The notes under the pieces: model-generated
What the model saw: only the letters and a program-made list of their open reading frames with translations
Database searches by the model: none
What the model was told of the DNA's origin: nothing
Program-made: the position numbers and the translations under genes
Part shown: positions 1 through 64,000 of the stretch, piece after piece
Numbering within the stretch: position 1 is the stretch's first letter
How the letters are laid out: the number at the start of each line of letters is the position of its first letter
Assembly: GCA_021413735.1 (NCBI GenBank)
Contig: JAIOPV010000043.1
Span: forward strand, 5,431-69,430
Source of the DNA: Planctomycetota bacterium
GTDB taxonomy: Bacteria; Planctomycetota; Planctomycetia; Gemmatales; Gemmataceae
Reading direction: 5' to 3'
Length of the DNA: 64,000 bases

Positions 1-33
1 CCGTCGGGCTGACGCCACGACGCTCACACTCGA

Positions 34-1762
<1,729 letters not shown>

Positions 1763-1956
1763 TTCCCGCCAGCCGATTCCGCTGTTCGCGCCGCCGGGAC
1801 GGGTTGAACACGCGGAGTCATCACTCGTCCCAGAGTCTTGTTTCGACCAGTGGGAGGCGACACCCTTATGATCGGCGGTCAGCAAACTCGGCTTGACACG
1901 GTTCGCGGAAAAAGTTGCCGTTCGCGATGTCAAGGAAAAGCTGCATTTCGAGTCGG

Positions 1957-2002
1957 AAAACGATTCCGGCCGACATCCCCACCCCTCTGCCGGAATCGTT
2001 TT
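1957..2002. terminator. Hairpin, 14-bp perfect stem
   Basis: AAAACGATTCCGGC (1957-1970) pairs with GCCGGAATCGTTTT (1989-2002) around an 18-base loop. The stem carries A and T runs at its ends, so it could terminate transcription on either strand. Confidence 0.5.
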
Positions 2003-2233
2003 GAAGTCAGGAATCGATCACAGTTGATCGGAATAAAGTTCGTCAGATCATAGACTCTCGCTGCTTCGGAGGCACATCCTATTCGTAGCGAGGATCTTGC
2101 GACGATCAGTGACAACTCACAGGAACTGCCTGATCTCAGCGACAAGCCTTGGACTACCATTCGCCACGCAGACAACCAACAATAAGAGCGGAGCCAAGAA
2201 GCCAGCCAGGGACCGACTCTTTCGAGGTGCATC

Positions 2234-3862
2234 ATGCGGCGATGGTGGTTGGTCTTTCTGATTTGCCTCGTCGGGGGGAGTGCGGCAATCGCGTTCCTGC
2301 CGGGGCTGCGCGCTTCAAAGTCGGCGGCGCGACCTCGACCGCTCCCCGCAGGCGACCGCGAAATCGCCTGGCTTCACAATCCCACGTCATTCGAGACGTG
2401 GGAAAACTTTGTCTGGGGCGTCAAGCGAACGCAGATGGCAGGCGACGGCGGGCCAGATGGCCTCCAAGTTGACGACTCCGGCGCATTCCCGGACAAAACC
2501 ACAGCCGTTCCCGAAGTGGTGATTCGCCGCAAGGGGTTCTCCGGCGCTCTCCGCGTCCGGTGGTACAAAGTCACCGACACGGCGACGCAGGAAGACTGGG
2601 TGAAGGCACTGGCCCGCAATACGCCCTCACCACTCGCTGTGCTCGGCGGTTGGTCGAGCGATCGTGCCCGGACACTCGCCGACGCGATGCGCGATGCGAA
2701 CTGGGTTGCGTCGCGGCCGTTGCTGTTCCTTTCCACGGCAACCGCAGATAAGGTCGATCCCGATGACAACGAGAACGTCAATCGGGGCGACCCCGGACCG
2801 AACCTCATCTCGGTGTACGATCGTTCGTTCCGATTCTGCTTCACCAATCGCCAGATGGCCGATTCGGTCGTCGACTTCGTGCTGTCCGACCCCACACTTC
2901 GCCCTGGACCAGTCGTGTGGCCGGGTGTGTTGGCGGTGTCTGCGTTGGCCGCAGGGTCGTGGGTCGGGCTGACCACGCTCGCAGCCGAATCGTTCCCCAG
3001 CACGGAGCCTGTTCTTGCACACGCAATCGAATGGAGAGACGACCCGTATTCAACCGACCTCAGTTTCAAGTTCCGCGAAGCACTCCACAAGCGCTCCACC
3101 CTCGCCGCTGGACTGCCGCAACTCGCCGTGACAACGCATTCGGTTCCCTTCAGCACCGGTCGACTAACTCGTCCGAACCCTGCCGAGGCTCAGGTTGCGG
3201 AACACATCCTCGCGAACCTTCCACCGACCGACACCCGCTCGATTCTCGTGATCCCAACCGTCACCGCTCCCGCTCGTCGGACTCTCCGGGCACTCACGCA
3301 GGGGAACCCGATGATCGGTCGGCAACTCGTTGCCGTGACCGGCGACGGCATGGGCGTGAACACGTTCTTCCGTGACCGCGAGTTCGCGTGGCCCGTCCGG
3401 TCGATTTCCATTCCGTTGGTGTTGTTCACGCACGCCGATCCGTTCGGGTGGGACGTTCCCGGCCAGGTTTCCGCGCCACCGCCAGGCTACGAACTGGCTC
3501 CTCCGAATGTGGGGACGACTCGGTCGAGCACGGAAGACATTCGCCTCTACACTCGGCTCACGCGAGTCGTCGCGACCGCAGCCTTTACCGATGGCGAATC
3601 CGCTCTGGTGGCCTCGCCCGACGTCATGGCTGAACGACTTCACTCGTTGCGGCCGGCGTTCTTCGATCGTTCCGGAGATCGGCTCAGTGGAACGGGTGAG
3701 CACGTTGTTGTTCTGAGGCCGGTGTTTCACATTGAGCCACAGAAAGGCAAGCCGACCGCCGACGGCATTTTGGAAGTGTACGCTCGGCAATCGGGTGAAC
3801 TTGGGTGGGCGCTGGTCCACTCCCGACCGCTCGATCACCCCGACGGGGGAACACGCGAATGA
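2234..3862 (+). CDS. Exported protein with a periplasmic-binding-like (type 1) domain, coupled to a histidine kinase
   Basis: A 542-residue protein with an N-terminal signal anchor (WWLVFLICLVGGSAAIAFL, about 4-22). The body has the rhythm of type 1 periplasmic binding proteins: LAVLGGWSS, then PLLFLSTATAD, then VYDRSFRFCFTNRQMADSV, resembling the segments in that fold where an alternative state is tested and ligand is bound. That fold assignment is an inference from pattern only. GAGG at about 2222 gives a ribosome binding site eight bases before ATG 2234. The stop overlaps the start of the next gene (ATGA at 3859-3862), so it is translated together with the kinase and probably senses a signal for it. 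Confidence 0.55.
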   Translation: MRRWWLVFLICLVGGSAAIAFLPGLRASKSAARPRPLPAGDREIAWLHNPTSFETWENFVWGVKRTQMAGDGGPDGLQVDDSGAFPDKTTAVPEVVIRRKGFSGALRVRWYKVTDTATQEDWVKALARNTPSPLAVLGGWSSDRARTLADAMRDANWVASRPLLFLSTATADKVDPDDNENVNRGDPGPNLISVYDRSFRFCFTNRQMADSVVDFVLSDPTLRPGPVVWPGVLAVSALAAGSWVGLTTLAAESFPSTEPVLAHAIEWRDDPYSTDLSFKFREALHKRSTLAAGLPQLAVTTHSVPFSTGRLTRPNPAEAQVAEHILANLPPTDTRSILVIPTVTAPARRTLRALTQGNPMIGRQLVAVTGDGMGVNTFFRDREFAWPVRSISIPLVLFTHADPFGWDVPGQVSAPPPGYELAPPNVGTTRSSTEDIRLYTRLTRVVATAAFTDGESALVASPDVMAERLHSLRPAFFDRSGDRLSGTGEHVVVLRPVFHIEPQKGKPTADGILEVYARQSGELGWALVHSRPLDHPDGGTRE

Positions 3863-5583
3863 GCCTTCCCGATCCTGAGCCTCTTCCGCCGCTACCGAAC
3901 CTCGCGCCACTACCGTTCTGGCGGTACTTCGCGAGGTTGCTGCCGTTGATTCTCCTGTGGCTCGTGATGGCCGGATTGCTCGCCTGGCTGCTGTATGCGC
4001 GTGCGTGGTGGAGCGAAGAATCTGACCGGGCCGACATGCGAGAATGGGTCGATAACACACGGATCTTCCGCAAAACGCTGGCTGAACTGACCCGCGAACA
4101 CGTTGAGTTGTTGCTCGACGAAACACCGCCGCCAGATCACGCGAACCGACTTAAGAACAAACGCGACGAGATCGCCGAGCAGATCCGCGCGATGACGGAG
4201 CCGCCGCGTGTCTACTCGGCACAACTGCCGTTGTTCCCGGAGGTGTACAAACTGGAGGTCGATTACGCGAGAGTCAGCGCGCCTGCCGGACGCGACACAA
4301 CCCCGATCCGTTGGGAATCGCCGAAGCCGAAACCCGGCGGCCACGCCCGCGCGCAACTCCACACGCTGACCTTCGAGCCGCCTCTTGGTCGCCCTGACGC
4401 AACTGCCGTCATTCGCCTGGAGTATCGGCTTCACACGTATCACCAGATGCAGAAGCAACAGGACGAATTCCAGTTCTGGCAAACGGTCACAGCATCAGTC
4501 CTGATTCCCACGACGCTCTTTGTTGCGTGGCTTGTACTGCGGTTTCTCAAGCGAGAGCGGGCACGCGAACTCGTGCGACTTCGCACGGCTCACGCAACCG
4601 AACATCGGGAACGGGCATTGCTTCAAGCTCAGGTCGCACACCAAATCGCAGAGCAGGAATTGCTCGAAACACAGGTAAAACAACAGGCTGCGGAGCAAGC
4701 GTCGGAGGAACTGAGCCGCAAGATTCTCCAGCAGGAACTCGACTCGGCACGCCTCGAAAGCCGTGCCGCCGAAGCTGAGAAAGCCGCCCTCGAACTCAAA
4801 TCGCAGTTGTACGCAAGCATCGGCATCATGGCGGGAAGTTACGCTCATAACATCAAGAATCTGCTTGTGCGACCGAACGATTTGCTCAGCCGTTGCATTG
4901 ATGCAAACGGAACGACCCACGAGCAGCAAGGAATGCTGCAAGAAGTGAAGAACACTCTGGGAACGGTCACCGAGCGACTTCAGCAGATTCTGCGAACAGT
5001 GCGACGCGATCCGTCGAATGCCGAGGTGACTCGTGTTGATCTGGTGGGATTGGTTCGCGAGTCGGAGCGAACGTGGGCCGAGATGGGTCGCGACAAGTGG
5101 AAGATCGCGATCACCGCGAACCTTGGCTCCGAACCACTGTGGGTGAATGGCGATTTGTCGCACCTTCAGCAAGCAATCGAGAATCTGGTGTTCAACGCAC
5201 GAGACGCGACATTCGAGATGCGGAACTATCTCCGCGACGAGGCAAAACGTGAACCAGACCCGGCAGTTCGTCGGAAGAAGCTCCTCGACGCGGCAGCCTG
5301 GAAGGGTGAGGTTGCGTTGCTAGTCGCGCGTGATGGGGATGCGGTGGTGTTGGAAGTGCGTGACAACGGCATCGGCATGACGGAGGAGGTTCGCGAGAAC
5401 TGCCTGAAAACGCACTTCACGACGAAGCGTGACAACGCCCTTTACGAAGGCTACAGTGCGGGGATGGGTCTTGGGCTGTCGTTTGTGGCGGTCGTGTTGG
5501 AGCACCACGGTGCGAAGTTGGAGATCGAATCCGCACCGCACCGTGGCACGACCTTCCGCATGCGCTTTCCATTAATAGCATGA
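3859..5583 (+). CDS. Membrane sensor histidine kinase
   Basis: Inner-membrane sensor kinase of 574 residues. TM1 (about 25-46) and TM2 (about 212-230) bracket a periplasmic domain of about 165 residues; a long Gln/Glu/Ala-rich coiled coil (about 240-315) follows. The phosphoacceptor region is SYAHNIKNLL with His330, an atypical H-box lacking the usual HELRTPL. The ATPase part has an N-box NLVFNARDAT (about 442), a G1 box DNGIGMTEE (about 502) and a G2 box GMGLGLSFV (about 535). The start at 3859 is chosen because it overlaps the preceding stop as ATGA. No response regulator is next to it. Family certain; signal and target unknown. Confidence 0.9.
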   Translation: MSLPDPEPLPPLPNLAPLPFWRYFARLLPLILLWLVMAGLLAWLLYARAWWSEESDRADMREWVDNTRIFRKTLAELTREHVELLLDETPPPDHANRLKNKRDEIAEQIRAMTEPPRVYSAQLPLFPEVYKLEVDYARVSAPAGRDTTPIRWESPKPKPGGHARAQLHTLTFEPPLGRPDATAVIRLEYRLHTYHQMQKQQDEFQFWQTVTASVLIPTTLFVAWLVLRFLKRERARELVRLRTAHATEHRERALLQAQVAHQIAEQELLETQVKQQAAEQASEELSRKILQQELDSARLESRAAEAEKAALELKSQLYASIGIMAGSYAHNIKNLLVRPNDLLSRCIDANGTTHEQQGMLQEVKNTLGTVTERLQQILRTVRRDPSNAEVTRVDLVGLVRESERTWAEMGRDKWKIAITANLGSEPLWVNGDLSHLQQAIENLVFNARDATFEMRNYLRDEAKREPDPAVRRKKLLDAAAWKGEVALLVARDGDAVVLEVRDNGIGMTEEVRENCLKTHFTTKRDNALYEGYSAGMGLGLSFVAVVLEHHGAKLEIESAPHRGTTFRMRFPLIA

Positions 5584-5717
5584 AAACGAAGCAATTGGAC
5601 ACGGATGAAAGACGGGATGAAGAGGATCAGACAAGATTGCATTTGAAAATCGACCTGTCTGATCGGATTTCAATCCTGTCTTTCATCCGTGACATCCGTG
5701 TCCAATTGCTTCGTTTT
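5583..5717. repeat. Extragenic long inverted repeat, 25-bp perfect arms
   Basis: The arm at 5583-5607 (AAAACGAAGCAATTGGACAC...) is repeated as its exact reverse complement at 5693-5717. A second, imperfect pair inside (AAAGAC...CAGACA with TGTCTGAT...GTCTTT) makes a nearly continuous cruciform of 135 bp. It lies between the convergent ends of the histidine kinase and the esterase and may act as a bidirectional terminator. Confidence 0.85.
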
Positions 5718-5726
5718 CCAATCCGA

Positions 5727-7337
5727 TCACTTCTTCGGAGCCGGGGCGGTCGTGTACGGCGTGTCGTCTGTGCGGAACGGCGTCGCAGGCAGCCCTTCCT
5801 TGTTGAAGAAGTTGAGCGTCGGTGTCGCGAAGTTCACCCAGCCGTAACGCACGGCGGTCACCTTCTCGACCTTGTCGCTCTTCACCACGACGGTCTCGCC
5901 GTTGATGGTCGCCTTCGCGGGAACAAACACTCCGTCGGCACCAGCGACCGTGAAGCCCGCGAGTTCGTCACCCTTCGCGACAAGCCCACCACCGACATGA
6001 TCGAAGGTCAGCGTTGCGGTTGCGCCGTCGAACTTCGCATCCTTGAAGACCGGGCCGCTGAACTCCATCTTCTTGCCGTACGCGATGGCCAATGCGGCCA
6101 AAGCCAATCGTTCGCCAACCGGGCCTTTCGGCTTCGGGTGAATGTCCTTCTCGTTGCCAATGTCGGTGATGACCGCCATGCCGACCTTCGGGAGCTTCTT
6201 CGTTGTGTAGAGCTGTGAGTCACGCAGCTCGGCGTAACGAACGCCAGCCGAGTTGCCGTCCCAGTACGGCGCGAGTTGAACGAGCATGAACGGCAGTTCG
6301 GTGTTGAACCGCTTACGCCAGTCCTCGATCATCGCTGGGAACAGTGTGCGATACTCAAACGCCTTGCCCGCGTTCGACTCGCCTTGATACCAGATCGCGC
6401 CCTTCACCTTGAACTGAAGCAGTGGGTGAATCATCGCGTTATACAGAACAGCCGGCGTTCCTGGCCCGAGGTCCGGAGCTGTCGATTTGGGCTTGTTGGG
6501 TGCTTTCGGTTCAGGCTTCTTGTCTGCTTTGGCCTTGGCGACATCGACTTTCCACTTCTCAAGAGCAACTTCATACGCAGCCATCGCGGCCTTCTGATCG
6601 TAAGAATCGTAGGCTTTGGCTGCGGCGCGGGCCGCATCCGCGTAATACTTCAGGCTCGGGTCGGCGTCGAGCGCCTCAAGACTGGTCCATGCCTGTGCGG
6701 GTGTGCCACCCCATGAAGTGTGAATCAGCCCCACCGGCACGCCGAGTTCCTTCTGGAGCTTCTGGCCGAAGTGATACGCGACCGCCGAGAAACTCCCGAT
6801 GGTGTCCGGTGCCGATTCGACCCACTTCGTGAAGTGGCCGAGATCGTCTTGATTGTCGATGGGTCGCGGAGCGGTTCGCTTCTGAACCGTGAAGAGGCGA
6901 AGGTTCGGGTTCTTTGCCGCTTCCTTGACTTGATCGGGCGTCTCGCTGATGTTCACCGACCATTCCATGTTCGACTGACCCGAGCAAACCCATACTTCAC
7001 CAACCGCGACGTTCTTGAACTCGATGGTGTTCTTGCCCTTCACCGTGAGGGCGTAACCCGTGCCGGCCTTTTGTTTGGGGAGTTTCGCCGTCCATTTCCC
7101 GTCTTTGTCTGCAGTACTCGACGCTGCCGCGAGAGAAGCCTCTCCCAGAGCCTTTCGTTCAAGCGTGACGTTGACCGCCTCTCCGGGAGCAGCGGTGCCG
7201 AAGACAACAATGTCTGTTCCCTCTTGGAGAACCGCGTTGTCGGAAAAGATCGGATGCGGTTTGACATCGGCTCGGGCAGCGCTGGCAGACAGCCCTCCGA
7301 AGACCGCAGCGAGAAACAAAACCTTCAGCAATTTCAT
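5727..7337 (-). CDS. Sialate O-acetylesterase (SGNH-like)
   Basis: Secreted esterase of 536 residues that would remove O-acetyl groups from sialic acid or related acetylated sugars. A signal peptide (MKLLKVLFLAAVFGGLSASAARA) decides the start at 7337; the frame continues to 7430 without sense. Catalytic blocks are CSGQSNMEWS (nucleophile Ser), SWGGTPAQAW, WYQGESNAG and DIHPKPKGPVGERLA (Asp/His). The DNA between the kinase stop at 7486 and this start carries a hairpin, so it probably has its own promoter. Substrate is inferred; planctomycete members often act on plant or algal polysaccharides. Confidence 0.92.
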   Translation of the reverse strand: MKLLKVLFLAAVFGGLSASAARADVKPHPIFSDNAVLQEGTDIVVFGTAAPGEAVNVTLERKALGEASLAAASSTADKDGKWTAKLPKQKAGTGYALTVKGKNTIEFKNVAVGEVWVCSGQSNMEWSVNISETPDQVKEAAKNPNLRLFTVQKRTAPRPIDNQDDLGHFTKWVESAPDTIGSFSAVAYHFGQKLQKELGVPVGLIHTSWGGTPAQAWTSLEALDADPSLKYYADAARAAAKAYDSYDQKAAMAAYEVALEKWKVDVAKAKADKKPEPKAPNKPKSTAPDLGPGTPAVLYNAMIHPLLQFKVKGAIWYQGESNAGKAFEYRTLFPAMIEDWRKRFNTELPFMLVQLAPYWDGNSAGVRYAELRDSQLYTTKKLPKVGMAVITDIGNEKDIHPKPKGPVGERLALAALAIAYGKKMEFSGPVFKDAKFDGATATLTFDHVGGGLVAKGDELAGFTVAGADGVFVPAKATINGETVVVKSDKVEKVTAVRYGWVNFATPTLNFFNKEGLPATPFRTDDTPYTTAPAPKK

Positions 7338-7454
7338 GGGGAGAACTCCAATGGTGCAATCCGTTCCGGCGTGATGAACACCGGAGAACCGGACTCGCGA
7401 CAGGTTAATCCGTTGTACGGTCGATGGCAACGAGATAGCCGAAATGACAACGCT

Positions 7455-7474
7455 ATTCGCCGCTTGCGGCGAAT
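7455..7474 (-). terminator. Perfect 8-bp hairpin after the kinase gene
   Basis: ATTCGCCG-CTTG-CGGCGAAT lies 12 bases past the stop of the kinase at 7486-9579. It belongs to the CCGCTTGCGGC palindrome group seen again at 31798-31847 and 49717-49770. Probably a terminator or an extragenic repeat. Confidence 0.5.
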
Positions 7475-7485
7475 CCCCGAAAATC

Positions 7486-9579
7486 TCACTCGAAAGGATC
7501 GAACTCCGCCTCCAGTTCCGCCTGTCGTTCCAGGAGACGCCACACGGGCGTGACTTCGCTCCCGAGGCGAAGCAAGGCCATCACAAGACTGGTTTTCGCC
7601 GCCGCCAACACTCGCAGGTTTTCAGGCGTCCGCTTCGCAGCAAGAAGTTGAGCTTCCCGATACGCGATCCTGGCGAGGTGAAGTTGCTCAACCGCGTTGC
7701 CCGTGAAACGCAAGGAATTCGAGAGCTGCGAGCGGGTGATTATCTCCGTGCGGCGATACTTTTCGGTCGGGTGCTTCGCGACCACGCCGACGATCACGGC
7801 GAGCGCTTCACGATAGGCAGCCTCGGCCTCTCGGTGTTCCTGGTGATTGAAGAGAGCATTGCCGGCGTTTACAAGCGAATCCGTGAGCTTCCAGCGTGGT
7901 TCTGGCTCGTTCGGATTGGTCGCAGCCCACTTCCTCGCGGCATCGGCTGCGGTTCGGTACTCGATGGCCGATTGCGTCTGGTTGTCGTTCAGATACTCCA
8001 GGAAACCGAGCCAGTGCGAGACATCCGCGAGGTCGTCCAGCCACTCGGCCGAATCGCCCGCTTGCACGGCAACCTCATCGCGAAATCGTCGGACCGACGC
8101 GATCAGTTTGTTTCGATAGTCGCGGAACTCGGGACGCTCGAATCGGGAGTCTCGCGAGAATTCGTAGAAGGTCGTGCGGATCACCTGCCGGGCGATCTGG
8201 AGATTGGCCTCAGCTTTTTTGCGAGCTTGCTCGGCAGCAGTCTTTTGCGTCTGAGCACTTCGAAGCACAATGCCGAGTTCGTCGCGAGCGGTCTCGGCAG
8301 CCGTGCGAAGTGCCTCCGTTTCATCATGAGTTCGTTCGGCGTCGGCACGGGCTTTCTGCTCGAACGACACCGATCGCGTGAGAGCCAGCACAAGACCGCT
8401 CGTAATCGTCAGGCCACAGGCCGAGATCGCCAGGAAGATTGCCGGCACCGGGTTCCGCCGCACCCAGCGCCAACCCCGCTCCAACTGCCCAACCGGACGA
8501 GCCTGGATCGGCACACCCATCAGGAATCGACCCAGATCGTCGAGCAGATCGCGGATCGTGAGATACCGGCGGGAGGGATCTTTCTCCAAACACTTCGCGA
8601 CGATCACCGCCAGATCACGAGGCAGCGTCGGGACGTGCTTTCGGATGGATGGCGGATCAGTGCGAAGAATCTTCTCCATGACCTCGGCTGCGTCTGAACC
8701 GACAAACGGCGGGCAGCCCGCGAGCAGTTCAAAGAGCACCGCACCGAGACCGTAGACATCCACCCCCATCCCGACTCGCCGATCGCCACGAACCTGCTCG
8801 GGTGCCATGTAATTCGGCGTTCCGCACGCCATGCCGGGGACGGTCAGATCGGTGCCACCCTCGATTGCCTTGGCCAGCCCGAAATCGGTGATCTTTGGGA
8901 CGAGCGAGACCGGCGGCGGCGCGTTTTCGTCGTCCAGTGAGATGTCCGGTTTTGACTGGCAATCCGTGCCCCCAGGAAGAACCTCTTCCGTGCCGAGGAG
9001 AATGTTGGCGGGCTTGAGATCGCGGTGAACGATGCCGTTTTCGTGTGCGTGCAAGATGCCGCGACCAATGGCCATCGCAAGCTGCACTGCGAGTTTGGGA
9101 ACGACTGGCTTCTCGGCTTGCCAGCGTCGCAGCGTTCCTCCTTCGACAAGTTCGAGCGCGATGTACCCGAAGCCGGCGTGTTCGCCGACGTCATAAACTT
9201 GAACGATATTCGGATGTCGCAGTCTCGCGCCTGCCTCAGCTTCCAGGCGGAAGCGAGTCTTATCTTCGGTGCTGGCGTGCGGGCCCGCGATGATGACCTT
9301 GAGTGCGACGAGTCGGTTCAGGTTCCGCTGTCGGGCACGATACACAACGCCCATTCCGCCGCGGCCCATTTCGCCCAGGATCTCGTAACCCGGAAACGTG
9401 ACTGGAGACGTCGCGGCCGTGTGAATGACGATGGGGCCGCTTGGCAGCGTGTGGAAAAGTTCTGACGATGGCCCAGTGGTTGGCGGGGTGAGCGGCGCGA
9501 GAGGATCGACTTGGCTTCCCAGGTCGGGCGATGCATCGAGCGGCTGTGGAACACGGAGAATTTGCGTCGAATCGCTCAT
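7486..9579 (-). CDS. Membrane Ser/Thr protein kinase (Hanks type, PknB-like)
   Basis: A 697-residue kinase. The kinase domain spans about 64-340: glycine loop GEMGRGGMGVVY (69-80), catalytic Lys94 (ALK), HRDLKPANILL (Asp187), DFGLAKA (Asp232), GTPNYMAPEQ (253-262). An insertion of about 30 residues (TEEVLPGG... to ...VSLVP) sits between the catalytic loop and DFG. A transmembrane helix (AIFLAISACGLTITSGLVLAL) follows, then an Ala/Glu/Arg coiled coil and a helical TPR-like C-terminus, presumably periplasmic. Planctomycetes carry many such kinases; the target is unknown. Start at ATG 9579. Confidence 0.93.
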   Translation of the reverse strand: MSDSTQILRVPQPLDASPDLGSQVDPLAPLTPPTTGPSSELFHTLPSGPIVIHTAATSPVTFPGYEILGEMGRGGMGVVYRARQRNLNRLVALKVIIAGPHASTEDKTRFRLEAEAGARLRHPNIVQVYDVGEHAGFGYIALELVEGGTLRRWQAEKPVVPKLAVQLAMAIGRGILHAHENGIVHRDLKPANILLGTEEVLPGGTDCQSKPDISLDDENAPPPVSLVPKITDFGLAKAIEGGTDLTVPGMACGTPNYMAPEQVRGDRRVGMGVDVYGLGAVLFELLAGCPPFVGSDAAEVMEKILRTDPPSIRKHVPTLPRDLAVIVAKCLEKDPSRRYLTIRDLLDDLGRFLMGVPIQARPVGQLERGWRWVRRNPVPAIFLAISACGLTITSGLVLALTRSVSFEQKARADAERTHDETEALRTAAETARDELGIVLRSAQTQKTAAEQARKKAEANLQIARQVIRTTFYEFSRDSRFERPEFRDYRNKLIASVRRFRDEVAVQAGDSAEWLDDLADVSHWLGFLEYLNDNQTQSAIEYRTAADAARKWAATNPNEPEPRWKLTDSLVNAGNALFNHQEHREAEAAYREALAVIVGVVAKHPTEKYRRTEIITRSQLSNSLRFTGNAVEQLHLARIAYREAQLLAAKRTPENLRVLAAAKTSLVMALLRLGSEVTPVWRLLERQAELEAEFDPFE

Positions 9580-9667
9580 GCCCGGAGCCTTGGGCTTTGG
9601 TCAAGCGTGAGAGTGTAGGTAATTGTACCCGTCGCAAAGCGGAAAGGCGATGCCACCTGCGATGGGG

Positions 9668-10339
9668 TCAACCCACCGAGCCGCCGTGTTCCTGCCAGTC
9701 CTTCCAGTACAGTGGGCGTGTCTTCCAGTCGTAACGCACCGCAAGCAGACGCAACAGAACTCCCGTACTCGCGGCTGCGACAGCAGCAGATTCCGCGTCG
9801 AGATCGAAACCTGTGAGCAACGCGATGAAGCAACCCGACGCAAGCGCCGCAGCCAGGCCATACAACTGTCCGGGCTTGAAAATCACTGGCTCTTCGCGGG
9901 TCAGCACGTCCCGCAACATACCACCCCCCACTGCGTTGACCACGCCGACGAGTGCAGCGCCGAGATGTCCAATACCTGCTGCGTACGCCCGATCCGCTCC
10001 GACGACGGCGTAAACCCCCAAACCGATGGCGTCGAGGATCAGCACCAACTGCGACAATCTTCGCCCCAACTGGTTGATGCCGATGCCGAGGAGGGTCGCG
10101 GCGAGAATCGCCAGGAGGATACGGTTGTCGCGAACCGCAGCGGGTGGCCCGCCTTGCAGGAAGATGCCATCGCGAAGGAGTGCTCCGCCGAGGCCAGTCA
10201 CGAATGCGAGCGCGAACACGCCGACATAATCGTAGTGCCGACGCACGGCAACGAGCGCTCCGGCAACAGCCGAAACGAACGTCGCCACAACGTCGAACGC
10301 AATGGGAAGTTGAATGTGCGGATCGGCCATGCCGGTCAT
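9668..10339 (-). CDS. TRIC/UPF0126 family membrane protein
   Basis: An integral membrane protein of 223 residues (220 if the ATG at 10330 is used) with about seven hydrophobic helices. It shows the internal duplication typical of UPF0126: FVTGLGGALLRDGIFLQGGPP in the first half and VVNAVGGGMLRDVLTREEP in the second. Bacterial relatives are homotrimeric cation channels related to eukaryotic TRIC channels; older databases call some glycine transporters. It stands alone downstream of the PQQ gene. Family is secure; ion or solute is not known. Confidence 0.9.
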   Translation of the reverse strand: MTGMADPHIQLPIAFDVVATFVSAVAGALVAVRRHYDYVGVFALAFVTGLGGALLRDGIFLQGGPPAAVRDNRILLAILAATLLGIGINQLGRRLSQLVLILDAIGLGVYAVVGADRAYAAGIGHLGAALVGVVNAVGGGMLRDVLTREEPVIFKPGQLYGLAAALASGCFIALLTGFDLDAESAAVAAASTGVLLRLLAVRYDWKTRPLYWKDWQEHGGSVG

Positions 10340-10372
10340 GATACGGCACGCCGTGTTATCTGAATTTCGGGT

Positions 10373-11575
10373 TCATCGCCCGACAGCGTACAGCGCTTTT
10401 TCCGTGCGGATGAAAATGCGGCCGTTCGCGATGGCTGGCGTTCCGAGACTTCCTTCGCCGAGTTCGTTGCTCGCCAGAACCTCGAACGCATCCGCTTTCG
10501 CGTCCAGCACCGTGCAGATGCCGGTCTCGTTCAGGCAGTACACCTTGCCATCCGCAGCCACCGGCGACGCCGAGAACGCGCCCTTCACACGCTCCTTGTA
10601 GAGCTCCTTTCCCGTCTTCGCATCGACACAGGAAATGAACCCCTGCCCGTCCGTGGTGAAGACCTTCCCCGCGTAGACCAACGGCGAAGCATAACCTGAC
10701 TTGGCGTCCCTCGCAGCCCATTCCGGCTTCTCGGCCACGCCCTTCGCGTCGATCTTGAACTTGCTCACGCCGCCGACCGGCAGATAGATCGAATCGCCGT
10801 CCAGCACACCAACCGGAACCGAACCACCGCCGCCCTTGAACGTCCAGCGGGTCTCGCCGGTCGCAGCGTCGTAGTTCGTCAAACCCTTGGGACCGCTGAA
10901 CAGCAACTCGGTCGTGCTGCCAACTGTGCGAACCAACGGCGTCGTCCAACTGATCTCACGTGGCCGATCCACCTTCCAGACGTTCTTTCCGTACTTCGTG
11001 TCGAGTGCCGCGAGGAACGATTCGCCCGCGTTATCCATCGGCACGATCAGCCGACCCGCCGCCAGAATGGGCGACGATGCCATTCCCACGGCATTGGTGA
11101 TCGTTGGGTAATCGCCCACAAGCGAGCGATACCAGCGAAGGGTGCCGTCAGCATCGAACGCCGCGAGATCGGCGGTCGCGAAGAGTGCGTACACGCCGGT
11201 TTCATCTGCGACGGGTGTGTTCGCCGCCATGCACGTTTTCGGGTGACATGCTGTGCCGCCCGTGCCCTGAAGTTGCCGGTGCCAGAGTTGTTTGCCTGTC
11301 GTGGCGTCGAAGCCGAGAACGTGCAGTCGATCGTCGCGTGTGCCAGAACTGCACGTCACGTAAACGCGATTGCCAACCACCACGGGCGAGGACGCGCCGC
11401 GACCCGGCAATTCTGCCTTCCACGCGATGCCCTTGGTCTTCGACCATTCGGTCGGCAGATTCTCCTCGTTGGAAACGCCGGTCGCGTTTGGGCCGCGGAA
11501 CTGTGGCCAGTCGCTTGCGGTCAGCGAGAGTGTCGGGGTGAGCGTGACGAATGCAGCCAGAATAAAGCGATTCAT
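10373..11575 (-). CDS. Exported PQQ-like beta-propeller protein
   Basis: A 400-residue secreted protein with a signal peptide (MNRFILAAFVTLTPTLSLTA) and then DWPQFRGPNATGVS, the entry motif common to planctomycete PQQ-like propellers. Repeats carry A/G-x-D-x-x-TGK-x-LW motifs (FDATTGKQLWHR, YDAATGETRWTF, VDAKTGKELYKE). The start at 11575 is set by the signal peptide; the longer frame to 11746 lies within the upstream gene. Start and upstream stop overlap (11572-11575), so both are translated from one message. No catalytic dehydrogenase residues are evident; it may be structural or bind a partner. Confidence 0.88.
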   Translation of the reverse strand: MNRFILAAFVTLTPTLSLTASDWPQFRGPNATGVSNEENLPTEWSKTKGIAWKAELPGRGASSPVVVGNRVYVTCSSGTRDDRLHVLGFDATTGKQLWHRQLQGTGGTACHPKTCMAANTPVADETGVYALFATADLAAFDADGTLRWYRSLVGDYPTITNAVGMASSPILAAGRLIVPMDNAGESFLAALDTKYGKNVWKVDRPREISWTTPLVRTVGSTTELLFSGPKGLTNYDAATGETRWTFKGGGGSVPVGVLDGDSIYLPVGGVSKFKIDAKGVAEKPEWAARDAKSGYASPLVYAGKVFTTDGQGFISCVDAKTGKELYKERVKGAFSASPVAADGKVYCLNETGICTVLDAKADAFEVLASNELGEGSLGTPAIANGRIFIRTEKALYAVGR

Positions 11576-12768
11576 TTCTTGTCCTCCGTGTTCGCGGGCT
11601 GCGCCGGAATGAATCCGAGGGGAACGGGTTTGCCGTCGAGGGTCGAAATCTGCGAGACGCCAGCCAGCGGGCCGCCGGTGTCGTCGCACACTCGCATCTG
11701 GAATCTCCAATCCTGGGCCCAACTGTCGGTCTGATTGTTCTGGCACACTTTCACAACGAGTACGTTCTCGCCCTTCCGCAATGTTCCCCGGCCAACGTTC
11801 CCATCAAACGGCGATCCGTGGTGGTACTCATCGCGGCCGAACAGTTCTTTCTGATTGAGGAAAATCTTCACTGATGTCGGAGAGGTAACGCGGATCTCGC
11901 ACGGAATTTCCTGCTCCGAGATGAGCGTGGTGAGTGCATACGCCGCCGAGTTCTTGTGCTTCCCGAGCAGTTTGTTCAGGTCGAACTTGCCGAGCGGGTC
12001 GGTCGTCGATGCTGGTGTCCACTTCAACTCGGCCGCACCCTTACCCATGAACTTGCCACTGCTGTCCTTCGCGCTGTCCGGTGGGTAAGGGATGGTAAAG
12101 CCCTTGCTTTCCGGGGCGTCGAACGGACCGACGAGCGACGCGAATGTCACGAACCCGAAATGCTCGGCGATGCTGGCCTTGCCGCCAGCCGCGTTCACTT
12201 TCTTGGCGAGCAACTCGACCTGATCCTTGTCGCGTGCCAGGGCGAACAGCTTTTCGAGATCGGCTTTGATGCTGGGTCGCGCAGCTCGTTCGAGAATTTC
12301 GAGTTCGTTGGCGATGGCATCGCGGCGCAGGTCCGGCGACTTGTCGTTGAGGAAGCCGGGAAGCAATCGCGCTTTCGCGCTGGGGTCTTCGGTCAGGAGC
12401 AGTTCGTAAGCGCTGCGACGTGCGGCAGCCGCGAACTTTGGGTTCGTGGTGAACGCTTCCAATTTGTCAGCGGGAAGTTTTCGCCCGGCCGCCTTCTCAG
12501 CCTCGGCAATGGCATCGACCGCAGTGCGAAGCCAGTTCGCGGCTGTGGGGTTGCCATCCTCGAACGCTTCGAGGGTAGGCAACAGTGCGACGCCACCCTT
12601 GCTGACGATCGTTTTCCACGCAGGGCCGGCGTCTTCGTTTCCTTTTCCTTCGCGTGTCACACGCTTGAGGGTGAGGAGAGCCTGAGTTGTCGCGTCATCG
12701 ACCGCGGGTGCTGGTGTGGCGATCAGAGCCACGCCAAGCACGACCGCAACGCAGAAGCGAATTTGCAT
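11572..12768 (-). CDS. Exported protein, helical repeats plus C-terminal beta-sandwich
   Basis: A 398-residue protein of unknown function with signal peptide MQIRFCVAVVLGVALIATPAPA. Residues about 25-200 are Ala/Leu/Glu-rich helical repeats that resemble HEAT arrays. Residues about 210-375 look beta-rich, with IFLNQKELFGRDEYHHGSPF followed by LRKGENVLVVKVCQNNQTD, a pattern found in galactose-binding-like beta-sandwiches that accompany glycoside hydrolases. It overlaps the PQQ protein gene by four bases, suggesting the two act together outside the cytoplasm. Domain naming is inference. Confidence 0.7.
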   Translation of the reverse strand: MQIRFCVAVVLGVALIATPAPAVDDATTQALLTLKRVTREGKGNEDAGPAWKTIVSKGGVALLPTLEAFEDGNPTAANWLRTAVDAIAEAEKAAGRKLPADKLEAFTTNPKFAAAARRSAYELLLTEDPSAKARLLPGFLNDKSPDLRRDAIANELEILERAARPSIKADLEKLFALARDKDQVELLAKKVNAAGGKASIAEHFGFVTFASLVGPFDAPESKGFTIPYPPDSAKDSSGKFMGKGAAELKWTPASTTDPLGKFDLNKLLGKHKNSAAYALTTLISEQEIPCEIRVTSPTSVKIFLNQKELFGRDEYHHGSPFDGNVGRGTLRKGENVLVVKVCQNNQTDSWAQDWRFQMRVCDDTGGPLAGVSQISTLDGKPVPLGFIPAQPANTEDKK

Positions 12769-13259
12769 GTGGAATGCCTCCTGTCAGAATTGAACAGGAT
12801 TACTCTCGGGATGGTATGGGGAATGTCAACGGAGCGTCGCGATTACGGCGGAAAGGAGTGGGGCGGGCGAACTGACGTGATCGCTCCCCGAGGGAGGGAT
12901 ATGCACCGATCGACGCCTGCTCGTTCGACCGTTGCAATCAGCACCACGTTGAGGTCGAAATCAAAACCTGTCCGACAACGAACTTTGAACACGCGGCCAG
13001 ATCGGTTAAACTGTCAGGATGAGTGAAGCTGTGCCGCTTCCCGAAAATGTGCTGTTCCACCCCCTGACAAGGGTGTTGGGCTGGCCTACGGTCAAGACTC
13101 ACATCGACGGCGAGACACAGGAAGCCAGATCTCGCAACCGCGTCTCTGCTCTTCGCGGTTCCCTGAAAATCAAGCCGAAATCGCGCTCCGTGGTGCCTGC
13201 CGAAGCAGTCACCCTTCAACCCCTTGCCCTCGACCATTTACCAACCTGAGTCCGCCTCC
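12769..13259. other. Intergenic region between divergent genes
   Basis: This 491-base stretch separates the gene ending its 5' end at 12768 (minus) from the gene starting at 13260 (plus) and must carry both promoters. A 76-codon frame at 13019-13249 has no ribosome binding site or family resemblance. I see no clear inverted repeat or RNA gene. Confidence 0.5.
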
Positions 13260-15215
13260 ATGCCTTCCACCACCAAGGCCAAAGCCAAAAACGCCGACGC
13301 ACTCCTGGCTGCCGTATGCGCGGACCCCGACGACGATACCGCGCGCCTCGCCTATGCCGATTTTCTGGAAGAACACAAAAACCCCGAACGCGCCGAGTTC
13401 ATCCGCGTTCAAATTGAGCTGGCCCAACTCTCCCCTTGGGATCGCAAAGCGAAACTGCTCCGCTTTCGTGAGCGGCTTCTTCTCGTTCGTCACGGCGAAG
13501 GCTGGCGTGCGGAACTGCCGGAACTTGGCGGCGTCGAATGGGGCAAGTTTGAGCGTGGCTTCGTCTCTGAGGTCACGCTCGAAAGTTTGAAGGTGCTCAC
13601 GAAACGTTTTGACGTGATTCGCGCGGCGTCGCCGGTCACGGCGATTCAGGTGAACTCGCTCGATGGCATCACGTCGAAGCCGCCGGAACCGCATCGTTGG
13701 CTGCGTTCCGTTCGCTTGGGGGCTGCATGTGCCGCACCTGGCGTCGTTTCGCAGTTCGTGAGTTCGCACTGGGTGGGAACGCTGACTCGCCTGGAGATTG
13801 GAACCCACGTATCGGCGAGCGATGTCGTCGCCATTGCTGGGGCGAATCGGCTCGCGAATTTGCAGGAACTTCATCTGTGCATCGGCACAGTCGGCGACGT
13901 CGGCCTGAACGCGATCGCGAAGTCGGAGAATCTCGCGAACTTGCGTCTGCTGCGTCTTCCGCCGACCAACGCGGGTGGCCAATCGACCGACGCTCCGATC
14001 ACGCTGACTGGCATCAAGAACCTTGCCACGTCGCCGAACCTCACGAACCTCACGAATCTCGATCTCGGAAACCAGCGATTCACTGACGACGGCGTGCGTG
14101 CGATTCTCACCAGCGCGACGCTTGCGAAACTGGACACCGTTTCCTTTTCGGGATCGGCACTGACGGCGCGTGCGTTTGAACTCACGGCGGGGCCAATCAA
14201 GTTGCGGGATGTGAATCTGAATCAGTGCGTGATCGGCGATGCGGGTGCAGTTGCTCTTGCGAAGTCGCCACACTTCTCGAAGGTTGCCAAGCTGAATCTG
14301 CGTGCATGTGAAGTGGGGGCGAAGGGGATCGCGGCACTCGCGGCTTCCAATCTCGCGAAACACCTGCGAGAACTCGACCTCGCCGACAACCCGGTTCGTG
14401 CTTCCGGCATTCAAGAGCTGGCCAAGGGTCGTTGGCCGGAACTGCACACGCTGAACCTCGCGACGTCTGGCCTCGGCTCGGAGTCGATGAAGGCGTTCCA
14501 GGCTGCGGAAGGTTTCGGTCGCTTGCTCGATCTCGACTTGTCAAGCAATGAAGTCGGGGCGGCAGGTGCGATTGCCGTGACGCGAGCGAAGTGGGCGGGC
14601 CAAATGGTTCGGCTCAATCTCGCCGAGTCGAAGTGCGTGGCGGGTGCCATCCTCGGAGGCGCGTCAACGCTCCGTAAACTCCAGTATCTCGATGTCACCG
14701 ACAACCCGCTGATGCCTGCTGGCGTCGAGGCATTACTGGAAGGCGAGTGGATCGAACTGACCGACCTCAAGATTGGTGGCACGTCTGGCGGTGATGCTGG
14801 CGCGAAGGCGCTCGCAACATCCGGATTGCTCTCGCGACTGGTGACGCTTGCGATCGAACGCTTCCCGCTGACTCCGGAAGGGCTTGCGACCCTTCTCAGT
14901 GGCCCTGCCCCGTCGCTGGTGGAGTTCGACTTGTCGGACAACATCACACTTGGCGACGAAGCTGTTCGGTTGCTGTCAAACACGTCGATGCCAGCGTTGC
15001 GAACGCTGTCCGTGGCGACGCTTGGCATGACCGAAGCAGGCTTGCCACAGTTGCTCGCTGCCCCGACGCTGGCTCAGGTGAAGAAGCTGGAGTATCACGG
15101 GAACCCGATCACGGACGATTTGCAGCAGGCGTTCTGGGCACGTTTCGGGAACCCGCAACCCGACCCGGCACCTGAGGCACCGACCGGCCACGGGCACCGC
15201 GTCACGATTCGGTAA
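13260..15215 (+). CDS. TIGR02996 repeat-companion domain / leucine-rich repeat protein
   Basis: A 651-residue, apparently cytoplasmic protein. The N-terminus (about 10-55: LLAAVCADPDDDTARLAYAD, FLEEHKNPERAEFIRVQIEL) is the TIGR02996 domain, a short domain found in Gemmata and myxobacteria at the front of proteins with repeats. The rest is leucine-rich repeats of about 24-28 residues (for example LRELDLADNPVRASGI, LQYLDVTDNPLMPAGV). The ATG at 13260 is preferred to 13224 because the family motif starts soon after it; no strong ribosome binding site is visible at either. Probably a protein-interaction scaffold; the partner is unknown. Confidence 0.88.
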   Translation: MPSTTKAKAKNADALLAAVCADPDDDTARLAYADFLEEHKNPERAEFIRVQIELAQLSPWDRKAKLLRFRERLLLVRHGEGWRAELPELGGVEWGKFERGFVSEVTLESLKVLTKRFDVIRAASPVTAIQVNSLDGITSKPPEPHRWLRSVRLGAACAAPGVVSQFVSSHWVGTLTRLEIGTHVSASDVVAIAGANRLANLQELHLCIGTVGDVGLNAIAKSENLANLRLLRLPPTNAGGQSTDAPITLTGIKNLATSPNLTNLTNLDLGNQRFTDDGVRAILTSATLAKLDTVSFSGSALTARAFELTAGPIKLRDVNLNQCVIGDAGAVALAKSPHFSKVAKLNLRACEVGAKGIAALAASNLAKHLRELDLADNPVRASGIQELAKGRWPELHTLNLATSGLGSESMKAFQAAEGFGRLLDLDLSSNEVGAAGAIAVTRAKWAGQMVRLNLAESKCVAGAILGGASTLRKLQYLDVTDNPLMPAGVEALLEGEWIELTDLKIGGTSGGDAGAKALATSGLLSRLVTLAIERFPLTPEGLATLLSGPAPSLVEFDLSDNITLGDEAVRLLSNTSMPALRTLSVATLGMTEAGLPQLLAAPTLAQVKKLEYHGNPITDDLQQAFWARFGNPQPDPAPEAPTGHGHRVTIR

Positions 15216-15240
15216 TTCACAGGTCGTAACCGCGAAAAAT

Positions 15241-15310
15241 GCGAGCCACGGGGTTCAGCCCCGTGGTCTTTTCATGTCCCAACACCACGGGGATAAACCC
15301 CGTGGCTCGC
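15241..15310. repeat. Palindromic repeat, GCGAGCCACGGGG family
   Basis: Arms 15241-15267 and 15284-15310 are near-perfect inverted copies, and each arm can itself fold (CCACGGGG with CCCCGTGG). The right arm, ACCACGGGGATAAACCCCGT plus GGCTCGC, recurs without change at 19041-19067. It lies between convergent gene ends at 15215 and 15318. Confidence 0.85.
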
Positions 15311-15317
15311 CGAACAA

Positions 15318-16526
15318 TCACTTGAACAGCGCGATTGGCCCCGGAGCTGCGAGGCGTTTCTCGGCGACCGCGAACCACTTCTTTGCTTCCGCCTTCTCGC
15401 CAATGAACCACAGTTCGTAGCCCAACAGAAACTCCAGCGTCGGTTCGCCGGGGTTCACCGCGATCACTTTCCGCAGTTCCGCAAGATGTCCAGCGAAAGC
15501 CGCAGCGTTCGCGCCGTAGGGTTCCTTCGGGTCGAACGCACCCGCAGGCAACGCAGGATCTAGCGCCAACCCCGCACGAATGCTCGCAACGGCATCACCA
15601 TACGCACCCGACGCGAACGCCGCTTGCGCTTTCAGGAAGTGTGGCTCCGCTGCCTTCGCGTCGACGCCAATCGCCTGCTCGAAACGGTCGCTGGCTTTGC
15701 CATACTCACCAGCCGCGAACGCCTCACGTCCGAGCTTCAGTAATCGCGCCACTTCTTTCACAGGGTCAGCGTCGGCTTTCTCAGCCTTCACCAGCACAGG
15801 CTCCGCGAACGGGTCGAACTTGAACTCGGGTTTCAGCACAGGCGGCGGGGGCGCTGCGACACGCGCGACCTCGGGGAAAATCCCACCGGGGGGCGGGAAG
15901 TCGCGTTTCGGCTCGATCACCACGAATCCGCCAGCGCCAACCAGCGGGCCGGGAGCGGGTGCAGGCAATCTCGCAGGCACACCACCCGCAGCGGCAACAC
16001 CGTCGCCATTCGGGTCTGCCCTGTCAGCGTTCCCGAAGACTCCGAATGGCGGTGGGACAAACGGTGGCGGCAGTTGCCCAAGGAACGCATTTCCGAATGG
16101 CGAGCCCCACGGACCACCCCAGAACGGCGGCCCGAACCAGCCGAGCGCGCCACCCCAAACGGGGTTCCAGCCAAACCGCGGACCAACGCCCCAACCCGGC
16201 CCGAGGAACCCCGGACCGAACCCGAACGGCGTGATCGGTGCGATTGCCGGAAGCACCGGCGAGAACGGAAAGCCCCGATAGAAGCCACCGTAATAACTCG
16301 GGTAGAAGCCGCCGTAGTACCCGCCGAACGGAGTTGCGAACACCGAACGTGAGTAGAAGCCGCCGAACCCAGCAGCGTAGAATCCGGACCGGTGATACGA
16401 GAAGCCAACACCGCCGCCGTAACCGAAACTGCTCCGATACACCGGGCCGCCACGGAATTGGGCACCCACCGGAGTTGTGTCCGCCAACACGACGCCAAGA
16501 GCCACCGCGAGGATGCTCCACTTCAT
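15318..16526 (-). CDS. Exported Gly/Phe/Tyr/Pro-rich protein with TPR-like C-terminus
   Basis: A 402-residue protein with signal peptide MKWSILAVALGVVLADTTPVGA. Residues about 23-165 are low complexity: repeated GGFY, YYGG, GFGP and PFWGG units. Residues about 170-240 are proline-rich, and 265-390 look like two or three TPRs (FAAGEYGKASDRFEQAIGVD, FASGAYGDAVASIRAGLALD). Similar aromatic-glycine exported proteins with TPR ends are common in Gemmataceae; their role is not established. The gene is alone, convergent with the leucine-rich-repeat gene. Confidence 0.8.
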   Translation of the reverse strand: MKWSILAVALGVVLADTTPVGAQFRGGPVYRSSFGYGGGVGFSYHRSGFYAAGFGGFYSRSVFATPFGGYYGGFYPSYYGGFYRGFPFSPVLPAIAPITPFGFGPGFLGPGWGVGPRFGWNPVWGGALGWFGPPFWGGPWGSPFGNAFLGQLPPPFVPPPFGVFGNADRADPNGDGVAAAGGVPARLPAPAPGPLVGAGGFVVIEPKRDFPPPGGIFPEVARVAAPPPPVLKPEFKFDPFAEPVLVKAEKADADPVKEVARLLKLGREAFAAGEYGKASDRFEQAIGVDAKAAEPHFLKAQAAFASGAYGDAVASIRAGLALDPALPAGAFDPKEPYGANAAAFAGHLAELRKVIAVNPGEPTLEFLLGYELWFIGEKAEAKKWFAVAEKRLAAPGPIALFK

Positions 16527-16661
16527 GGCAAGCCCGCTGAATAGAAGTGATCGTTACAACCCGATTATCCCGCAGATTCGGCTCGCTCGCAATCGGAAGC
16601 CGCAAAATGCCGAAACTGTTCGTGCGGGCATCGGTTCAACCGGTCTGACTGCGAATCAACC

Positions 16662-16669
16662 CGTATACT
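16662..16669 (+). promoter_or_regulatory. Possible -10 box (CGTATACT)
   Basis: CCGTATACT lies about 33 bases before the start at 16702 and is identical to the string before aspS (25695-25702). No matching -35 box is obvious. Confidence 0.3.
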
Positions 16670-16701
16670 AACGTCGCCCTGCCAGCACCACGGACACCGC
16701 G

Positions 16702-17034
16702 ATGTCCCCAATCACACCGGAAGTTCTGCGCGATTACCTGCACGACGCCCTTCCCGATGGGGAGTTGGCTGCCGTGGAGCGGGCGTTGCGTGGTTCCGCT
16801 GAACTGCGCTCGCTACTCTCGGAAGTGTTAGAGCAAGAAGACCGCGGCGAACACACTGTTGGCGCGATCTGGCGACGCGAGCGTGTCAGTTGTCCGACCC
16901 GCGATCAACTCGGAAGTTATCTGTTGGAAGCGGGCGACCCCGAGGTACTTGAATACATCCGCTTCCACCTCGAAGAGATTGGCTGCCCGTATTGTCAGGC
17001 GAATCTCGACGACCTCAAAAAGCTGCACTCGTAA
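16702..17034 (+). CDS. Small zinc-finger (anti-sigma-like) protein
   Basis: A 110-residue soluble protein. The N-terminal half is helical (PEVLRDYLHDALPDGELAAV); the C-terminal half has Cys64, His89, Cys95 and Cys98 in SCPTRDQLGSYLLEAG ... FHLEEIGCPYC, close to the zf-HC2 pattern of anti-sigma factors, with H-x5-C-x2-C instead of H-x3-C-x2-C. Unlike true membrane anti-sigma factors it has no transmembrane helix and no sigma factor beside it. It starts an operon, two bases ahead of the antiporter gene. Zinc binding is probable; a sigma partner is speculation. Confidence 0.75.
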   Translation: MSPITPEVLRDYLHDALPDGELAAVERALRGSAELRSLLSEVLEQEDRGEHTVGAIWRRERVSCPTRDQLGSYLLEAGDPEVLEYIRFHLEEIGCPYCQANLDDLKKLHS

Positions 17035-17036
17035 GC

Positions 17037-18452
17037 ATGACGACACTCTTCGCGACGATCTACCACGAAAACAATGCGGGGCTGATCGAAGCTGCACGCC
17101 AACTGAAGAGTCTCGATACCGAAACGCTCATCCTGCCGATTCTACTGCAACTCATCGTCATCATCGCGGCGGCTCGCACATTCGGGGCGCTTGCCAGACG
17201 AATCGGGCAACCCAGCGTCATCGGCGAAATCATCGCGGGATTGCTCCTCGGTCCGTCGCTGTTCGGCTGGCTCTTCCCAGAACAGTTCGCGCTCGTGTTC
17301 CGCCCTTGCCTCGGAATCGAACGAGCAGTCGGTGATGCACTGCTTCCGAAGATCTTCACAGTCATCGCGCAACTCGGACTGATCTTCCTGCTGTTCCTCG
17401 TCGGGCTGGACTTCGAGGGCGGTCACGTTCGCGCACATGGCCGGGCTGCGGTGCTGATCTCGCTCGCGGGGATCACCGCACCGTTTGCTCTCGGGGCGGC
17501 GCTCGCTCAGTGGATTCACCCGCATCTCGAAGCACATCCGGTAACTGGTCCCGTTCCGCTTGTCGGGCTAACGCTGTTTCTGGGCGTGGCACTCTCCATC
17601 ACCGCGATGCCGGTCTTAGGACGCATCATGATGGAACTGAACGTCACGCGAACGCGGCTCGGTGCCATCACGATCACAGCGGCAGCAGTGGACGACGCCA
17701 TCGGCTGGATTCTGCTCGCGGCAGTGGCGGCCGTGGTGAAGTCGAATTTCGATCCGCTGGCCACTCTGCGGATGACGGGGCTCACGGCAGCGTTCGTGCT
17801 GTTCATGGTGTGCGTTGCTCGGCCGCTGCTGGTGAGGTACTTCGCAGCGTCGATGCGAAAGGCTGGCGGCAAGCTGACGGCAACCGCACTCGCGGTATTG
17901 TTCGTGGCGTTGTTCCTCTCGGCGGTCATGACGAACCTCATTGGCATCTTCGCGGTCTTCGGCGCGTTTCTCTTCGGCGCAGTGCTCTCCGATCAGGAAG
18001 AGTTGCGGACCGCCGCCGCGGCGAAACTTCAGGACGTGGTAACGGGGTTCTTCGTGCCGGTGTTCTTCACGTACACGGGCCTACGCACTGACATCACGAG
18101 CATGCAAGGCGGCATGGTGTGGCTCATCTGTGCAGTCGTGATTGTGGCTGCGGTAGCGGGGAAGTTGGTTGGCTGTGGACTCGCGGCGAAGGTCAGCGGG
18201 TTCACCTGGAAGGAAGCTGGCATTATTGGTGCGATGATGAACGCTCGCGGCCTGATGGCTCTCATCGCGATCAACCTCGGGTATGAACTCGGCGTGGTCC
18301 CGCGAAGCCTGTACGCGGTGCTGGTGTTGATGGCGCTCGCGACGACGATGCTCACGACGCCGTTGCTGCTGCGGCTTCGCCGCAGCACCGAGATCGAGGA
18401 ACCGATTGCGAAAAGCGGCTTCCTTCGCACGAACAAAGAGGAAGGCACATGA
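17037..18452 (+). CDS. CPA2-family cation:proton antiporter (Kef/NapA type)
   Basis: An inner-membrane antiporter of 471 residues with 12-13 hydrophobic helices. GALARRIGQPSVIGEIIAGL (about 44-63) is the conserved CPA2 entry motif, and ITAAAVDDAIGWILLAAVAA (about 216-235) carries the double Asp of the ion-binding site. It lacks the C-terminal RCK/TrkA-N domain of KefB/C, so it belongs with the short NapA-like members that exchange Na+ or K+ for H+. The start at 17037 follows the previous stop by two bases; the stop overlaps the LOG gene (ATGA). Cation is not determinable. Confidence 0.92.
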   Translation: MTTLFATIYHENNAGLIEAARQLKSLDTETLILPILLQLIVIIAAARTFGALARRIGQPSVIGEIIAGLLLGPSLFGWLFPEQFALVFRPCLGIERAVGDALLPKIFTVIAQLGLIFLLFLVGLDFEGGHVRAHGRAAVLISLAGITAPFALGAALAQWIHPHLEAHPVTGPVPLVGLTLFLGVALSITAMPVLGRIMMELNVTRTRLGAITITAAAVDDAIGWILLAAVAAVVKSNFDPLATLRMTGLTAAFVLFMVCVARPLLVRYFAASMRKAGGKLTATALAVLFVALFLSAVMTNLIGIFAVFGAFLFGAVLSDQEELRTAAAAKLQDVVTGFFVPVFFTYTGLRTDITSMQGGMVWLICAVVIVAAVAGKLVGCGLAAKVSGFTWKEAGIIGAMMNARGLMALIAINLGYELGVVPRSLYAVLVLMALATTMLTTPLLLRLRRSTEIEEPIAKSGFLRTNKEEGT

Positions 18453-19033
18453 AAAGCGTCTGCGTGTTCTGTGGCTCAGCAAGCGGAACGAATCCGGCGT
18501 ATGCGGTTACCGCACGAGAACTCGGCCGCGCTCTCGCCGAACGCGCATTGGGTCTTGTATATGGCGGTGGTCGCGTCGGACTCATGGGTGAAGTGGCGAC
18601 ATCGGCGTTGGCGGCGGGCGGGGCTGTGCTTGGTGTCATTCCCCATGCTTTATCACACAAAGAAATCGCGCTTACGGAGTGTACGGAACTCATCATCGTG
18701 GACACGATGCACGCTCGCAAATCGCTGATGGCCGATCGCTCGGATGCGTTCGTCGCGTTGCCCGGCGGCTTCGGAACGTGCGACGAACTCTTCGAGATCC
18801 TGACGTGGGGACAACTCGGCATTCACCGGAAGCCGGTTGGCTTGTTGAACGTCGCTGGCTTCTTCACGCCGTTGCTGAACTGGCTCGATCATGTCGTCGC
18901 CGAGGGATTGCTCAAGTCGAAGCATCGCGAGTTAGTGTTGGTCGCAGACACGGTGCCGGATCTACTCGCGAAGCTTGACGCATGGGTGCCCCCGGCCCCG
19001 GTGACGAAGTGGGTCGAACCTGCCGAACGCTGA
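18449..19033 (+). CDS. LOG family protein (TIGR00730), nucleotide 5'-monophosphate phosphoribohydrolase
   Basis: A cytoplasmic 194-residue Rossmann-fold hydrolase that in studied homologues releases the base from (cytokinin or purine) riboside 5'-monophosphates. Motifs: VYGGGRVGLMG (phosphate loop), MHARKSLM with the catalytic Arg, and PGGFGTCDELFE, the diagnostic PGGxGTxxE. Length matches the short LOG proteins. It is translationally coupled to the antiporter through ATGA. In bacteria without plant hosts the physiological role is likely nucleotide salvage; cytokinin production is not implied. Confidence 0.94.
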   Translation: MKSVCVFCGSASGTNPAYAVTARELGRALAERALGLVYGGGRVGLMGEVATSALAAGGAVLGVIPHALSHKEIALTECTELIIVDTMHARKSLMADRSDAFVALPGGFGTCDELFEILTWGQLGIHRKPVGLLNVAGFFTPLLNWLDHVVAEGLLKSKHRELVLVADTVPDLLAKLDAWVPPAPVTKWVEPAER

Positions 19034-19040
19034 TCTTCCG

Positions 19041-19067
19041 ACCACGGGGATAAACCCCGTGGCTCGC
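19041..19067. repeat. Copy of the GCGAGCCACGGGG palindrome arm
   Basis: All 27 bases equal 15284-15310. It lies eight bases after the LOG gene stop, between convergent genes, and folds as CCACGGGG-ATAAA-CCCCGTGG with one shift. Possible terminator. Confidence 0.85.
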
Positions 19068-19126
19068 AAAGGGGGTTATCCCCAGCTCCACAAGAGGGCA
19101 TAACTCGCAATCAACACAATTCCGAC

Positions 19127-21217
19127 TCACTTCTTGTCCTTCTTCGGTTCCACTTTCTTGGGCTCATCCTTCTTGGGTTCCGTGATGTCGATCATCAGCG
19201 GCGGCGGCGTCAGAGCGTAATCTTTGCCGCCGATCTTCGTCGTCGCGCGAAACACGAACGGCGTTGGGCCAACAATCGTGGCCGGGGTCACCGTCAGTCC
19301 GAGTTCGGTCTTCGTCGTACCCTTCGCGATTGGCTTCGCAGCGGCAGGCGTCACGTTCGGTGCGACGAACAGCGGCGCGATCGCGATGTCGCCGTCGGCA
19401 CCTTCCCCGCGAACGACCTCGAACACCACTTTGCCGGCCTTGCCCTTCTCGATGCTCGCAGGTTCGGCCGTCATCTTCACGGTAAACGGTGCCTTCTCGA
19501 CCACAGCAACAGCACAACCACTCAACATCTCGGCTGGCGGGTTCGGCAATCCGCCGAGCGTCGCCTTCACTGTGTCCACGAGCGTTCCGACCCGCACAAC
19601 CGTTTGCCCATTGACCGTCACCTGCCCCTGAACGCGGAACGCATACGCACCCGGCTTTGTGCCGTCCTTGACCATCAGCGGAACGAACGCGACGGTCTGC
19701 CCTGCTGGAAGCATGGTCTTGCCACTCAGAGCCGCGTCGCCAACGATGCTCAGTTCCACCGGACCCGCATAACCATTCAGCCGATTGACCGTGGCCGCGA
19801 TTGCAGTTCCGCCGCCGACCGGTGCTTCGCCACGGTCGAAGGCCAACGCAATGTTGAAGTCGGCAGTGACCGGGCTCACCGCGAGATGGTAAACCTCATT
19901 CGGCCCGGAGAGGAAGTTCAGTTGCTCGCAGGCAATGATGTATTCGCCATCGGTCTCGGGGGTGAATTCCGCCCGAGCGTTCGACTGCGTGGGATTGCTC
20001 CGAGCGACTTCCTTGCCTTTCGCGTCCTGCACGCGGATGAGCACTTCGCACGGCGAATTGATCTCGAACGTCATCGCCGAGGCAGCGTACTTCACGCCCT
20101 TCTTGCAGGTGACCGCGAAGTGATCGAGGTCGCCGGTTTTCTCGAACCGACCGGTGACGCCGCCGGGCACGGGCAGTTTGTTCGCCTTCGCGGGTTCGTC
20201 GTTCGGCTCTGCCTCCGCCAACTCCGGCGAGTCGCTCAACCGCACCGCGACAGGCCAACCGCCGATGCCACCGGTCTTCTTCGGCGAGACATACACGGCC
20301 GCGAGTGTGGGGTCTGCTGGTGCCTTCACGCTGACCGGGGCAATGTCGGCGCTGCCCGGTCCGGCGAACCCGATGTTCACCGTCTGTCCGCGTTGTGCTG
20401 CCACGGGGAACGCCGTCGTCACGCCTGGGAACTCGCCCATCCGCAAACGGTAGAAGTAGTCACCGCCGCCGCGGTAGGTCGTGTCACGAACTTCCACCAG
20501 GAACTCGCCGCCATCCTTGAAGGTGTGCGTCAGCCGACAATCAGACTGCAAGCCCGGGGTGTCGTCGGCATAGAGATCGACGAGTTCGCGTTTCGTCTTC
20601 GCATCGTGCAGCACCACGATTGGATCGAGTGGCGATCCGATTCGGCGTGCCACCACCTCGAACGTGACCGTCTGGCCGGGAGCAATCTTCACCTTGAAGA
20701 AGTCGCTCACTTCGGGGTCGGTGCGGCCCGCGACGACAGCAGGAATCGCAACAACCTGTGCGGTGTCCTTCGTGCGGTTCGTCTCCACTTCCGGGACGAG
20801 CGTGAGTTCGTCCACGATGAACGGCCGGAAGTTCGAGACGCCTTGTTTCGTGGCGACTCGTATCGTGTGCAGTCCGATGGGGCAATCCGCGGGCAGTTCG
20901 ACTTTCACGCGCAGTTTGGCGGGGTCGGTGCCATTCTTGTTGTCGGTGGGAATGCTGACCTTTCCGGGACCACTGAGCATCACCGCAACGGGGTCGTTCA
21001 GGTTCGTGCCGACGAGCGTGAGTTCGATTGTCTCGCCGACCTTCGCACCAAGGCTCACGGTTTGTGCGAGTGTCGGGGCTTGTGGGGCAGCGGCAATCAC
21101 AAGCGCTTTGGGTTGACTGACGGCAAGGCGGACGTCGCTGGAAAAGAATGCGATCGTGAACAGCCCGCTGGCGAATCCGGCGAATGCGATCATCCAAGCG
21201 GGACGGCGGCGAGACAT
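19127..21217 (-). CDS. Exported protein with PPC-type beta domains
   Basis: A 696-residue exported protein. An N-terminal hydrophobic segment (MIAFAGFASGLFTIAFF) anchors or exports it. Residues about 40-140 form an Ig/IPT-like domain (VSLGAKVGETIELTLVGTNL). About 145-280 and 350-450 look like pre-peptidase C-terminal (PPC) domains: E-x-N-D-x-x-x-A (EAEPNDEPAKANKLPVPGGV), D-x-D-x-F (DLDHFAVTCKKG), and GEFLVEVRDTTYRGGGDYFY. The tail is Lys/Glu/Pro-rich (EPKKVEPKKDKK). No protease domain is present. Such proteins are abundant in planctomycetes, probably for adhesion or polymer binding. Confidence 0.82.
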   Translation of the reverse strand: MSRRRPAWMIAFAGFASGLFTIAFFSSDVRLAVSQPKALVIAAAPQAPTLAQTVSLGAKVGETIELTLVGTNLNDPVAVMLSGPGKVSIPTDNKNGTDPAKLRVKVELPADCPIGLHTIRVATKQGVSNFRPFIVDELTLVPEVETNRTKDTAQVVAIPAVVAGRTDPEVSDFFKVKIAPGQTVTFEVVARRIGSPLDPIVVLHDAKTKRELVDLYADDTPGLQSDCRLTHTFKDGGEFLVEVRDTTYRGGGDYFYRLRMGEFPGVTTAFPVAAQRGQTVNIGFAGPGSADIAPVSVKAPADPTLAAVYVSPKKTGGIGGWPVAVRLSDSPELAEAEPNDEPAKANKLPVPGGVTGRFEKTGDLDHFAVTCKKGVKYAASAMTFEINSPCEVLIRVQDAKGKEVARSNPTQSNARAEFTPETDGEYIIACEQLNFLSGPNEVYHLAVSPVTADFNIALAFDRGEAPVGGGTAIAATVNRLNGYAGPVELSIVGDAALSGKTMLPAGQTVAFVPLMVKDGTKPGAYAFRVQGQVTVNGQTVVRVGTLVDTVKATLGGLPNPPAEMLSGCAVAVVEKAPFTVKMTAEPASIEKGKAGKVVFEVVRGEGADGDIAIAPLFVAPNVTPAAAKPIAKGTTKTELGLTVTPATIVGPTPFVFRATTKIGGKDYALTPPPLMIDITEPKKDEPKKVEPKKDKK

Positions 21218-21302
21218 GCGAAACCTCGTGGATGGGAATCAGGCGGTGGGATGATTGCGATGATACCCGCAGATGCTCCCCACGGCGAGAGGTAAGCAAA
21301 AC

Positions 21303-21505
21303 CGAGCCACAGATGAACACAGATGAAACACAGATCAGACGAAGAGAAATGAGCCGCACGATGAAAAACACGATCAAGACACGATCCAGCCAGAATGCTG
21401 TGTTGAAATTCAATCTTCTGGTTTGATCGTGATTTCATCGTCTTTGATCGTGCGGCAATTTGCTTCTGTCTGATCTGTGTTTCATCTGTGTTCATCTGTG
21501 GCTCG
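21303..21505. repeat. Extragenic inverted repeat with 38-bp perfect arms
   Basis: The arm 21303-21340 (CGAGCCACAGATGAACACAG...) is matched exactly by its reverse complement at 21468-21505. The 127-base spacer holds a second nested pair: GCCGCACGAT near 21353-21362 with ATCGTGCGGC near 21446-21455. It fills most of the space between two divergent genes. No open reading frame or transposase is inside. The 21218-21535 gap holds otherwise only the candidate -10 box at 21524. Confidence 0.9.
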
Positions 21506-21523
21506 TTTTTACTCCCTGCCCGC

Positions 21524-21529
21524 TATAAT
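21524..21529 (+). promoter_or_regulatory. Candidate -10 box TATAAT, possibly leaderless start
   Basis: A consensus TATAAT ends six bases before ATG 21536, so a transcript would begin at or beside the start codon. There is no ribosome binding site. The -35 position would fall at the edge of the palindrome arm (about 21501-21506, no match to TTGACA). Confidence 0.4.
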
Positions 21530-21535
21530 TGCCGC

Positions 21536-23092
21536 ATGTCGCAGAACACGCCCCCCGATGTCCCGTCCCTCGTTCGCCTCGGGCACGCTTACACCCGACG
21601 TGGCGAATACGCACGAGCTGCGTCAGCGTTCACGGGCGCCATCGACCTCGACCCCACCGACGCCGATCTGCACTTCTTCCGCGCGAACGCATACGCTGCG
21701 GCCGGAAAGCACGCAGACGCCGTCGCCGACTTCACACGAGCGATCGACCTGCGCCCCGATTACTCTGCCGCTTTCCACAATCGCGCGACGGCTCTTGTGG
21801 ATGCTGGCGAACTCGAAGCGGCCATCCCCGATTTCACGCGGGCAATGGAACTCACTCCGGACGATCCAGACCCGCTCAATGGTCGCGCTGCTGTTTACAG
21901 CCGACAAAAGAACTACGAAGCGGCATATGCCGATTACGAAGCCGCGATCAAACTCGCGCCCGACACGTTCCGGTCGTACTTCAACCGGGCGAATGCTTAC
22001 TCGGCGCAGGGTCGGCACGAAGAAGCGGTTGCCGATTACACGGAAGCACTGCGAATCAACCCGCGTCACGCACGGGCCTACACCTACCGCGGGTTGTCGC
22101 TGGAGGCGCTCGGGCGAAACGACGAGGCCATCGCCGATCTCTCAACGGCACTGAGGCTCACGCCAACCTCCGTCGATGCGTTCTGGTACCGGGCACGGCT
22201 CTGGGCCGACATCGGCGAGCACGAGAAGGCCGTCGCCGACTTCACCTGGGTCTTGAAGCTCGACCCCAAACACGTCGGTGCGTTGAATCTTCGTGGGGTT
22301 GCGCTCGCCGAATTGAAACGGCACGACAAGGCGATTGCAGACTTCACGGCAGCGATTCGAATCGACCCGACGGATTCCGCTCCGGTGTTCAATCGCGGGC
22401 TGTCGCACATCCGCACCAAGAATCTGCAAGCGGCGATCACCGACTTCTCGGAAGCGATCCTTATCAACCCCGATGACCCGTCGGGGTTCATCCAACGCGG
22501 GTATGCATACCACGAACTGCTTGACTCAGAACGCGCCATCGCGGACTTCACAGAGGCGATTCGGTTGAAGCCCGAGAGCGGGCGACCGTATTTCGCGCGA
22601 TCGTTGGCACATCGGCGGGCGGGCAACTGGCCCGCCGCCCTTGCGGATGCATCTTCAGCGATTGAGAAGAACCCGAAATCGGACGCGGCGTTCAACCTTC
22701 GTGCGGCGATCCATTACCGTCTCGGGGACTTCCAAGCGGCTCTCGCGGATCATCTGACAGCGCACGAACTCGATCCCGAAGATGTGGCGACGCTGAATCA
22801 TTTGGCCTGGCTGCGTGCGACGTGCCCGGTGGATGACGTTCGCGATGGACCTGCTGCGGTGCGAGACGCGAGCAAGGCGTGCGAACTGACCGAGCACAAG
22901 GCACCGGGTTATCTCGACACACTCGCCGCCGCACACGCCGAAGTGGGCGACTTTGCAGAAGCGATTCGCTGGCAGGAAAAGGCGATGGAGATGGTGTCGG
23001 CGGAGCACCGCGGCGACTACGAAACGCGGTTGGAGCTGTACAAGGCCGGGAAGCCATACCGCGACGTTATGGACAACCCAGCGACATCGTGA
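21536..23092 (+). CDS. TPR-repeat protein
   Basis: A 518-residue protein made almost wholly of about 13-14 consecutive tetratricopeptide repeats of 34 residues, many with the variant core ADFTRAIDLRPDYSAAFHNR (compare ADFTEAIRLKPESGRPYFAR and ADYTEALRINPRHARAYTYR). No signal peptide is present if ATG 21536 is used; the in-frame 21488 start would add residues encoded by the palindrome and is unlikely. It is a single gene with its own possible promoter. It is likely a protein-protein interaction scaffold; the partner is unknown. Confidence 0.9.
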   Translation: MSQNTPPDVPSLVRLGHAYTRRGEYARAASAFTGAIDLDPTDADLHFFRANAYAAAGKHADAVADFTRAIDLRPDYSAAFHNRATALVDAGELEAAIPDFTRAMELTPDDPDPLNGRAAVYSRQKNYEAAYADYEAAIKLAPDTFRSYFNRANAYSAQGRHEEAVADYTEALRINPRHARAYTYRGLSLEALGRNDEAIADLSTALRLTPTSVDAFWYRARLWADIGEHEKAVADFTWVLKLDPKHVGALNLRGVALAELKRHDKAIADFTAAIRIDPTDSAPVFNRGLSHIRTKNLQAAITDFSEAILINPDDPSGFIQRGYAYHELLDSERAIADFTEAIRLKPESGRPYFARSLAHRRAGNWPAALADASSAIEKNPKSDAAFNLRAAIHYRLGDFQAALADHLTAHELDPEDVATLNHLAWLRATCPVDDVRDGPAAVRDASKACELTEHKAPGYLDTLAAAHAEVGDFAEAIRWQEKAMEMVSAEHRGDYETRLELYKAGKPYRDVMDNPATS

Positions 23093-23838
23093 TGGTGGGC
23101 AGTGCTACGCCGCAAGCAGCAACGTGATTGCAAAAGTTACAAACTACCCCATCTTTTCAATCCGATTACAACTCGCGAATTCCCCTTGTCCGACTGCGTA
23201 TGATACGTCGCGAGCCGGCAGAACCGGACTAACCGGACTGACCGGCCCTCCTGCCAAGGAAGGCACTTCAAGGCGAAGAGTTCTCACCCAAGTTACGCAT
23301 CCATCCCGAACGATCATTGAAACTGACAGCATGAATGCTCTGTGCCGGCGGTCGGCTCAGGTGCTCGGCAAAGCGCCTGCAATTTTCCGGTCTCCGGAAG
23401 GTTGCTCGCACAGCGCCAAAGTACCCCAAACTACGCCGGAACACGCGACCTTGACTAACCGCCCATTTTCGCAGGTCTTGCAAAAGTCGGGCAGTCGGTC
23501 TGGTCGAAACAGTTAGTGTCGGAGCCGTCCCTTGCGGAACCGGGTGAAGTCACCCGAACCCCCTGGCTCGCCAACCTCTCCCGGCTGGTGAACCTCTCTG
23601 CAAAGGCAGCCCGCGCACGCCGGTTCAGGGCTTCGCGCTGAGGTTCCAAACCCCCAGAGCCGGTTCGCGGTCCACCACCGCGTTCCGACTTACCCCTCGC
23701 CCCGAGGATGCCTACGGGCAAACACGCCGCCCGCCACGGATGGCCGGCAGACATGCCGGACGGTTGGCCTGCCAACAGGTCGGCCAGCCAACGGAGACGG
23801 GGCGTGGGGTCGAGCGAGATCAAACGGAGTCACTCGCG
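23093..23838. other. Long leader/intergenic region before the HTH regulator
   Basis: These 746 bases contain no convincing gene. TATGAT at 23199-23204 could be a -10 box. The last 300 bases hold clear hairpins: CGGGTGA/TCACCCG near 23543-23558, CGCGGT-CCACC-ACCGCG near 23665-23681, GCCGGCA/TGCCGG near 23742-23757 and GTTGGC-CT-GCCAAC near 23762-23775. This suggests a structured 5' untranslated region, which is inference. Confidence 0.45.
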
Positions 23839-24414
23839 ATGAAAAAGGTGTTCACCACTGGTCAGGTGGCCAAGATTTGTAAGGTCGCCCCACGCACGGT
23901 ATCGAAATGGTTCGATTCCGGACGGCTCAAAGGCTACCGCATTCCTGGCTCACAGGACCGACGCATTCCCCGAGAACAACTCATCCGTTTCCTCAAGGAA
24001 CACGGCATGCCTCTCGGGGAGCTTGAGGAAGAAGAATGGCACAAGGTGCTGCTCATCGGCACTGAAAAGCTGTTCAACGACCGCCTGAAAGACATTCTGC
24101 CCGAGAATGACGACTTCAAGTTCGAGTACGCCAATAGCGGATTCGAAGCAGGCATTCTCGCAGGCAGTTTCCATCCGGACACGATCATCATTGATCTGAG
24201 TCTGGGGCGTGCCGAGTCCATTCAGATCACTGCGAACCTGCGGAAGGACGAGGCATACGCCACGACCCTTATCGTCGGGTTGGCGAGTGAGGACGAAGCT
24301 GCACCGGAACAGCTCGCACAGTACGGGTTCAACGACATCTTCAAGAAGCCGTTCGACCTGGCACTGCTCGGCGAGAAGATCAAGAGCATCGCGGAAGCCA
24401 AACGCGAAGACTAA
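23839..24414 (+). CDS. HTH DNA-binding protein with receiver-like domain
   Basis: A 191-residue cytoplasmic regulator. Residues about 5-55 (TTGQVAKICKVAPRTVSKWF, then DSGRLKGYRIPG and RRIPREQLIRFLKEHG) are an excisionase/MerR-like winged helix that reads a DNA site. Residues about 65-188 have the alpha/beta layout of a response-regulator receiver: IIIDLSLG with an Asp in the phosphoacceptor place and IFKKPFD with the conserved Lys. The acidic pair normally following beta-1 is replaced (LLIGTEKLF), so phosphorylation is doubtful. ATG 23839 is chosen because the HTH begins at once. An intrinsic terminator follows at 24432. Confidence 0.85.
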   Translation: MKKVFTTGQVAKICKVAPRTVSKWFDSGRLKGYRIPGSQDRRIPREQLIRFLKEHGMPLGELEEEEWHKVLLIGTEKLFNDRLKDILPENDDFKFEYANSGFEAGILAGSFHPDTIIIDLSLGRAESIQITANLRKDEAYATTLIVGLASEDEAAPEQLAQYGFNDIFKKPFDLALLGEKIKSIAEAKRED

Positions 24415-24431
24415 GCGATGCCCTCATGATG

Positions 24432-24479
24432 AACGAGGAAAGCCCTCAAACGCGGAAGCGTTTGGGGGCTTTCCTCGTT
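24432..24479. terminator. Bidirectional terminator between convergent genes
   Basis: AACGAGGAAAGCCCTCAAAC pairs with GTTTGGGGGCTTTCCTCGTT through a stem of about 22 bp with one mismatch and a GGAA loop. It sits 18 bases after the regulator stop and 25 before the convergent gene end. Confidence 0.85.
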
Positions 24480-24503
24480 GCTAGAGAATAAAGCGATCAT
24501 TCA

Positions 24504-25556
24504 TCAGGCGAATGGATTCTCGGGCGGTGGCCGCTTTCCGGATCGCCCGCCTCGATCGCCCTTGTCGCCCTTCTCAGGCGGCTTTTCTTCTCGACGTCGG
24601 GGCTTCGGCTCGTCCTCTTCGGCCTCCTCGCGCCTTCGACGGGGCTTCGGCTCGTCCTCTTCGTCATCGTCATTGCGACTCTTCCGACGGGGCTTCGGTT
24701 CGTCCTCCTCGTCGTCATCGCGTCGTGTCTTGCGTTGTCTTGGCTCCTCGTCCTCGTCGTCATCGTCATCACGGCTTCTCCGACGTTTCCTTGGTCGATC
24801 GTCCTCCTCGTCCTCGTCGTCGCGGTTGTCTTCGTCGTCCAGGTCATACAGTGGCTTCTTCTTCGCGGGCCCATTGGGAGTGATCGCCGCCGTGACAATG
24901 CCACCGAGACTGAACAACAACGCCAGGTAAAACGGGAACTGGTAGACCGTTTTGAACATGTCGTCTGGGTTGATCTTCGGACCGTCCTTTCCGCCCAGCC
25001 CCGGGCCCATCATGCCGCCACCGCCCGGTGGCCCCATCGGGCTTTCCTTGATCTTCTTCGCAACCGGGAACCCGATCACTGCTTGCCCCCCGGCGGTGAG
25101 AAGCGCGAGCGAGGAACACGCAATCAAAGCCATCTTGCGAGTGTTCCCGCCCTTCATCGCAAAGCCGACCGCTATGCCGCCGATGCACGCGAGCACGTAC
25201 AGAAACAGAAGCGGAGCAGCGGGGACGTCTTCTTTCGGGTCTTTCCCATCTTTTTTCCCCTTCAAGTCACCCATATCGCCCAGCCCTTGAGCAATGGCGA
25301 TTGTGTATCCACCCGTCGCGGCCTGGAGGCCAGACTGGGAGAGGAGCGGAACGTAATTCATCTTTGAAAAGTCGGGCGGTGCGGGTGGCGTCGCTTTCTT
25401 GCCCGGTTCGGGCATCGACATCTTCATCTCCGACTTCAGGTCTGGCATCGGGCACTGAATCTCGATCCACGGGAGAAAGAACAAAATGAGACAGATGATG
25501 AGTTGTCCCGGCGTCGCGAAACGCAGGGGACTCATTGCAGCATTGGCGGAGGCCAT
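24504..25556 (-). CDS. Membrane protein with long alternating-charge C-terminal tail
   Basis: A 350-residue protein of no family I recognise. Hydrophobic helices lie at about 17-33 (QLIICLILFFLPWIEI), 117-140 (LLFLYVLACIGGIAVGFAM), 146-167 and 215-240 (FYLALLFSLGGIVTAAI). A Gly/Met/Pro loop (GPPGGGGMMGPGLGG) separates the last two. From about residue 255 the tail has tandem units of acidic then basic clusters (DDDEEDEPKPRRKSRN and DDDEEDEPKPRRRREE), about 95 residues and likely disordered. Start 25556 (MASANAAMSPLRF) is chosen over 25604 because the extra residues are not conserved-looking. Divergent from aspS. Confidence 0.72.
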   Translation of the reverse strand: MASANAAMSPLRFATPGQLIICLILFFLPWIEIQCPMPDLKSEMKMSMPEPGKKATPPAPPDFSKMNYVPLLSQSGLQAATGGYTIAIAQGLGDMGDLKGKKDGKDPKEDVPAAPLLFLYVLACIGGIAVGFAMKGGNTRKMALIACSSLALLTAGGQAVIGFPVAKKIKESPMGPPGGGGMMGPGLGGKDGPKINPDDMFKTVYQFPFYLALLFSLGGIVTAAITPNGPAKKKPLYDLDDEDNRDDEDEEDDRPRKRRRSRDDDDDEDEEPRQRKTRRDDDEEDEPKPRRKSRNDDDEEDEPKPRRRREEAEEDEPKPRRREEKPPEKGDKGDRGGRSGKRPPPENPFA

Positions 25557-25694
25557 ACTCACACTCCGGGGGTTTCTCTGGCGCGGCACACGCCCGCCCA
25601 TCAAAGCCTATCCGCTGCCCGACGTGCGTCGAATGAATTTCTTCACTGTCGTGGAATCGACTCGGAAGCGAACCGACCGCCCAGCAACTCCGTC

Positions 25695-25702
25695 CGTATA
25701 CT
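25695..25702 (+). promoter_or_regulatory. Possible -10 box of aspS (CGTATACT)
   Basis: CCGTATACTGA lies 44 bases before the aspS ATG and matches the string upstream of the gene at 16702. A ribosome binding site GGGAG follows at 25734-25738. No clear -35 box. Confidence 0.35.
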
Positions 25703-25745
25703 GATCCTTTGCGCGTCCTTCGTGAAAGTAACTGGGAGAAACTCA

Positions 25746-27668
25746 ATGGCCGAGTGGCAGCGGACACACACCTGCGGAGCGCTCCGTGCGGAGCACATCG
25801 GACAGACCGTAACCCTGAATGGCTGGGTGCTCATCACCCGGAACTTCGGGGCTCAGGTGTTCGCCGATCTCCGCGACCGCTACGGCCTCACGCAGATCGT
25901 GTTCGAGTCGGATAATCCCGAACTCTTCAAAGAAGGCGATAAACTCGGCCGCGAATGGGTCATCTCCGTTACGGGACTCGTTCGTCAGCGCGTGGCCGGA
26001 GCGGAACGTGTTGACATCGCCACCGGCACCATCGAAGTCGAAGCAAAAACGCTTCGCGTCCTGAATGCGTGCCCGCCGCTGCCGTTCTCGGTCACGGAGT
26101 TCCCCGACGAGGAACTGCCGAACGAAGACCTTCGCCTTCAATACCGCTACCTCGACCTTCGCCGCCGCACGATTCAGCGAGTCCTCACGCAGCGCCACAA
26201 GGTCTGCAAGACCATCCGCGACTTCATGGACTCCAAGAACTTCCTCGAAATCGAGACGCCGCTACTCGGGAAGAGCACCCCGGAAGGTGCCCGCGACTAC
26301 CTCGTGCCGAGCCGTGTGTTCAACGGCGAGTTCTTCGCATTGCCGCAGTCGCCGCAGTTGTACAAGCAACTGCTCATGATCTCCGGCTACGACCGCTACT
26401 TCCAGATCGCACGCTGTCTCCGCGACGAAGACTTGCGAGCCGACCGGCAGCCGGAGTTCACGCAACTCGACGTGGAAATGTCGTTCGTCGAGCGCGAAGA
26501 CGTTCTCTCCGTGATGGAGGAACTCTCGGCTGACATCTTCGACAAGTGCCTCGGCGTGAAGATCCCGACGCCGTTCCCGCGGCTCTCGTATGCGGAAGCG
26601 ATGTCGAAGTACGGTTCCGACAAGCCCGACCTGCGTTACGGGCTCGAGATCGTGGACATCAGCGACATTGCTGCTGCGAGCGAAGCGCAATTTATGAAGG
26701 CCGCACTCGAACTGCCGGGCGGGGTCGCTCGCGCGATCAACGTGAAGGGCGGAGCGTCGATTCAGGACCCGAAGACGAAAGCGCCGCTATTCAGCAACAC
26801 GGCCCTCAAGCCGGGCGGCGAGTTGCCGAAGGTTGCCGAGACGTACAAGGCAAAAGGACTCGCCTGGATGAAGGCCGAGGGCGACAAGCTCACCGGCTCC
26901 ATCGAGAAGTTCTTCAGCGATGATCTGAAGGCGAAACTCAAGGAACGGCTCGGCGTTCAGCCCGGCGACTTGCTACTGTTCATCGCGGACAAGGAATTGG
27001 TCGTCTGCGATGCGCTCGGAGCGCTCCGCATCCATCTCGCGACGAAGATGAAGCTGTACCAGAACTGGTGGGAAGAAAAAGCAGCACACGACGAGACCGA
27101 GAAGAAGAAGGTCGACGCGGCCAAGAAGAAGAAGGAAGTATACGCTCCGGTGGCGTTTCAGCCGCGAGCCGACCACTTCAATTTCCTGTGGGTTCTCGAC
27201 TTCCCGATGTTCGGCTGGGATGAGGAAGAGAAGAAGTTCGCCGCGATGCACCATCCGTTCACGGCCCCGATGGACGAGGACTTGCCATACTTGGCACAGG
27301 ACGCGGAACTCGGCAAGGTGCGTGCGAAGGCTTACGACCTCGTGCTGAACGGCTACGAAGTCGGCGGCGGCAGCATCCGAATCCATCGTCAGGATGTGCA
27401 GAGTCGCGTGTTCCAGATTCTTGGCATGGAAGCTGACGACGCACAGGGTCGCTTTGGGTTCTTGCTCGACGCGCTGAAGAGCGGAGCACCGCCACACGGC
27501 GGCATCGCGCTGGGTCTCGACCGCTGGTGCATGATGCTCGCCGGCACGACGAACATTCGCGACGTGATCGCGTTCCCGAAGAATCAGAAAGCCCGCGACC
27601 TGATGACGGGTGCGCCAGCGACCGTCGATCCACGTCAACTCAAGGAACTGGGCGTGAAACTGAGCTGA
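25746..27668 (+). CDS. aspS: Aspartyl-tRNA synthetase
   Basis: Cytoplasmic class II synthetase charging tRNA-Asp (possibly tRNA-Asn too), 640 residues. The N-terminal OB fold (LNGWVLITRNFGAQVFADLR) reads the anticodon. The catalytic domain has FQIARCLRDEDLRADRQPEF (motif 2) and GGIALGLDRWCMML (motif 3); a bacterial GAD insertion (about 300-400) is present. The stretch at about 440-470 is an extra Lys/Glu-rich loop (HDETEKKKVDAAKKKKEVYA) just before FLWVLDFPMF, where most bacterial enzymes have only a few residues. ATG 25746 has GGGAG seven bases upstream. The frame open to 25503 is not synthetase-like. Confidence 0.97.
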   Translation: MAEWQRTHTCGALRAEHIGQTVTLNGWVLITRNFGAQVFADLRDRYGLTQIVFESDNPELFKEGDKLGREWVISVTGLVRQRVAGAERVDIATGTIEVEAKTLRVLNACPPLPFSVTEFPDEELPNEDLRLQYRYLDLRRRTIQRVLTQRHKVCKTIRDFMDSKNFLEIETPLLGKSTPEGARDYLVPSRVFNGEFFALPQSPQLYKQLLMISGYDRYFQIARCLRDEDLRADRQPEFTQLDVEMSFVEREDVLSVMEELSADIFDKCLGVKIPTPFPRLSYAEAMSKYGSDKPDLRYGLEIVDISDIAAASEAQFMKAALELPGGVARAINVKGGASIQDPKTKAPLFSNTALKPGGELPKVAETYKAKGLAWMKAEGDKLTGSIEKFFSDDLKAKLKERLGVQPGDLLLFIADKELVVCDALGALRIHLATKMKLYQNWWEEKAAHDETEKKKVDAAKKKKEVYAPVAFQPRADHFNFLWVLDFPMFGWDEEEKKFAAMHHPFTAPMDEDLPYLAQDAELGKVRAKAYDLVLNGYEVGGGSIRIHRQDVQSRVFQILGMEADDAQGRFGFLLDALKSGAPPHGGIALGLDRWCMMLAGTTNIRDVIAFPKNQKARDLMTGAPATVDPRQLKELGVKLS

Positions 27669-28020
27669 CCGCTCACTCACGGAGCGCGAATCAATCATTT
27701 CGGATTTTTTCGCGCAAGCCTCGCTTGGCCTTGCATTCACAGGCAGATCGGGAATCAAAGCAAGGATCCGCGACGGTTTCCGACTACCCGTACCAACTCT
27801 TCCCCGAGTTGACCCCCCCTGGACGTTCCAGGGGTTTTTTGTGCTTGTAGGGCCGGCTTGGCCGGCCACACCGAAGCGACCGACTCAGCCGACCCTGCAA
27901 AGCCTTTTCACTTCCTGATGGCGTTCCTGCCTGCGGAGACTCTGGTTTATCCGTCGCGGTCGGGGTATCCTGTCAACTGAGAGATTCTCTCCAAGCGTGC
28001 GACCCACCGGGTAAGCGCAG
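27669..28020. other. Intergenic region between aspS and the large kinase
   Basis: This 352-base stretch carries an intrinsic terminator (27816-27840) and a short inverted piece, GGCCGGCTTGGCCGGCC, at about 27851-27867. The last 100 bases should hold the kinase promoter. No small gene is evident. Confidence 0.5.
27816..27840 (+). terminator. Intrinsic terminator
   Basis: CCCCTGGA-CGT-TCCAGGGG followed by TTTTTT: an 8-bp perfect stem with a U-run, the clearest rho-independent terminator in the window. It lies about 150 bases after aspS, leaving a long 3' region. Confidence 0.9.
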
Positions 28021-31000
28021 ATGTCGTCGACACCGCCCCCACCTCCGCCGGACTCTTCGCCTCCAGCCTCAACGGTTGTCTCCGACGTCCAACTCCACTA
28101 CCCCATGGGTCCGGCTCCCGACGCCGTCGAAGCCGCCAATACCGTCACCTCCAATGGCGAGGATGCCAGCCAGAAACCAGCCGGACCAATCAAAGCTCCC
28201 GCGCCACCGGGATACGAACTGCTTGCGGAACTCGGTCGCGGCGGGATGGGCGTTGTGTACAAGGCTCGGCAACGAGCATTGAACCGAGTTGTCGCGCTCA
28301 AAGTCGTTCTCTCGGGCGGCCATGCTTCCGTGTCGCAGCGTGTGCGGTTCCTCGCCGAAGCTGAAGCAGTCGCCTCTCTGAACCACGTCGGCATCGTCGG
28401 CGTCTACGAATTTGGCACCTGGGACGAACAGCCATACATGGCGCTGGAGTTCTGCGCCGGCGGAACACTGGCCGACAGACTTCGCGGCACTCCAATTACT
28501 CCCCGTGACGCGACCGTCATGGTCGAACGGCTTGCGTGTGCCGTCGTTGCCGCACATGAACGCGGAATCATCCATCGAGACATCAAGCCCGCCAACGTGT
28601 TGATCACCGCCGACGGAATGCCCAAGGTCGGTGACTTTGGCCTTGCGAAGATGACCGAGAGCGGCGGAATCACGCTCACCGGTGCCGTGCTCGGCACCCC
28701 AAGCTACATGGCTCCCGAGCAGGCACGCGGCGACACGAAATCCGTTGGCCCCGGAGCCGACATCTACGCCCTCGGCGCGGTCCTCTATGAGTGCCTCACA
28801 GGGCGCCCGCCATTTCGAGGAGCAAGCCCAGCCGACACGATCGTTCAATCGCTCAGTCAGGAACCGGTTGGCGTGCGAGCGCTGAACCCCGCTGTCCCGG
28901 TCGATCTCGAAACGGTTTGTCTCAAATGCCTGGAGAAAGACCCCGCACGAAGATACACGACGGCCCAGGCACTCGCGGAAGACCTGCAACGCTATCTCGA
29001 TGGTCGGCCTGTGATCGCGAGGCCGGTCGGGCCGCTCGGCAGAGCGAAACGGTGGATCGCACGCAATCAGGTTGTCACGGGTTTGCTCGTGACAATCGCA
29101 ATCGCCATCATCGCGGGCACCACCACGACTTACCTCAAGTATCTCGACGAAGCCGAACAGCGTGCCACAGCGGAGAAAGCGGTCAGTGAGAAGGCAGACG
29201 CGCTGCGACGATTGCAGCAAACATTCGAGGACCTGGAAAAAGCGAAGGCAAAACAAGAACTGACTCTCATCAAGTTAAGAGAAGAGAAAGAGGCTACCGA
29301 AGATGCGTTGTTGCGTGGTCTTCTCCGACCGCTGAGGAACCAGCCGGGCAGCCCCATCTTGCTCGAAGAGACGCGCGCATTGTTCGACATCGCTGGGCTT
29401 GCGGAGCGGCTGCGTTTCCGCTTCGTCGAGCGCGGACTTGAATCGCGAGACGGCTCGATCAAGTTCACAGCGTGGCCACAGGAAGTCGTCGGTGCGGTTG
29501 CTGGCCTTGATCGTGCGACCGCCGTGCGATTGCGCGACGTGGTTGCTCGCGTGTTGCGCGACCCGAAAACTCGCCCGCAGTCGCAACTCGCGTGCGCCTA
29601 CCTCGTGTGCGTCCTCCCGCCAGACGATCCGGAAGTCAACCGGCTGGCCGCACGGGTCTTTGCCAACCAGTTAGCCGAGCGACCGATCCCGGCACTCGGT
29701 GATCTTGCTGCCGGGTTTCAGAGCTTGATCCCACGGCTCCAACCAGAAGACGCCAGTCCGCTGGCGCGAACGCTTGTTGGCCGCATGACAACCGAACCCG
29801 AGAGGGGTGCTTTGGAGCCGCTACGGGCCGCTCTCGCGCCGCTCATCAAACGGCTCGACCCGACAGAAGCCGCCGCGCTCGCGGGCATTCTCGTGAATCG
29901 ACTCGTGACCGAGAAGACCCCTGGGTTGTCGTCCCCGATCTCGACATCCGTTTCGGCCCTCGCTCTCCGGATGACTCCCGCCGAGGCCGAGTTGCTGGCT
30001 GTGATCCTCGCGAAAAACCTCGCGGAACGCATTCCCACGGAAAAGGACTCGAACGCGGTGTCCAGTTGCTCCACGGCACTGACAACCCTCGGGCAACGGC
30101 TTCCGCCAGAAGTCGAACAGCCGTTGCTGGGGCCAGCAGTGCGGGCGCTCTCGGCTCGGTGTGGCTCGGAAAAGGAGTCGAACCCGCTTGAGAATCTGTC
30201 GAGCGCGTTGGCTGCTCTGGCAGCCCGTGCGGCACCCGCTGATCGCACGACTGCGGCGAAGGCACTCGCTGATCGCGTGGAATCGGAGAAGGATCCTCTG
30301 ACACTTCAAAACGTCGCCAGTGCGCTCACTTCACTCGCCGGGAATCTCTCGAATGCTGAAATCGCTTCGTTGCTGAAACCGCTCGTCTCGCGATTGAACA
30401 CAGAAACCGATCAAAATTCACGCTCCAACCTCGCAAGCGCCATCAGCGACATGGCAGCGCGGCTTCCTCCCGCGGAAGCTGCGGCTCTGGTTGGTCGGTC
30501 TGTGCTTCAGTTTTCCGAGCGAATGATGACCGCGAAGGATCCGCAGATTCTCCCTGAGTACTGTGCGTCCTTCGCAGCCGTCGTTCGTTTTCTCAGTCCG
30601 AAAGACACCGCAACGGTTGCGAAAGCCTTCGTTGATCGCATCGTGACCGAGAAGGATTCCAATGCCCTCGATTATCTCGCAACCGGGCTCACACATGTCT
30701 GCAAACAGCTTTCTCCGGACCAGGCAAGTCCACTCGCGAAAACGCTCGCTGATCGACTTGTGACCGAAAAGGATGTGTCCGCGACAAAACCGATCGTCGC
30801 AGGGTTCAAGGAGTTGATCGGGCAATTGACCCCGACGGAAAGCGCTGCGCTGGCGCACCGGGTTTCCGAGGCGATCGTGGGACAGGTTCTCGCGGAGAAG
30901 GAACCGGACAACATCAAGATTCTCGCCACGGCGTTGAAGGAGTTGTCGGTTCGAGTCTCGCCCGCAAGTGCCGGCAAACACGCGAAGTCGCTCGCCATGC

Positions 31001-31797
31001 GAATGGCAACGGAACAGGACTCAGCCGCACTCATGTCTGTGGGGCTGGCGCTGGCCGCGATCTCGGGTCGGATGCCGCCGGAAGAGGAAGCCGCACTCCT
31101 TGCCGCGCCGACTCGGCAGATTGCGGCACGGCTCGCCTCCGCGAAGGAGTTCATTTCGGTGAACTCGGCAGTGACGACGATCAATCAGCTTGCTCCTCGA
31201 CTCGACCCTGCCGACGCGGCAGCAGTCGTGAAGCTGATCGTCGATCGAATGGTTGTTGAACGTGAACTCGCCTGGCATTACTTGCTTGAAGGGCTTTGGG
31301 ACATCACGGTGCGTGTCTCGTCAGCGGATGCGTTCAACTTAGCGAACACGCTGTTGGAGGGAGTGACCACCGAGAAAGACCCAGGCATTCTCGTGACGCT
31401 CTTTCACGTCATGCCGATGCTGGCCGCCCGGCTCGACACCGACGACGCAGCAACGTTCGCGCGGACATTAACTGCTCGGATGGTCGCGGAAAAAGATGCG
31501 AAGGTGCTTCAGCAACTGGCCGCGGTGTTCGCAATCCTCACACCGCGACTGACCGAAGCGGAACTGTTTGCGCTGTTGAAACCGCACGTCGCGTTTCCGC
31601 CGATTCGAACGCCGGTTCTCGCGGAGTTCGGTCATCGTTCGAGTCGAACCCAAGCTGCAAGAGCGGCTGCTGGCCCGGTCGCACCGTTCGTGATCGTGGC
31701 CCCCCCGTTCTCGACCTTGTGGGAATTCCTGGCCTGGGTTGAGCAAGCCCATCCTGAATTAACCATCCCTTCGGCCCTCGCAGAACCCGAAGACTGA
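28021..31797 (+). CDS. Large membrane Ser/Thr kinase with C-terminal helical repeats
   Basis: A 1258-residue protein. A Pro/Ser-rich lead (1-60) is followed by a Hanks kinase domain (about 64-330): LGRGGMGVVYKARQ (71-84), Lys94, HRDIKPANVLI (Asp187), GDFGLAK (Asp205), GTPSYMAPEQ (225-234). A transmembrane helix (VVTGLLVTIAIAIIAGTTTTYL, about 348-369) and a Lys/Glu coiled coil follow. From about 520 to 1210 the chain is a run of about 14 diverged repeats of 45-50 residues with the shape LAKTLADRLVTEKD, a helix, then LTPTESAALA, resembling HEAT/ARM arrays. All key kinase residues are present. The repeat array would lie outside the inner membrane. Confidence 0.93.
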   Translation: MSSTPPPPPPDSSPPASTVVSDVQLHYPMGPAPDAVEAANTVTSNGEDASQKPAGPIKAPAPPGYELLAELGRGGMGVVYKARQRALNRVVALKVVLSGGHASVSQRVRFLAEAEAVASLNHVGIVGVYEFGTWDEQPYMALEFCAGGTLADRLRGTPITPRDATVMVERLACAVVAAHERGIIHRDIKPANVLITADGMPKVGDFGLAKMTESGGITLTGAVLGTPSYMAPEQARGDTKSVGPGADIYALGAVLYECLTGRPPFRGASPADTIVQSLSQEPVGVRALNPAVPVDLETVCLKCLEKDPARRYTTAQALAEDLQRYLDGRPVIARPVGPLGRAKRWIARNQVVTGLLVTIAIAIIAGTTTTYLKYLDEAEQRATAEKAVSEKADALRRLQQTFEDLEKAKAKQELTLIKLREEKEATEDALLRGLLRPLRNQPGSPILLEETRALFDIAGLAERLRFRFVERGLESRDGSIKFTAWPQEVVGAVAGLDRATAVRLRDVVARVLRDPKTRPQSQLACAYLVCVLPPDDPEVNRLAARVFANQLAERPIPALGDLAAGFQSLIPRLQPEDASPLARTLVGRMTTEPERGALEPLRAALAPLIKRLDPTEAAALAGILVNRLVTEKTPGLSSPISTSVSALALRMTPAEAELLAVILAKNLAERIPTEKDSNAVSSCSTALTTLGQRLPPEVEQPLLGPAVRALSARCGSEKESNPLENLSSALAALAARAAPADRTTAAKALADRVESEKDPLTLQNVASALTSLAGNLSNAEIASLLKPLVSRLNTETDQNSRSNLASAISDMAARLPPAEAAALVGRSVLQFSERMMTAKDPQILPEYCASFAAVVRFLSPKDTATVAKAFVDRIVTEKDSNALDYLATGLTHVCKQLSPDQASPLAKTLADRLVTEKDVSATKPIVAGFKELIGQLTPTESAALAHRVSEAIVGQVLAEKEPDNIKILATALKELSVRVSPASAGKHAKSLAMRMATEQDSAALMSVGLALAAISGRMPPEEEAALLAAPTRQIAARLASAKEFISVNSAVTTINQLAPRLDPADAAAVVKLIVDRMVVERELAWHYLLEGLWDITVRVSSADAFNLANTLLEGVTTEKDPGILVTLFHVMPMLAARLDTDDAATFARTLTARMVAEKDAKVLQQLAAVFAILTPRLTEAELFALLKPHVAFPPIRTPVLAEFGHRSSRTQAARAAAGPVAPFVIVAPPFSTLWEFLAWVEQAHPELTIPSALAEPED

Positions 31798-31847
31798 TCG
31801 CCGCTTGCGGCTTCGCAGGCCACGGACTGCGAAACACCAAGCGGCGA
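31798..31847. terminator. Nested palindrome between convergent genes
   Basis: TCGCCGCTTG (31798-31807) pairs with CAAGCGGCGA (31838-31847), and inside it TTCGCAG pairs with CTGCGAA. It is one of the CCGCTTGCGGC group and separates the kinase from the convergent peptidase. Confidence 0.65.
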
Positions 31848-31874
31848 ATACCAATTCCAAAGCGCGAAAGACAC

Positions 31875-33398
31875 TTACGGGCCTGCGTCGTAGAGAATCT
31901 CGCAGAGTTTGCCCATCACCATCGCCTCGCGACCGGCACCTGCTCCCAGCGGCAACGCGACGTTATTCACGTACATCGCGAAGTGCAACGGCGTGCCGGA
32001 TTTCGTGGTCATCGTCCCCGCGAGCGCTTTGCTTTTGAGAAGCACCCGTTCATTCGCGGCGTCGAACCACACGAGCGTCCCCGTTTTCGCCGAAACCTTC
32101 CCCCGTGCTGGACTCATTTCCCCCACGACATCCGACAGCGTGCCATCGACGCCCAGGATCGGCAGACCGGCCTTGTACACATCCCATTCCGGGCGTTTCG
32201 CCATTCCTTGTAGAAGTTGGACCGTCGCTTTGGCGGTCACATGATCGGCCGGTGCCCCCCCTGCCCCGCCACCGAACGACACCTGCGACACATCGACGCC
32301 GAGCTTCTCCAATATCTTTCGTTGTTCGCGCAACCCCGCTTCAACTGTGTCGTGCCCCTTCGATGCCGCCACCAAGCACGGCAACGCGCTCGCATACAGG
32401 TTGTGACTCACTTTCAGTGTGACGGTGATCGCTTCCTGAAATGGCGGTGAGGTGAACGACGCAACCTTCGTCATGGTCGCGTAGGCGTCCTTGGCCGGCA
32501 GGATAGTGAGTGCCTGCCTCAACACGGCTGCGCTCGGTTTCACCCCATTTCGCCGCAACGCTTCGATGAACAGCGCTCGTGCGAAAGGCGTCGGATCCTC
32601 GATCGGATAGATGCGCAGGAGTGGTTTGCTATCGACAGGTATCTTGCCGCGAACTGCGAACTGATTCACTCCCACGGGCACGAGGTGCACCGAACTACTC
32701 GACTTCTCCTCGCCAGTCGTGACGAGCGAATCGATCTGGTAGAACGCCGATTCGGGGCGTGTCGTGATCTTCGCGGGGTCGCCGGGTTTGGCTCCGGGAG
32801 CGATCAGAATATCGACGACGTTATCGTTCACGATGATGGGAGAAACAGCGTCCGGGCCGCTGCCCGTGCCGCGTGTGCGGACGAACATCCGGTCGTCGAT
32901 GATGATTTCGCCATCGACCTGCGTGATGCCCGCTTCTTTCACTTGCTTCGCGAGATTGTTGAGCGCCGCACACGGGTCGGTATCGGTGAGTTCGCACTCG
33001 CCCAAACCGCTGTTCGCGTAACTGTGGTCCTTGTCTTTGAAAACCGTTTTCCCATCTTTGGCCCGTCCGCCGAAAGTGAGATCGCCAGCCGCCACGAGGA
33101 TGAGGTCGCCGCGAAGAGTGCCGTTGACCCGTGCGCCTCGCTGATACACGGCCGTTTCGGCAGTGGTGTCTGGGCCGACGGCGATCAACGCCGCAGCACA
33201 CGAGAACAACTTCGTGACCGAGGCGGGCGCAAGGAGCGTTTCCGGATTTCGTTCGTAGACGGTTTCGCCTGTCTTCGAACACATCGTAACCCGCACTACG
33301 TGAAGTTGCGAGATGCCGCGAGGAACACTGCTCAATTCGACTTGTCCGATTTCCCTGCCCCGCGTATATGGTGCGAACTCCGCCGTCGACCGGGCCAA
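31875..33398 (-). CDS. dacB: D-alanyl-D-alanine carboxypeptidase/endopeptidase, PBP4 (S13) family
   Basis: A penicillin-binding serine peptidase of 507 residues acting on peptidoglycan cross-links. Motifs: PASVTK (SxxK, about 58-63) with the nucleophile Ser, SHNLYASAL (SxN, with His in the middle instead of the usual Asp) and SAKTGTL (KTG). A large insert between the first two motifs is normal for S13. The only start I can find is TTG at 33398; in the 14 codons upstream to the stop there is no start. No signal peptide is evident although the family works in the periplasm, so the 5' end may be decayed or use an unusual start. Divergent from 33435. Confidence 0.88.
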   Translation of the reverse strand: MARSTAEFAPYTRGREIGQVELSSVPRGISQLHVVRVTMCSKTGETVYERNPETLLAPASVTKLFSCAAALIAVGPDTTAETAVYQRGARVNGTLRGDLILVAAGDLTFGGRAKDGKTVFKDKDHSYANSGLGECELTDTDPCAALNNLAKQVKEAGITQVDGEIIIDDRMFVRTRGTGSGPDAVSPIIVNDNVVDILIAPGAKPGDPAKITTRPESAFYQIDSLVTTGEEKSSSSVHLVPVGVNQFAVRGKIPVDSKPLLRIYPIEDPTPFARALFIEALRRNGVKPSAAVLRQALTILPAKDAYATMTKVASFTSPPFQEAITVTLKVSHNLYASALPCLVAASKGHDTVEAGLREQRKILEKLGVDVSQVSFGGGAGGAPADHVTAKATVQLLQGMAKRPEWDVYKAGLPILGVDGTLSDVVGEMSPARGKVSAKTGTLVWFDAANERVLLKSKALAGTMTTKSGTPLHFAMYVNNVALPLGAGAGREAMVMGKLCEILYDAGP

Positions 33399-33434
33399 CC
33401 CGGACGACCCGCCCCGGCAAAGGATGCCGCCTTC

Positions 33435-34832
33435 ATGCTTTCACGTCGCACTGCTCTCGCCTTCGTTCCACTGATTCCGTTCATCCTTGCAGCTGACATG
33501 CCGCCTGTCGAACGACATGCCGCCGTTCAGAAAGCAATGACCGCCGCGAGGCAGTTCCTTGATGTGAACATGCCGACCGAGGCCGTCACGGCACTCGAAG
33601 CAGAAGTGACCAACGCCGACGGCAACAAGGCGTTCCTTGCTCTGCTCCGCGAAGCATACTTGAGCGAACTCTTCAAGATCGAGAAGACCGAAAACCCCGA
33701 TCAAGCTCGCATCGGGCAGCTTCGTCGCAACATCGCGTTGCTCGGCGGAAATGTCCCCAAGCCACCAGTCGCGCCACCGCCGCCCGAGATGAGTCTGCCA
33801 GCCCCGACTGATGCGAGTGCAGACGCAGCGGCAGCATTCAAGAAGGGCGATTACGCCGCCGCCGGGAAGTTGTTCGCGACAGTTGCCACACTGACGGCCG
33901 AACAAAAAACCGCGTGGGCTTACTGCCGAATCAAGCTCGCCGCGGACCGAATGAATGCACCCGGTTGCACTCCCGTGACCGTTGCCGCGATCCTGAAAGA
34001 CGTGACGGAAGCCCTTCAACTTGTGCCACAGCACGCTGAATTGCAGAAGGTCGGACAGGCCGTTCTCGCCAACGCGAAGCAACGAGAAACTGCCCCAGCA
34101 GGCGATGCCGACATCGTCGAAACGGCCAGCTTCCGCGTGCGATTCAGCGGTGATCGTGAACTCGCGGAATCAGTTGCGAAGGTCGCCGAGACGCAACGCA
34201 AAATCATCTATGAACGATGGAGTGGCCCGCCGTCCGCAGCGTGGGCACCGAAGTGCGAAATCGTGATTCACGCGACCGCCGAGAGCTACACGAAAGCGAC
34301 AAACCGCCCCGTCGGCTGCACCGGCATTGCGACCATCAAGCTCGCTAACGGCCGTGCAACCGAACGCCGCCTCGACTTGCGAGCCGACGACAACACGATC
34401 TCGGCGAACGCCCTGCCCCGCGAACTAACGCATGTTGTGTTGGCGGATCTGTTCCCGGATAAGGCGCCGCCCAAGTGGGCCGCCGAGGGAATGGCCGTTC
34501 TCGCGAGTTCGCCGGAAGAAGTTGGCCGGTATCTGCGGACGTTGCCGAGGTGTGCCCGCGACGGCGAGTGGTTCGGGCTCGCACAGCTCATCGAACTGAA
34601 GGACTTCCCGACGGAGAAGATCACGGGCTTCTACTGCCAGAGCGTGTCGCTGACGGATCATCTCATTCGCGTGTCGGGCAGCGAGAAGAACTTCACGATC
34701 TTCCTGCGCGACACACAGCGATACGGCACGGCAGCGGCGATCAAGCGCGTGTATGGCTTCGAGACACCGCAAGCACTCGAAACCGCGTGGAAGCGTGCGA
34801 CACTGGACACCGCCCGCGGGCAGACACCGTGA
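33435..34832 (+). CDS. Exported gluzincin-like (DUF1570/peptidase-MA-like) protein with altered HExxH
   Basis: A 465-residue protein with signal peptide MLSRRTALAFVPLIPFILAA. The N-terminal part is helical with TPR-like features (AFKKGDYAAAGKLFATVATL). The C-terminal half has the layout of peptidase-MA-like gluzincins: beta-rich FRVRFSGDRELAE, then PRELTHVVLADLF, then PKWAAEGMAVLAS. The usual HExxH is RELTH here: the first His is Arg, while Glu, the second His and the downstream EGMA are kept, so zinc protease activity is doubtful. Similar replacements may be common in planctomycete members. Catalytic loss is inference. Confidence 0.75.
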   Translation: MLSRRTALAFVPLIPFILAADMPPVERHAAVQKAMTAARQFLDVNMPTEAVTALEAEVTNADGNKAFLALLREAYLSELFKIEKTENPDQARIGQLRRNIALLGGNVPKPPVAPPPPEMSLPAPTDASADAAAAFKKGDYAAAGKLFATVATLTAEQKTAWAYCRIKLAADRMNAPGCTPVTVAAILKDVTEALQLVPQHAELQKVGQAVLANAKQRETAPAGDADIVETASFRVRFSGDRELAESVAKVAETQRKIIYERWSGPPSAAWAPKCEIVIHATAESYTKATNRPVGCTGIATIKLANGRATERRLDLRADDNTISANALPRELTHVVLADLFPDKAPPKWAAEGMAVLASSPEEVGRYLRTLPRCARDGEWFGLAQLIELKDFPTEKITGFYCQSVSLTDHLIRVSGSEKNFTIFLRDTQRYGTAAAIKRVYGFETPQALETAWKRATLDTARGQTP

Positions 34833-34852
34833 ATGGATGTGTTGGGTGATTT

Positions 34853-34908
34853 GTGTAGCGGCCGCCCCAACGGGGCGGCACGTCGCCCCGTTGGGGCGAC
34901 CGCTACAC
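34853..34908. terminator. Long hairpin of the GCGGCCGCCCCAACGGGGCGGC family
   Basis: GTGTAGCGG(34853-34861) pairs with CCGCTACAC (34900-34908), and CGCCCCAACGGGGCG pairs with CGCCCCGTTGGGGCG inside, giving about 25 paired bases with one mismatch. Related half copies lie at 47106-47127 and 58005-58028. Located between convergent genes. Confidence 0.8.
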
Positions 34909-34918
34909 GACGATGGAA

Positions 34919-36277
34919 CTATTTCTTCGGGGCTTCGAGAATCCGCAGTGGCGTCGAAAGCGTGTACTTCAGGTCTTCCAGCTCGAACTGAAGTTCCAGC
35001 AGCGCCGCACGGTGGCCATCCTTCGGAAGCTCGACCTTGCACGCGGCCTTCGTGCCGGGCATCTCAAGCGTCTTCTCTTCCCAGAACGATTTGCGGAAGT
35101 CTCGTGTGGTTGCCGTCGTTGAGTAAACGCGAGCGCCCAACGGCTTCACATCGCTGAGCAAGCTGACGTCGAGACATTCTGCACCAGCGGGTACGATCAT
35201 GTCGCAGTTCACCTTCGGCAACGGCTTGTCGAAGATCTGACTGCGACAGAATGCGCACACCGTTGCGATCGTGCGGAGCGGCATCTTCTCTTCCTTGCCG
35301 TCTTTGTCGCGCTCGCAGAGGTAGTGCCCCGCGTTGGGTACATACAGAATCCACTTGTCGCCCTTCAACCCATCCCAGTAGGTGTTCAGCGCGTCGAGCG
35401 GCCAGTACGGGTCGTTGGTGCCGCACACGATCATCTTCGGCATCGTGAGCCGTTCGCGATACGACCACGGATCAATGATCTTCCACAGCCGCGATGCCGC
35501 TGCTGTCTTCGGAATTGGAATCAGCATCCGCTCGGAGTAATCGCGGATCATCTCGCTCGGCCGACCGAACGCCTTCACCTGATTCTCCATCTGCACCGCA
35601 AGGTGAACGCTGTCGAACACCAACGGCGAAATCGCCTTCACTCGCTTGTCGCCAGTCGCGGCGGTAAGCCAGGCCGTCCAACCGCGTTTGCTTGCGCCGG
35701 CTATGATGAAGTCCTTCACCTCGAACTTCCATTCCTGCTTCGCGAACGCCTGAAGCGCATCCATGCCGCGAACGATGCTTTTCACCATCGGGAACAGCAA
35801 TGGCCACGAGCCGTCTTCCGTCACGAGGTAGCGCACGAACGACTCGGCGATGAGCGCATCTTCGGTCTTGCCGCCGTACAGCGGTTGCTTCGGCACTCCA
35901 AACAGAAACGCGACCGGAGCCTTGATCTGCCCGGCGATCATGAGGCCGGTGTTTTCTGCTTGTTCGCCGTCAGGTGCGTCGCCTTCGTTCCACAACACCA
36001 TCGTCGATTGCGGCTTCACGCCCTTCGGCACCAGCACGATCAGCTTGTGATCCCACTTCGTTTTGTGCCACGTCTGCGACACCATTTCGAGCGTGTACAC
36101 CGTGCCGAGGAACTTCTCCTTCTTGTCGAGGAGTTTCCAGGAGAACGACGTGTCTTCCTTGCCGACGTAATCCGTGAGTTCGTTCGGAATCTCGGCGGGA
36201 ACCTTTTCAGGTGGGGCAGCGCTCACCACGGAGCAAGGGAACGCGAAGAGAAGCAGTGCCAGGACGATGCGATACAA
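34919..36277 (-). CDS. PhoPQ-activated pathogenicity-related protein (PqaA type)
   Basis: An exported alpha/beta-hydrolase-like protein of 452 residues (PF10142 family). GASKRGWTAWLTAATGDKRV carries the nucleophile Ser; CGTNDPYWPLDAL has the Asp and NAGHYL the His. The start is TTG at 36277, because translation there opens a clean signal peptide (LYRIVLALLLFAFPCSVVSA read with initial Met) and GGGAG lies six bases upstream; an ATG-like start at 36346 would overlap the previous gene by 50 bases. The gap to the hydrolase stop is 19 bases, so the two form an operon. The Salmonella name reflects regulation there; the substrate here is unknown. Confidence 0.88.
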   Translation of the reverse strand: MYRIVLALLLFAFPCSVVSAAPPEKVPAEIPNELTDYVGKEDTSFSWKLLDKKEKFLGTVYTLEMVSQTWHKTKWDHKLIVLVPKGVKPQSTMVLWNEGDAPDGEQAENTGLMIAGQIKAPVAFLFGVPKQPLYGGKTEDALIAESFVRYLVTEDGSWPLLFPMVKSIVRGMDALQAFAKQEWKFEVKDFIIAGASKRGWTAWLTAATGDKRVKAISPLVFDSVHLAVQMENQVKAFGRPSEMIRDYSERMLIPIPKTAAASRLWKIIDPWSYRERLTMPKMIVCGTNDPYWPLDALNTYWDGLKGDKWILYVPNAGHYLCERDKDGKEEKMPLRTIATVCAFCRSQIFDKPLPKVNCDMIVPAGAECLDVSLLSDVKPLGARVYSTTATTRDFRKSFWEEKTLEMPGTKAACKVELPKDGHRAALLELQFELEDLKYTLSTPLRILEAPKK

Positions 36278-36296
36278 GTGAGTCTCCCGTGTGGGA

Positions 36297-37058
36297 TCAG
36301 CGGAGGGTGCGTGCGAAGAATCGACACGCCTCGGCAGCAATTTCATCCTTGTACGCGGTCAAGCGGTGGTCGCCGTCCTTGAAGATGCGAAGCTCTATTC
36401 CAGCGTACTTCGTTCCGCGAAGGAAATCCAAACTGTCTTCGACCGGAACAATATCGTCGGCCAATCCGTGGAACACCAACGTTGGCGAATTCCATTCCGC
36501 TGCAAGATCGTTCGGGTGAAACCGCTCCCGTTCTTCAACCAGACCGTAAGCAAGTTCCGTTTCGACCCAGTCATTTTTCACTTTCAAGCGATCGGTGAGC
36601 TTCCATTCCTGGCGTTCGGCAGGCGTGAGCCGATCCCACCTTCTCTGCAAAAATCCGAACGCAGGCGCCAGCAAAACACAACCAACGACGGCTTCCGGGT
36701 GTTTCAAAGTGAACCAGGCTGATGCAAAACCGCCCATGCTCGACCCAATCAATCCAAGGCGATGATGACCGTTGGAAGCGAGACATTCACGAATTGCGGC
36801 GAGGTCTTCGAGGAGTCGAGTCGCGCGAAGTTCGTGCATCGTGCCGGAAGATTTGCCGTGCCCGCGAAAATCGAATGACGCAAATGCCCAGCCGAGGCGA
36901 AGGCACTCCGCACGCACCGCAGCAGCCTTCTCACCACCGCGAAAGCTGCCGAAGCCGTGAACCCACACCACGGCAAAAGTCGTGTCGGAACCTCCAGTTC
37001 CGGGCCAGTAGTTGCCGCGAAGTTTGCCGCCGCCGACAGCTAACTCGATCGCTTCCAC
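36297..37058 (-). CDS. Alpha/beta hydrolase
   Basis: A 253-residue cytoplasmic hydrolase with the serine-hydrolase set: oxyanion HGFGSFRGG, FDFRGHGKSSG, nucleophile elbow GSSMGGFAS (Ser about 107), HGLADDIVP (Asp) and GDHRL (His). It starts with GTG at 37058, with GAGGA about six bases upstream on the minus strand. It leads a two-gene operon with the PqaA-type protein. An acyl-peptidase- or esterase-like function is likely; the substrate cannot be told. Confidence 0.9.
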   Translation of the reverse strand: MEAIELAVGGGKLRGNYWPGTGGSDTTFAVVWVHGFGSFRGGEKAAAVRAECLRLGWAFASFDFRGHGKSSGTMHELRATRLLEDLAAIRECLASNGHHRLGLIGSSMGGFASAWFTLKHPEAVVGCVLLAPAFGFLQRRWDRLTPAERQEWKLTDRLKVKNDWVETELAYGLVEERERFHPNDLAAEWNSPTLVFHGLADDIVPVEDSLDFLRGTKYAGIELRIFKDGDHRLTAYKDEIAAEACRFFARTLR

Positions 37059-37408
37059 ACGGTCCTCAATTCAAAAATGGCCCGCGTTTTGCAAGTGTTA
37101 GAACCAGCGGTGCGCGGAGTATCACTTGTGCGGTGCCTTTCGTGGGTTATGATAGAGTTGGTCAGTGGCCTTGCGAATCCGACCGATCCCGTCTGCCGGA
37201 CTGTCGCTCGCCGACAGTCGGCCCCCGACGGCCAGGACCGGGCTCTTCCGCAGACCTCTCCACTTTTTGGCTGTTCTCAGCCCGCAGCCCACCGGGCACT
37301 CCGACAACCCGCCGGCCGATGGAGATTTTCCTCCCGGTCGCGACCCGACGACACCTTCCGGGCGTCTCTCGCGCCTGGGTCACTTCCGTCTGCCAGGAGG
37401 ATTCTGTC
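37059..37408. other. Leader/promoter region of the E1-E2-like operon
   Basis: This 350-base stretch separates the divergent hydrolase from the 60-residue gene. TTGTGC (37126-37131) and TATGAT (37148-37153) with 16 bases between make a plausible promoter. The following 250 bases contain hairpins, the clearest ACTGTCG-CTCGC-CGACAGT at about 37200-37218, so a structured 5' leader is likely. No open frame there looks coding. Confidence 0.45.
37126..37153 (+). promoter_or_regulatory. Candidate promoter TTGTGC-16-TATGAT
   Basis: Spacing is near the sigma-70 optimum and the boxes keep TTG and TAT-AT. A transcript from here would have a leader of about 250 bases before the 60-residue gene. Confidence 0.4.
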
Positions 37409-37591
37409 ATGGACTTCCGTCCACTCGCTGAGGCCGAACGCCGTCAATTGCTTACTGCGCTCCGTGGAAATGCCGACCGTGGTATTGCCCTGCTGCTCGA
37501 CCGCAGGGACACCAGCTTCACCGGCACCGCCGACGAACTACCCGACGAGCAGGTGCTGACTGCCGTCAAATCCGTTCCGAGCCACTACTGA
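37409..37591 (+). CDS. Small 60-residue protein at the head of the E1-E2-like operon
   Basis: I do not recognise the family. The product (MDFRPLAEAERRQLLTALRG... ending SVPSHY) is charged, soluble and mostly helical by pattern, with a possible short beta part (TSFTGTADELPDEQV). AGGAGG at 37395-37400, eight bases before ATG, is the best ribosome binding site in the window, which supports it being real and well translated. It does not end in Gly-Gly and shows no beta-grasp pattern, so there is no sequence reason to call it a ubiquitin-like modifier. It lies 105 bases before the E2-like gene. Confidence 0.75.
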   Translation: MDFRPLAEAERRQLLTALRGNADRGIALLLDRRDTSFTGTADELPDEQVLTAVKSVPSHY

Positions 37592-37594
37592 GGC

Positions 37595-37693
37595 GAAGGA
37601 TGAAGGACGAAGGATGAAGGATGAATCACAGACCGGGTCAGTTCCGGTTGCTTGGTTTTCCCTTCATCCTTCATCCTTCGTCCTTCATCCTTC
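37595..37693. repeat. Hairpin with 31-bp perfect arms directly before the E2-like start codon
   Basis: GAAGGATGAAGGACGAAGGA... (37595-37625) is matched by its exact reverse complement at 37663-37693, with a 37-base loop. Each arm is itself made of 7-base units (GAAGGAT, GAAGGAC). The right arm ends three bases before ATG 37697 and occupies the place where a ribosome binding site should be, so folding would affect E2 translation. Confidence 0.9.
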
Positions 37694-37696
37694 CCA

Positions 37697-38122
37697 ATGG
37701 GTCTCCTCGACACCGAGACTGGTAAGCGACGGCTTCTGTCCGTCGAAGTGCCAGCTATTGAAGCGTACAACGAGGGCCGCGATCCCGATTACCGCATCTC
37801 GGTGAATCGGAACGGCGGCGTCCTCATTTTGTCGTATCGTCTGAAACCGTGTCACAACGTTTACCGTCTCGAAACACGGATGCTTTCGAGCTATCCCGTC
37901 GTGCCGCCAGAAACACGGGTCATCACGCCGTTGAAGCATTGTCCGCACCTGCTCGAAGGGCAAAGCGTCTGTATGTGGCGACAGGGTTCGACCCGTGCTA
38001 CAAGCCGATGGGATCCGACCCAGTTCACGTGCGTGTTCGCTGTGTTGGCTGCATGGCGATGGCTGGCGTGCTACGAAGTCTGGCATGAAAGCGGTGAATG
38101 GCCATTGCCGGAAGCGAAGTAG
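37697..38122 (+). CDS. Ubiquitin-conjugating enzyme E2-like (UBC fold) protein
   Basis: A 141-residue protein with the order of elements of E2 enzymes: a beta meander (GVLILSYRLKPCHNVYRLET), the YPxxPP turn (SYPVVPPETRVITP, 65-78), HCPHLLEG, candidate catalytic Cys92 in GQSVCMW, Trp105 in RWDPTQF, then helices ending YEVWHESGEWP. Eukaryotic E2s have the same Cys followed by W-x-P. In bacteria such proteins pair with E1/ThiF enzymes, as found here immediately downstream. It would receive an activated modifier on Cys92 and pass it to a target. No ribosome binding site is visible; the 31-bp hairpin arm is there instead. Fold assignment is by pattern only. Confidence 0.75.
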   Translation: MGLLDTETGKRRLLSVEVPAIEAYNEGRDPDYRISVNRNGGVLILSYRLKPCHNVYRLETRMLSSYPVVPPETRVITPLKHCPHLLEGQSVCMWRQGSTRATSRWDPTQFTCVFAVLAAWRWLACYEVWHESGEWPLPEAK

Positions 38123-38148
38123 CAGGATTCGGGGAAAGACAAATCCCG

Positions 38149-39033
38149 ATGGCGCATATCCTTCAAGTCGGTGCTGGCAGCGGTGGCGCGGTCGTTCTCG
38201 ATCTGCTCGCCCGCGAACCGAGTGTCAACCGGGTGTCACTCATTGAGTTCGACGTCTACGAATCACACAACGTGTACCGACATCTGTTCCCGGCGTCGAG
38301 TATCGGGCGACTCAAAGCGGAACTGGCAGCAGAATGGGTACGCGGCTTCCGATCTGATCTCGTCGTGAAGCCGGTGATCGCTGACATCACCGACCCCAGC
38401 CGCCAAACTGAGTTCGCACAGATCGCGGCAAAATGCGACATCGGCGTGTGTGCCGTTGATAACGAGCAAGCGAAGCATGCGTTCGATTCACTGATGCGAG
38501 TGGCTGGTAAGCCCTGGACTCTCGGCGAAGTGTTAAGCGGTGGTATCGGCGGATGGGTTCATCGCTTCGTACCAGGTGGGCCATGCTATGGCTGCGTCGC
38601 GAGCCATCTTCAGCGTGAAGTGAAGGAACAGCAAGACACACCGCCGCCGGATTACTCGAACCCAGGCGGCGCAATTCCCGAAACGACCGTCTCCGCGAAC
38701 AAAGCCAGCATCAGCGTGATCGCTTCCTTGCACGCCTCCGCGACGCTGGAAATGCTCAAAGACCCCTCCCCCTCCCCCCTCCCCCAAGGGGAGATGGGGC
38801 TAAATCCTGCTCCCCCTTCCTTCCCAGGGAAGGGGGATGGGGGGTTAGGTTCTTCGGAAACCTCGTTGCTGTTCAGTTTGGCCAAGGTGCCGGGCGTGTT
38901 CGATGAAGCGTTCCGGTCGTATCGCTTCCGGATTCCACGATCCCCAAGTTGCCTGATATGCGGAAGCGCTGCTGTTCCGCAGGGAGATCTCGATGTGGCG
39001 CTGGGCGAAGCGCTGGATCGACTGGGTACGTGA
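38149..39033 (+). CDS. E1/ThiF-like adenylating enzyme
   Basis: A 294-residue Rossmann enzyme that should adenylate the C-terminus of a small modifier. Motifs: VGAGSGG (7-13), FDVYESHNVYRH (34-45, matching the D-x-D-x-V-E-x-x-N-L-x-R of E1/ThiF), Lys56 in GRLKAE, and a structural zinc tetrad Cys146/Cys149 (PCYGC) with Cys268/Cys271 (SCLICG). A separate catalytic Cys is not obvious. Residues about 204-239 are encoded by an inserted palindromic repeat and are Pro/Gly-rich. ATG 38149 lies shortly after the E2 stop; the 3' end overlaps the next gene by 41 bases, so the genes are co-transcribed. Confidence 0.88.
   Translation: MAHILQVGAGSGGAVVLDLLAREPSVNRVSLIEFDVYESHNVYRHLFPASSIGRLKAELAAEWVRGFRSDLVVKPVIADITDPSRQTEFAQIAAKCDIGVCAVDNEQAKHAFDSLMRVAGKPWTLGEVLSGGIGGWVHRFVPGGPCYGCVASHLQREVKEQQDTPPPDYSNPGGAIPETTVSANKASISVIASLHASATLEMLKDPSPSPLPQGEMGLNPAPPSFPGKGDGGLGSSETSLLFSLAKVPGVFDEAFRSYRFRIPRSPSCLICGSAAVPQGDLDVALGEALDRLGT
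38760..38866. repeat. Palindromic element inserted in frame in the E1-like gene
   Basis: CCCCTCCCCCTCCCCCCTCC... with CCCCAAGGGGAGATGGGG and CCCCCTTCC...GGAAGGGGGATGGGG form two hairpins. The same element, about 85% alike, occurs at 52758-52857 inside another gene. Here it adds about 36 residues (PSPSPLPQGEMGLNP...) between the two halves of the zinc site without shifting the frame. Confidence 0.88.
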
Positions 39034-40207
39034 TGACCTGTTCCCGCTCGTTCGCACACGACGAACCGGGTTCACGGTCCGCGTTTCCTATGAATCGGCC
39101 GGCCAACTCCACACGGAACAGCCCGTGCCGTGGGCGGCCGATGCCGTTGTCGTGGAAGTCGTGCTTCGGCTGCCGCTCGCCGCACGCCGCAAGACAGACT
39201 TCGCTCTGCAATTCCCAGGCAGTCGGCCCGTTGCTGCCGAGTCTATCCGCCCGGATACCGCCGACCGCCACCGCATTATATTTCGATTCCCGGTTCCGAA
39301 CTTGGGCACCCTCGGCGAACTTCTCTGGAAGCTCCAACCGATCGCGACCGTGCCCATCACGGTTCTCACCTCAGACGCCTTTATCGCCGGACTGAGTTTC
39401 ACGAATCAAACCATTGCAGTACGACTCGGCTCGCAATCGCTGCCGACGAGAATGTTCGTCGTAGAAGGCTGCAAGGGATTAGTCACATCGACCGTTCTGA
39501 ACTCAGCCCACAGCCTGGCACCGCTCGCTGATCTTGGTGTGTCTGTCGAATTCAGCAACGAACGCACGGGTCACGTCTTCACGATTCCTGTCACGTTGAA
39601 CGCCTCGCAGCGGGCCAGCCACGAAACGCTCCTCACGGCTGTGTGTCCGCGTGTGCCGCGACGGCCGGGGTCGTGGTGGGTGATGTGGCGCATCGGCGAT
39701 AAGGTTCTCGCTGCTGATCGCGTGGAAGCAATCGCGGCTCGACGCTTCGAGGACGGCGTGCGATTGCTCGATACGCGATTCGCGGTGGCCGATCACACGG
39801 GACCGCTTCGGGTCGTTCGTGGGGCACCGGCAGCAGGAGCGTTCGCGCGTGTTGGCCCTTGTTTTCTCGTGGCAGGAAGTGAGTCGGGTGTCGTGGGATT
39901 GTGTCGACTTGCGGTGTTCGCAGTGCTACCGGGTGTACCGCAAGCTGCACAGCTTCTCGATGAGGAAGTGCTGATAACCGACGCGCCGACGGTGTTTGCG
40001 CCTGGGTTGGTGGAATCGATCGATCTGGTGCGAATTGCGGCGTTTGAACTGCGGCTGAACGGCCGAGTGCTCGGCACCGTGGCGTTGAGTCCGGTTCCGC
40101 CAGCGACGTTGACAGCCGAGGGCGGATTCAAACCGACGCAGGATTTCGATTGGAGCCCGGCCGCGGAAGACGACCTCTTGAAGCGACTCGGCCAACTCGG
40201 CAGCTAA
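38993..40207 (+). CDS. Unknown protein encoded with the E1-E2 pair
   Basis: A 404-residue protein that I cannot place. It starts inside the E1 gene (ATG 38993, GGGAG ten bases upstream) in another frame. The N-terminus is amphipathic and aromatic (MWRWAKRWIDWVRDDLF); the body alternates short beta strands (FTVRVSYESAGQL, AVVVEVVLRLPL, FELRLNGRVLGTVALSP) with few helices, suggesting one or more beta-sandwich or beta-grasp units. The end is GGFKPTQDFDWSPAAEDDLL then KRLGQLGS. No transmembrane helix or protease motif is seen. By position it is a target, adaptor or ligase-like partner of the E1-E2 pair; this is inference. Confidence 0.8.
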   Translation: MWRWAKRWIDWVRDDLFPLVRTRRTGFTVRVSYESAGQLHTEQPVPWAADAVVVEVVLRLPLAARRKTDFALQFPGSRPVAAESIRPDTADRHRIIFRFPVPNLGTLGELLWKLQPIATVPITVLTSDAFIAGLSFTNQTIAVRLGSQSLPTRMFVVEGCKGLVTSTVLNSAHSLAPLADLGVSVEFSNERTGHVFTIPVTLNASQRASHETLLTAVCPRVPRRPGSWWVMWRIGDKVLAADRVEAIAARRFEDGVRLLDTRFAVADHTGPLRVVRGAPAAGAFARVGPCFLVAGSESGVVGLCRLAVFAVLPGVPQAAQLLDEEVLITDAPTVFAPGLVESIDLVRIAAFELRLNGRVLGTVALSPVPPATLTAEGGFKPTQDFDWSPAAEDDLLKRLGQLGS

Positions 40208-40569
40208 TTCGGTCGCGTGTGCCAGTAGGCCCAGAGGATGAAGACGCCCTGCAACGGCAATCGCAACAGATGTAAGATCTCCGGCGCTGGCAGCAATTCC
40301 TGATGCTGATACAGGTAGATGTTCGCGGGAAAGATCGCGATGAACAACGCGATGATGCCCCATGCGGCGAAGCGTGAAACCCGTGGCACGAGCAGCAACG
40401 CCCCCAACATGACCTCGGCGAGGCCGCTGAGGTAGACCAACTCCAGATGCCACGGCAGGTACGGCGGCATGATCTTCAGGTACGCGTCGGGCTTGACGAA
40501 GTGCATCACCCCAACCCCGATCAGGAAGAACGCCAGCACATATCTGGAAATCATTTTGCGTACAATCAT
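40204..40569 (-). CDS. DoxX family membrane protein
   Basis: A 121-residue (116 if ATG 40554 is used) integral membrane protein with four hydrophobic helices: YVLAFFLIGVGVMHFVKPDA, LVYLSGLAEVMLGALLLVP, FAAWGIIALFIAIFPANIYL and LLRLPLQGVFILWAYW. The pattern GxMHFxxP...P.LP and SGxxEVxLG is typical of DoxX/MauE-like proteins, often linked to redox or oxidant stress. Its stop overlaps the convergent stop at 40205-40207 by four bases, and it is divergent from the gene at 40627. Longer frames to 40770 would cross into that gene. Confidence 0.85.
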   Translation of the reverse strand: MIVRKMISRYVLAFFLIGVGVMHFVKPDAYLKIMPPYLPWHLELVYLSGLAEVMLGALLLVPRVSRFAAWGIIALFIAIFPANIYLYQHQELLPAPEILHLLRLPLQGVFILWAYWHTRPN

Positions 40570-40626
40570 GGCGACTGTGACTCGCTTCGTGTTGGGCTGA
40601 GTGGTGAACTCTACACCGAGAATTGG

Positions 40627-41784
40627 ATGCCGCCCATAACTCGCTATTTCGTGCGGCGTCGAAATTGGCGCTGGTCGCCCGGCAACGACCTCACGCCACG
40701 CGGCTGGGTTTGCTTTCCGGGACCGGGTCACACGGTTGCCGAGTTCGACCACTTCGACGACGCTCAACACGACTGGGGCAAACGCGAAGCCGAGGTTCGT
40801 CGCAAGTTTAACCCGTTCGAGTGCGGCCCGCTGTCGATGGTATCGAGCTTACCGGAACCGATCTTACGCGACTTCCTGAAGGACACGGGCATCGAGCCAC
40901 CGGAGGCTGGCATTGCGTGGGATGCATGGTGGCCTGCCAACCGCGAACGCCTCTCGGAAGAACAGCAAGCCCGCGTTTGGGAAGCAGTCGACAAGGTGCG
41001 GTTCTTCGAGATCACCGAGGAAACGGCGGGTGCTGAAGTTCACGTCGTTGTGGATGTTCTGTGGGAACGGCGTGATGAACTGTATGTAGCTGAGTACGAC
41101 GGCGGTGAACTGATTCGCGCGTGCCGTTACTCACAACGGGCTGGTGAAATCGCACGCGGCCGATCGCAGCAAAGGCGATTTACAGCCGGAAGTGGTACGG
41201 CTGGAACGCCCCTCGCGAACTGCCGCCCGAGCAACGTTCCTGACCCGTTCACTGCTGGCTCAACGCGACTACTGCAACTCTTGCAGGCGCCCTTCTCTGA
41301 GGTGCTGACGGTTCCGTTCGACGACACTGCTGAGGAGTTGCAATCCACTGCTCCGTTTCCGCCGGGCACGTGGCTCAATCGAAATGAACGGCTCGCTATT
41401 GTTCTGCGTCTTGATTTCGCGCCTGGGGATGAGGAATTTCGTTCAACAGGTGCTGATTGGGGAGTTCCGATCAAGGCATACGCCGATTGGGAAAAGGCCA
41501 AAGCTCATCAGGAAGAGTTGGTTCGCGAAGCACAAAGAACTTTCAACCCGTTCAGCATTTCGACAACGCCGGCCTCCCTTCTCGGTCGCCGCGCGTTTGC
41601 AGCTCCTGAACCCGATGTGCTCCGATTGTGTGCAGAGATCGGCCTTCCGCCTTCCGAGGGTGATTGGCGTCAGTGGTGGGCCGAGCTCGTCACGACGCTG
41701 CCCGAAATCAAACGGGATTTGTTCTGGCGGGAGTTCAAGAACGTGCAATTCTATTCGGTGGTCTCAGTTCAATTTGAACCGTAA
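40627..41784 (+). CDS. Unknown soluble protein with internal duplication
   Basis: A 385-residue protein of no recognised family. Residues about 50-130 and 305-385 are copies of one unit: RREAEVRRKFNPF, a proline-rich turn, a helix, then AWDAWWPANRERL and VRFFEI in the first; REAQRTFNPF, the same layout, WRQWWAELVTTL and VQFYSV in the second. The linker is polar. No signal peptide or helices spanning a membrane. Aromatic pairs WW and the FNPF motif are the most conserved. The shared promoter space with DoxX is 57 bases. Function unknown. Confidence 0.75.
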   Translation: MPPITRYFVRRRNWRWSPGNDLTPRGWVCFPGPGHTVAEFDHFDDAQHDWGKREAEVRRKFNPFECGPLSMVSSLPEPILRDFLKDTGIEPPEAGIAWDAWWPANRERLSEEQQARVWEAVDKVRFFEITEETAGAEVHVVVDVLWERRDELYVAEYDGGELIRACRYSQRAGEIARGRSQQRRFTAGSGTAGTPLANCRPSNVPDPFTAGSTRLLQLLQAPFSEVLTVPFDDTAEELQSTAPFPPGTWLNRNERLAIVLRLDFAPGDEEFRSTGADWGVPIKAYADWEKAKAHQEELVREAQRTFNPFSISTTPASLLGRRAFAAPEPDVLRLCAEIGLPPSEGDWRQWWAELVTTLPEIKRDLFWREFKNVQFYSVVSVQFEP

Positions 41785-41796
41785 TAGGACAGCCCA

Positions 41797-43098
41797 TCAG
41801 TCCGCTTCGCCAATGCCGGCATCGGTCAGCGTGAAGAGATACGACTCCGGATCATCGCGGTTCAGTTTCAGCGTGCCGGTCACCTTCACCAGCCCCTTCT
41901 TGAAGTCCGACGCCTTGCTCGCCTTCAGTTCCACGCTCACCAATCCCGTCGGCTCCGGCGTCTCGCAGAACCAGCAGCCCACCGGATACTCCAACAGCAT
42001 GAACGACGTCACCGCGAGTTCATCTCGCAGCGGCTGCATGAAGCCGTTGAGCGTCACGGTTTTGCCGTCGAGCTGTTCGAGATACTTCAGGAACTTCGGC
42101 CGGCCCTTCGCGTCGGTGCCGGTCGCGGCGAGCACTGGCCACGGCAACACATTCGTTGCGTCGGCACGGACAGCGGGCAGCGTCGATTCGTCGAACGCCT
42201 TCACCAACGGCCGTAACGACTTCGTTTTCAGCGTGAGTTTGTGCTGTTCGTGGTCTGGCTTCTTCGCGAGTTCGTCGGCCGCGGCCCGATAAACCTGCCG
42301 ATGCTTGCGAACATCCGCGGCACCGAGCGCGAACTCCGTCACGCAGCCGTCGAGGATCGCCGCAGCAGTGCGAACGTCACCGTGAGCATTCGCGAGTTCG
42401 CCGAGTTGCCAGAGAAGCCGACCGTCGGCCGGCACCCACAGCGCGAGTTGCTGCACCACAGCGACCGCGTTCTCGGGCAACTTCTTTCGCTCGGGATCCG
42501 CGAGTTTTCCGGCCTCACCCGCGTACGTCACGCCGAACAAATCATCCACGGCGGTCGGAGCATTCGCGGCACGGCCTTCCTTCATGCGAAGCCGCACGAG
42601 TTTCAGATGCCATTTCTCGTTGTCGCGGAGTTTCTCAGGAGCGAGCCGCACGGCTTCTTCCAATTGATCGGCGGCTCGTTCGAGATCACCCGCAAGCTGA
42701 AACGCCGTTCCCAGATTCGCGGCAAGCCGGAAGTGGTCGGGATTCTTGCGAGCGACAGGAGACAGCACCGCAATCGCTGCGTCGAGCTTCCCGAGACGCA
42801 CGAGCAACGCACCGAGATCGGCGGATTCGTCGGGAGTCAGCGGGCGTGTCTTCTTGAGCTTTTCAAGGCGTTCGACAGCGTTCAGGTAATCATCGCGCAG
42901 TGGCGAAGCAGGAAGATTGCCTGGGCGTTCGATTGCCGCCGAGCGCAGTGAACGATGATCGACGAGGAAGCCACTGAGCCGACTCGGAAGTTCCGCGAAC
43001 TGTTCGCCCGAGGAGTGCAACCCGGCCTGCAATGTGTTCGCGGAGAGAGCAACCGTAACCAACGCGAACAGGAGGACTACGCTTCGAGTCGCATTCAT
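41797..43098 (-). CDS. Exported TPR-type protein
   Basis: A 433-residue exported protein. Signal peptide MNATRSVVLLFALVTVALSA sets the start at 43098. Residues about 75-160 form TPRs (ADLGALLVRLGKLDAAIAVL, RLAANLGTAFQLAGDLERAA), and more helices follow. The last 120 residues look beta-rich with GKTVTLNGFMQPLRDELAVT and LEYPVGCWFCETPEPTGLVS, resembling the OB-like C-terminal part of DUF3299-type proteins; that match is tentative. It overlaps the upstream gene stop by four bases, so it is co-translated with it. Confidence 0.75.
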   Translation of the reverse strand: MNATRSVVLLFALVTVALSANTLQAGLHSSGEQFAELPSRLSGFLVDHRSLRSAAIERPGNLPASPLRDDYLNAVERLEKLKKTRPLTPDESADLGALLVRLGKLDAAIAVLSPVARKNPDHFRLAANLGTAFQLAGDLERAADQLEEAVRLAPEKLRDNEKWHLKLVRLRMKEGRAANAPTAVDDLFGVTYAGEAGKLADPERKKLPENAVAVVQQLALWVPADGRLLWQLGELANAHGDVRTAAAILDGCVTEFALGAADVRKHRQVYRAAADELAKKPDHEQHKLTLKTKSLRPLVKAFDESTLPAVRADATNVLPWPVLAATGTDAKGRPKFLKYLEQLDGKTVTLNGFMQPLRDELAVTSFMLLEYPVGCWFCETPEPTGLVSVELKASKASDFKKGLVKVTGTLKLNRDDPESYLFTLTDAGIGEAD

Positions 43099-43982
43099 GG
43101 TGTAATCCCCGGTTCCGCAACTCGTTCGGCTACGAGCATGGTTCCCTCGCTCTTCAGAAACCACTCGTCCTCGGTTCGCTCGCGAAGGTGAAGCGACATT
43201 CCTTCGCCGAGGCTCAGCGAGTCGCCCGCGTGGAACTCTTCGCCCGATTCCCGCAGATGGGCAAGCATGTTCGCGAACAGATTGAACGTCGCGGTTCCTT
43301 GGCTGTGCATATCGGCGTGAAACGCGAAATCCGGCAACTTCAATGCGTGGCAGCCATAGGTTCGCATCCATACGCCGGGTTCGTTCTCGATTTCGATCTT
43401 CACGAACCCAGCATACAGCAGCGGTAACGGAAACGTTCGCAGCGTGCGGAGCGTGTCGCCGTTGTCTTCCTCATGCGGCAGCAGTGCCAGCGCCGGAATC
43501 GACGTGCGACCCGCCTCATTTATCACAACCAATCCGCCAAAGTGCGTAAGCCCTGCTGCTGCCGCCGCCAATGCAACCCGCTGTTCCAATGGGTCTGATT
43601 CGTAGCCAGCGTAGAAAAGCACTGCGTGGGCCGCGTGCTGATACGCTTCCTGTTTCAACGCCGGATCGTAGTGGGCAGGCTGCACGCACTTCTCGACCGT
43701 ATCCGACGGCATCGGTGAATCGTACACCACCACCTTCACGACATGCCGACCCCAACCGATGATGCCGAGCGTGTTCCCTGATTCCTTGACGAACTCAGCC
43801 GTACATGCGGCGAGTTCCGTGTGGTAATCGCGAAGGATCTCCGTCAGCATGTCAGCGTTGAGGTCGGGCTTTTCCGAGAATAGAAGAGCGAACGCGGGCG
43901 GGTCCGTGAGCCGATTGTTCGCCACCGGCAACTCGCCGAGTTGTGGTGTGCCCTTCCCGAAGAACCGATCCTTGAGATCCAT
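43095..43982 (-). CDS. DUF4261-like protein
   Basis: A 295-residue cytoplasmic protein. Its ending (LPDFAFHADMHSQGTATFNL, then GEEFHAGDSLSLGEGMSLHL) resembles DUF4261, in which HxxM and AGDT-like motifs recur; the family has no known function. The start at 43982 (MDLKDRFFGKG) is preferred over 44081, which would leave little promoter space before the divergent oxidoreductase at 44102. It is the first gene of a two-gene operon with the TPR-type protein. TATGAT on the minus strand at about 44037-44042 could be its -10 box. Confidence 0.65.
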   Translation of the reverse strand: MDLKDRFFGKGTPQLGELPVANNRLTDPPAFALLFSEKPDLNADMLTEILRDYHTELAACTAEFVKESGNTLGIIGWGRHVVKVVVYDSPMPSDTVEKCVQPAHYDPALKQEAYQHAAHAVLFYAGYESDPLEQRVALAAAAAGLTHFGGLVVINEAGRTSIPALALLPHEEDNGDTLRTLRTFPLPLLYAGFVKIEIENEPGVWMRTYGCHALKLPDFAFHADMHSQGTATFNLFANMLAHLRESGEEFHAGDSLSLGEGMSLHLRERTEDEWFLKSEGTMLVAERVAEPGITP

Positions 43983-44101
43983 TCGCTTCCCCGCTAAACC
44001 CACTTGGTTTCCGTTTCGCCATTCGACTCCACTTCGTTTATCATACACTTCGCGCCAATCGCGCTCCCACCTGCACCGCAATCTCGAAAGGTTTTGTCGT
44101 C

Positions 44102-45532
44102 ATGTTGAACCGCGGAAATCTCTCCCGCCGAGGATTCATGTCCCGGTCGGTCGCCGCTCTGACTGCTGCCGGTCTGCCAGCTTGGTACGCCGAGGAAGTG
44201 TTCGCGAACGCCGTTCGCGCTGAAGAGAAGAACAAGACCACCGCCGCCAACGACAAGTTGAATGTCGGGGTGATCGGCGTCGGCCCGCAGCCACGCCGCT
44301 CGAACGCTCTCTATGGCGAAGCCAAGAAGTACAAGCAGGTCAACTTCACAAATGTATGCGATGTTGATGGCCGCCACGTCGATCACGCCGTGAAGCAGTA
44401 CGGTGCCGACAAGTTCACTGTGAAGGGCCACAAGGATTTCCGCGAACTGATCGGCAGTAAGGATGTTGACGCTGTGATCGTCGCCACGCCGGACCACTGG
44501 CACGCGATCATCGCCATCGCCGCATTGAAGGCCGGCAAGGATGTGTACTGCGAGAAGCCGCTGACGCTGACCGTCGAGGAAGCGCTCGCTCTGAAGCAAG
44601 CGGTCAAGGACACCAAGCGTGTTCTGCAAACCGGCAGCCAGCAGCGCACCGAGATGGGCGGCAAGTTCCGCCTCGCAACCGAACTGGTTCGCTCGGGCCG
44701 CGTCGGCAAGATTCAAAAGATCGAAGCTCGCGTCGGCGGCAACCCGGTCAGTGGCACGATCAAGGAAGCGGAAGCCCCGAAGGAACTCGACTGGGATATG
44801 TGGCTCGGGCCAACCGCGAAGGTGCCGTACCGTTTCGAGAACGACCAGAAGACGAACTGCCACTACCAGTTCCGCTGGTTCTACGACTACAGCGGCGGCA
44901 AGATGACCGACTGGGGTGCGCACCACATCGACATCGCACAGTGGATGCTCAACGCCGATGGCAGCGGCCCAGTTGAAGTCGAGCACATCGAATCGGCGAA
45001 GCCGCACGAAGGGCCGGATGGCTTCAACTGTCACCCGACGTTCAAGGTGCTGTACACCTACGCGGGCGGCGAGAAGCTCGAAGTCAGCCACGGTGCCGGG
45101 AGCGTTGCGAAGGGTTTGGTTGATGCGAAGGGCGAACCGCGAAAAGACAAGGCTGGCAAGGCGCTTGCCGGCATCGACGGCGGCGAAAACGGCGTCCTCG
45201 TCATCGGCGACAAGGGCACGCTGTTCGTGAGCCGCGGGTTGCTGCTCGCTTCCGACAAGGCGATTTTCGAGCCGTTGAAGGAAGACCCGAAGCTGTACCC
45301 GACGCGGCCTGACAACCACATGGGCAACTTCCTCGACTGCATCAAGACCCGCGAGACTCCGATCTGTGGAGTCGAAGTTGGTGCGGGCTCGGTGATCGCC
45401 TGCCACGTTGGCACGATCGCCCTGCGAACCGGGAAGAAGTTCAAGTGGGACCCGAAGACATCGACGTCCAGCGACCCCGACGCGAACAAGATGTTGAGCC
45501 GCGAACGCCGCGGTGGTTGGAAGATTGCGTGA
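44102..45532 (+). CDS. Gfo/Idh/MocA-family oxidoreductase with twin-arginine signal
   Basis: A 476-residue NAD(P)-dependent sugar or inositol-type oxidoreductase exported folded. NLSRRGFMSRSVAALTAAGL is the twin-arginine signal. The Rossmann part has VGVIGVGPQPRR (a slightly altered GxGxxG), VIVATPDHWH and CEKPLTLTVEEA with the catalytic Lys; YDYSGGKMTDWGAHHIDIAQ is the substrate-domain motif with the His. Planctomycetes have many such TAT members near sulfatase or DUF1501 genes, as here. Convergent with the DUF1501 gene; the palindrome between them may terminate both. Confidence 0.93.
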   Translation: MLNRGNLSRRGFMSRSVAALTAAGLPAWYAEEVFANAVRAEEKNKTTAANDKLNVGVIGVGPQPRRSNALYGEAKKYKQVNFTNVCDVDGRHVDHAVKQYGADKFTVKGHKDFRELIGSKDVDAVIVATPDHWHAIIAIAALKAGKDVYCEKPLTLTVEEALALKQAVKDTKRVLQTGSQQRTEMGGKFRLATELVRSGRVGKIQKIEARVGGNPVSGTIKEAEAPKELDWDMWLGPTAKVPYRFENDQKTNCHYQFRWFYDYSGGKMTDWGAHHIDIAQWMLNADGSGPVEVEHIESAKPHEGPDGFNCHPTFKVLYTYAGGEKLEVSHGAGSVAKGLVDAKGEPRKDKAGKALAGIDGGENGVLVIGDKGTLFVSRGLLLASDKAIFEPLKEDPKLYPTRPDNHMGNFLDCIKTRETPICGVEVGAGSVIACHVGTIALRTGKKFKWDPKTSTSSDPDANKMLSRERRGGWKIA

Positions 45533-45538
45533 GGTTAA

Positions 45539-45594
45539 TCGCTTAGCCGCGACCGAAGGGAGCGTTGACGCTCTCTTCGGTCGCGGCTAAGCGA
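45539..45594. terminator. Bidirectional terminator, 26-bp stem
   Basis: TCGCTTAGCCGCGACCGAAG plus GGAGCG (45539-45564) pairs with 45569-45594 with a single mismatch and a TTGA loop. It begins seven bases after one stop and ends eight before the convergent stop. Confidence 0.88.
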
Positions 45595-45601
45595 GTTCGG
45601 T

Positions 45602-47071
45602 TCAAATCAATTGCTTGATCGGTTCAGCCCCTTCGACGCCCACCAATTTCTGATCCAACCCGCCGTAGAAGTAGCTCAGCTTGTTCGGGTCGAGCCCCAT
45701 CTGTTGCAGCACGGTCGCGTGCAGATTCTTGACGTGGAAGCGATCCTCCACTGCGAAGTTCCCCAGTTCGTCCGTCTTCCCGACGCTGATCCCGCCCTTG
45801 ATGCCACCGCCCGCACACCACGACGTGAAGCCATACGCATTGTGATCGCGACCCGTCCCCTGTGCGTACTCCGCAGTCGGCTGCCGACCGAACTCGCCGC
45901 TCCAAATCACGATGGTGTCTTCGAGCAGTCCCTTCCGTTTGAGGTCTTTCAGCAACCCGGCGATGGGTTTGTCGGTGTTGCCTGCGTGCAGCGAGTGGTT
46001 CTTCACGAGGTCGCCGTGGGCGTCCCAGTTGTGGTCGTTGTGGTTGCCGCCGCTGTAAACCTGGATGAACCGCACGCCGCGTTCCACGAGCCGCCGTGCG
46101 AGCAGGCACTTCCGACCGAAGTCGTCGGTTTGCTTTTCACCAATGCCGTAGAGTGCCTTCGTCTCCTCGGTTTCCTTGGAGAAATCGACCGCTTCCGGGG
46201 CGTGCTGCTGCATCTTGAACGCGAGTTCGTAACTGGCGATGCGTGCCATCAGTTCGCTGTTGTCGGCCCGCGACGCGAGGTGTTCCTCGTTCTTTTCCTT
46301 GAGCCGATCGAGCAGCGTTCGCTGCTGTTCGCGAGTCGTGCCTTCGGGCAACGCGAGGTCGTGAATCGGCGTCTTGTCGGCTCGCAGTTGCACGCCCTGA
46401 TACGCCGCCGGCATGTAGCCGCTCGACCAGTTCTTCGGCCCGTTGATCGGCCCGCCGCTGTTGTCGAGCATCACGACGAAGCCGGGCAGGTTCTCGTTCT
46501 CGCTGCCGAGTCCGTAGGTGACCCACGAGCCGAGGCACGGGCTACCCGATAGCAACCGACCGCTGTTCATCATGAGCAAACCCGAGCCGTGGATCGGTGA
46601 CTCGGCGTACATGCTGTGCAGGAACGCGATGTCATCGACGCACGAGCCGACGTTCGGGAACAGGTCGGAGACGCGCTTGCCGCACTTGCCGTAGTTCTTG
46701 AACGCGAACTTCGGCCCAACGACGCGACCCTGGTTCTTGTGCCCGCCACGGCCGAACGTCTTCACTTCGATCGTCTTGCCGTCGAGCTTCGCGAGTTCGG
46801 GCTTCTCGTCGAACGTGTCGACCTGGCTTGGCCCGCCGTACATGAACAGGAAGATGACCGCCTTGGCCTTCGCCGGGAACATCGGCTTCTTGGGGGCCAT
46901 CGGGTTCGTGAACTTCGTGATGGTCTTCGGAGCCTCAACGCTCTCATTTGCGAGGGCGGAGTTGTTCGCGAACAACCCTGTGAGCCCGAGGGCACCGAAC
47001 CCAGCCCCAGATTCCCAGAGGAACTCGCGGCGAGTGCGTCGGCAGAACTGGTTCGCGGAATTATTCGTCAT
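45602..47071 (-). CDS. DUF1501 domain protein (sulfatase-like fold, TAT exported)
   Basis: A 489-residue exported protein. CRRTRREFLWESGAGFGALG is a twin-arginine signal. VIFLFMYGGPSQVDTFDEKP and IWSGEFGRQPTAEYAQGTGR with DHNAYGFTSWCAGGGIKGG are the DUF1501 signatures, related to the alkaline-phosphatase/sulfatase fold. In planctomycetes DUF1501 and DUF1549/1553 proteins are encoded side by side, as here (the upstream gene ends its coding 69 bases away). Start 47071 (MTNNSANQF) chosen; four further codons are open to 47083. Function unproven; a role in polymer breakdown is proposed for the pair. Confidence 0.92.
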   Translation of the reverse strand: MTNNSANQFCRRTRREFLWESGAGFGALGLTGLFANNSALANESVEAPKTITKFTNPMAPKKPMFPAKAKAVIFLFMYGGPSQVDTFDEKPELAKLDGKTIEVKTFGRGGHKNQGRVVGPKFAFKNYGKCGKRVSDLFPNVGSCVDDIAFLHSMYAESPIHGSGLLMMNSGRLLSGSPCLGSWVTYGLGSENENLPGFVVMLDNSGGPINGPKNWSSGYMPAAYQGVQLRADKTPIHDLALPEGTTREQQRTLLDRLKEKNEEHLASRADNSELMARIASYELAFKMQQHAPEAVDFSKETEETKALYGIGEKQTDDFGRKCLLARRLVERGVRFIQVYSGGNHNDHNWDAHGDLVKNHSLHAGNTDKPIAGLLKDLKRKGLLEDTIVIWSGEFGRQPTAEYAQGTGRDHNAYGFTSWCAGGGIKGGISVGKTDELGNFAVEDRFHVKNLHATVLQQMGLDPNKLSYFYGGLDQKLVGVEGAEPIKQLI

Positions 47072-47105
47072 GACGTATCTCAATTGGCGTTATCGTTCGG
47101 GTGAA

Positions 47106-47127
47106 GCGGCCGCCCCAGCGGGGCGGC
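47106..47127. repeat. Half copy of the GCGGCCGCCCC palindrome
   Basis: GCGGCCGCCCCAGCGGGGCG plus GC folds on itself. It lies in the 69-base gap between the DUF1501 start and the PSD1 stop, so the two genes are separated by a possible attenuating hairpin. Confidence 0.7.
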
Positions 47128-47140
47128 GACCGGGGGGTCG

Positions 47141-49678
47141 TCAGTCCAAATACACGAACTCGTTGGCGTTCAGACACAGCAAAGCGAACTGCGTCAGGGC
47201 CGCGAAGTCGTCGAGCTTGTGCTTCTCCTTAATGGCCGCCACGAACGCGACGTCCTTCTTCACTTCCTCTGCTAACGGTACGCGGCCGGTCGTGAGGCGA
47301 ATCGCTCGCGTGATCTGTACTGCGAGGTCAGGCGATTCCTTCTGCAAGCGCTTTGCAAACGCCACGGCCTGTTCATTCGCGAACTCGCCGTTCAGCAGAC
47401 CCAGCGATTGCGTCGGCACTGTCGTGACGTATCGCACCGGGCAGCTCGAATCGGGGTCCGGTTGATCGAAGCCCACGAGGATCGGCACCCGCAACGCTCG
47501 CTTAACGTGTGCGTACACGCTTCGGCGATTCGCTTCTTCGGGCGGCGATGTCGGCCAACCCTGCCCTGGCACCGACTGCCCTGCCAGCACTTCCTTCGGA
47601 ATCTTCGGATACGTGCTTGGCCCGAACTGCTTGAGGTTCAAGCTGCCGCTCACTGACAGGATCGAATCGCGGACTTCCTCACCCGTGAGGCGTCGCATAT
47701 TGAACCGCCACAAGAGCGCGTTCGACGGATCAACCTTCAGGTTCTCAGCGTCGGCCTGCGCAGAGAGCTGATACACGTTCGACATCATGATGAGCTTGTG
47801 CAGCCGCTTCAGCTTCCAGTCGCCAGCCATGAAATCAGCCGCGAGCCAGTCGAGCAGTTCGGGGTGAGTCGGCTGTTCGCCGAGCTTGCCGAAGTCGTTC
47901 GTGGTCGGAACGATGCCGCGGCCAAAGTGGTACTGCCACACGCGGTTCACGAACACGCGAGCCGTGAACGGATTGTCCTTCGACGCGATCCAGTCGGCCA
48001 ACACCGTGCGGCGACCGCTGCTCTTCGCGCCAGGTTTAGCTGCCGGAATCTTGGGATCGGGGAGCCCCAGAACCGCTGGAAAGCCCGCCTGCACCTCCTT
48101 ACCCTTCGCCGACGGAATCCCACGAATGAGGAGGTGCGTTGCGGGCGGTCGCGGGTCGCAGTTATTCACCGACAGAGCGAGTTGTTGCCCTGGCGGTGTT
48201 GGCTTCCTTTCGAGTTCGGCTCGCTCCTTGCGAAGCTCCGTGTACTCGTCTTTCGGCTTGCCCTTCAAAGCCGGCACGACCTTTTTCGAGATCACGGCGG
48301 GGCGATCATTCCCCTCGGACGCCCGCTGATCTTCCGCAGGTAACGTCTTGATGATCTCGTCTTCGATCGCGGTCATCGCTTTGCGAATCTCGGCGATGCG
48401 AGCGTCACGCTTCCGCAGGTCGGCCTCGTACTTCACACGCTGATCCGGTGGCGAGATGTCGCTCATGTTCGATGCGGAACGTACGTCGCGATTGTCCGAA
48501 TACGGCCGGATGTCGCGGAAGAACGCCACGAACTTGTAGTAATCCGTCTGCGGAATTGGATCGACCTTGTGATCGTGGCAACGGGCACAGTTCGGCGTCA
48601 TGCCGAGGAAGCCCTGCGCTGTCGTCGATACGAGATCGTCGTAGCCATCAAAGAGTGCTTGCTCGCGGTCGGCGGGTTCGTCGTCCCAGATGCCGAGGCG
48701 GTAGTAACCGGTCGCAACGATCGCGTCGGGGTTGTGACCCGGCATCTCGTCGCCGGCGAGTTGTTCCTTGACGAACTGCGTGTACGGCTTGTCGCTGTTG
48801 AACGACTGGATGACGTAATCGCGGTACCGCCATGCGAACGGCTTCGGGCCGTCGCGCTCGTAGCCGTTGGTTTCGCCGTAACGCACGACATCGAGCCAGT
48901 GACGGCCCCACTTCTCGCCGTAGTGCGGCGACGCGAGCAGCCTGTCGATCAGCTTTTCCCAGGCGTTCGGATTGTTGTCGCTGACGAACGCATCGAGTTC
49001 TTCCGGCGTCGGCGGCAGTCCGATGAGGTCGTAGTAAGCTCGGCGTGCGAGAGCGACCTTGTCGGCTGCCTTCACGGGCTTGAGGTTCTTCGCTTCGAGC
49101 TTCGCGAGGATGAACCCATCGACCGGCGTCTTGACCCAGCCTTGCTCCTTCACCGTCGGCACCGGCGACTGCTTCACCGGCTGATACGCCCAGTACTTCT
49201 TCGCTTCCTCGGTGACGACTCCACCCTTGGGCACCACCTTCACCGCCTCGCCGATGCGATCAGCCGACACGGGCAAGCCGTCCTTCACCCACTTATCGAG
49301 GATGGCCAGCTCCTTCTCGGGAAGTTTGCTCTTCGGCGGCATCCGGTGTTCGTCTTCCTTGTAGTGAATCGCACGAAGGAACAGGCTTTCGGCGGGCTTG
49401 TCCAGTTTCACAGCAGGGCCGGTGTCGCCGCCGTCGAGGATGGCCTGCCGGTTCGTGAGGTTCAGGCCGCCCTTGATCTTGGGTTCGTCGCCGTGGCATT
49501 TGAAGCAATGTTGCTTCAGCACTGGCAGCACGTCTTTCTCGAAGAACGCGACCTGCTCAGCCGTGAACTTCGGTTTCTCCTGCGCGACGGCCTCACGAAC
49601 CGTGCGAACGTCGTTGACGTACATGACGCCCGCGACGAGCACGGCAGCCGCGAACCAACGTGGGAAATGCGAACGCAT
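47141..49678 (-). CDS. PSD1 and planctomycete cytochrome c domain protein (DUF1549/DUF1553)
   Basis: An 845-residue exported protein. A signal anchor (WFAAAVLVAGVMYVNDV) leads to a planctomycete-type cytochrome c domain with the haem site HCFKCHG (about 57-63). DUF1549 follows (about 185-395: VDGFILAKLEAKNLKPV, ARRAYYDLIGLPPTPEELDA), then a charged coiled region and DUF1553 (about 545-810: VLADWIASKDNPFTARVFVN and RVWQYHFGRGIVPTTNDFGK). Haem binding is predicted; the catalytic role of the two DUFs is unknown. It precedes DUF1501 and follows the haem-binding dehydrogenase gene by 99 bases with a palindrome between. Confidence 0.95.
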   Translation of the reverse strand: MRSHFPRWFAAAVLVAGVMYVNDVRTVREAVAQEKPKFTAEQVAFFEKDVLPVLKQHCFKCHGDEPKIKGGLNLTNRQAILDGGDTGPAVKLDKPAESLFLRAIHYKEDEHRMPPKSKLPEKELAILDKWVKDGLPVSADRIGEAVKVVPKGGVVTEEAKKYWAYQPVKQSPVPTVKEQGWVKTPVDGFILAKLEAKNLKPVKAADKVALARRAYYDLIGLPPTPEELDAFVSDNNPNAWEKLIDRLLASPHYGEKWGRHWLDVVRYGETNGYERDGPKPFAWRYRDYVIQSFNSDKPYTQFVKEQLAGDEMPGHNPDAIVATGYYRLGIWDDEPADREQALFDGYDDLVSTTAQGFLGMTPNCARCHDHKVDPIPQTDYYKFVAFFRDIRPYSDNRDVRSASNMSDISPPDQRVKYEADLRKRDARIAEIRKAMTAIEDEIIKTLPAEDQRASEGNDRPAVISKKVVPALKGKPKDEYTELRKERAELERKPTPPGQQLALSVNNCDPRPPATHLLIRGIPSAKGKEVQAGFPAVLGLPDPKIPAAKPGAKSSGRRTVLADWIASKDNPFTARVFVNRVWQYHFGRGIVPTTNDFGKLGEQPTHPELLDWLAADFMAGDWKLKRLHKLIMMSNVYQLSAQADAENLKVDPSNALLWRFNMRRLTGEEVRDSILSVSGSLNLKQFGPSTYPKIPKEVLAGQSVPGQGWPTSPPEEANRRSVYAHVKRALRVPILVGFDQPDPDSSCPVRYVTTVPTQSLGLLNGEFANEQAVAFAKRLQKESPDLAVQITRAIRLTTGRVPLAEEVKKDVAFVAAIKEKHKLDDFAALTQFALLCLNANEFVYLD

Positions 49679-49716
49679 GGCGGGAACTCACGGGGCAGGG
49701 TGTATTTGTCTCATGT

Positions 49717-49770
49717 TTTCGCCGCTTGCAGCGTAGCGCTCCTCACAGCGCTACGCCGCAAGCGGCAAAA
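49717..49770. repeat. Palindrome of the CCGCTTGCGGC group
   Basis: GCCGCTTGC-GCGTAGCGCT pairs with AGCGCTACGC-GCAAGCGGC around CCTCAC, with flanking TTTT/AAAA. It sits in the 99-base gap between the PSD1 start and the dehydrogenase stop and may reduce read-through between them. Confidence 0.8.
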
Positions 49771-49777
49771 CCGGTGG

Positions 49778-52700
49778 TCACGGGCTTTCAACGGTCACGG
49801 CCATCACAATCGGGGCAGAGCGATCAGACCCCTTCACGAACTCAATCGTCTTGATCGCCGTATCGCGTTTCGGCGTCACCGCGAGGTAGCGAATCTGCTG
49901 AGATCGCAGGGCAAAGGCGAACTTCGACCCGGGCACGTCCACGCGGCGGATGTAGTCCGCGAAGTGGAGCCCGTCCTTCAACTGGTGCTCCTCGGTCTTG
50001 CCGTCGTCGTAGGTGAGGCGAACGATCATCGACACCGCGCCCGTGTTCGATGCTTGCGTTGCGTTCCAACCGCCAACGCCACTGAGCATGTGAATGGACT
50101 TCGCCTTCCCGTTGAACGGTAGACTCACACTCTTCGGCATCTTCGGCGGGATGACGCCATTCGGGCCGTTCAGCATCACGACGTTCTTCACGGTGTCCTT
50201 CAGCGGATCGACAAGCACGAACGGCACGCCCTCGAACACCTTCGGCTTCCAGTCCGGGAAGATCATGCGTTCGGCGGCGCCGCCCGCGTCGAAGAACATG
50301 TCCTTCGTGCTGATGACGGTCGCCACCTTGTCGAGCGGCAGCGGCACGAACTTCCCCTTTTGCGTCAGGAATTCCAGCAGGTCGCCGAACTCCTCGGGCT
50401 TCATCACCTTCTCGAATCCTTCCGGCATCAGCGACTTGTCCGTCTCCTTCAACGAGGCAATGTCGTCCTTTGAGAGTGCGTGTCGTTTCGCTTCGCCGTC
50501 GATGATCTCGACCGATGTTCCCGTCTGTGCGCCGAGGATGCCGATGATGGTGCGGTCGTCGGTGGTCAGCACGCGGTACGCCTTGAAGTTCCCTTCCACA
50601 CTTCGCGACGGGTCGATGATGTGGATGAGCAATTCTTCCTTGGGATGGACCGCGAAGCCGGTGAGGTCGGGGCCGATCTGCGTGCCCTCGCCACCGTACT
50701 TGTGACACTTCGAGCAGTGCTGCGTGAACATCTTCTTGCCGTTATCCACGCTGCCGGTCTTCGTGAGCAGATGTTTCAATTCTTCAATCACCTTCTGGCG
50801 ATCCGGGCTGGGCAACCCGCCGCCGAGCGCGAGCAGCTTCTTCGCACGCTCTGCCAACTCCTTGTCGGCGTGTGACGCGAGCGCCGTTCGCTGATCGAGC
50901 GCGAGCAGGTCGAACCGCAGCGTCCCCTTCTCGACGGCGTCGAGGAACGCCTTCGCGGAATCGGCTTTCGCCAGCACGAGCCGCATCGCCGCTGGTCGCG
51001 CTGTTGGGGGCAGGTCTTTCAGCTTGCCGACCACCGCGGCACCGACCCCTTTAGCTTTAGATGCGGCAAGCGCGTCGAAGATTCCGGTCGCGAGTGCGGG
51101 CGTTGCTTTTTCGTTGACCGCTTCGAGAAGTTTCAGTGCGGCAGCGTCGTCGTTTGGCTGGAACTCGATGATCTGTTGCGCCGCTTCGATGCGGTCGGCG
51201 TCTTTGGCTTTGACGTCTGCAACCGTGGCGAACGCAGCTTTCGTGATCTCCGCGAGTTGTGCGTCGAGTCCCTTTCGCCCCCATGCCGATGCGAGCTTGA
51301 TGAGCTTACCGCGAGAAGCAACGGGGAGCCTTTTGAGCAGTTCAGTAATCTGAGGGTCGATATTCTTCTCGTCCGGTTTTTCCAATATCGGTGGTTTGTT
51401 CGCAGGCCAACCCGCTGACCAGCCATTGATAACAGCGGCTGCAACATCAATCCGACCGGAGGCACACTCTGCGAGAATGTTGGGGAACATCTGACTTCCC
51501 CCGTTTTGGGCGTCGAGTCGCGCAAGCAGTTCGATCGTGTTGAACGATTCGGGAGTCGGCGGCACAGTTCGCGGTATCACCAAGTCGTAAAGAACGAGCC
51601 CCGGTCGGCGGCTTGCCGCAATCAGCAATGCTGTTCGCAGATTCGCGTCAGTGGTTTCGTGCAATCGCCATCCAAGAACCTGTGCCAACCGGAGGTCCGG
51701 GACGTTTTCATACTTCTGGGTGAACGGGAGGTCAGCCGCCGCCAACGAAGCAGCGAACATGATTTTCGGATCACCATTACCGCGAGCCCCGGCAGCCGAT
51801 GCAGTTCGTGCGAAGACTGCGAAGTACTCCGATGGATCGACCGGATTGGCCAACAACGCTGCAATCCAAACCGGCTTGGAATGGTGTCCGAACGCAGCAT
51901 CCGGGATCACCTTTGCAAGCCCCGCAAGTGCCCACACGGCATGAACCGCGCCGACGTTTAGTCCCGTATCATCAACGGTCTTGTCCTCGATCAGCTTCGT
52001 CAGTGCCGGGACCACGTCGAGCTTGCCGCGTTCGACGAGCAGACGCTGAGCGTGCAGGCGCCACGTCAGATTGTGGTGCTTCAGCGTTTCGACCAACTTC
52101 TCAGGCGTCGCGTCCTTCAGCGTGAATGGCTTCTCGTCCTTCGCCTTCGTATACACCACGCGGTAAATGCGGCCGTGCGTCTTGTCGCGAACCGGGGTTT
52201 CGAAGGCGTTGCCCTTCCCGTTCGTGAAGCCCGCCGGCGTCGGGTTGTGCTGCACGATGTACGCATACCAGTCGATCACCCACATGTGGCCGTCCGGGCC
52301 AACCTGAGCATCAATTGGCGAAGACCACTCGTCGTCGCTCGCCACGAGGTTCCAGCCGTAGCGGGCCTTGTAGTCGGCTCCGTTCTCGTGAAGCGTCATC
52401 GTCGCGGTGAGGTGGCCAGTTGGTTCCGAGATGAACGCGGTGCGGTTCCAGTATTCCTTCGGGTACGTGCGGGCCGTGTAAATCGAGATGTTCGACGCAG
52501 CCGTGAAACCGCCGTGCCAGTCCACTTGACGAACCTTGTCGGTGATCGGTTCGATGTGGTTATCCGGGGCGATGTTCTGCAACACCGTCGGCGTCAGCCC
52601 CTTCACCTTCTCGTAGTACCGGTTCGGGATCGGCATGTGAACGATCGGGCAGCCGTTCGCGGTGCTGCCAAACAGCTCGCCGGCCTCGTTGAAGCACAAC

Positions 52701-54232
52701 CCCCAGGTGTTGTTGCTGGTGCTGCGGAGGAATTCGAGTTTGGTGACTTTGAGATCCGAAGACCCCTCCCCAACCCCTCCCCCAAGGGGAGAGGGGCTTA
52801 AAACTCCGGCTCCCCCTTCCTTCTTAGGGAAGGGGGCTGGGGGGTTAGGTTTCTTCGCGCTCGCCAAATCAATTTTGAAGCGATAGAAACCCTGTCGGAA
52901 GTTCACCTTCTCGCCAGCCACTTCGCCGTTGAAGCCCGCGTAGCCGACCGATCCGTAAATCCAGTTGTCGAAGCCGTAATGCAGGTTGCTCGGCCCGGCG
53001 TGCGTGTCATTGGTCGCCCAGCCGGTGAACAGCACTTGCCGCACGTCTGCGATGCCGTCGCCGTTGGTGTCTTTCAAAAACAATGTGTGCGGAGCCTGAT
53101 GCACGATCACGCCGCCCGCGTATGGAAGCAGACTCGTCGGGATGCTCAGCTTGTCCGCGAAGGTCGTGACCTTGTCGCACACGCCGTCGCCGTCGGTGTC
53201 TTCGCAGACCACGATCTTGTCGCGGCCCTTACCCTCGGGTTGCATGTCGTTCGGATAGTCGATGGTCACCGACACCCACAGCCGGCCTTGCTCGTCCCAG
53301 TTCATCGCGATCGGTTTGCCGCCGAGTTGAGTCTCGGTGACGAATACCTTCACCTCAAAATCCTTGGGCGTCACAAAGTGCTTGATGCTTTCGCTCACCG
53401 GCAACGGCTTCTGCATCTTGGTGATGGGATCGGCCTTGCCACCCTTTGGCGGGTAGAACGGAATCTTCGCTTCGCCGTACTCGAACGGCAACACATCCTT
53501 CCGCGGTGCCGTCATCTCGGGACGCTCGAAGTAAGCTCCCGCAAGCGACGGGTCTTGGCCGCAACTCCACCGCACGCCGCGTTCGACGAGATTCTGGAAG
53601 CCGGGATGTTCCCACGTTCGGTTGTCGTGACCCCATGCGGTGTAGAAGACGCGGCCCTTGCCCTGCGTGCGAATCCACGTCCACGGCTCCTTCAGGTCGC
53701 CGTCTGTGCGAACCTCCAGAACTGTGCGATCTTTCTCGTTGTGCTTGGTGTGGACATACGTCTCGTCCCACGACGAGAACGCCTGATAGCCCTTCATGAT
53801 CTCGTGGTCGGGCTTCACGATGTCGGTGCGGAACGTGCCACCACCGTGACTCCGAAACTGTGCGCCAACCAGCTCGATGTATTTCGGCGAGTTGAGGAAG
53901 CAGTAACTCGCGCAGTGCAACGGAACGAAGCCTTTCCCCGACTCGACGTATTCGAGGAGTGCCTTCTCCTGTTCGGGCGAGATCTTCGTGTGGTTCGCGT
54001 AGATCATCAGCGCGTCGTACTCGCCGAGCGTCTTTGCGTTGAGGTCTTCGACCTTGTCGGTGTAAGTCAGAGCGATGCCGCGCTTGGCGAACACCGGTTC
54101 GAGTTGCTTGAAGCGATCGGCAGGCTTGTGCCCCGCGTTGTCGCCGAGGAACAGCACCTTGAGCTTCGGTGGGTCGGCCGCGAACGCCGGCATCCCGACG
54201 AGCAACACGAACGCAGAGAGGAGCGAACGCAT
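49778..54232 (-). CDS. ThuA / PVC-type haem-binding membrane-bound dehydrogenase fusion
   Basis: A 1484-residue exported protein (signal peptide MRSLLSAFVLLVGMPAFA). Domains in order: ThuA trehalose-utilisation-like (about 22-225; VPLHCASYCF, WGHDNRTWEHPGF); membrane-bound dehydrogenase-like propeller (TIGR02604 type, about 275-660; MNWDEQGRLWV, VIVHQAPHTLFLKDTNGDGI); HEAT-like helices (about 690-1150); cytochrome c with CSKCHKYGGEGTQIGPDLTG (about 1180); and a C-terminal NPCBM-like beta domain (VGGWNATQASNTGAVSMIVR). Residues about 459-491 come from an inserted palindromic repeat (PNPPAPFPKKEGGAGV...). It lies 22 bases after the ROK regulator gene. A sugar or polyol oxidase role is likely. 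Confidence 0.93.
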   Translation of the reverse strand: MRSLLSAFVLLVGMPAFAADPPKLKVLFLGDNAGHKPADRFKQLEPVFAKRGIALTYTDKVEDLNAKTLGEYDALMIYANHTKISPEQEKALLEYVESGKGFVPLHCASYCFLNSPKYIELVGAQFRSHGGGTFRTDIVKPDHEIMKGYQAFSSWDETYVHTKHNEKDRTVLEVRTDGDLKEPWTWIRTQGKGRVFYTAWGHDNRTWEHPGFQNLVERGVRWSCGQDPSLAGAYFERPEMTAPRKDVLPFEYGEAKIPFYPPKGGKADPITKMQKPLPVSESIKHFVTPKDFEVKVFVTETQLGGKPIAMNWDEQGRLWVSVTIDYPNDMQPEGKGRDKIVVCEDTDGDGVCDKVTTFADKLSIPTSLLPYAGGVIVHQAPHTLFLKDTNGDGIADVRQVLFTGWATNDTHAGPSNLHYGFDNWIYGSVGYAGFNGEVAGEKVNFRQGFYRFKIDLASAKKPNPPAPFPKKEGGAGVLSPSPLGGGVGEGSSDLKVTKLEFLRSTSNNTWGLCFNEAGELFGSTANGCPIVHMPIPNRYYEKVKGLTPTVLQNIAPDNHIEPITDKVRQVDWHGGFTAASNISIYTARTYPKEYWNRTAFISEPTGHLTATMTLHENGADYKARYGWNLVASDDEWSSPIDAQVGPDGHMWVIDWYAYIVQHNPTPAGFTNGKGNAFETPVRDKTHGRIYRVVYTKAKDEKPFTLKDATPEKLVETLKHHNLTWRLHAQRLLVERGKLDVVPALTKLIEDKTVDDTGLNVGAVHAVWALAGLAKVIPDAAFGHHSKPVWIAALLANPVDPSEYFAVFARTASAAGARGNGDPKIMFAASLAAADLPFTQKYENVPDLRLAQVLGWRLHETTDANLRTALLIAASRRPGLVLYDLVIPRTVPPTPESFNTIELLARLDAQNGGSQMFPNILAECASGRIDVAAAVINGWSAGWPANKPPILEKPDEKNIDPQITELLKRLPVASRGKLIKLASAWGRKGLDAQLAEITKAAFATVADVKAKDADRIEAAQQIIEFQPNDDAAALKLLEAVNEKATPALATGIFDALAASKAKGVGAAVVGKLKDLPPTARPAAMRLVLAKADSAKAFLDAVEKGTLRFDLLALDQRTALASHADKELAERAKKLLALGGGLPSPDRQKVIEELKHLLTKTGSVDNGKKMFTQHCSKCHKYGGEGTQIGPDLTGFAVHPKEELLIHIIDPSRSVEGNFKAYRVLTTDDRTIIGILGAQTGTSVEIIDGEAKRHALSKDDIASLKETDKSLMPEGFEKVMKPEEFGDLLEFLTQKGKFVPLPLDKVATVISTKDMFFDAGGAAERMIFPDWKPKVFEGVPFVLVDPLKDTVKNVVMLNGPNGVIPPKMPKSVSLPFNGKAKSIHMLSGVGGWNATQASNTGAVSMIVRLTYDDGKTEEHQLKDGLHFADYIRRVDVPGSKFAFALRSQQIRYLAVTPKRDTAIKTIEFVKGSDRSAPIVMAVTVESP
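52758..52857. repeat. Palindromic element inserted in frame in the dehydrogenase gene
   Basis: CCCCTCCCCAACCCCTCCCC then CAAGGGGAGAGGGG and CCCCCTTCC...GGAAGGGGGCTGGGG: same element and same DNA orientation as 38760-38866. Because this gene is on the minus strand, it is read from the other strand, giving a different Pro/Gly-rich peptide, again without frameshift. Confidence 0.88.
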
Positions 54233-54254
54233 GGGAGAGACTCCTGCTTAATTC

Positions 54255-55445
54255 TCACACCACCTCAGGCGCAACCGCGTCCGTGAGATGCTGAATGATA
54301 CCAGCCACCGCACCTTGGCATTTGCTGCCTTCGGCACGCAAAATCCGGCACTCCGTGAACGACGGCGGCAACGCTCGCTGCCCGACGCCTTCCACGACAC
54401 GAGCCAACAAGCCTGGGTCGATGTCGAGCAAGGGAGAGTGAATAAACACCACTTCCGGGTTGAACAGGTTCACCACGGCCGCGACGCCGATCGCCAGATA
54501 GCCCGCGATTTCCTGCAACTCCGCCGACAGTTCGACGACACCGGTTTTCGCCAGTTCGATCACCTCGTCGACGTTCACGGCACGGTTCAGCTTCTTCCCT
54601 GCGTGGTACGCCAGTGCCGAATCGCTCGCGACCGTTTCGAGGCAGCCGAAGTTGCCACAGCCACAGCGCCGTCCGCCGTTCGCAATCGCGGTCATGTGAC
54701 CGATTTCGCCCGCCAATCCCGAATGGCCCTTGAGCAAACGACCGCCCACCATGAGGCCCAGCCCGACGCCAGCTCCGACATCGACGACCGCGAAGTTCTC
54801 GAGTCCGCGAGCCAGCCCGTAGTGTCGTTCAGCAAGACACAGCGCGTGCGATTCCTGCAGCAGCATGCACTCGATGCCCAGCTTCGCCGCGAGATCCACA
54901 GCGGGAGCGTGGCCGTCCGTCATCGGGACGTTTGGCGACAGCACACCGCGAGCCTTTCGGAAATCCACCAAGCCCGGCAGACTGACTCCACAGCCGAGCG
55001 TTGTCATGCCGGGCTTCGCCATCAATTTGTGAACAGTTTCGCTCAATGTCGCGATCAGTTCGGGGTAGCTTTCCGGCGTCGGAATCTTCAGCGTCTCGCC
55101 GTGCAGCACGCCATCAAGCCCAGCCGACACCACCTCGCAGTGCCCAACGTCGATGGCGATGCCGAGCACCTGTGCGGAAGATGTCGCGAGCCGAAGGCGA
55201 GGCGCCGGCCGCCCGCGAGCGAGTTCCGGAGCCTCGGCTTCTTCGAGCAATCCTGCCTTGAGAAGCGAAGCGACCGCCTTCGACACGGTCGGGGCGCTCA
55301 GACCGCTTTCGCGAGCCACTTCCGCACGGGACATTTGCCCGCGTGTTTGCAGCAGGCGAAGCACTTGCCGTTCGTTGAGTTTGCCAACGACAGCCGGTCG
55401 TATGGTCGTAACCGGTGCTGTCGTGCGCGAAGCTGTTGAAGACAT
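54255..55445 (-). CDS. ROK-family transcriptional regulator
   Basis: A 396-residue NagC/XylR-type repressor or sugar sensor. A winged HTH lies at about 20-75 (LNERQVLRLLQTRGQMSRAE, VARESGLSAPTVSKAVASLL). The ROK domain follows: DVGAGVGLGLMVGGRLLKGH, GEIGHM and the zinc motif GGRRCGCGNFGCLET (CxCGxxGCxE). It lacks the catalytic Asp context needed for a kinase in an obvious way, so a regulatory role is favoured. Start ATG 55445. It is the first gene of a likely operon with the ThuA/dehydrogenase gene 22 bases away, and probably controls itself and the divergent gene at 55610 through the AT-rich site at 55471-55512. Confidence 0.93.
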   Translation of the reverse strand: MSSTASRTTAPVTTIRPAVVGKLNERQVLRLLQTRGQMSRAEVARESGLSAPTVSKAVASLLKAGLLEEAEAPELARGRPAPRLRLATSSAQVLGIAIDVGHCEVVSAGLDGVLHGETLKIPTPESYPELIATLSETVHKLMAKPGMTTLGCGVSLPGLVDFRKARGVLSPNVPMTDGHAPAVDLAAKLGIECMLLQESHALCLAERHYGLARGLENFAVVDVGAGVGLGLMVGGRLLKGHSGLAGEIGHMTAIANGGRRCGCGNFGCLETVASDSALAYHAGKKLNRAVNVDEVIELAKTGVVELSAELQEIAGYLAIGVAAVVNLFNPEVVFIHSPLLDIDPGLLARVVEGVGQRALPPSFTECRILRAEGSKCQGAVAGIIQHLTDAVAPEVV

Positions 55446-55470
55446 GCACGCAAGAATAACCGCGTTGAAT

Positions 55471-55512
55471 CTGTTTGTAAAGTAGCTTTAGTAAAGTTTG
55501 TTAAGAAACTGT
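55471..55512. promoter_or_regulatory. AT-rich putative ROK operator
   Basis: GTTTGTAAAGTAGCTTTAGT and AAAGTTTGTTAAGAAAC, with the palindrome CTTT-AGT-AAAG at 55486-55496 and a repeated GTTTGT/AGTTTGTTAAG. It is strikingly AT-rich for this genome and lies just upstream of the ROK gene, between divergent genes, the place expected for NagC-like operators. Confidence 0.4.
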
Positions 55513-55609
55513 TTCTCCCGGCCTTGATGTCGCGGGTGGGAATGTTCTGGCGTGCTGCTAGCGTGCGCGGTTTGATAGGCAGCGTTCCCCACTTCAGGAG
55601 TCTCCCGCC

Positions 55610-57997
55610 ATGTTGCGCCTTTCTGCTGCGCTGCTCGTCTTGTTTGCTGCCACTCCGCAGCTCGTCGCGGTCGATCCGCCGCCCATCGTTGCTGTCGAGG
55701 GTCAGCCACTCGCAGCGAATGCCGCCAGGCTCGTCAAAGCGCTCGACTTCCTTGGCACGCCCCTGCCCGCTGACACGTCGAAAGAACTCACCGCAGCCAT
55801 CGACGCCAAGGACGCGAAGAAGGTCCAACAGGTGCTTGACAAGCACGTCCTGTTCGTGGTGAACATCAACCCGGAATCCCGCGTGAAGGTCGCTCGTGGG
55901 CCTGCGGAACCAACGCTTCAGCAATCGGGCTGGACACCAGTGCTGATCAAGATCACGAACGAGAGCACGGTGAAGAAGCCGTTGAAGATCGCGAGCCCAC
56001 AGTCGGGCGAAGTGTACAGCGGTCGCGGCGAACGGAACCCCAAGGACGACCCCAAGATCGTTGAGCGTTTCCTCGAACTGCAAATGTTCACGGACCCGCC
56101 GATGAACAAGGAACTGAGCGGCCTTACCGCGGAATACGCGCTCGCTCTGATCTACTCATCGGAAGCCGGTAAGCGTGAAGCGACCATCGGCTTCGATGTG
56201 GGACAAGGCAACCAAGACCTTGGTTTCCGTGGCGAAACGGCGGTACTGTTCGAGGTGAAGCCAGCGATCAAGGTTCGGGTCGGCGTCACCGACTTCGACG
56301 GCAAACCGACCGTCGGGCGGTTCACATTCACGGACGCAGCAGGGCACGTTTACCCGCCGCAGGCAAAGCGACTCGCGCCGGATCTCTTCTTCCAGAAGCA
56401 AATCTACCGTGCGAACGACGGCATCGTGCTGCTGCCGCCGGGCGAGTTCAATGTCGAATATGGTCGCGGGCCTGAGTACCGCCTCAAAACGCAGAAATTC
56501 AAGGTCGAGGCGAACACACGAGGACAACCGCAGCTCGCGGTGAAGATGGAACGTTGGATCAACCCCGCTGATTTCGGCTGGTTCAGCGGCGACCACCACA
56601 TCCACGCGGCGGGCTGCGCTCACTACACGAACCCGACCGAAGGCGTCATGCCCGAAGATATGTTCCTGCACGTCAAGGGCGAAGGCATGAACGTCGGTTG
56701 CTGCCTGACATGGGGACCGTGCTACGACTACCAACGCAAGTTCTTCGAGGCGAACCCGCACAAGCTCAGCGAGCCATTCACGATCTTGAAGTACGACGTC
56801 GAAGTGTCGGGCTTCGGGTCGCAGGCATTGGGGCACGTCTGCTTGCTGAATCTCCGCGATCAGACATTCCCAGGCTCCGAAGGCACGAAGGTAAAGGGCT
56901 GGCCGACGTGGACGACGCCGTTGATGAAGTGGGGCAAGGATCAGGGCGCGGTGACGGGCTACGCTCACTCAGCAAACGGCCTGCATGTGAACGCCAAGAA
57001 CGCGGCCGCTCGATTGCTCGCGGAACTCGACACGGATAAGGACGGCTCTGTTTCTGCTGCCGAGGCGAAAGCACGCCGCTGGCCGCTGCCAGAAGCGTTC
57101 ACCACGATCGACGCCAACAGCGACGGCAAGCTTAGCGCCGATGAACTCATCAAGAGCCACGAGCGGGCGCTCGCGGCGTTGCCGAACCTGGCAATCCCTG
57201 AAATGAACGGCATCGGTGCCCAGGAAATCTGCGTCACGACAGCGATGGGTGTCTGCGATTTCATCAGTGCGATGGACACGCAACGGCTGCCGGAATGGAA
57301 CTGCTGGTATCAGATCATGAACTGCGGCTTCCCGCTGAAGGTGTCAGGCGAGACGGATTTCCCGTGCATTTCGGGCAGTCGCGTGGGTCAGGGTCGCGTG
57401 TATGTGCAGCTCGGCAAGACCGACGGCATCGACTACGCCGTGTGGTGCAAAGGCATCCAAACGGGGCGCTCGTATGTCTCGGACGGGTACGCTCACGCCC
57501 TCGAATTCAAGGTGAACGACAAGAGCCCCGGCTTCGGCGACGTGGCACTCGACAAGCCCGGCCCAGTGAAGATATCCGCGAAAGTGGCGTTTGCGAAAGA
57601 GGTGGCGCTCGGAACTGCACCCGGCGCCGTGGCACCAACTAGCGACACACGCAAGCTCGAACTGATCGTGAACGGAAAGGTTGTCGCAACGAAGGACATC
57701 CCCGCCGATGACAAGATTCACGACGTGACCTTCGACGTGAACATCGACAAGAGTTCGTGGGTGGCGATTCGTCACTTCCCGCAGATGCACACGAACCCAG
57801 TGAACGTGCTCGTTGGCGGCAAGCCGATTCGTGCGTCTCGCGAGAGCGCCAAATGGTGCATTGGCGTGATCGAGCAGTTGTGGAAGGTTCGCGGTGCTGG
57901 CATCAAGGCCGAGGAACGCGGCGAAGCCGAGAAGACTTTCCAGAAGGCACTGGAAATGTACAAGAAGATCGTCGAGGAGTGCGACGCGGAATCGTGA
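55610..57997 (+). CDS. CehA/McbA-like metallohydrolase with embedded EF-hands
   Basis: A 795-residue exported protein (signal peptide MLRLSAALLVLFAATPQLVA). Residues about 60-320 are beta-rich. The hydrolase part starts with WFSGDHHIHAAGCAHYTNP (about 325), the metal-binding D-x-H-x-H of PHP/CehA-like phosphoesterases, and continues with VTGYAHSANGLHVN and CDFISAMDTQRLPEWNCWYQ. Between them are two canonical EF-hands: DTDKDGSVSAAEAKA and DANSDGKLSADELIK (about 475-520). The C-terminus is helical. Divergent from the ROK regulator, so probably co-regulated with carbohydrate genes. Substrate unknown. Confidence 0.85.
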   Translation: MLRLSAALLVLFAATPQLVAVDPPPIVAVEGQPLAANAARLVKALDFLGTPLPADTSKELTAAIDAKDAKKVQQVLDKHVLFVVNINPESRVKVARGPAEPTLQQSGWTPVLIKITNESTVKKPLKIASPQSGEVYSGRGERNPKDDPKIVERFLELQMFTDPPMNKELSGLTAEYALALIYSSEAGKREATIGFDVGQGNQDLGFRGETAVLFEVKPAIKVRVGVTDFDGKPTVGRFTFTDAAGHVYPPQAKRLAPDLFFQKQIYRANDGIVLLPPGEFNVEYGRGPEYRLKTQKFKVEANTRGQPQLAVKMERWINPADFGWFSGDHHIHAAGCAHYTNPTEGVMPEDMFLHVKGEGMNVGCCLTWGPCYDYQRKFFEANPHKLSEPFTILKYDVEVSGFGSQALGHVCLLNLRDQTFPGSEGTKVKGWPTWTTPLMKWGKDQGAVTGYAHSANGLHVNAKNAAARLLAELDTDKDGSVSAAEAKARRWPLPEAFTTIDANSDGKLSADELIKSHERALAALPNLAIPEMNGIGAQEICVTTAMGVCDFISAMDTQRLPEWNCWYQIMNCGFPLKVSGETDFPCISGSRVGQGRVYVQLGKTDGIDYAVWCKGIQTGRSYVSDGYAHALEFKVNDKSPGFGDVALDKPGPVKISAKVAFAKEVALGTAPGAVAPTSDTRKLELIVNGKVVATKDIPADDKIHDVTFDVNIDKSSWVAIRHFPQMHTNPVNVLVGGKPIRASRESAKWCIGVIEQLWKVRGAGIKAEERGEAEKTFQKALEMYKKIVEECDAES

Positions 57998-58004
57998 TCC
58001 GTTT

Positions 58005-58028
58005 AGCGGCCGCCCCCAACGGGGCGGT
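58005..58028. repeat. Half copy of the GCGGCCGCCCC palindrome
   Basis: AGCGGCCGCCCCCAACGGGG plus CGGT occupies the whole 30-base gap between the convergent stops at 57997 and 58028; a short hairpin terminator is possible. Confidence 0.7.
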
Positions 58029-59470
58029 CATTTCTTCTTTCGTACCCCGCGAATCAATTGGAGCACCCCGCGGAACTTCTCTCGAAGTCCGCGGGCGTGT
58101 GTCGCTCGGAGCAATCCCCGCAAGATATCCGCCGTCGCCGGGTCTGGGTTCGTGGCTTCGTCGAGATGCGGTCGGAACGTGCCCTTGTGAACCGTCACCA
58201 CTTGCGGTGTGGTCATCGCAATCAATCCCTCGGCTCCCTGCGTCACCCCCCAACCACTCGCGCCTCGACCACCAAACGGCGTCGCCGGATGCGCCGTCGG
58301 TGCCAGCACATCGTTGATGATGACGCTCCCCGCTGCGATGCGCTCCGCCAGTTCCTTTGCGAGTGCAGTGTTCGCTGTGAAGATCGACGCCGACAGTCCA
58401 AACGGCGACTGTGCTGCGAGTGACAACGCATTGTCAATGGAATCGAACGGAATTACCGCCGTGACTGGTGCGAAGCACGCCTCGCGACAGATCGCGGCAT
58501 CTCCCGGCACATTTACGAGCAACGTCGGCCCCATGTTTTGCTGCGACGCGGGCATCGTATGAACTTCTGCCCCGCGTTGCACCGCGTCCGCGATGAGCCG
58601 CTCCGCGTGCGGTTGCTGCCCCGGCGTCACCAACGTCATCGGCTGCGCAGTTGCGAGGAATTTCCGCATCGCCGCGATAAACTCCTCGCAACGTGCACGC
58701 TGCACGAAGATTCGCCGGACCGCAATGCACGTCTGCCCGCGATTGAGCGTCAGCCCGAACCACGCGGCCTTCGTTGCCATTTCAAGGTTCGCGTCGGCCA
58801 GCACAAACATCGCGTCACAACCAGACAGTTCCAGCGTCGAAGGAATGAGCCGTTCGCCGAGCCGGGCCGCGAGTTTCCGCCCCACGCCATCGGATCCAGT
58901 GAACACGATGTAATCGACATCGGTCTCAGCCAACTGCGGACCGCCTTCTCGCGTCGCAGGCAGCTTCTGCACCAACTCCGCTGGAAACCCCGCCTTCAGG
59001 AACAGTTCGTGAAGCAAGTCAGCGGTTCGCACCGCGTTCTCGCTCGGTTTCCACAACACCGCGTTGCCAGCCACGAGTGCCTGTGCGATCGGGCCGACGT
59101 TCAGATAAATCGGATAGTTCCAGGTGCCGATGACGCCGACGACACCCCACGGACGATGGTGAACCGCATCACGGGTTCCCATCAACCACGTCGGACGCAG
59201 GCGACCCGGAATCCTGCGAGGAGCGAGGATCCTCACCGCTTCCTGTTCGATGAAGTTGAGCGCGGCAGCGCTCGGAAGCAGTTCGGTTCCCAGCACTTCA
59301 ACCACAGGTCGGCCGATGTCGGCGTTCGCTGCGGCGATCAGATCATCGGTTCGTTCGACGAGAAGATTGCGAAGTGTTCTGACGGGTCGCAGGCGATGAC
59401 CTATCGGAAGCCGTGACCACGATGGCTGGGCATCGCGGGCTGCGGCAAGTTCGGTTGCGAATGGTTGCAT
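58028..59470 (-). CDS. Aldehyde dehydrogenase family protein
   Basis: A cytoplasmic NAD(P)-dependent oxidoreductase of 480 residues that oxidises aldehydes to acids. GVVGVIGTWNYPIYLNVGPI lines the cofactor site; VFTGSDGVGRKLA contains the GxxxxG loop; TLELSGCDAMFVL holds the general base Glu and NRGQTCIAVRRIFV the nucleophile Cys; ACFAPVTAVIPF follows. The length fits class 3-like short members. The usual ELGG is ELSG. Start ATG 59470 (MQPFATELAAARD) chosen over 59506. It stands alone; aldehyde substrate unknown. Confidence 0.93.
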   Translation of the reverse strand: MQPFATELAAARDAQPSWSRLPIGHRLRPVRTLRNLLVERTDDLIAAANADIGRPVVEVLGTELLPSAAALNFIEQEAVRILAPRRIPGRLRPTWLMGTRDAVHHRPWGVVGVIGTWNYPIYLNVGPIAQALVAGNAVLWKPSENAVRTADLLHELFLKAGFPAELVQKLPATREGGPQLAETDVDYIVFTGSDGVGRKLAARLGERLIPSTLELSGCDAMFVLADANLEMATKAAWFGLTLNRGQTCIAVRRIFVQRARCEEFIAAMRKFLATAQPMTLVTPGQQPHAERLIADAVQRGAEVHTMPASQQNMGPTLLVNVPGDAAICREACFAPVTAVIPFDSIDNALSLAAQSPFGLSASIFTANTALAKELAERIAAGSVIINDVLAPTAHPATPFGGRGASGWGVTQGAEGLIAMTTPQVVTVHKGTFRPHLDEATNPDPATADILRGLLRATHARGLREKFRGVLQLIRGVRKKK

Positions 59471-59513
59471 CAAATGAAACCTGGTGGTGACAACGAATGT
59501 CACCACCAGTGTA

Positions 59514-59541
59514 GGAGCCGCCCCGCAGGAGCGGCAGGCTT
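59514..59541. repeat. Short GC-rich palindrome
   Basis: GGAGCCGCCCCGCAGGAGCGGC folds as GCCGC/GCGGC and related pairs. It lies in the 78-base gap after the stop of the thioredoxin-like gene (minus strand) and before the aldehyde dehydrogenase start. Confidence 0.45.
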
Positions 59542-59548
59542 CAGAGCA

Positions 59549-61438
59549 TCACGGCAGCAGCTTCTTCACCTCGTCTTCGAGGTTCGCTGCCTGAGCGTTG
59601 CGGTTCGTCACCTTGCCGTCCTTGCCCGCGACGAAAAGGTGCGGCACCACGATGATGCCGTACTGCGAAGCGAGCGGACTTCCATCGAGGCCACCAGGAG
59701 CGTGCAAAATCGTGCCCGGCAGACCGTGCGTGGCAACCGTCGCGGCTGCGGTCTTCGCGTCGTTGTCGAGGCAGATGGTCACGAGTTCCAGCCCCTTCGG
59801 GCCGTATTCCTTGACCAGCGCCTTGAGCTTCTTTGCGTCGTCCGCAAGCGTGCTGCTCCAGGCTGCGAAGTAGTACACCACCACAACCTTCTCTTTCAGC
59901 GTCGAGACGTTGAACGCCTGACCGGTCGCGAGGTTCGACCCAGCGATTTCGAGCGTCTTGCCTTCGCTGTCGAGTCGCTTCACCGCACCGGCCGCCTTGA
60001 GGGCGTGCGGATGGCCAACGTAGCTCTTGCTGAGCTGTTCGTACCATTCCTTCGCCTTCGCATCGCCTTCCTTCGTGTTCATGAACTCGAAGGCCATCCC
60101 GAGCCGCAGCGTCGCTTCAGGCGCTTCGTCCGACTTCGCGTTCGCCTTGATGAATTCCTCCAAAGCGGCCCGCCACTTCTCCTGAATCGCCGGAAGGCCG
60201 GTCGTGCCCTCTCGCAGCAAAATGCTGTTCTCGGTGATGAGATGGTGGAACCAGGCATATGAGCCAACAGTTCCAGGCTTCCCAGCGAATGCATCCCTGA
60301 ACTGCTTCAGACGCAGGATGTGGCGACCGTCGAGCTTCTCGACCTCGGCAGCGGATGAGAGGCTATCGACGAGCAGTTTCGTCCACGTTTCCTGAGTCTT
60401 GGCGTCCGCTTTACTTCCCGCGAGCGTGACGATCTGTTCCAGGATCGCAGCCCGTTTGGCGTTGTGGGCCGCCAATTCAGCAACCGTCGCGGGCGGTGGC
60501 TGCACCTGATCGAGTTTGTTCAACTCGGCGATGAGAGGCTCGCTCCCAGCGAAGAGCAGCGGGGAACTCGACCCGGTTTCCGCCGACCCGACGGATGGCC
60601 CATCGACGAGCTTCCACGCACGGCCGACCTGCACCATCTCGCCGATCTGGAACGACTTGCTGTTCGCGCCGTCCTTGCCGTCTTTCACCAGAACCGTGCC
60701 GGTCTTGTGGAAGACGAGGTCTTCGCGAGTGCCGACAGCGTCGGCTGGCGTGGCTTGCGGAACGCCCAGTTCCAGGTGCATCCATTCCGCAGTCGAGCCG
60801 GCCTTGAGGTCGTCGGAAGCCTTTGCGACTCGGGCCGCAACGCCGCCGGTGCGGGCGAGGAGCTGCTGTGCTTCGCCACCTTGAAGGCCAACCGCGTCGA
60901 GATTCGCCTTGTTCAGAGTGAGCGCTTCGGCTCGCTTCACGTCCTTTGTGAGAATCGCCTGCAGCAACTCCTGGCTCAGTTCCTCGGGCGAGATCACGAC
61001 CCATTCGTCGATCTGGCCGTCGCGGTTCTTGTCGAGACCCCACTTGGTTCCGTTCGGCCCGAGCCAACGGAACTGGTACGCCTCGGTCGCCGTCGGCGGG
61101 TACACTTCGCGATAAGCTTCTGCACCGTTCACGTAGAACGCGATGATGTTAAAACTCTTGCCGTCGTAGCTCACGAACTGCCGGACCGTTTGGCCCGACG
61201 GATCGCGAACGATATACCCCATCGGGCTTTTATCTTTTGGGTTGGGAATCGCGGTGACGGTACACCGCTGCACCAAGTCCGCCGTGGGAGTGCTGACGGT
61301 CACTCCCTTCTGTCGGGGTTGCACCTTGAATGCTTCCTCGACAGTGACCGCCGGGATTTGGGCTTGGGCCACCGACCCGAAGCCGGCCCACAAACTGAAG
61401 CCAGCCATTGCCCGCGTCGCGAACCGTTTGGTAACCAT
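59549..61438 (-). CDS. Exported protein with thioredoxin/TlpA fold lacking CxxC
   Basis: A 629-residue exported protein; start 61438 (MVTKRFATRAMAGFSLWAGF) gives the signal peptide. Residues about 85-150 form a beta region with an EF-hand-like loop DKNRDGQIDEW. The middle is helical. The last 145 residues have the TlpA/thioredoxin order: beta strand VVVVYYFAAWSSTLADDAKK, ELVTICLDND, VPHLFVAGKDGKV. The WCxxC motif is WSST, so no disulfide exchange is possible, but the cis-Pro (VVPHLF) is kept. Probably a structural or binding role. The frame before 61438 adds seven residues only. Confidence 0.82.
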   Translation of the reverse strand: MVTKRFATRAMAGFSLWAGFGSVAQAQIPAVTVEEAFKVQPRQKGVTVSTPTADLVQRCTVTAIPNPKDKSPMGYIVRDPSGQTVRQFVSYDGKSFNIIAFYVNGAEAYREVYPPTATEAYQFRWLGPNGTKWGLDKNRDGQIDEWVVISPEELSQELLQAILTKDVKRAEALTLNKANLDAVGLQGGEAQQLLARTGGVAARVAKASDDLKAGSTAEWMHLELGVPQATPADAVGTREDLVFHKTGTVLVKDGKDGANSKSFQIGEMVQVGRAWKLVDGPSVGSAETGSSSPLLFAGSEPLIAELNKLDQVQPPPATVAELAAHNAKRAAILEQIVTLAGSKADAKTQETWTKLLVDSLSSAAEVEKLDGRHILRLKQFRDAFAGKPGTVGSYAWFHHLITENSILLREGTTGLPAIQEKWRAALEEFIKANAKSDEAPEATLRLGMAFEFMNTKEGDAKAKEWYEQLSKSYVGHPHALKAAGAVKRLDSEGKTLEIAGSNLATGQAFNVSTLKEKVVVVYYFAAWSSTLADDAKKLKALVKEYGPKGLELVTICLDNDAKTAAATVATHGLPGTILHAPGGLDGSPLASQYGIIVVPHLFVAGKDGKVTNRNAQAANLEDEVKKLLP

Positions 61439-61844
61439 CCGTGGATACCTCCAGAGCACGCCGATTATTCCGGACGTGCGGATTTAGACAAGCAATACTG
61501 TCTTCGGCAATTGGTGAGGGGTGGGTTGACTCGAAGATGCAATGTGCCGATTTTCCGGATCGGCGCGTCTTTCGCGATGTGCCGATGTAGCGGTCGCTCC
61601 AACGGGGATGAGCGTGGAGTCTTTCGGACGTGAATTATTCGTTTCCAGAAGCGAATGAAATGGTTCCACGCCTGGAACGGGGCTTCTACGCGTGGGGTGG
61701 GCAACTCGCCTGGAACCGTTTGCGGACTTCATTATCCCGCCAGAGGCGGATCCAACGCGATCCGCCGATTGCTCATGTCAGCGACAGCGATTATTCAGGA
61801 TTGTGCGAAATGCAGAGAAATGCCCGAGACGACAAGCCACAGAG
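61439..61844. other. Gene-free stretch
   Basis: This 406-base stretch holds no supported gene. A hairpin GGCGGATC-CAACGC-GATCCGCC lies at 61745-61766, and GTAGCGGTCGCTCCAACGGG at about 61587-61606 resembles a decayed GCGGCCGCCCCAACGGGG palindrome. The left 100 bases should contain the promoter of the thioredoxin-like gene. Confidence 0.45.
61745..61766. terminator. 8-bp perfect hairpin
   Basis: GGCGGATC pairs with GATCCGCC around CAACGC, about 80 bases past the stop of the leucine-rich/WD40 gene (minus strand). No U-run follows, so terminator activity is uncertain. Confidence 0.4.
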
Positions 61845-64000
61845 TTACGGCTTCTTCCCAATCAGCGAGTCCCAGTCCCACAGGCGGATGTTGCCGTCTG
61901 AGTGGCTCGTGGCGACAGTCTTTCCGTCTGAAGAGACCACCACGCGACCAATCCTGGTGACGCCGCCATAGGCTTCAGTCACCACTTCCCCGGTCGCCAG
62001 GTCGAGGACCGTCATCACACCAGTGGGTGACCCAAGGATTACGTGCTTTCCGCCGGGGCCAATTGCCGCCCCGCTTGTGGGGAACCAGCGAATCGTTTTC
62101 TCGATCTTCTTGGTTTTCCAATCTATCAATTCGATCGTCGATCGCGAGGAGGCGTAGATCGCAAGGCGATTGTCAGCGCTAAACATCAGGCTCACAGCAG
62201 GGTCGATCCAGGGACGATCCTGACGATACAGTTCTTTGCCAGTGCCCATATCCCAGATGCGAATCGATCCGTCGGGCCAACTCGATGAGGTCATCAGGAT
62301 CTTTCCGTCGGGCGAGAACGCAGTCAAGGAAGCGGTGCCCGTGTGCCCTTCCAACCCTGGTAGCGGCTGCCGAGTGGCAACCGAATAACGCATGATGGGG
62401 AGCTTCCCCGCGGCACCATGACCCACCACCACCTTGCCATCAGGGCTGACGGCGAGTCCGTTGAACAGTTCAAATGGTGGCAGCTTATCGCCATCCAACT
62501 TGCCGGTTTTCAGGTTCCAGAACCGTAACCCATCGAGATAACTTGCCGCGATCAGATCCGTGCCCGTGACGAACTCAGCAGCTTGTCCGTACAGTTTGGC
62601 ATCGAGCAATTTCGCATCGAACAAGTGCAGGCGCTCGCCAGACTTGACATCCCAGATCTGAATCTTGCTCTCATATCCATGCGTGACGAGACGTTTGCCG
62701 TCAGCGTCGAACGCGAGGCGAACATCTCGCGTGTGCGTGGGGATGACCTTCTGCGGACTCTGCAGTTTCGTGAGATCCTTGCGTCGATCCCAGGCTGGCC
62801 AGAACACCGCGACGGGGATACCCTCGATGCGTTTCAGGCTCGGATGCGTTCGGAGCGACTCGATCTGCACGGTCGGCCCGAATCCACCCAAACCAAAATC
62901 GAGGAACGCTTCCTCCAACCCCGGGCACTTCAACAGCGGTGAGAAATCCTTGATCGGATATGGGTTCAGATGAACCACCTTCAACGGCATCTCGGCAAGC
63001 AGTGTGATATCAGTCACCCCTGTGAACCCGAGGTTCAGCACGGTGAGTTGTCTGCCCTTCAGTGGCGACAGATCAACCAGACTGCGGTTCTTCTCAAGAT
63101 ACACCTCCTGAAGCTGAGTCAATCCGGCCAGCGGAGTGATGTCGGTGAGTAACCCGATGCCCCGCTGGTCGCCCGTGCAATGCAAGCGAGTGAGTTTCGT
63201 CAGCACCGCTACCGGGGTGATGTCGTGGACAACATCCGTGTGAAACTGAAGTTCCTCGACTCCGGCAGCGGTGATCGTCGGTGTGATCTTGCCGTCGAAC
63301 TTTGGATTCCGTCGGACGAGTTCCTCGGCAACTGCCTTCACTTTCGCGGCAGGGGTCATCTTGGCCACGCTGGCGGCCCAGACCGGATCGAGCGGCGGAA
63401 CGGTGTCGAGTGGGAAACTGCAGAGACACATGCAGTCGGGCAATGCGAGCCTGAACCTTCTCATTCCCGCTGGCGTAACGCGAGTATCTCGGAGGTTGAG
63501 CTTTTGAAGGTTCTTGAGGCCAGCCAGAGTCAACAGTGCCTCGTCGGTCAGCGCACTGTGGCTCAAGTCGAGTGAGGTCAGCGTCGGGAGGTCGAGCAAC
63601 GCTTTCACGCCGGCATCGGTCACCTTCGTCCCGATAAGTTCAAGGGAAGTCAGGGACTCGAACGCCTTGAGGTGAGCGAAACCCGCGTTGGTGATTTCCC
63701 CCGACGTGAGGGACAACGCTGTGATTTTCGCGGCATTCGGGATCGCGCTCAATTTCTTGAGGCCAGCGTCCGTCACCCTGCACCGACCGAGCCGCACACG
63801 CAAAAGCCCCGGCAAGTGATCGAAATGATCGATGTCGGCGTCACTCGCGAAGAGTCCTGCGTTGGGCAGTTCAATGTCCGTCACGCGGATCGGACCATGC
63901 GGGAGCTTCTCTGCGCTCAAGTAAGGTGCGAAGACACCGTGTATGGACACGTGTGCGCCGGGCTTGGTAAATGCCCATTCCGCAGCCAAGCGCTCGGGGT
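61845..64000 (-). CDS. Leucine-rich repeat / WD40 protein, 5' end beyond the window
   Basis: At least 717 residues; the frame is open to the window edge and the first visible residues (PERLAAEWAFTKPGAHVSIH) look like the linker that joins an upstream domain, often a Ser/Thr kinase, to repeats in Gemmataceae. Then come leucine-rich repeats with VTDAGLKKLSAI, VTDAGVKALLDL (about 60-200) and, after a helical spacer, more repeats (VTDITLLAEMPLK). The second half is WD40-like: RLVTHGYESKIQIWDVKSGE, ILMTSSSWPDGSIRIWDMGT, TVATSHSDGNIRLWDWDSL. Complete at the C-terminus. The nature of the missing part is inference. Confidence 0.88.
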   Translation of the reverse strand, partial: PERLAAEWAFTKPGAHVSIHGVFAPYLSAEKLPHGPIRVTDIELPNAGLFASDADIDHFDHLPGLLRVRLGRCRVTDAGLKKLSAIPNAAKITALSLTSGEITNAGFAHLKAFESLTSLELIGTKVTDAGVKALLDLPTLTSLDLSHSALTDEALLTLAGLKNLQKLNLRDTRVTPAGMRRFRLALPDCMCLCSFPLDTVPPLDPVWAASVAKMTPAAKVKAVAEELVRRNPKFDGKITPTITAAGVEELQFHTDVVHDITPVAVLTKLTRLHCTGDQRGIGLLTDITPLAGLTQLQEVYLEKNRSLVDLSPLKGRQLTVLNLGFTGVTDITLLAEMPLKVVHLNPYPIKDFSPLLKCPGLEEAFLDFGLGGFGPTVQIESLRTHPSLKRIEGIPVAVFWPAWDRRKDLTKLQSPQKVIPTHTRDVRLAFDADGKRLVTHGYESKIQIWDVKSGERLHLFDAKLLDAKLYGQAAEFVTGTDLIAASYLDGLRFWNLKTGKLDGDKLPPFELFNGLAVSPDGKVVVGHGAAGKLPIMRYSVATRQPLPGLEGHTGTASLTAFSPDGKILMTSSSWPDGSIRIWDMGTGKELYRQDRPWIDPAVSLMFSADNRLAIYASSRSTIELIDWKTKKIEKTIRWFPTSGAAIGPGGKHVILGSPTGVMTVLDLATGEVVTEAYGGVTRIGRVVVSSDGKTVATSHSDGNIRLWDWDSLIGKKP

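Follow-up and report, generated by a model that had tools for sequence, protein, structure and literature searches.

A conserved E1-E2-like operon of Gemmataceae with a 60-residue candidate modifier ending in His-Tyr

What an adjacent pair of E2-like and E1-like enzymes might conjugate is the question raised by a short run of genes in a 64,000-nt stretch of Gemmataceae (Planctomycetota) DNA, referred to below as the window (assembly GCA_021413735.1, contig JAIOPV010000043.1, positions 5,431-69,430, forward strand). The open reading frames, coordinates and motifs assigned by the initial annotation to a 60-aa protein (sm), E2, E1 and a 404-aa protein (p404) were found to be correct on re-checking (Table 1), as was its statement that no Gly-Gly-ending protein is present, since no protein encoded in 37409-40207 ends in Gly. 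Comparisons were made across 95 genomes of the family Gemmataceae, with neighbourhood counts taken from 64 named loci. Burroughs 2011 is a likely place for a description of such an operon. Among papers listed in literature searches, titles and abstract openings revealed none on it; "gemmata" in PMC4327156 denotes a protist.

Table 1. Features of the operon and its intergenic region, in window coordinates
Feature	Position	Strand	Basis
sm, 60 residues, candidate modifier, C-terminus SVPSHY	37409..37591	+	ORF, purifying selection, locus conservation
31-bp perfect inverted repeat in the sm-E2 gap; possible transcript hairpin	37595..37693		Repeat scan
E2-like (UBC) protein, 141 aa, predicted catalytic Cys92	37697..38122	+	PADLOC E2, 2.5e-9
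E1/ThiF-like adenylating enzyme, 294 aa, predicted four-Cys zinc site	38149..39033	+	Pfam ThiF, 2.1e-20
In-frame 28-residue dispersed-repeat insert within E1	38767..38850	+	Alignment
p404, three predicted Ig/FN3-like beta-sandwich domains, helix at either end	38993..40207	+	Model, pLDDT 88.1

The reading of the two enzymes as E1-E2-like was supported at the level of sequence by profile matches and alignment. E2 lay closest to PADLOC E2 models of defence type, and the cysteine of the GQSVCMW motif (Cys92), which precedes Trp105 in RWDP, was invariant in 18 aligned sequences and aligned with the cysteine of an E2-like ORF in locus L160 (hhalign, 94.9%). Matches to Pfam UQ_con (E 0.1, under cut-off) and to known E2s in the PDB (E 0.17 or worse) were weak. 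No match to the Pfam E2 family PF14461 was obtained in the window's genome, a result that is uninformative because 14 controls likewise gave none. From its sequence, the protein is predicted to have an E2 fold with a catalytic cysteine. The E2-like ORF of L160 comes after an ORF that by eye is CD-NTase-like, and among plasmids a single partial E2 match (32%) was noted, in Mesorhizobium.

The E1 gene, which begins 26 bases past the E2 stop, encodes GAGSGG, D-x-Y-x-x-H-N-x-x-R and the pair CYGC and CLIC, and residues G8, G10, S11, G12, G13, D35, N41, R44, K56 and D104 were invariant among 33 sequences, so that the ATP-site motifs of the ThiF/E1 adenylation domain are intact. Conserved cysteines in the alignment were limited to the zinc set and C101. 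The core of the protein resembled PADLOC E1-E2 models and Cap2, several of the E1 models matched belong to defence families, and the nearest PDB chains were UBA5, MoeB and MccB. Of these, UBA5 and MoeB were aligned with the E1 profile only over 4-150 and MccB nearly in full (4-250 of 270, 9.9e-8). The substrate of MccB is a peptide that does not end in Gly, and both points favour a reading in which E1 adenylates the sm C-terminus in the manner of MccB to yield a modified peptide, a lipid adduct or a carrier thiocarboxylate as opposed to a protein conjugate. An E2 with an invariant cysteine and a JAB peptidase (see below) fit conjugation and deconjugation better, however, and we regard this MccB-like outcome as improbable.

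The association of these genes was evident from their distribution across the family. Thus, sm, E2, E1 and p404 were all present in 65 of the 95 genomes, all absent from 27 and partially represented in 3, so that the set behaved as all-or-none in 92 of 95. The notion that homologues of E2 might never co-occur with the E1-like gene was clearly contradicted by this almost perfect co-occurrence. The order of the first genes was equally constant, sm lying immediately 5' of E2 in 64/64 named loci, and conservation of sm as a protein together with co-occurrence of the four genes places the set beyond chance. The system was single-copy in 67/95 genomes of this one family and was not patchy across phyla; its absence from 27/95 genomes counts against the family-wide pathway proposed below. 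The four genes kept together in this sense even where the operon was split. In the one-contig genome G051, JAB-sm-E2 lay at about 4.99 Mb and E1-p404 at about 9.38 Mb, and in this and the other split operons (G094, G001 and G052) sm stayed with E2 and not with E1. The order JAB - small ORF - E2 - E1 - large ORF was also retained at a remote locus, L153.

Absence of a JAB protease, as stated in the initial annotation, held for 37409-40207 and, in a search with the profile of the system's JAB, for the window's genome, but not for the system as a whole. A JAB gene was found just upstream of sm in 44/64 loci and was present in 49/64 genomes; the JAMM pattern was seen in 40 of 41 full-length JABs, and PF14464 scored above cut-off in both of the JABs scanned. 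The same profile detected no homologue in the window's genus. Since JAB is absent from 15/64 genomes, it is dispensable, a point against the pathway proposed below.

Besides the JAB gene of most relatives, the earlier description of the locus had omitted the inverted repeat between sm and E2 and the repeat insert in E1. The former was the longest perfect stem among 609 tiles of the window, and a perfect stem of at least 12 bp was found in 32 of 53 such sm-E2 gaps; the latter was missing from all three relatives aligned.

The small protein is the best candidate in the operon for a modifier. Its ATG follows an AGGAGG that ends 8 nt upstream, the alignment over 64 loci indicated conservation as a protein, and purifying selection was evident from a median dN/dS of 0.21 over 914 pairs. 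The near-invariant C-terminal motif SVP[C/S/V/T]HY was present in 64/64 copies. His-Tyr, and not the Gly of a conventional modifier, formed the very end in 52 of these, while 1-6 residues followed in the remaining 12 (e.g., a single G in L113 and AG in L120). All 12 tailed copies came from JAB-bearing genomes and none from the 15 JAB-less genomes (one-sided Fisher 0.028). On the tree, the association comprised 3 JAB changes, 5 tail changes and 2-3 independent pairs and was without phylogenetic power, for which reason the confinement of tails to JAB-bearing genomes is taken as suggestive only and is not used as proof.

A beta-grasp in the 60-residue protein, suggested as a point for structural checking in the initial annotation, was not borne out by the model of sm, which was of modest confidence (pLDDT 79.8, pTM 0.46) and had a helix-strand-strand-helix arrangement. 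Neither sm nor p404 had a model in the family libraries searched. A relationship of sm to SRF/MEF2, the best fold match (Z 2.4, rmsd 7-10), was not accepted, nor was the best match of the sm profile to PDB sequences (E 0.0022, a chain named E8), which spanned only 16 residues. The small ORF of L153 ends in HYAGR and bore a weak likeness to sm, being the best non-viral match among 2555 segments (hmmsearch E 0.49); its hhalign probability was 88.8, and 0 of 2000 shuffles scored as high. Kinship with sm was unsupported for two other small ORFs that adjoin an E2, in L155 (93/2000 shuffles of equal score) and L156 (1084/2000), ending in HGG and EG, respectively; the HGG end is a lead only.

The lack of a C-terminal Gly and of a beta-grasp in the sm model favours a different assignment, in which a canonical Gly-ending Ubl is encoded elsewhere and the conserved C-terminus of sm serves to bind E2, making sm an adaptor, scaffold or activator. 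The company that sm keeps with E2 in split operons is in line with this, as is its occurrence apart from E2 on phage-type contigs. Yet the short variable tails that follow the invariant sm C-terminus resemble those of precursors, and the neighbourhood contained no conserved Gly-ending partner. On balance we consider a Ubl from elsewhere unlikely.

The suggestion that one of the two unknown proteins is the modifier, while tenable for sm, did not extend to p404. The p404 ORF overlaps the 3' end of E1, and relatives were found in 49/64 loci and 67/95 genomes. L153 and L155 gave no match to the p404 profile at E 1. Since p404 is predicted to consist of three Ig/FN3-like domains, it may be a partner or a target and not the modifier; no Ub-like unit was recognised in it and its C-terminus is variable.

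Copies of sm were also carried by three viral contigs and one 595-kb phage, whereas plasmids gave no match. These phage-type contigs gave no match to E2, and sm may thus act without an E2 of its own. Their existence, and the fact that the closest E2 models as well as several E1 models belong to defence families, would suit an anti-phage defence of the CBASS or Bil kind, with phage sm acting as decoys that saturate E1 or E2. This possibility, to which we assign a low likelihood, is compatible with the conjugation pathway favoured below, but no conserved CD-NTase or nuclease-type effector adjoins the genes, and single-copy occurrence within one family, not patchily across phyla, speaks against it. 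Family-wide presence is compatible with a defence role.

Comparison with known systems revealed partial likeness to several. The system resembles CBASS Cap2-Cap3 in its nearest E2 models and its E1 core, and a JAB is present, as with Cap3. In contrast with CBASS, E1 and E2 are separate genes accompanied by sm and p404 and occur mostly in single copy in one family, and no CD-NTase, a component of types II and III, was found among the scanned window neighbours or the conserved neighbours. Pup/UBact, also reported in planctomycete-type bacteria, is a small (about 60 aa) tag without a beta-grasp that uses the PafA ligase, whereas sm lacks a GGE or GGQ end and the enzymes here are E1, E2 and JAB. 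Bub (bacterial ubiquitination-like) is a diverged pathway with beta-grasp modifiers that are processed by a serine protease; the C-terminus uncovered by the protease reportedly can be Asn and not Gly, so that a non-Gly end would have precedent. PMC13373217 cites Gong 2025 and Ye 2026 on Bub. Types 6a-6e of Iyer, Burroughs and Aravind 2006 likewise combine E1-like, E2-like and JAB proteins in one neighbourhood, and type 6d, as described there (PMC1779556), includes a small stand-alone putative modifier, a beta-grasp with a conserved C-terminal Gly, which is accompanied by an alpha-helical protein and by a JAB that carries an additional N-terminal domain. The present operon differs from 6d in that its small protein ends in HY and p404 is predicted to be all-beta apart from its end helices; four planctomycete words gave 0 hits in that text. 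The four-part modifier/E2/JAB/E1 logic of BilABCD, with a reactive C-terminus exposed by JAB, is similar, but BilA, according to PMC11354881, combines two Ub-like domains with a reactive Gly at its C-terminus, and BilD has a Cys domain, as opposed to one 60-aa unit ending in HY and an E1 with only the conserved cysteines noted above.

The explanation that we consider probable, with moderate confidence, is a conserved Gemmataceae protein-conjugation pathway with the presumed ancestral order JAB - sm - E2 - E1 - p404. We infer conjugation itself, sm as modifier, the chemistry throughout, what p404 does and what is targeted as follows. A modifier of about 60 residues would be made as sm, its C-terminal His-Tyr being already the encoded end or becoming the end once JAB trims a short tail, and E1 with ATP would adenylate this C-terminus. 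Because E1 is without a conserved crossover-loop cysteine, the acyl group would probably be handed directly to Cys92 of E2, which would join sm to a target, perhaps guided by E1-bound p404. Where present, JAB would take sm off its targets. On this view the window's genus has lost this JAB, so that the encoded mature C-terminus of sm would suffice there, with conjugates being permanent or removed by something else.

More tentatively, and as a possibility that we place below an even chance, sm would represent a new class of modifier of about 60 residues that is not a beta-grasp, has a C-terminal Tyr activated by E1-E2, is trimmed by JAB and is widespread within the family, with the copies in large phages serving to hijack or saturate the host pathway. 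To our knowledge, all E1-E2 conjugation systems have beta-grasp modifiers that end in Gly or, in Bub, reportedly in Asn. If true, the proposal would mean that E1, E2 and JAB can be adapted to a different tag, tiny and non-Gly, in a single-copy pathway of most sampled genomes of one family; the phage copies of sm would make a host-phage conflict over this pathway testable, and the conserved SVPxHY end would predict a recognisable tryptic remnant on targets.

The operon, at 37409-40207 of the window, consists of four genes arranged in tandem on the + strand. E1 matched Pfam ThiF (2.1e-20), and E2 matched PADLOC E2 models (best 2.5e-9) and reached UQ_con at E 0.1, a value under Pfam's cut-off that was attained by 3 of 18 relatives. 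The E2 profile also aligned, Cys on Cys and with a probability of 94.9, with an E2-like ORF of another family genome, which follows an ORF labeled CD-NTase-like by eye. No family was matched by sm or p404 at E 1 in Pfam, PADLOC or NCBIfam, and larger sets of sequences (64 for sm, 44 for p404) gave stray matches alone in Pfam, all above E 0.02.

Genes of the operon and their positions in the window
Gene	Position	Strand	Product
sm	37409-37591	+	60 aa, candidate modifier
E2	37697-38122	+	141 aa, UBC-like
E1	38149-39033	+	294 aa, ThiF-like
p404	38993-40207	+	404 aa, overlaps E1

These genes form a conserved system, as seen in a survey of 95 genomes of the family, in which matches were noted to E2 in 68 genomes, to sm and to p404 in 67 each and to E1 (at E 1e-40) in 66. 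One E2 match (G040) was weak (3.1e-4) and adjoined the CD-NTase-like ORF; with this genome set aside (67 with E2) and counted as without the system, all four genes were present in 65 genomes, none in 27 and some in 3 (G002, without p404; G034, without E1; and G080, with only a p404 fragment). At the thresholds used, sm, E2 and E1 were single copy, and p404 was in two pieces on different contigs in five genomes. Co-occurrence held even without linkage; in the single contig of G051, for example, a cluster near 4.99 Mb holds sm, E2 and JAB (a Prok-JAB peptidase gene), and E1 and p404 are located near 9.38 Mb. A scan of named genomes, including those of Limnoglobus roseus and Zavarzinella formosa (both Gemmataceae) and Gemmata sp. 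IIL30, gave 64 loci, all with sm upstream of E2, of which 54 contained E1, 49 p404 and 44 JAB, some of the misses falling at contig ends. Among 391 other genomes in a Planctomycetota sample, the sm profile matched none at 1e-3, and the E2 and JAB profiles matched 6 and 8, respectively, mostly weakly.

Constraint on sm was clear from its codons. In 63 sequences of 60 codons (two copies with a short insert were excluded), variation was greatest at third positions (0.56 vs 0.27 and 0.16), the other frames contained 1.7-2.1 stops per sequence, and dN/dS had a median of 0.21 (914 pairs with dS 0.1-1.5). All 64 copies begin with MD and carry SVP(C/S/V/T)HY at the C-terminus, beyond which the ORF of 12 copies runs for 1-6 residues (KL in five; A, G, AG, AGI, AGV, GR and AVVSGQ in one each). 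The predicted sm model (pLDDT 79.8, pTM 0.46) runs helix-strand-strand-helix and ends in a loose C-terminus; this order, at the modest confidence of the model, appears to differ from beta-grasp. One main alternative is that the modifier would be a canonical Ubl encoded away from the operon, with sm serving as a scaffold.

In relatives, sm is preceded by a gene for a Prok-JAB protein, which was above Pfam's cut-off in both copies scanned, and the JAMM pattern was present in 40 of 41 full-length copies, the exception (L106) having T in place of S. JAB was found in 46 of the 95 family genomes and in none of 19 from the window's genus, one- to three-contig genomes included; 16 of these 19 carry E2. 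Where a named locus had no JAB next to it (20 loci), a search of the whole genome located the gene elsewhere in 5 cases and gave no match in 15; therefore, JAB was most likely lost in the window's lineage. The 12 tailed sm copies all come from genomes with JAB, and sm is tailless in each of the 15 JAB-less genomes. This pattern is as expected from precursor trimming but is no test of it, because the tree contains just 3 JAB and 5 tail changes, with 2-3 independent pairs.

The gap between sm and E2 contains a 31-bp perfect inverted repeat (37595-37693) built of GAAGGATGAAGGA-type units, the longest perfect stem among 609 window tiles. Among 65 such gaps, the window's included, 53 were at least 40 nt long, and perfect stems of at least 12 bp were noted in 32 of these and in none of 65 stretches upstream of sm. 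A hairpin 3' of sm could hold sm above its enzymes in amount; however, the stems may be no more than dispersed repeats, since E2-E1 gaps of at least 40 nt hold them as well (15 of 31).

The PDB neighbors nearest to E1 were UBA5, MoeB and MccB, of which MccB alone aligned over almost the full length. Among 33 E1 sequences, the only invariant cysteines were C101 and the four zinc-site residues, with none in the crossover loop, the place of a catalytic Cys in ThiF and E1 enzymes. As a second main alternative, the product of the pathway would be a small-molecule or lipid adduct. A 28-residue in-frame insert in E1 (38767-38850, SPSPLPQGEM...), missing from three aligned relatives, is part of a dispersed repeat; when E1 was searched against its own genome, 44 of 47 matches fell on this region, several within other long open frames. 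In 38 of 44 loci, p404 begins before E1 ends. The structure predicted for its product, of good confidence (pLDDT 88.1), has three Ig/FN3/filamin-like beta-sandwiches flanked by a helix at either end; the structural matches, none above Z 9.2 and most with an rmsd >9, show a shared arrangement only.

Copies of sm were also noted in IMG/VR, on three contigs that measure 33, 47 and 235 kb (55, 42 and 38% identity) and whose records gave no match to E2. These contigs carried, respectively, Mom-like and HNH matches, tail-fibre and virion-protein matches, and phage-family matches mostly of unknown function; a fourth contig (9.9 kb), with both sm and E2, may be bacterial. Among 50,697 phage records, sm was found in one, the 595-kb uncultured phage LR756511.1 (55% identity to the viral query over all 60 residues, C-terminus SVPVHY), and the window E2 and a Limnoglobus JAB were both unmatched. 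In this phage (L171:2250-4443), an M50 peptidase, a ClpX-type ATPase and three ORFs precede sm, in that order. In 14 of 64 loci, the bacterial operon likewise has an M50-type gene, downstream and on the opposite strand (Pfam M50 in the one scanned). On a viral contig (L149:6171-6920), sm extends into the beginning of an ORF for a C39-like cysteine peptidase (PF13529, 4.8e-17).

A remote planctomycete locus (L153, genome G175) has the order JAB, 65-aa ORF, E2, E1 and 474-aa ORF. The 65-aa ORF, which ends in HYAGR, matched the sm profile weakly (E 0.49), yet best among non-viral segments; it outscored all 2000 of its own shuffles (8.0 vs at most 7.0 bits) and aligned with sm at an hhalign probability of 88.8. 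A 74-aa ORF ending in HGG, which adjoins another remote E2-E1 pair (L155:1-980), resembled sm weakly, with 93 of 2000 shuffles equally good. Another planctomycete (L156:3539-6442) encodes E1 and E2, the latter split over two frames, with an ORF resembling JAB (profile E 0.1) and a 60-aa ORF that ends in YYIEG and showed no similarity to sm. Loci of two planctomycetes (L160 and L159) are CBASS-like, a CD-NTase-like ORF (by eye) preceding an E2-like ORF.

The enzymes of this module are similar to those of operon types 6a-6e (Iyer, Burroughs and Aravind 2006), CBASS and Bil. However, it lacked the modifier or neighbors expected of them where compared, and we therefore do not class it with any of them. 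Literature searches, judged by title or abstract opening, found no published description of the operon. With slightly more confidence than doubt, we take the operon to encode a conjugation pathway whose modifier is sm. Gene linkage, motifs and constraint are observed here, and the steps are inferred: sm would be trimmed by JAB, activated at Tyr60 and passed to Cys92 of E2, and p404 may have a role in the same pathway. A defence pathway, the third main alternative, would be compatible with conjugation of sm.
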